10,089 nt of DNA from a bacterium (GTDB taxonomy: Bacteria > Blakebacterota > Blakebacteria > Blakebacterales > Blakebacteraceae). The translations under genes were made by a program, and so were the position numbers. The stretch lies in NCBI GenBank assembly GCA_025774205.1, contig JALGWK010000111.1:1-10089 (forward strand), in the 5' to 3' direction. Positions 1-10,089 of the stretch are shown here, piece after piece (position 1 is the stretch's first letter; the number at the start of each line of letters is the position of its first letter). The notes beneath the pieces were generated by a model. It did not search any database and was not told the origin of the DNA. It saw nothing but the letters and a program-made list of their open reading frames with translations.

Positions 1-1
1 T

Positions 2-334
2 CGGGAACGGATCGGGCGCGAGTTCGGTGACGCCTACCTGCCGGAGAAACCACGGTTCTACAAGAGCGGCAAACGCGCCCAGGAGGGTCACGAAGCGGTC
101 CGTCCCACCGACCTCGGGCGATCCCCCGCGGAGGTGAAGTCTCACCTCGACCGGGATCAACTCCGCCTCTACGAACTGATCTGGAAACGCTTCCTCGCCT
201 GCCAGATGAATCCGGCCGAGCTGGAGGGCACGACGGTCCTCACTGAGGGGGGCGCCTTCCGCTTCAGGAGCACCGGCTCGCGGTCCTCACTGAGGGGGGC
301 GCCTTCCGCTTCAGGAGCACCGGCTCGGTGGTAA
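2..334 (+). CDS. topA: DNA topoisomerase I, middle fragment (5' part cut by window edge, 3' end frameshifted)
   Basis: Type IA topoisomerase, which relaxes negative supercoils through a transient single-strand break. The frame is open from the window edge and contains the family hallmark QEGHEAVRPTDL (about residues 28-39 of the visible part), then LDRDQLRLYELIWKRFLACQ, typical of the core domain just after the active-site region. The catalytic tyrosine and the Toprim domain must lie upstream of the window. Family-like sequence continues to about position 280 (RFRSTGS). A perfect 47-bp tandem duplication then throws the frame off, and translation ends 17 residues later in unrelated sequence. 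The rest of the protein continues in another frame from about 281. As written the product would lack its C-terminal domains. Identity is very secure; whether the break is real is not. Confidence 0.93.
   Translation, partial: RERIGREFGDAYLPEKPRFYKSGKRAQEGHEAVRPTDLGRSPAEVKSHLDRDQLRLYELIWKRFLACQMNPAELEGTTVLTEGGAFRFRSTGSRSSLRGAPSASGAPARW
234..327 (+). repeat. Perfect 47-bp direct tandem duplication inside topA
   Basis: Copy 1 is 234-280 and copy 2 is 281-327. They match at all 47 positions, including a six-G run. The flanking bases differ (A at 233 against G at 280; C at 281 against G at 328), so the unit is exactly 47 bp. Because 47 is not a multiple of three, the duplication shifts the topA frame. 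Removing one copy restores RSTGS followed directly by VVTFPGYLAVY, which is normal TopA sequence. The copies show no divergence, so the event is either very recent or an assembly join in which two overlapping contig ends were not merged. Confidence 0.97.
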
Positions 335-1371
335 CGTTCCCCGGTTATCTGGCGGTTTACCGGGAGGGCAGTGACGAAGAGAACGGCGACGGAGATGAGG
401 CCACCCTGCCGGCCGGTCTGAAGGAGGGGGCCGGAGCGGACCTCAGCTCGCTGGAAGGTGAGCAGCACTTCACCAAACCGCCGCCGCGGTACACTGATGC
501 CTCTCTCATCAAGGAACTCGAGCAGAACGAGATCGGGCGGCCCTCCACCTACGCCCAGATCATCGCGGTCCTGATCGACCGGAAATACGCCGAGAGGGAA
601 AAAAGGCAGATGATCCCTACCGAACTGGGCCGGATCGTCTGCAGCCTGGTAGTTGAGCTCTTCCCCGACATCTTCCAGGTGGAGTTCACCGCCGGGATGG
701 AGGACGAACTCGACCGGATCGAATCGGGTCAGGATGAGTTCCTCAAGGTGATGACTGATTTCTGGGGCCCGTTCGACGCCGGTCTGGAGAGCGCTGACGG
801 CAACATCAGCGACGCCCTTGACGGCATCCGGATACGTCTCATGGAGCGTCTCGGTATCAATGAGGCGCCACGCTGTAAAGAGGAAGGCTGTAAAGCGGGT
901 CCCATGCATCTCAAGTTCGGGAGATACGGCTGGTTCTGGACCTGTTCCGGATGGCCCGAATGCAAAGGAACGAAGGAAGTCGATGAGCTGAAAGGTCCCG
1001 AGGAAGAACTGGAAGAGTACGACGAGAAGTGCCCCGAGTGCAGTGCCGACATGGTCGTCAAGAACGGCCGTTTCGGGAAGTTCCTGGCCTGCACCCGCTA
1101 TCCCGAATGCAAGGGGAGTATGCCTATTCCCCTCGGTGTGGACTGTCCGGAGTGCGGCCAACCCCTGGCGAAGCGGAAGACGAAGAAGGGACGAACCTTC
1201 TACGGCTGTACCGGGTATCCGGACTGTGACTTCGCCTCCTGGAGCAAGCCGGTGGCGACCAGATGCCCGACCTGTGATTACGGGATCCTCGTCGAGCGGG
1301 ACACGAAGAAGGAAGGGCACCATTACCACTGTCCGAAGTGCAGGAGCGTGATCGATCCCGACGCGCTCTGA
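328..1371 (+). CDS. topA: DNA topoisomerase I, C-terminal part with four zinc ribbons (frame-disrupted gene)
   Basis: Continuation of the topoisomerase in a second frame. The GTG at 328 is only an in-frame codon of the original gene, not a natural start; the frame is already open through repeat copy 2. Visible family motifs are HFTKPPPRYTDASLIKELEQ (residues 47-66 of this part) and IGRPSTYAQII, characteristic of the core. Four C-terminal topoisomerase zinc ribbons follow, with Cys sets 183/188/206/212, 235/238/255/261, 273/276/294/300 and 313/316/335/338. These ribbons bind single-stranded DNA and, in E. coli TopA, contact RNA polymerase. The first has a CX4C half instead of CX2C. The stop is TGA, and xerC begins 37 bp later on the same strand, so cotranscription is likely. 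Both halves look conserved, which argues against long-term pseudogenisation. Confidence 0.95.
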   Translation: MVTFPGYLAVYREGSDEENGDGDEATLPAGLKEGAGADLSSLEGEQHFTKPPPRYTDASLIKELEQNEIGRPSTYAQIIAVLIDRKYAEREKRQMIPTELGRIVCSLVVELFPDIFQVEFTAGMEDELDRIESGQDEFLKVMTDFWGPFDAGLESADGNISDALDGIRIRLMERLGINEAPRCKEEGCKAGPMHLKFGRYGWFWTCSGWPECKGTKEVDELKGPEEELEEYDEKCPECSADMVVKNGRFGKFLACTRYPECKGSMPIPLGVDCPECGQPLAKRKTKKGRTFYGCTGYPDCDFASWSKPVATRCPTCDYGILVERDTKKEGHHYHCPKCRSVIDPDAL

Positions 1372-1408
1372 CCGAAGCGGATATCGATCAAGCGGTGGTT
1401 ATCATTCC

Positions 1409-2359
1409 ATGGGCCAGTCGATCAGGGAGCAGATCGAGTCATTCGCGGAGTACCTGACGAGGGTGCGCTCTCTCTCGCCACACACCGTGACCGCCTACAC
1501 GAAGGACATCCGTCAGTTCTCCGCCTGGCTGCGCTCCACCGCAGGCAGGGAACCTCACCCGCGGGAGATCGATCATGTCCTCCTGCGGTCCTTTCTCGGG
1601 ATGCTCCGGCGTCGCGGGTACTCCTCTGGGACCGTGGCGAGAAAACTTGCCAGTCTCAGGGCTTTCTTCCGATACCTCCAGCACCGCGGTGAGATCGAAG
1701 AGGATCCCGCTGCGCTCCTCCGCTCACCGCGAGCAACGCAGCGCCTCCCGGTATTTTTCAGCAGGGAAGAGATGATCGCGGCCCTCATCGCTCCTGAGGG
1801 GAATTCCCTGCAGGCGGTCAGGGACAGGGCCATCCTGGAATTCCTTTACAGTACGGGAGTGCGACTCTCCGAACTCACCGGTCTCGATCTGAAGGATGTA
1901 GATCTCAGGGACCGTTCGGCCAGGGTCAGGGGCAAGGGGCGGAAGGAACGGATCACGCCCTTCGGTGAAGCTGCTTTCGCGACCCTGGAAGAATATCTGA
2001 AAACCAGGGTGGAGCTGATCCGTAAGAAAGAGGAGCCCGATGTGGAGGCCCTCTGGCTCAACCGGTCGGGGAGAAGGCTGAGCGGGCGGAGTGTCCAGGG
2101 CATGGTCCGACGCTACCTCAGGCAGGTGAGTGAACGGGAGAAGGTGAGCCCGCACGTGATCCGGCACACCTTCGCGACACATATGCTCGATGGCGGCGCT
2201 GACCTGCGGGCGGTCCAGGAACTGCTCGGGCATGAGAGCCTCTCGACGACACAGGTGTATACTCACCTGACGACTGACCGGCTGAAACAGGTTTACCGGC
2301 AGGCCCACCCTCGGGCCGAAGAGGAGTACCGACCGAAGGACGGGAATGATGAGCAATGA
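1409..2359 (+). CDS. xerC: Tyrosine recombinase XerC
   Basis: Site-specific tyrosine recombinase that, with a partner XerD, resolves chromosome dimers at dif. The 316-residue length is normal for XerC/D. An N-terminal SAM-like core-binding domain (about 5-95, with the typical LSPHTVTAYTKDI) precedes the catalytic domain (about 112-300). The full catalytic set is visible: R152 in STGVRLSELTGLD, K176 in GKGRKER, H249 and R252 in SPHVIRHTFATHML, H275 in LGHESLSTTQVYTHL, and the nucleophile Y284. The ATG at 1409 is used; its ribosome-binding site is weak. The gene lies between topA and hslV, as xerC (codV) does in Bacillus, which favours XerC over XerD or an integrase. Its 3' end overlaps the 5'-most hslV start by 14 bp, so translation is probably coupled. 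XerD would have to be elsewhere. Confidence 0.94.
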   Translation: MGQSIREQIESFAEYLTRVRSLSPHTVTAYTKDIRQFSAWLRSTAGREPHPREIDHVLLRSFLGMLRRRGYSSGTVARKLASLRAFFRYLQHRGEIEEDPAALLRSPRATQRLPVFFSREEMIAALIAPEGNSLQAVRDRAILEFLYSTGVRLSELTGLDLKDVDLRDRSARVRGKGRKERITPFGEAAFATLEEYLKTRVELIRKKEEPDVEALWLNRSGRRLSGRSVQGMVRRYLRQVSEREKVSPHVIRHTFATHMLDGGADLRAVQELLGHESLSTTQVYTHLTTDRLKQVYRQAHPRAEEEYRPKDGNDEQ

Positions 2360-2915
2360 GACGATGAAGGTCCGATCGACGACTATCCTCGGCATCGTTC
2401 GGGGGGGGCGGGCTGCCCTGGCGGGTGATGGCCAGGTGACATTCGACGAGACGATCATGAAACACGGCAGCATCAAAATCAGGAGCCTGTATGACGGAGC
2501 GGTCCTGGCCGGGTTTGCCGGCGCCGCGGCCGACGCGCTCACCCTCTTCGAACGGTTCGAGGAGAAACTGGAGACGCAGAAGGGCAACCTGCAGCGGGCG
2601 GTGGTGGAACTGGCCAAGGACTGGCGGACCGACCGCTACCTGCGAAGGCTCGAGGCCCTCCTGGTCTGCCTCGATACGGAGCGGTCGTTCATCATCTCCG
2701 GTAACGGCGATATCATCGAACCTGATGACGGGATCGTGGCCATCGGTTCAGGCAGCAGTTACGCCCTGGCCGCAGCCCGGGCGTTTATCCAGGCCAGCGG
2801 GGAGAGCGACCTGGAGAAGATCGTCGAGGACTCGATGGGGATCGCGGCGGGTATCTGTCCCTTCACCAATGACCACATCTCGGTGATGAGCCTCCCCGAA
2901 GAAGGAGAGGGATGA
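2346..2915 (+). CDS. hslV: ATP-dependent protease peptidase subunit HslV (ClpQ)
   Basis: Proteolytic subunit of the HslUV protease, a proteasome-like Ntn hydrolase that forms two stacked hexamers in the cytoplasm. The catalytic N-terminal threonine is T12 in RSTTILG and is exposed after propeptide removal. Other family marks are [54 protein letters not shown] and the C-terminal GICPFTN. The start is ambiguous. ATG at 2346 (or 2349) has an AAGGA five bases upstream and gives an 11-residue propeptide. ATG at 2364 (M7) gives MKVRS before TT, the five-residue propeptide usual in many phyla, but lacks a good ribosome-binding site. The stop overlaps the hslU start as ATGA (2912-2915), a classic coupled pair that allows balanced synthesis of both subunits. 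Confidence 0.95.
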
Positions 2916-4105
2916 GCGTGCCGAAGAGCGGAGCGAGTGAACTGACCCCGAAGCAGATCGTCGAACAGCTCGACCGGTTCGTGATCGGCCAGGATGACGC
3001 CAAGCGGGCAGTGGCGATCGCGTTGAGGAATCGATGGCGCAGGCTCCAGGTGCCCGAGGACCTGAGGGAGGAGATCGTCCCCAACAATATCATCCTGATC
3101 GGGCCGACGGGGGTGGGTAAGACAGAGATCTCACGCCGACTCGCGCTCCTCGCCAAAGCCCCCTTCATGAAGGTGGAGGCGAGCAAGTTCACCGAAGTGG
3201 GTTACGTCGGACGGGACGTGGAGTCGATCATCCGTGATCTGACCGACCTGGCGGTGAACATGGTGAAGTCGGAGTTCCTCGAGGACGTGCAGAAACCGGC
3301 TGCCAGACATGCTGACGAACGCCTGCTTGATCTGCTCCTGCCCGGGAAACCACCGCTTGCCACGCCGCATCCCTTCACCATCGAAGGGGCCGGTGTGCCC
3401 GGGGAAGGGGAGGCGGAGGGACAGCAGCAACAGCATCAGGAGGCGGAGGATTCGTGGGAGAGGACACGGGAAAAGCTGCGCAGTCAGCTGGCGGTGGGAA
3501 CGCTCGATGACCGGGAGGTGGAGATCGACTTGCCCGCCGATCAGCATCCGATGGTGTCGGTGCTCGGTCCGGTCGGACTCGAGGAGATGGGCGTCAACCT
3601 CTCAGATCTCTTCTCCAATATCATGCCCCAGAAGAGCAAGCGGCGACGGGTGAAGGTCAGCGAGGCCCGTATCCTGCTCCAGCAGGAGGAGGCCGCTAAG
3701 CTGATCGACATGGACAAGGTCATCACTGAAGCGCTCTTCCGGGTCCAGCAGAACGGGATCGTCTTCCTCGATGAACTCGACAAGGTTGCCGCGGCCGATC
3801 GTGGCTCCGAATTCGGCGGACCCGATGTCAGCCGGGAAGGGGTGCAGCGTGATCTCCTTCCGATTGTGGAGGGCAGCGTCGTTACCACCAAGTACGGGAT
3901 GGTGAAGACCGATCATGTGCTCTTCATCGCGGCAGGCGCTTTCCACGTGGCCAAGCCGAGCGATCTGATCCCCGAACTGCAGGGGCGCTTTCCGATCAGG
4001 GTGGAACTGCACAGCCTGACGACAGCGGATTTCATCCGCATCCTGACCGACCCTGCTGACCACGGAGGGCGTGACGCTATCGTTCGACAAGGAAGCGATC
4101 GATGA
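2912..4105 (+). CDS. hslU: HslU (ClpY) unfoldase ATPase, N-terminal and I-domain part; frameshifted near residue 381
   Basis: AAA+ unfoldase that feeds substrates to HslV. Visible elements are [16 protein letters not shown] (12-27), Walker A GPTGVGKT (64-71), the pore-loop motif GYVG (97-100), an I-domain (about 110-240) with an acidic/glutamine-rich stretch at 163-181, Walker [10 protein letters not shown] (283-291), and the conserved [20 protein letters not shown] (347-366) with its arginine-finger region. Family-like sequence stops at ILTDP (residue 381, base 4054). The 16 residues after it are out of frame and end at a TGA. The true C-terminal domain follows in another frame from 4056. 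About 11 normally conserved residues are absent at the junction. This is the usual gene order after hslV. As written, the product lacks the C-terminal tail that activates HslV. Confidence 0.94.
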
Positions 4106-4313
4106 GATCGCGGGAGCGGCCAGTATGGCCAACGAGCAGGCCGAGGACATCGGCGCTCGCCGGCTGCACACCATTCTGACCCTGCTGCTGGAACAGATCC
4201 TCTTCGAGGTGCCCGAGAGCCGGCAGAAGGTGTACCGGATCGAGGCCGCCAATGTGCGCGAGCGGCTCGATGATATCATCGCCGACGAGGACCTGAGCAG
4301 GTACATTCTATAA
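4056..4313 (+). CDS. hslU: HslU C-terminal domain, detached by a frameshift
   Basis: This frame begins with [10 protein letters not shown] and continues with [27 protein letters not shown] and a final [10 protein letters not shown], the canonical HslU C-terminal (sensor-2) domain and tail. In the intact protein the terminal residues insert into HslV and switch on its peptidase. GTG at 4071 could formally serve as a start, but the family match already begins at 4056, so this is the broken end of the preceding gene and not a separate gene. In E. coli HslU, 13 residues separate ILTEP from TEGV. Here only 7 nt lie between the end of the ILTDP codons (4054) and the codon of T(EGV) (4062), where 39 are expected, so about 32 nt are missing. 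argF starts 66 bp downstream. Confidence 0.93.
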
Positions 4314-4379
4314 ACGCCGGACTGATCCCGGTTCGGAACACGACCGGATGAAGCGAACAATTCGAGAGGGATGAAACTG

Positions 4380-5300
4380 ATGCCGGACTACAAGGACTTC
4401 CTCGACCTTCGCGACAGGACCCGTGAAGAGCTCCTGGCGACGCTCAACTTTGCCGAGCAGATGAAGATCGATCTGAAAGCGGGAAAGGGGAACCCGGCGC
4501 TGACCGGCAAGTCCCTGGCGATGGTGTTCCAGAAGCCCTCGGCCAGGACGAGGGTCTCATTCGAGATCGGCATGTGGCAGCTGGGCGGATACGCGCTCTA
4601 TCTGGCGCCGGCTGACATCGGGCTCGGCAAGCGGGAGTCGGTAGCCGACATCGCCCGTGTCCTGGCCCGTTACAATGACGGCATCATGGCCCGGGTCTTC
4701 GCCCACGAACACGTCCTGGAACTGGGCCGCTGGTCGGAAGTGCCGGTGATCAACGGTCTCACCGACTACAACCATCCCTGCCAGGTTCTGGCCGACCTGC
4801 TCACGATCCTCGAGCACAAGGGCCGGGTGGAAGATCTCAAGGTTGCCTTCGTGGGAGACGGTAACAACCTGAGCCACTCGTGGCTGAACGCGGCCGGTCG
4901 TCTCGACTTCAGGCTGTCGCTGGCGATCCCCGAGGGATACGATCCCGATGCTGAAACGTATTCCGAGGCGGCCGCCGCCAACGCGGGCGTCATCCTGACG
5001 CGCGACCCGCGGGAGGCGGTTGAAGGCGCCGATGTCATCTACACCGATACCTGGACCAGCATGGGGCAGGAGGAGGAAGTCGCGAAGCGGCAGGCGGCAT
5101 TCGCCGGCTTCACGGTCGATTCCGACCTCGTCGGACTGGCCGCCGGGGACGTCATCGTGATGCACTGTCTTCCGGCGCACCGGGGCGAGGAGATCACCGA
5201 TGAGGTCATGGATGGTCCGCATTCGGTGGTTTTCGATGAGGCTGAGAACCGCATGCATGCCCAGAAGGCCGTCCTGGTCGAACTGATGGGGCAGGGGTAG
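4380..5300 (+). CDS. argF: Ornithine carbamoyltransferase
   Basis: Transfers the carbamoyl group from carbamoyl phosphate to ornithine, giving citrulline in arginine biosynthesis. It acts in the cytoplasm as a trimer. Counting from ATG 4380 (306 aa, a normal length), the carbamoyl-phosphate loop SARTR is at 54-58 with FQKP just before it, HPCQ at 132-135, the ornithine-binding DTWTSMGQE from 223, and HCLPAHRGEEI at 262-272. These mark OTCase rather than aspartate transcarbamylase. An upstream ATG at 4371 is possible, but the GAGAGGG at 4364-4370 would abut it; spacing of nine bases favours 4380. The catabolic enzyme (arcB) cannot be excluded, but no arcA or arcC is near. argF follows hslU after a short gap, probably in the same transcript, and converges with the gene on its right. 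No ARG-box operator was recognised. Confidence 0.94.
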   Translation: MPDYKDFLDLRDRTREELLATLNFAEQMKIDLKAGKGNPALTGKSLAMVFQKPSARTRVSFEIGMWQLGGYALYLAPADIGLGKRESVADIARVLARYNDGIMARVFAHEHVLELGRWSEVPVINGLTDYNHPCQVLADLLTILEHKGRVEDLKVAFVGDGNNLSHSWLNAAGRLDFRLSLAIPEGYDPDAETYSEAAAANAGVILTRDPREAVEGADVIYTDTWTSMGQEEEVAKRQAAFAGFTVDSDLVGLAAGDVIVMHCLPAHRGEEITDEVMDGPHSVVFDEAENRMHAQKAVLVELMGQG

Positions 5301-5327
5301 GTTCAGGGCGGTCGCGCGGAGACCTGC

Positions 5328-6122
5328 TCAGAAGAGGTCGATCACCAGTCCAACAACGATATCAACCCCCGACCAGTCGAGGGAGATCGGTTTCCCCTTG
5401 ATGGGATCGGTAAAGACATCCCCGTCGCTGTCCTTCGGATCCCCCACCTGACCGAAGCGGAGCCGGATGGTACCCTGCAGCTGCAGGGGTCCACCCAGCG
5501 CCATCTCGCCGCCCCATGTAAGGGCCGCGCCTACTCCGGTGACAGTGCCCTTCCGATCGAGAGCGGCCTCCCCCCCCAGCTGTCCGGCTACCTGGAGACG
5601 CGAAGCGGGAAAGACCACTGCCGCCAGGCCGATCCCGTAGGCGAACCGCTCGGAGAACCGGAAGGTATAACGGAGTCCGGCATGGATCGGCCAGTCGTCG
5701 GTGCTGTACTCGAGGTAACTCGCCAGCGGTCCGCTCCCGCCATCGTACTCGAAGTCGAGATGTGATGACGCCCGCAGCCGTTCAACGCCGATGAACGCCT
5801 CCCACGGCCCGTTCAGACGATAGCGCAGTTCGAGGCCGAAGGTGGCCGCGTCAGTGAGCTGGTCGAGGCCCCGTTCCAGTCCGGCCCCGCCATTATCAAC
5901 CGCGGTCGTCAGTACCAGATTTTCGATCCGGATCACATCATTGACCCTGGTCTGGGAGAAGGAGGCCCAGCCCCCGAAGAGGGAGATGCTCAGCCGTTTC
6001 GGGGAGGCCGCCGGGGTGAGGGGAGCGCTCGATATCCCGGTCTGCCCGCGGACCCCGGTGGCCAGGGCCAGCGGCATCAGCAGGCAGGTCAGGAGAAGAC
6101 GTGGACGCCGGGCAGAACTCAT
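5328..6122 (-). CDS. Putative outer-membrane beta-barrel protein
   Basis: 264 residues with a Sec signal peptide (arginines at 5, 6 and 8, hydrophobic stretch 9-22, likely cleavage near VRG/Q at 26-27). The rest alternates short amphipathic strands with glycine and aromatic girdles (LSISLFGGWASF, TFGLELRYRL, WEAFIGVERL, IHAGLRYTFRF, LQGTIRLRFG, VDIVVGLVIDLF). It ends in phenylalanine preceded by alternating hydrophobics, the signature recognised by the Bam machinery. A DSDGDVFTDP segment (231-240) resembles a small calcium-binding loop. No specific family is recognised, so transport, structural or porin-like roles cannot be separated. GGAG lies seven bases upstream of the ATG. The gene follows the TPR gene on the same strand after about 100 bp and converges with argF, separated by only 27 bp with no clear terminator seen. 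Confidence 0.75.
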   Translation of the reverse strand: MSSARRPRLLLTCLLMPLALATGVRGQTGISSAPLTPAASPKRLSISLFGGWASFSQTRVNDVIRIENLVLTTAVDNGGAGLERGLDQLTDAATFGLELRYRLNGPWEAFIGVERLRASSHLDFEYDGGSGPLASYLEYSTDDWPIHAGLRYTFRFSERFAYGIGLAAVVFPASRLQVAGQLGGEAALDRKGTVTGVGAALTWGGEMALGGPLQLQGTIRLRFGQVGDPKDSDGDVFTDPIKGKPISLDWSGVDIVVGLVIDLF

Positions 6123-6215
6123 CGAACACTCCAGTCAGATCGCTGTATCATCGTGTACGTGCGGGGCGCGCGCGATCGCCGGGTTGCACGTCACCAGTTC
6201 CAGAGCCGTTACCTA

Positions 6216-6282
6216 TCTACGGATCTTTCTGAGAAGATGTTCAGCCTCTTCTACGTATCTTGCTGAGGAGTTGTTCGGCTTC
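6216..6282 (-). repeat. Two 33-bp units coding an 11-residue repeat, out of frame by one base
   Basis: On the minus strand, unit 1 (6282-6250) encodes EAEQLLSKIRR in the TPR gene frame. Unit 2 (6248-6216) encodes EAEHLLRKIRR and is followed at once by a TAG stop. They are separated by one base at 6249. The units differ at six of 33 positions, and all six are third codon positions (two of them change the residue, Q/H and S/R). That pattern suggests both copies evolved as coding sequence in one frame, with the single-base insertion coming later. As it stands, the gene stops three residues after unit 1. Confidence 0.8.
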
Positions 6283-7050
6283 AGCTTTCCATTCCGGATC
6301 GTCGGGATCTGACTCCGGGAGACTGAGCACCGTCTCGAACTCTTCAGCGGCCATTTCCTTCTCACGCATCTCGAGATAGGTCTTGCCCAGTTCGAGATGA
6401 TGGGCACAGTCCCGCGGTTCGAGAGTGATGGCGCGCTGAAAGAGTGCTACGGATTCCTCGTTGGATGCGGGCGGGAGTCCGCCGAAGACGATCTTCGCAG
6501 CCGCCTTGAGGATGAAGCCGAGGTTGGCGACTTCACGGTGCCACCGGGCCAGGCCGTGGAGAGCGCTGGCATGCTGTGAGTCGAGGGAGATCGCCTTCTC
6601 GAAGACCTCCTTGATCTCCTTCGACATGTTCACCTTCTCTTTGCCGCCACGGAAGAGGGCCAGCCTTCCGAGCGCCTTGCCGAGCTGGTACCACCCCTCG
6701 GCGTCCTCCACTTCGATCTCTACTGCCTGGCGGGCGAACCCGGCCGCCTCCATGTAGCGGGCCTCCGATTCATCCTTGGTGGAATTCTCCGATTCTATAC
6801 GGGCCCATTCGGCGAGGTTGTCGGCCAGTTTCCATAGCAGAATGTAATTTCCCGGCGCGGCAGCCAGGGCAGGGCGGATCAAGTCCGCTGCCTCGAGGTA
6901 CTCACCGGTATCGTAGAGGGCATCGGCCCGAGCGACCACCGAGGCAACATCCTGTTGTGCCGAAGCGGGGGAAAACAGCACGGAAAAAATGAGGGCTGCG
7001 ATCGGCGCGATCGGAAGGATCACATTTTTTGACAAACGTATGCGGATCAA
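6241..7050 (-). CDS. Exported TPR protein resembling eukaryotic RMDN/FAM82
   Basis: A start at TTG 7050 is chosen because AGGAG lies nine bases upstream and because it yields an excellent signal peptide (residues 1-31, ending ASA before QQD). ATG-initiated longer versions would put non-coding promoter sequence in the protein. The mature 238 residues are alpha-helical with TPR-like units at about 35-68, 95-128, 145-178, 196-229 and 230 onward. Residues 138-261 have the motif order seen in RMDN proteins (regulator of microtubule dynamics): KEKVNMSKEIKEVFEKAISL, then SALHGLARWHREVA, LPPASNEESVALFQRA, LGKTYLEM and EAEQLL. The cellular role in bacteria is unknown; a periplasmic scaffold is an inference. 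The C terminus is probably frame-shifted: sequence just past the stop encodes a second copy of the final 11 residues, and the intact end would be at 6213. Confidence 0.8.
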   Translation of the reverse strand: MIRIRLSKNVILPIAPIAALIFSVLFSPASAQQDVASVVARADALYDTGEYLEAADLIRPALAAAPGNYILLWKLADNLAEWARIESENSTKDESEARYMEAAGFARQAVEIEVEDAEGWYQLGKALGRLALFRGGKEKVNMSKEIKEVFEKAISLDSQHASALHGLARWHREVANLGFILKAAAKIVFGGLPPASNEESVALFQRAITLEPRDCAHHLELGKTYLEMREKEMAAEEFETVLSLPESDPDDPEWKAEAEQLLSKIRRRG

Positions 7051-7096
7051 GGACGTCTTCTCCTGATGAAAAGGTAAGGTGTCACAAGTCCTGAGG

Positions 7097-7125
7097 ATGG
7101 TAGGGGTGACGGCCTGATCTGGCAA
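7097..7125 (-). promoter_or_regulatory. Predicted sigma70-type promoter for the TPR/outer-membrane gene pair
   Basis: On the minus strand, TTGCCA (7125-7120) is followed after 17 bp by TACCAT (7102-7097): five of six and four of six consensus matches with ideal spacing. Transcription would begin near 7090, about 40 nt before the TTG start. It would probably also serve the outer-membrane gene downstream, for which no separate promoter was recognised. Confidence 0.45.
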
Positions 7126-7193
7126 GGCTCTGTTGAGTCGTTCAGGGCAGGGGATACGGGCCGGCAGGAGATGTGGCGGTAGAGGGTGAGAAT

Positions 7194-7207
7194 GGTGTCT
7201 TGACACC
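7194..7207. promoter_or_regulatory. 14-bp perfect inverted repeat overlapping the exbB promoter, candidate operator
   Basis: GGTGTC and GACACC flank a TT centre, a perfect 6+2+6 palindrome. Its right half contains most of the TTGACA -35 element, so a dimeric regulator bound here would compete with RNA polymerase. It does not match a Fur box, and the cognate regulator is unknown. A chance palindrome of this length remains possible. Confidence 0.35.
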
Positions 7208-7228
7208 CCCCGATGCCCTGCATAACAT
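7200..7228 (+). promoter_or_regulatory. Predicted sigma70-type promoter for exbB-exbD-exbD
   Basis: A consensus TTGACA (7200-7205) is separated by 17 bp from TAACAT (7223-7228, four of six matches). It is the best-looking promoter in the window and faces the motor genes. The leader would be about 100 nt long, and no riboswitch-like structure is evident in it. The interval 7051-7334 holds this promoter, the divergent one and the palindrome, and no gene. Confidence 0.55.
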
Positions 7229-7334
7229 GCCTCTGCTTTTCGGCAGGACCACCCGATCCGCAAACCTACGGGCACATCTGGAACACGATTCCAATGAATT
7301 CCCGGGGCGAGGCAACGTTCAGGAGGAGTGAGGA

Positions 7335-7955
7335 ATGCTCGATCTTTTCTACGATGGTGGATGGGCCATGTACCCGCTGCTGGCCACCCTGGTATTCGGT
7401 CTGGCTGTGATATTTGAGCGTTTCTGGGCGCTGTCACGGGCCAGCATCAACACCCGGAAATTCATCCAGAGGATCAAGGTCGCCCTGCGCGATGAGGGGC
7501 TCTCGTCAGCGCAGGAGATCTGCGCCAGCACCCGCGGACCCGTGGCTTCGATCTTCCACGCCGGACTCGTCCGGGTAGACCGTGGCCTGGAGCAGGTTGA
7601 GAAGGCCATTGAGAACGCGGGGACGATCGAGATGTCCTTCCTGGAGAAGGGGCTCGTCTGGCTCGCCACTGTCGCGAACGTTGCCCCCATGCTCGGGTTC
7701 CTCGGAACCGTGTCGGGTATGATCGGCGCCTTCGCTTCGATCGCCGAGGCCGGTGACGTGAACGCCACGATCGTTGCCAGCGGTATCTCGGAAGCCCTGA
7801 TCACGACCGCTACCGGTCTGGCTATCGCCATCCCGATCCAGGCTGCTCACAACTACTTCGTGTCGCGGGTCGACCGTCTGATCATCGACATGGAGGAGAG
7901 CGCCAACGATCTGATCGATTACCTGATCGAGATGGAGATGGAGAAGACCTCCTAA
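7335..7955 (+). CDS. exbB: MotA/TolQ/ExbB proton channel family protein
   Basis: Inner-membrane stator subunit that forms a pentameric proton channel with ExbD-type partners and turns proton-motive force into mechanical work at the outer membrane. At 206 aa it fits the family. The topology is classic: a first transmembrane helix at about 10-30, a cytoplasmic loop, and long helices at about 107-133 and 146-172. The signature PMLGFLGTVSGMI (118-130) and ITTATGLAIAIP (156-167) are present; T160 in the last motif lies where the channel threonine is expected. A strong AGGAGG (7321-7326) stands eight bases before the ATG. It is followed closely by two exbD genes, so the three form one operon. TolQ is the alternative identity, but no tolA, tolB or pal is nearby and the tandem exbD genes favour a TonB-type system. 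Confidence 0.92.
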   Translation: MLDLFYDGGWAMYPLLATLVFGLAVIFERFWALSRASINTRKFIQRIKVALRDEGLSSAQEICASTRGPVASIFHAGLVRVDRGLEQVEKAIENAGTIEMSFLEKGLVWLATVANVAPMLGFLGTVSGMIGAFASIAEAGDVNATIVASGISEALITTATGLAIAIPIQAAHNYFVSRVDRLIIDMEESANDLIDYLIEMEMEKTS

Positions 7956-7964
7956 GGGGGCCCG

Positions 7965-8360
7965 ATGGCAGGTAAGAGAAGTGAGCCTGAGATCCCGACC
8001 GCCTCGATGGCGGACATCGCGTTCCTGCTGATCATCTTCTTCCTGGTGACCACCAGCTTCAACCAGGAGATGGGCATCGGTCTGACGCTCCCCCCTGTCA
8101 CTGAGGGAGCAGAGCTTCAGGTCCGGAAGAAGAACATTCTGAATATCTGGGTCAATGCCGCCGGGGAGATCCTCCTCGGGGAAGAGATCGTATCGCTCCA
8201 GCAGGTCGAACGGGAAGTGAGACGACGGGTGGCGGAGAACCCGCTCCTCATCGTGTCCCTGAAGGCTGACCGTGAGACCGACTACGACATCTTCGTCCAG
8301 ATACTCGATCAGTTGCAGAAGGCGGAGACACCCAAAATTTCGCTCGCTGAGCCGGATTAG
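7965..8360 (+). CDS. exbD: ExbD/TolR family protein, first copy
   Basis: Single-pass inner-membrane partner of ExbB. Of its 131 residues, the short cytoplasmic N terminus leads to IPTASMADIAFLLIIFFLVT (10-29), the family transmembrane helix. D17 is the conserved aspartate that is protonated during proton transfer. The remaining periplasmic domain (about 45-128) includes NILNIWVNAAGEILLGEE and LLIVSLKADRETDYDIFVQI, typical of the ExbD fold that engages peptidoglycan or TonB-like partners. An AAGGGGG sits just before the ATG, nine bases after the exbB stop. The next exbD starts five bases after this stop. It is a divergent paralogue of that second gene, and the pair probably forms a heterodimer inside the ExbB ring. 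Confidence 0.92.
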   Translation: MAGKRSEPEIPTASMADIAFLLIIFFLVTTSFNQEMGIGLTLPPVTEGAELQVRKKNILNIWVNAAGEILLGEEIVSLQQVEREVRRRVAENPLLIVSLKADRETDYDIFVQILDQLQKAETPKISLAEPD

Positions 8361-8365
8361 GAATA

Positions 8366-8785
8366 ATGCCGAAGATCTCAAGAAAACAGAAGGCCGACGT
8401 CGGGATCCCGACCGGTTCAATGGGTGATATCGTGTTCCTCCTGCTGATCTTTTTCATGGTAACCACGGTTTTCGTGGAGTACCGGGGGATCGCAGGAATC
8501 GAACAGCCTCGCGCCGAGATGACTAAACGGTTGGAAAAGGAGCGGGGTATCGTCCACATGTGGATCGCCGAAGATGGTGAGATCAATATCGATGATATGA
8601 CCATCGTGATGTCTGACATCGCCGGCCTGGTCTACCCGAAGCGGGTCGCCGAACCGAGACTGATCATCTCGATCATCGCTGATGTGGGGGCTCCTTACGG
8701 GACTGTCGCGGACGCCATGCTGCAGTTGCGGGAGGCCGACGCGCTGCAGGTGAACTTCGCGACGCTTTACGCCTACGCCCGCTAG
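8366..8785 (+). CDS. exbD: ExbD/TolR family protein, second copy
   Basis: Second ExbD paralogue, 139 residues. IPTGSMGDIVFLLLIFFMVT (14-33) matches the helix of the first copy almost residue for residue and keeps the proton-relay aspartate (D21). The periplasmic part (for example GIVHMWIAEDGEINIDDMTI and PRLIISIIADVGAPYGTVAD) has diverged strongly and ends in a tyrosine-rich tail. AGGA lies just before the ATG, inside the stop region of the preceding gene, so translation is likely coupled. Conservation of the membrane segment with divergence of the periplasmic domain suggests the two copies share the channel but contact different periplasmic partners; that is an inference. No TonB gene follows. 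Confidence 0.9.
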   Translation: MPKISRKQKADVGIPTGSMGDIVFLLLIFFMVTTVFVEYRGIAGIEQPRAEMTKRLEKERGIVHMWIAEDGEINIDDMTIVMSDIAGLVYPKRVAEPRLIISIIADVGAPYGTVADAMLQLREADALQVNFATLYAYAR

Positions 8786-8806
8786 GACAAGCGGATCGAT
8801 CTGAGT

Positions 8807-8828
8807 CGACCCCGCCCCGGCGGGGTCG
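8807..8828 (+). terminator. GC-rich hairpin after the second exbD
   Basis: A perfect 10-bp stem, CGACCCCGCC with GGCGGGGTCG, closes a two-base loop (or a 9-bp stem with four bases). No T-run follows, so on its own it is not a standard intrinsic terminator. It may stabilise the mRNA 3' end or assist the terminator just downstream. Confidence 0.5.
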
Positions 8829-8839
8829 TGCATTTCTGC

Positions 8840-8878
8840 AGGGTACCGGACCTGAACGTGCGGTACCCTTTTTATTTT
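8840..8878 (+). terminator. Intrinsic (rho-independent) terminator of the exbB-exbD-exbD operon
   Basis: GGGTACCG (8841-8848) pairs perfectly with CGGTACCC (8861-8868) across a 12-base loop, with an extra A-T pair at 8840/8869. A T-rich tract (five T, A, four T) follows immediately. This is the clearest terminator in the window and separates the motor operon from the next gene. Confidence 0.85.
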
Positions 8879-8924
8879 ATCCGGGTCATATTGGTGTCGC
8901 GACTGCGATGACAGTCTGATTTGA

Positions 8925-8954
8925 TTGAACAACCGTTCGCGGACCACCGTATCT
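8925..8954 (+). promoter_or_regulatory. Possible promoter for the Yip1-type gene
   Basis: TTGAAC (8925-8930) and GTATCT (8949-8954) are 18 bp apart, a modest sigma70 match (about four of six at -35, weaker at -10). It sits between the strong terminator and the next ATG, where a promoter is needed, but other placements are possible. Confidence 0.25.
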
Positions 8955-8983
8955 GATCAGAACCCCAGCGGAGTGATAGCGGG

Positions 8984-9754
8984 ATGGACGTTGAACTGAA
9001 TCAAGCCGGGCCGGACCCGGACGGGCTGTCAGGCAGCAAGGAACCGGTATCGCTGTTCCAGCGGATGATCCTGGTATTCAGCGAACCGGCAGCAGCGTTC
9101 AATGGGATTGCTGCCCACCCCAGATGGATCGGGGCCTTCCTGCTGGTCATGGTGGTCGGGATTCTGAGCACACAGGCGATCTTCCCTCACATCATGGAAG
9201 CTCAGCAGAATGCGATGCAGCAGACTGCGCCCGACCTCCCCCCGGAGCGGGCCGAGGCGATGATGGAACGGTTCTCCCCGGAGCACGAGGTCAGCCAGCG
9301 GATATGGATGGTTTTCACGCCGTTCATCGTGGGGATGCTGGAACTTCTGATCCTGGCCGGGCTCTTCACCTTCGGATGCAGCTTCCTCCTGGGGGGGGAG
9401 GCTTCGTTCAAACAGGTGATGGCGGTGGTAGCCCACGCGCTCCTCATCAGGGTACCGAAGGCACTACTGGTGACGCCCCTCATCCTCATGAAGGGGAGCA
9501 TGAGCGTTTCCACCAGCCTGGCGGTGCTGATCCCCATTGATCGGTGGATGACCCCTCTCGGGGTACTCCTCCAGCAGGTTGATATATTCAAGCTCTGGGG
9601 CATATCGCTTCTGATCACCGGACTGGCGGTGGTGTATCGCTTCTCGAAGGGCAAGGTCGCGGCCCTGGTGATCGGATTCTTCATCTTTTGGGTCGTCGTA
9701 CAGGTGGCGGTAGTGATGCTCTTTTCCAACCTGTTCGCGGGATTCACGGGCTGA
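8984..9754 (+). CDS. Yip1-family integral membrane protein
   Basis: 256 residues. A polar N terminus carrying SLFQRMILVFSEPAAAFNGI (23-42) precedes helices at about 48-67, 108-136, 141-168, a weaker one at 175-195, 203-220 and 225-251. The short amphipathic lead-in ending in a P-x-x-x-F motif, followed by five or so helices, is the pattern of bacterial Yip1-domain (PF04893-like) proteins; I recognise it by layout and by the N-terminal motif. Biochemical function is unknown for the family. GGAG is 13 bases before the ATG and GCGGG closer. A TolC-type gene follows after 25 bp on the same strand, so the protein is likely part of, or regulated with, an export system. DUF-type permeases of other families are the alternative. 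Confidence 0.7.
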   Translation: MDVELNQAGPDPDGLSGSKEPVSLFQRMILVFSEPAAAFNGIAAHPRWIGAFLLVMVVGILSTQAIFPHIMEAQQNAMQQTAPDLPPERAEAMMERFSPEHEVSQRIWMVFTPFIVGMLELLILAGLFTFGCSFLLGGEASFKQVMAVVAHALLIRVPKALLVTPLILMKGSMSVSTSLAVLIPIDRWMTPLGVLLQQVDIFKLWGISLLITGLAVVYRFSKGKVAALVIGFFIFWVVVQVAVVMLFSNLFAGFTG

Positions 9755-9779
9755 TGGTAGACAGCTCAGGAGATTGACG

Positions 9780-9890
9780 ATGGTTACGTTGTCACGCGCC
9801 ATTCCGGTGTTCTCGATACTCGCCCTGATCCTTGTTCCGCCGGGCGTCACGGAGGGACAGGAGTCCCTCACTCTGCGGGAATGTTGTTGA
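9780..9890 (+). pseudogene. TolC-type outer-membrane efflux protein, N-terminal piece ending at a frameshift
   Basis: ATG at 9780 has AGGAG seven bases upstream. It encodes a clear signal peptide (R6, hydrophobic 8-21, likely cleavage near TEGQ at 24-27), followed by SLTLREC, the start of the usual TolC-family opening (LTLxExxxxALxxNP). The frame then hits TGA at 9888-9890. In the +1 frame from 9886 the expected continuation VEQALRYNPQVQ follows exactly, so one extra T within TGTTGTTG (9882-9889) accounts for the break. The piece alone would give a 36-residue product with no function. Confidence 0.85.
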
Positions 9891-10089
9891 GCAGGCGCTG
9901 CGGTACAATCCCCAGGTACAGAGGTCGGCCCGGCAGCTTGCCCAGAGTGAACTGCAGACCAGGCAGGCCGCTTCCTCACTCCTTCCGAGCGTCTCGCTGT
10001 CAGGCTCGTTCTCCCGGTACACCAGTGTCTCACCCCAGCGTCTCCTCAATCCGGCCACCAACCAGATCGTGGAGGGGAGCGCCACCGCC
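9886..10089 (+). CDS. TolC-type outer-membrane efflux protein, continuing off the window (frame-disrupted)
   Basis: Open to the window end. It reads VEQALRYNPQVQRSARQLAQ, then an alpha-helical repeat with ELQTRQAASSLLPSVSLSGS, the coiled-coil-to-barrel pattern of the first outer-membrane efflux domain. TolC proteins form trimeric channel-tunnels that connect periplasmic adaptors to the outer membrane and export drugs, peptides or proteins. Joined to the signal peptide piece upstream with one base removed, spacing to the family motif is exact. Position after the Yip1-type gene suggests an operon that would continue with an HlyD/MacA-like adaptor and an ABC or RND transporter, which lies outside the window. 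The substrate cannot be told from this fragment. Confidence 0.88.

Follow-up and report, generated by a model that had tools for sequence, protein, structure and literature searches.

A divergent, exported bacterial member of the RMD1-3 (RMDN) family and its possible role in lipid handling at the cell envelope

The window, i.e. the whole stretch of 10,089 nucleotides of bacterial DNA that was analysed, carries on its reverse strand a gene for a TPR protein that resembles the eukaryotic RMDN proteins. The features of the gene, its product and its neighbours are as follows, in window coordinates.

6241-7050, reverse strand: coding sequence of the exported RMDN-like TPR protein, 269 amino acids plus stop, with a TTG start at 7050-7048 (from the translation)
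7059-7064, reverse strand: Shine-Dalgarno-like AGGAGA, 8 nt 5' of the TTG (from the sequence)
7097-7125, reverse strand: promoter-like site TTGCCA-17-TACCAT, facing the RMDN-like gene (site scan of the region)
6958-7050, reverse strand: signal-peptide-like N-terminus, residues 1-31, ending in SPASA before QQ (from the sequence and the hydrophobic segment found across the family)
6256-6945, reverse strand: TPR domain made up of helices only, residues 36-265; in an AlphaFold model it aligns to that of human RMDN3/PTPIP51 (PDB 7cc7) with Z 26.9
6274-6843, reverse strand: match to Pfam PF21033 (RMD1-3), residues 70-259, profile positions 40-227 of 235
6457-6531, reverse strand: family-specific linker that lies between TPR units and contains an extra helix, residues 174-198, VANLGFILKAAAKIVFGGLPPASNE (helix 179-189 in the model; sub-profile)
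5328-6122, reverse strand: probable outer-membrane protein gene, 118 bp downstream of the RMDN-like gene and conserved in the sister species
7335-8785, forward strand: divergent tolQ/exbB gene and two tolR/exbD genes (Pfam PF01618 once, PF02472 twice)

The TTG start is kept in the sister species (locus L006), and the intergenic region holds two promoter-like sites, one per direction, against 0.4 expected. The N-terminus of the protein consists of a basic n-region (RIRLSKN), a hydrophobic core and the junction of ASA with QQ; judged by these sequence features rather than by a dedicated predictor, it looks like the Sec signal peptide that an earlier note on this DNA had claimed. The five motifs quoted in the earlier note, KEIKEVFEKAISL, SALHGLARWHREVA, LPPASNEESVALFQRA, LGKTYL and EAEQLL, were likewise all found in the 269-residue translation, in the order given there.

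No terminator-like site was found by the site scan between the RMDN-like gene and the gene at 5328-6122. The product of the latter has a signal-peptide-like start, eight predicted strands and a terminal F, and is probably an outer-membrane protein. Because its fold model was poor (pLDDT 31.5, with two sequences in the alignment) and no Pfam family was matched, a barrel is likely, short of shown. Thus, of the earlier description of the RMDN-like gene as lying upstream of an outer-membrane barrel gene, the same-strand adjacency and the outer-membrane features hold, while the barrel fold itself is likely. On the forward strand (7965-10089), the single tolQ/exbB gene is followed by the two tandem tolR/exbD genes and a gene for a membrane protein with a Yip1 domain, after which a TolC-like (OEP) gene begins.

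The order argF / OMP-RMDN / tolQ is the same in the sister species (G001), in which the RMDN-like protein is 72% and the outer-membrane protein 64% identical to that of the window; four genomes of the phylum were sampled. MlaD is present in the window genome, as expected of an organism with an outer membrane. The genome also encodes a paralogue of the RMDN-like protein with 45% identity (45-48% across the genus). Taken together, this second copy, the conservation of the locus in the sister species and a PF21033 score over the cut-off make the window gene more than chance. In both species of the genus, the paralogue gene (L002, 1507-2322; L007, 5953-6753) and a large FtsX/MacB-type permease gene share 4 bp at the stop of the latter, which suggests translational coupling. 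Two apparent frameshifts were seen elsewhere in the window. The hslU gene (2912-4313, forward strand) appears broken, with a 397-residue frame that stops at 4105 and a C-terminal part in another frame from about 4071, and is an intact frame of 478 residues in the sister species; the break is possibly an assembly error. The topA gene (2-1371, forward strand) shows an apparent frame change at about 328-334.

The window protein matched PF21033 over the curated cut-off in a single stretch (30.9 against 26.7 bits), and the sister-species protein did so over the same stretch with 33.7 bits. Of 386 sampled genomes, 26 had a PF21033 match over the cut-off, as against none of the 14 control genomes, which included E. 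coli, Caulobacter and Bacteroides, and hence we regard the profile as specific. The PF21033 matches L037 and L040 were discarded as false positives, since both proteins are RNA-polymerase-beta-like. In another reading, the window protein is a plain exported TPR protein that looks like RMDN only through the repeat consensus they share. In support of such a reading, TPR_11 gave the window protein, taken alone, a summed score of 42.3 bits against the 30.9 bits of RMD1-3 over one long stretch, other generic TPR models matched as well, and the paralogue scored 22.9 bits against RMD1-3, under the cut-off. The relation to RMDN becomes clear only with relatives such as L063, which scores 123.6 bits against RMD1-3; relatives from other phyla score 60-125 bits against RMD1-3, higher than against any TPR model.

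A profile seeded from the window protein was built from eight sequences that were selected without PF21033. The A3 set was gathered partly via PF21033, so that a search with it is circular; the ranking of 7cc7, the sub-profile and the block permutation all used window-seeded sequences only. With the window-seeded profile, 7cc7 (human RMDN3) came out ahead of every other natural protein in the PDB, with 1.7e-21 over a single collinear stretch; MamA was next at 5e-12, and designed consensus TPRs outscored 7cc7 only through the summing of many short repeats. A sub-profile of 73 residues (126-198), which takes in the linker, also placed 7cc7 first in the PDB (9.2e-05), ahead of OGT (0.005), and the linker aligned to human RMDN3 nearly gap-free. 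When human RMDN3 was permuted in blocks of 34 residues, its score against this profile, 78.7 bits in the native order, averaged 32 bits and reached 59.5 at most. The score is thus order-dependent and the non-repeat linker matches, both of which speak against a shared repeat consensus as the sole source of the resemblance.

The structure model agrees with this result. The AlphaFold2 model (pLDDT 87.7, pTM 0.82) has 12 helices past the signal segment, and Foldseek ranked 7cc7 first with E 3.7e-09 and TMt 0.86. VIA-align also placed 7cc7 first, with Z 26.9 and an rmsd of 2.6 over 223 of 227 residues, followed by 2pl2 (Z 22.2), TPAT 8g52 (21.6), BstC 7t1s (20.6) and TatT (about 19.6); the pilotins PilF and PilW were among the matches at Z about 17.5. 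High Z values by themselves are frequent among TPR folds; what counts here is the gap of 4.7 to the second match, together with the coverage of nearly the whole domain. In the model, the helical packing is the same as that of RMDN. We consider it very improbable that the window protein is an ordinary TPR protein, and that reading was set aside as ruled out by the block permutation, the sub-profile and the structure.

Hence, the homology to RMDN proposed in the earlier note is supported by profile, structure and tree, with the qualification on the profile side that the window protein alone scores higher against summed TPR_11 than against RMD1-3. The window protein is a divergent but real member of the RMD1-3 family and is a homologue of the eukaryotic RMDN1-3 TPR domain.

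The RMD1-3 family is widespread across many bacterial lineages. In the phylum of genome G330, 65 of 149 genomes were over the PF21033 cut-off, with scores of up to 125 bits across nearly the full profile, and a hydrophobic N-terminal segment was present in all 49 family members checked by a simple hydropathy test. Weak or partial matches (L035, L036 and L039) were omitted from the alignment and trees. In maximum likelihood trees, human RMDN3 grouped with the G330 phylum (support 100/96, and 100/100 once long branches were removed), and placing human RMDN3 in one clade with the window group was rejected (p-AU 0.010); monophyly of the bacterial sequences of the G330 phylum to the exclusion of human RMDN3 was not rejected (p 0.36). 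Eukaryotic sampling in these trees was one sequence, 7cc7, on a long branch. On this thin evidence, the grouping of human RMDN3 with the G330 phylum and the rejection of its grouping with the window suggest that eukaryotic RMDN are kin of the bacterial RMD1-3 family and that the window protein lies on a different branch. The bacterial and human sequences thus form one family, as the earlier note would have it, while human RMDN3 has closer bacterial kin than the window clade. The window protein was also considered as an RMDN3/PTPIP51 orthologue; it has no long N-terminal half and, with the clade rejected as above, it is an exported bacterial variant of a known family and not an RMDN3 orthologue.

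The gene neighbourhoods of relatives were read for clues to function. The phylum of genome G327 has an RMDN gene in 15 of 47 genomes, and the 16 loci were read. In the family of G327, fadA lies directly 3' of the RMDN gene in 14 of the 16 loci and is followed by fadB in 13 (the contig of L101 ends before it), a divergent fadD lies upstream in 14 of 16 and fadL is found about 2.3 kb away in 12 of 16, usually followed by a GDSL lipase gene. Two loci depart from this pattern: L103 has fadD and fadL, with fadA not matched there, and L104, the other of two copies in genome G563, has none of fadA, fadB, fadD or fadL. All 15 genomes of the family have at least one fad-linked RMDN locus. The divergent arrangement GDSL lipase-fadL-fadD / RMDN-fadA-fadB (L047, L052, L095-L103, L105-L108) is kept within this one bacterial family, and from its gene content it is a candidate locus for fatty-acid uptake and degradation with an unrecognised exported component.

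A second link to fadL was found among the Zixibacteria relatives, in which fadL lies directly downstream in three of three, with an esterase gene next where the contig extends; the Zixibacteria relative that was scanned had no PF21033 match and no extra linker helix. No genome searched has more than seven matches to PF03349 (FadL), and the probability of two fadL-linked lineages among 19 by chance is about 0.005, a post hoc value since the linkage was noticed prior to testing. In several families of the G330 phylum, a conserved YjbH-like outer-membrane-type gene lies directly upstream of the RMDN gene (L041, L042, L109, L112, L113, L063, L071, L073, L076 and L078-L080), and in G322 the neighbour is an OMP_b-brl gene. 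In G336, the RMDN gene is part of a LolA-like/FtsX/FtsX/RMDN/ABC cluster. Genes of the family thus lie repeatedly beside genes for outer-membrane proteins and for fatty-acid uptake. Neighbours of several other lineages have no evident link to lipids (uvrA-like, ubiE-like and folB-like genes). Among further families, the same-strand upstream gene resembles, by eye, a penicillin-binding protein gene in two (L055, 2677-4821; L056, 2653-4914), and in family f176 the RMDN gene of both genomes is immediately followed by a gene for an M14 zinc carboxypeptidase (L050, 5813-6811; L051, 4015-5016).

From these neighbourhoods, the FtsX/MacB permease gene beside the paralogue, and the structural neighbours, which include the sterol binder BstC and TatT, we propose that the window protein is a periplasmic lipid or fatty-acid carrier, with a probability of roughly one half. 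In the proposed mechanism, the curved TPR solenoid would hold a hydrophobic ligand, and this lipid or fatty acid would be shuttled across the periplasm between an outer-membrane protein and inner-membrane partners; for the window copy, which is not beside fad genes, the outer-membrane partner would probably be the product of 5328-6122. This would resemble the action of PTPIP51, which has been shown to bind and transfer phospholipids and to move phosphatidic acid between membranes in vitro (PMC9239997).

The main rival of a lipid carrier is an RMD1-3 member that acts as a protein-binding adaptor at the envelope, i.e. a scaffold or a pilotin-like helper of the neighbouring outer-membrane protein. 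TPR domains bind peptides more often than lipids, outer-membrane-type neighbours occur in the window lineage as well as in the G330 phylum and G322, and PilF and PilW are among the structural matches. However, the strongest linkage is to genes of fatty-acid uptake and degradation and not to assembly machinery, and the fold is far closer to PTPIP51 than to the pilotins. We therefore place the lipid carrier above the scaffold on account of the fad linkage and hold the adaptor to be a possible but less probable role; the scaffold role at the envelope raised in the earlier note is accordingly not favoured.

Another option is a solute-binding protein like the T-components (TAtT/TPAT/BstC type) that feeds a transporter. 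Three such proteins (TPAT, BstC and TatT) rank among the eight best structural matches, and one relative in the A2 set matches PF16811 (TAtT/BstC) at 1.9e-4. For Treponema, a relay from FadL-like proteins via TP0956/0957 has been proposed (PMC8407342). The window protein, however, had no PF16811 match at E up to 10, the genome had no TAtT match and there are no TRAP genes nearby; TAtT membership was thus rejected and the T-component option as a whole is improbable.

The exported bacterial branch, with its genetic links to FadL, FadD and FadAB, puts forward an ancestral function that can be tested and hints that a periplasmic step may lie between FadL and FadD. A lipid carrier of the bacterial envelope may have been the starting point of the RMD1-3 family, and we infer the direction of any transfer between bacteria and eukaryotes from the breadth of the bacterial family. 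A more tentative and rather doubtful extension is that eukaryotic RMDN came from bacterial exported lipid or fatty-acid carriers, with a donor lineage other than the mitochondrial ancestor. RMDN3/PTPIP51 is a tether, and is thought to be a lipid feeder, at ER-mitochondria contacts; if the extension were true, lipid transfer by PTPIP51 at these contacts would be inherited from inter-membrane work in diderm bacteria, alongside FadL-type porins. What makes the locus of interest is that its relatives are linked to fatty-acid genes and that human RMDN3 falls within a group of bacterial proteins in the tree. The literature searched, which covered few subscription journals, contained no paper that connects RMDN with bacteria.

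Among known systems, TTC0263 of Thermus thermophilus (2pl2) is similarly a bacterial TPR protein with a close fold (Z 22.2, rmsd 2.1), but the alignment is shorter (192 residues) with 16% identity, and TTC0263 has no RMDN link in this analysis. BstC (7t1s) and TatT/Tp0956 (3u64) share a periplasmic helical TPR-like fold with the window protein (Z 20.6 and 19.5). These PF16811 proteins are implicated in the handling of sterols or of organic acids and lipids, and BstC, which resembles TatT, binds sterols (PMC10942540); unlike them, the window protein lacks a PF16811 match and has neither TRAP nor bst genes nearby. The RMD1-3 proteins of the G330 phylum, e.g. L063 of genome G429, belong to the same family and also have a signal-peptide-like N-terminus and an outer-membrane-type neighbour gene. 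They differ from the window protein in score (123.6 bits for L063 against 30.9), in their grouping with human RMDN3 and in having a YjbH-like neighbour as opposed to the outer-membrane protein of the window. Human RMDN3/PTPIP51 has a long N-terminal half, with a membrane anchor and a VAP-binding segment, before its TPR domain, and 7cc7 begins near residue 239, whereas the window protein has about 35 signal-peptide-like residues in that place. The window protein is bacterial, exported and 22% identical to the human protein, and stands in another clade than the closest bacterial kin of RMDN3, yet the two agree in fold over 223 of 227 residues, in the collinear match that includes the linker between TPR units, in the RW motif and in the length of the domain.
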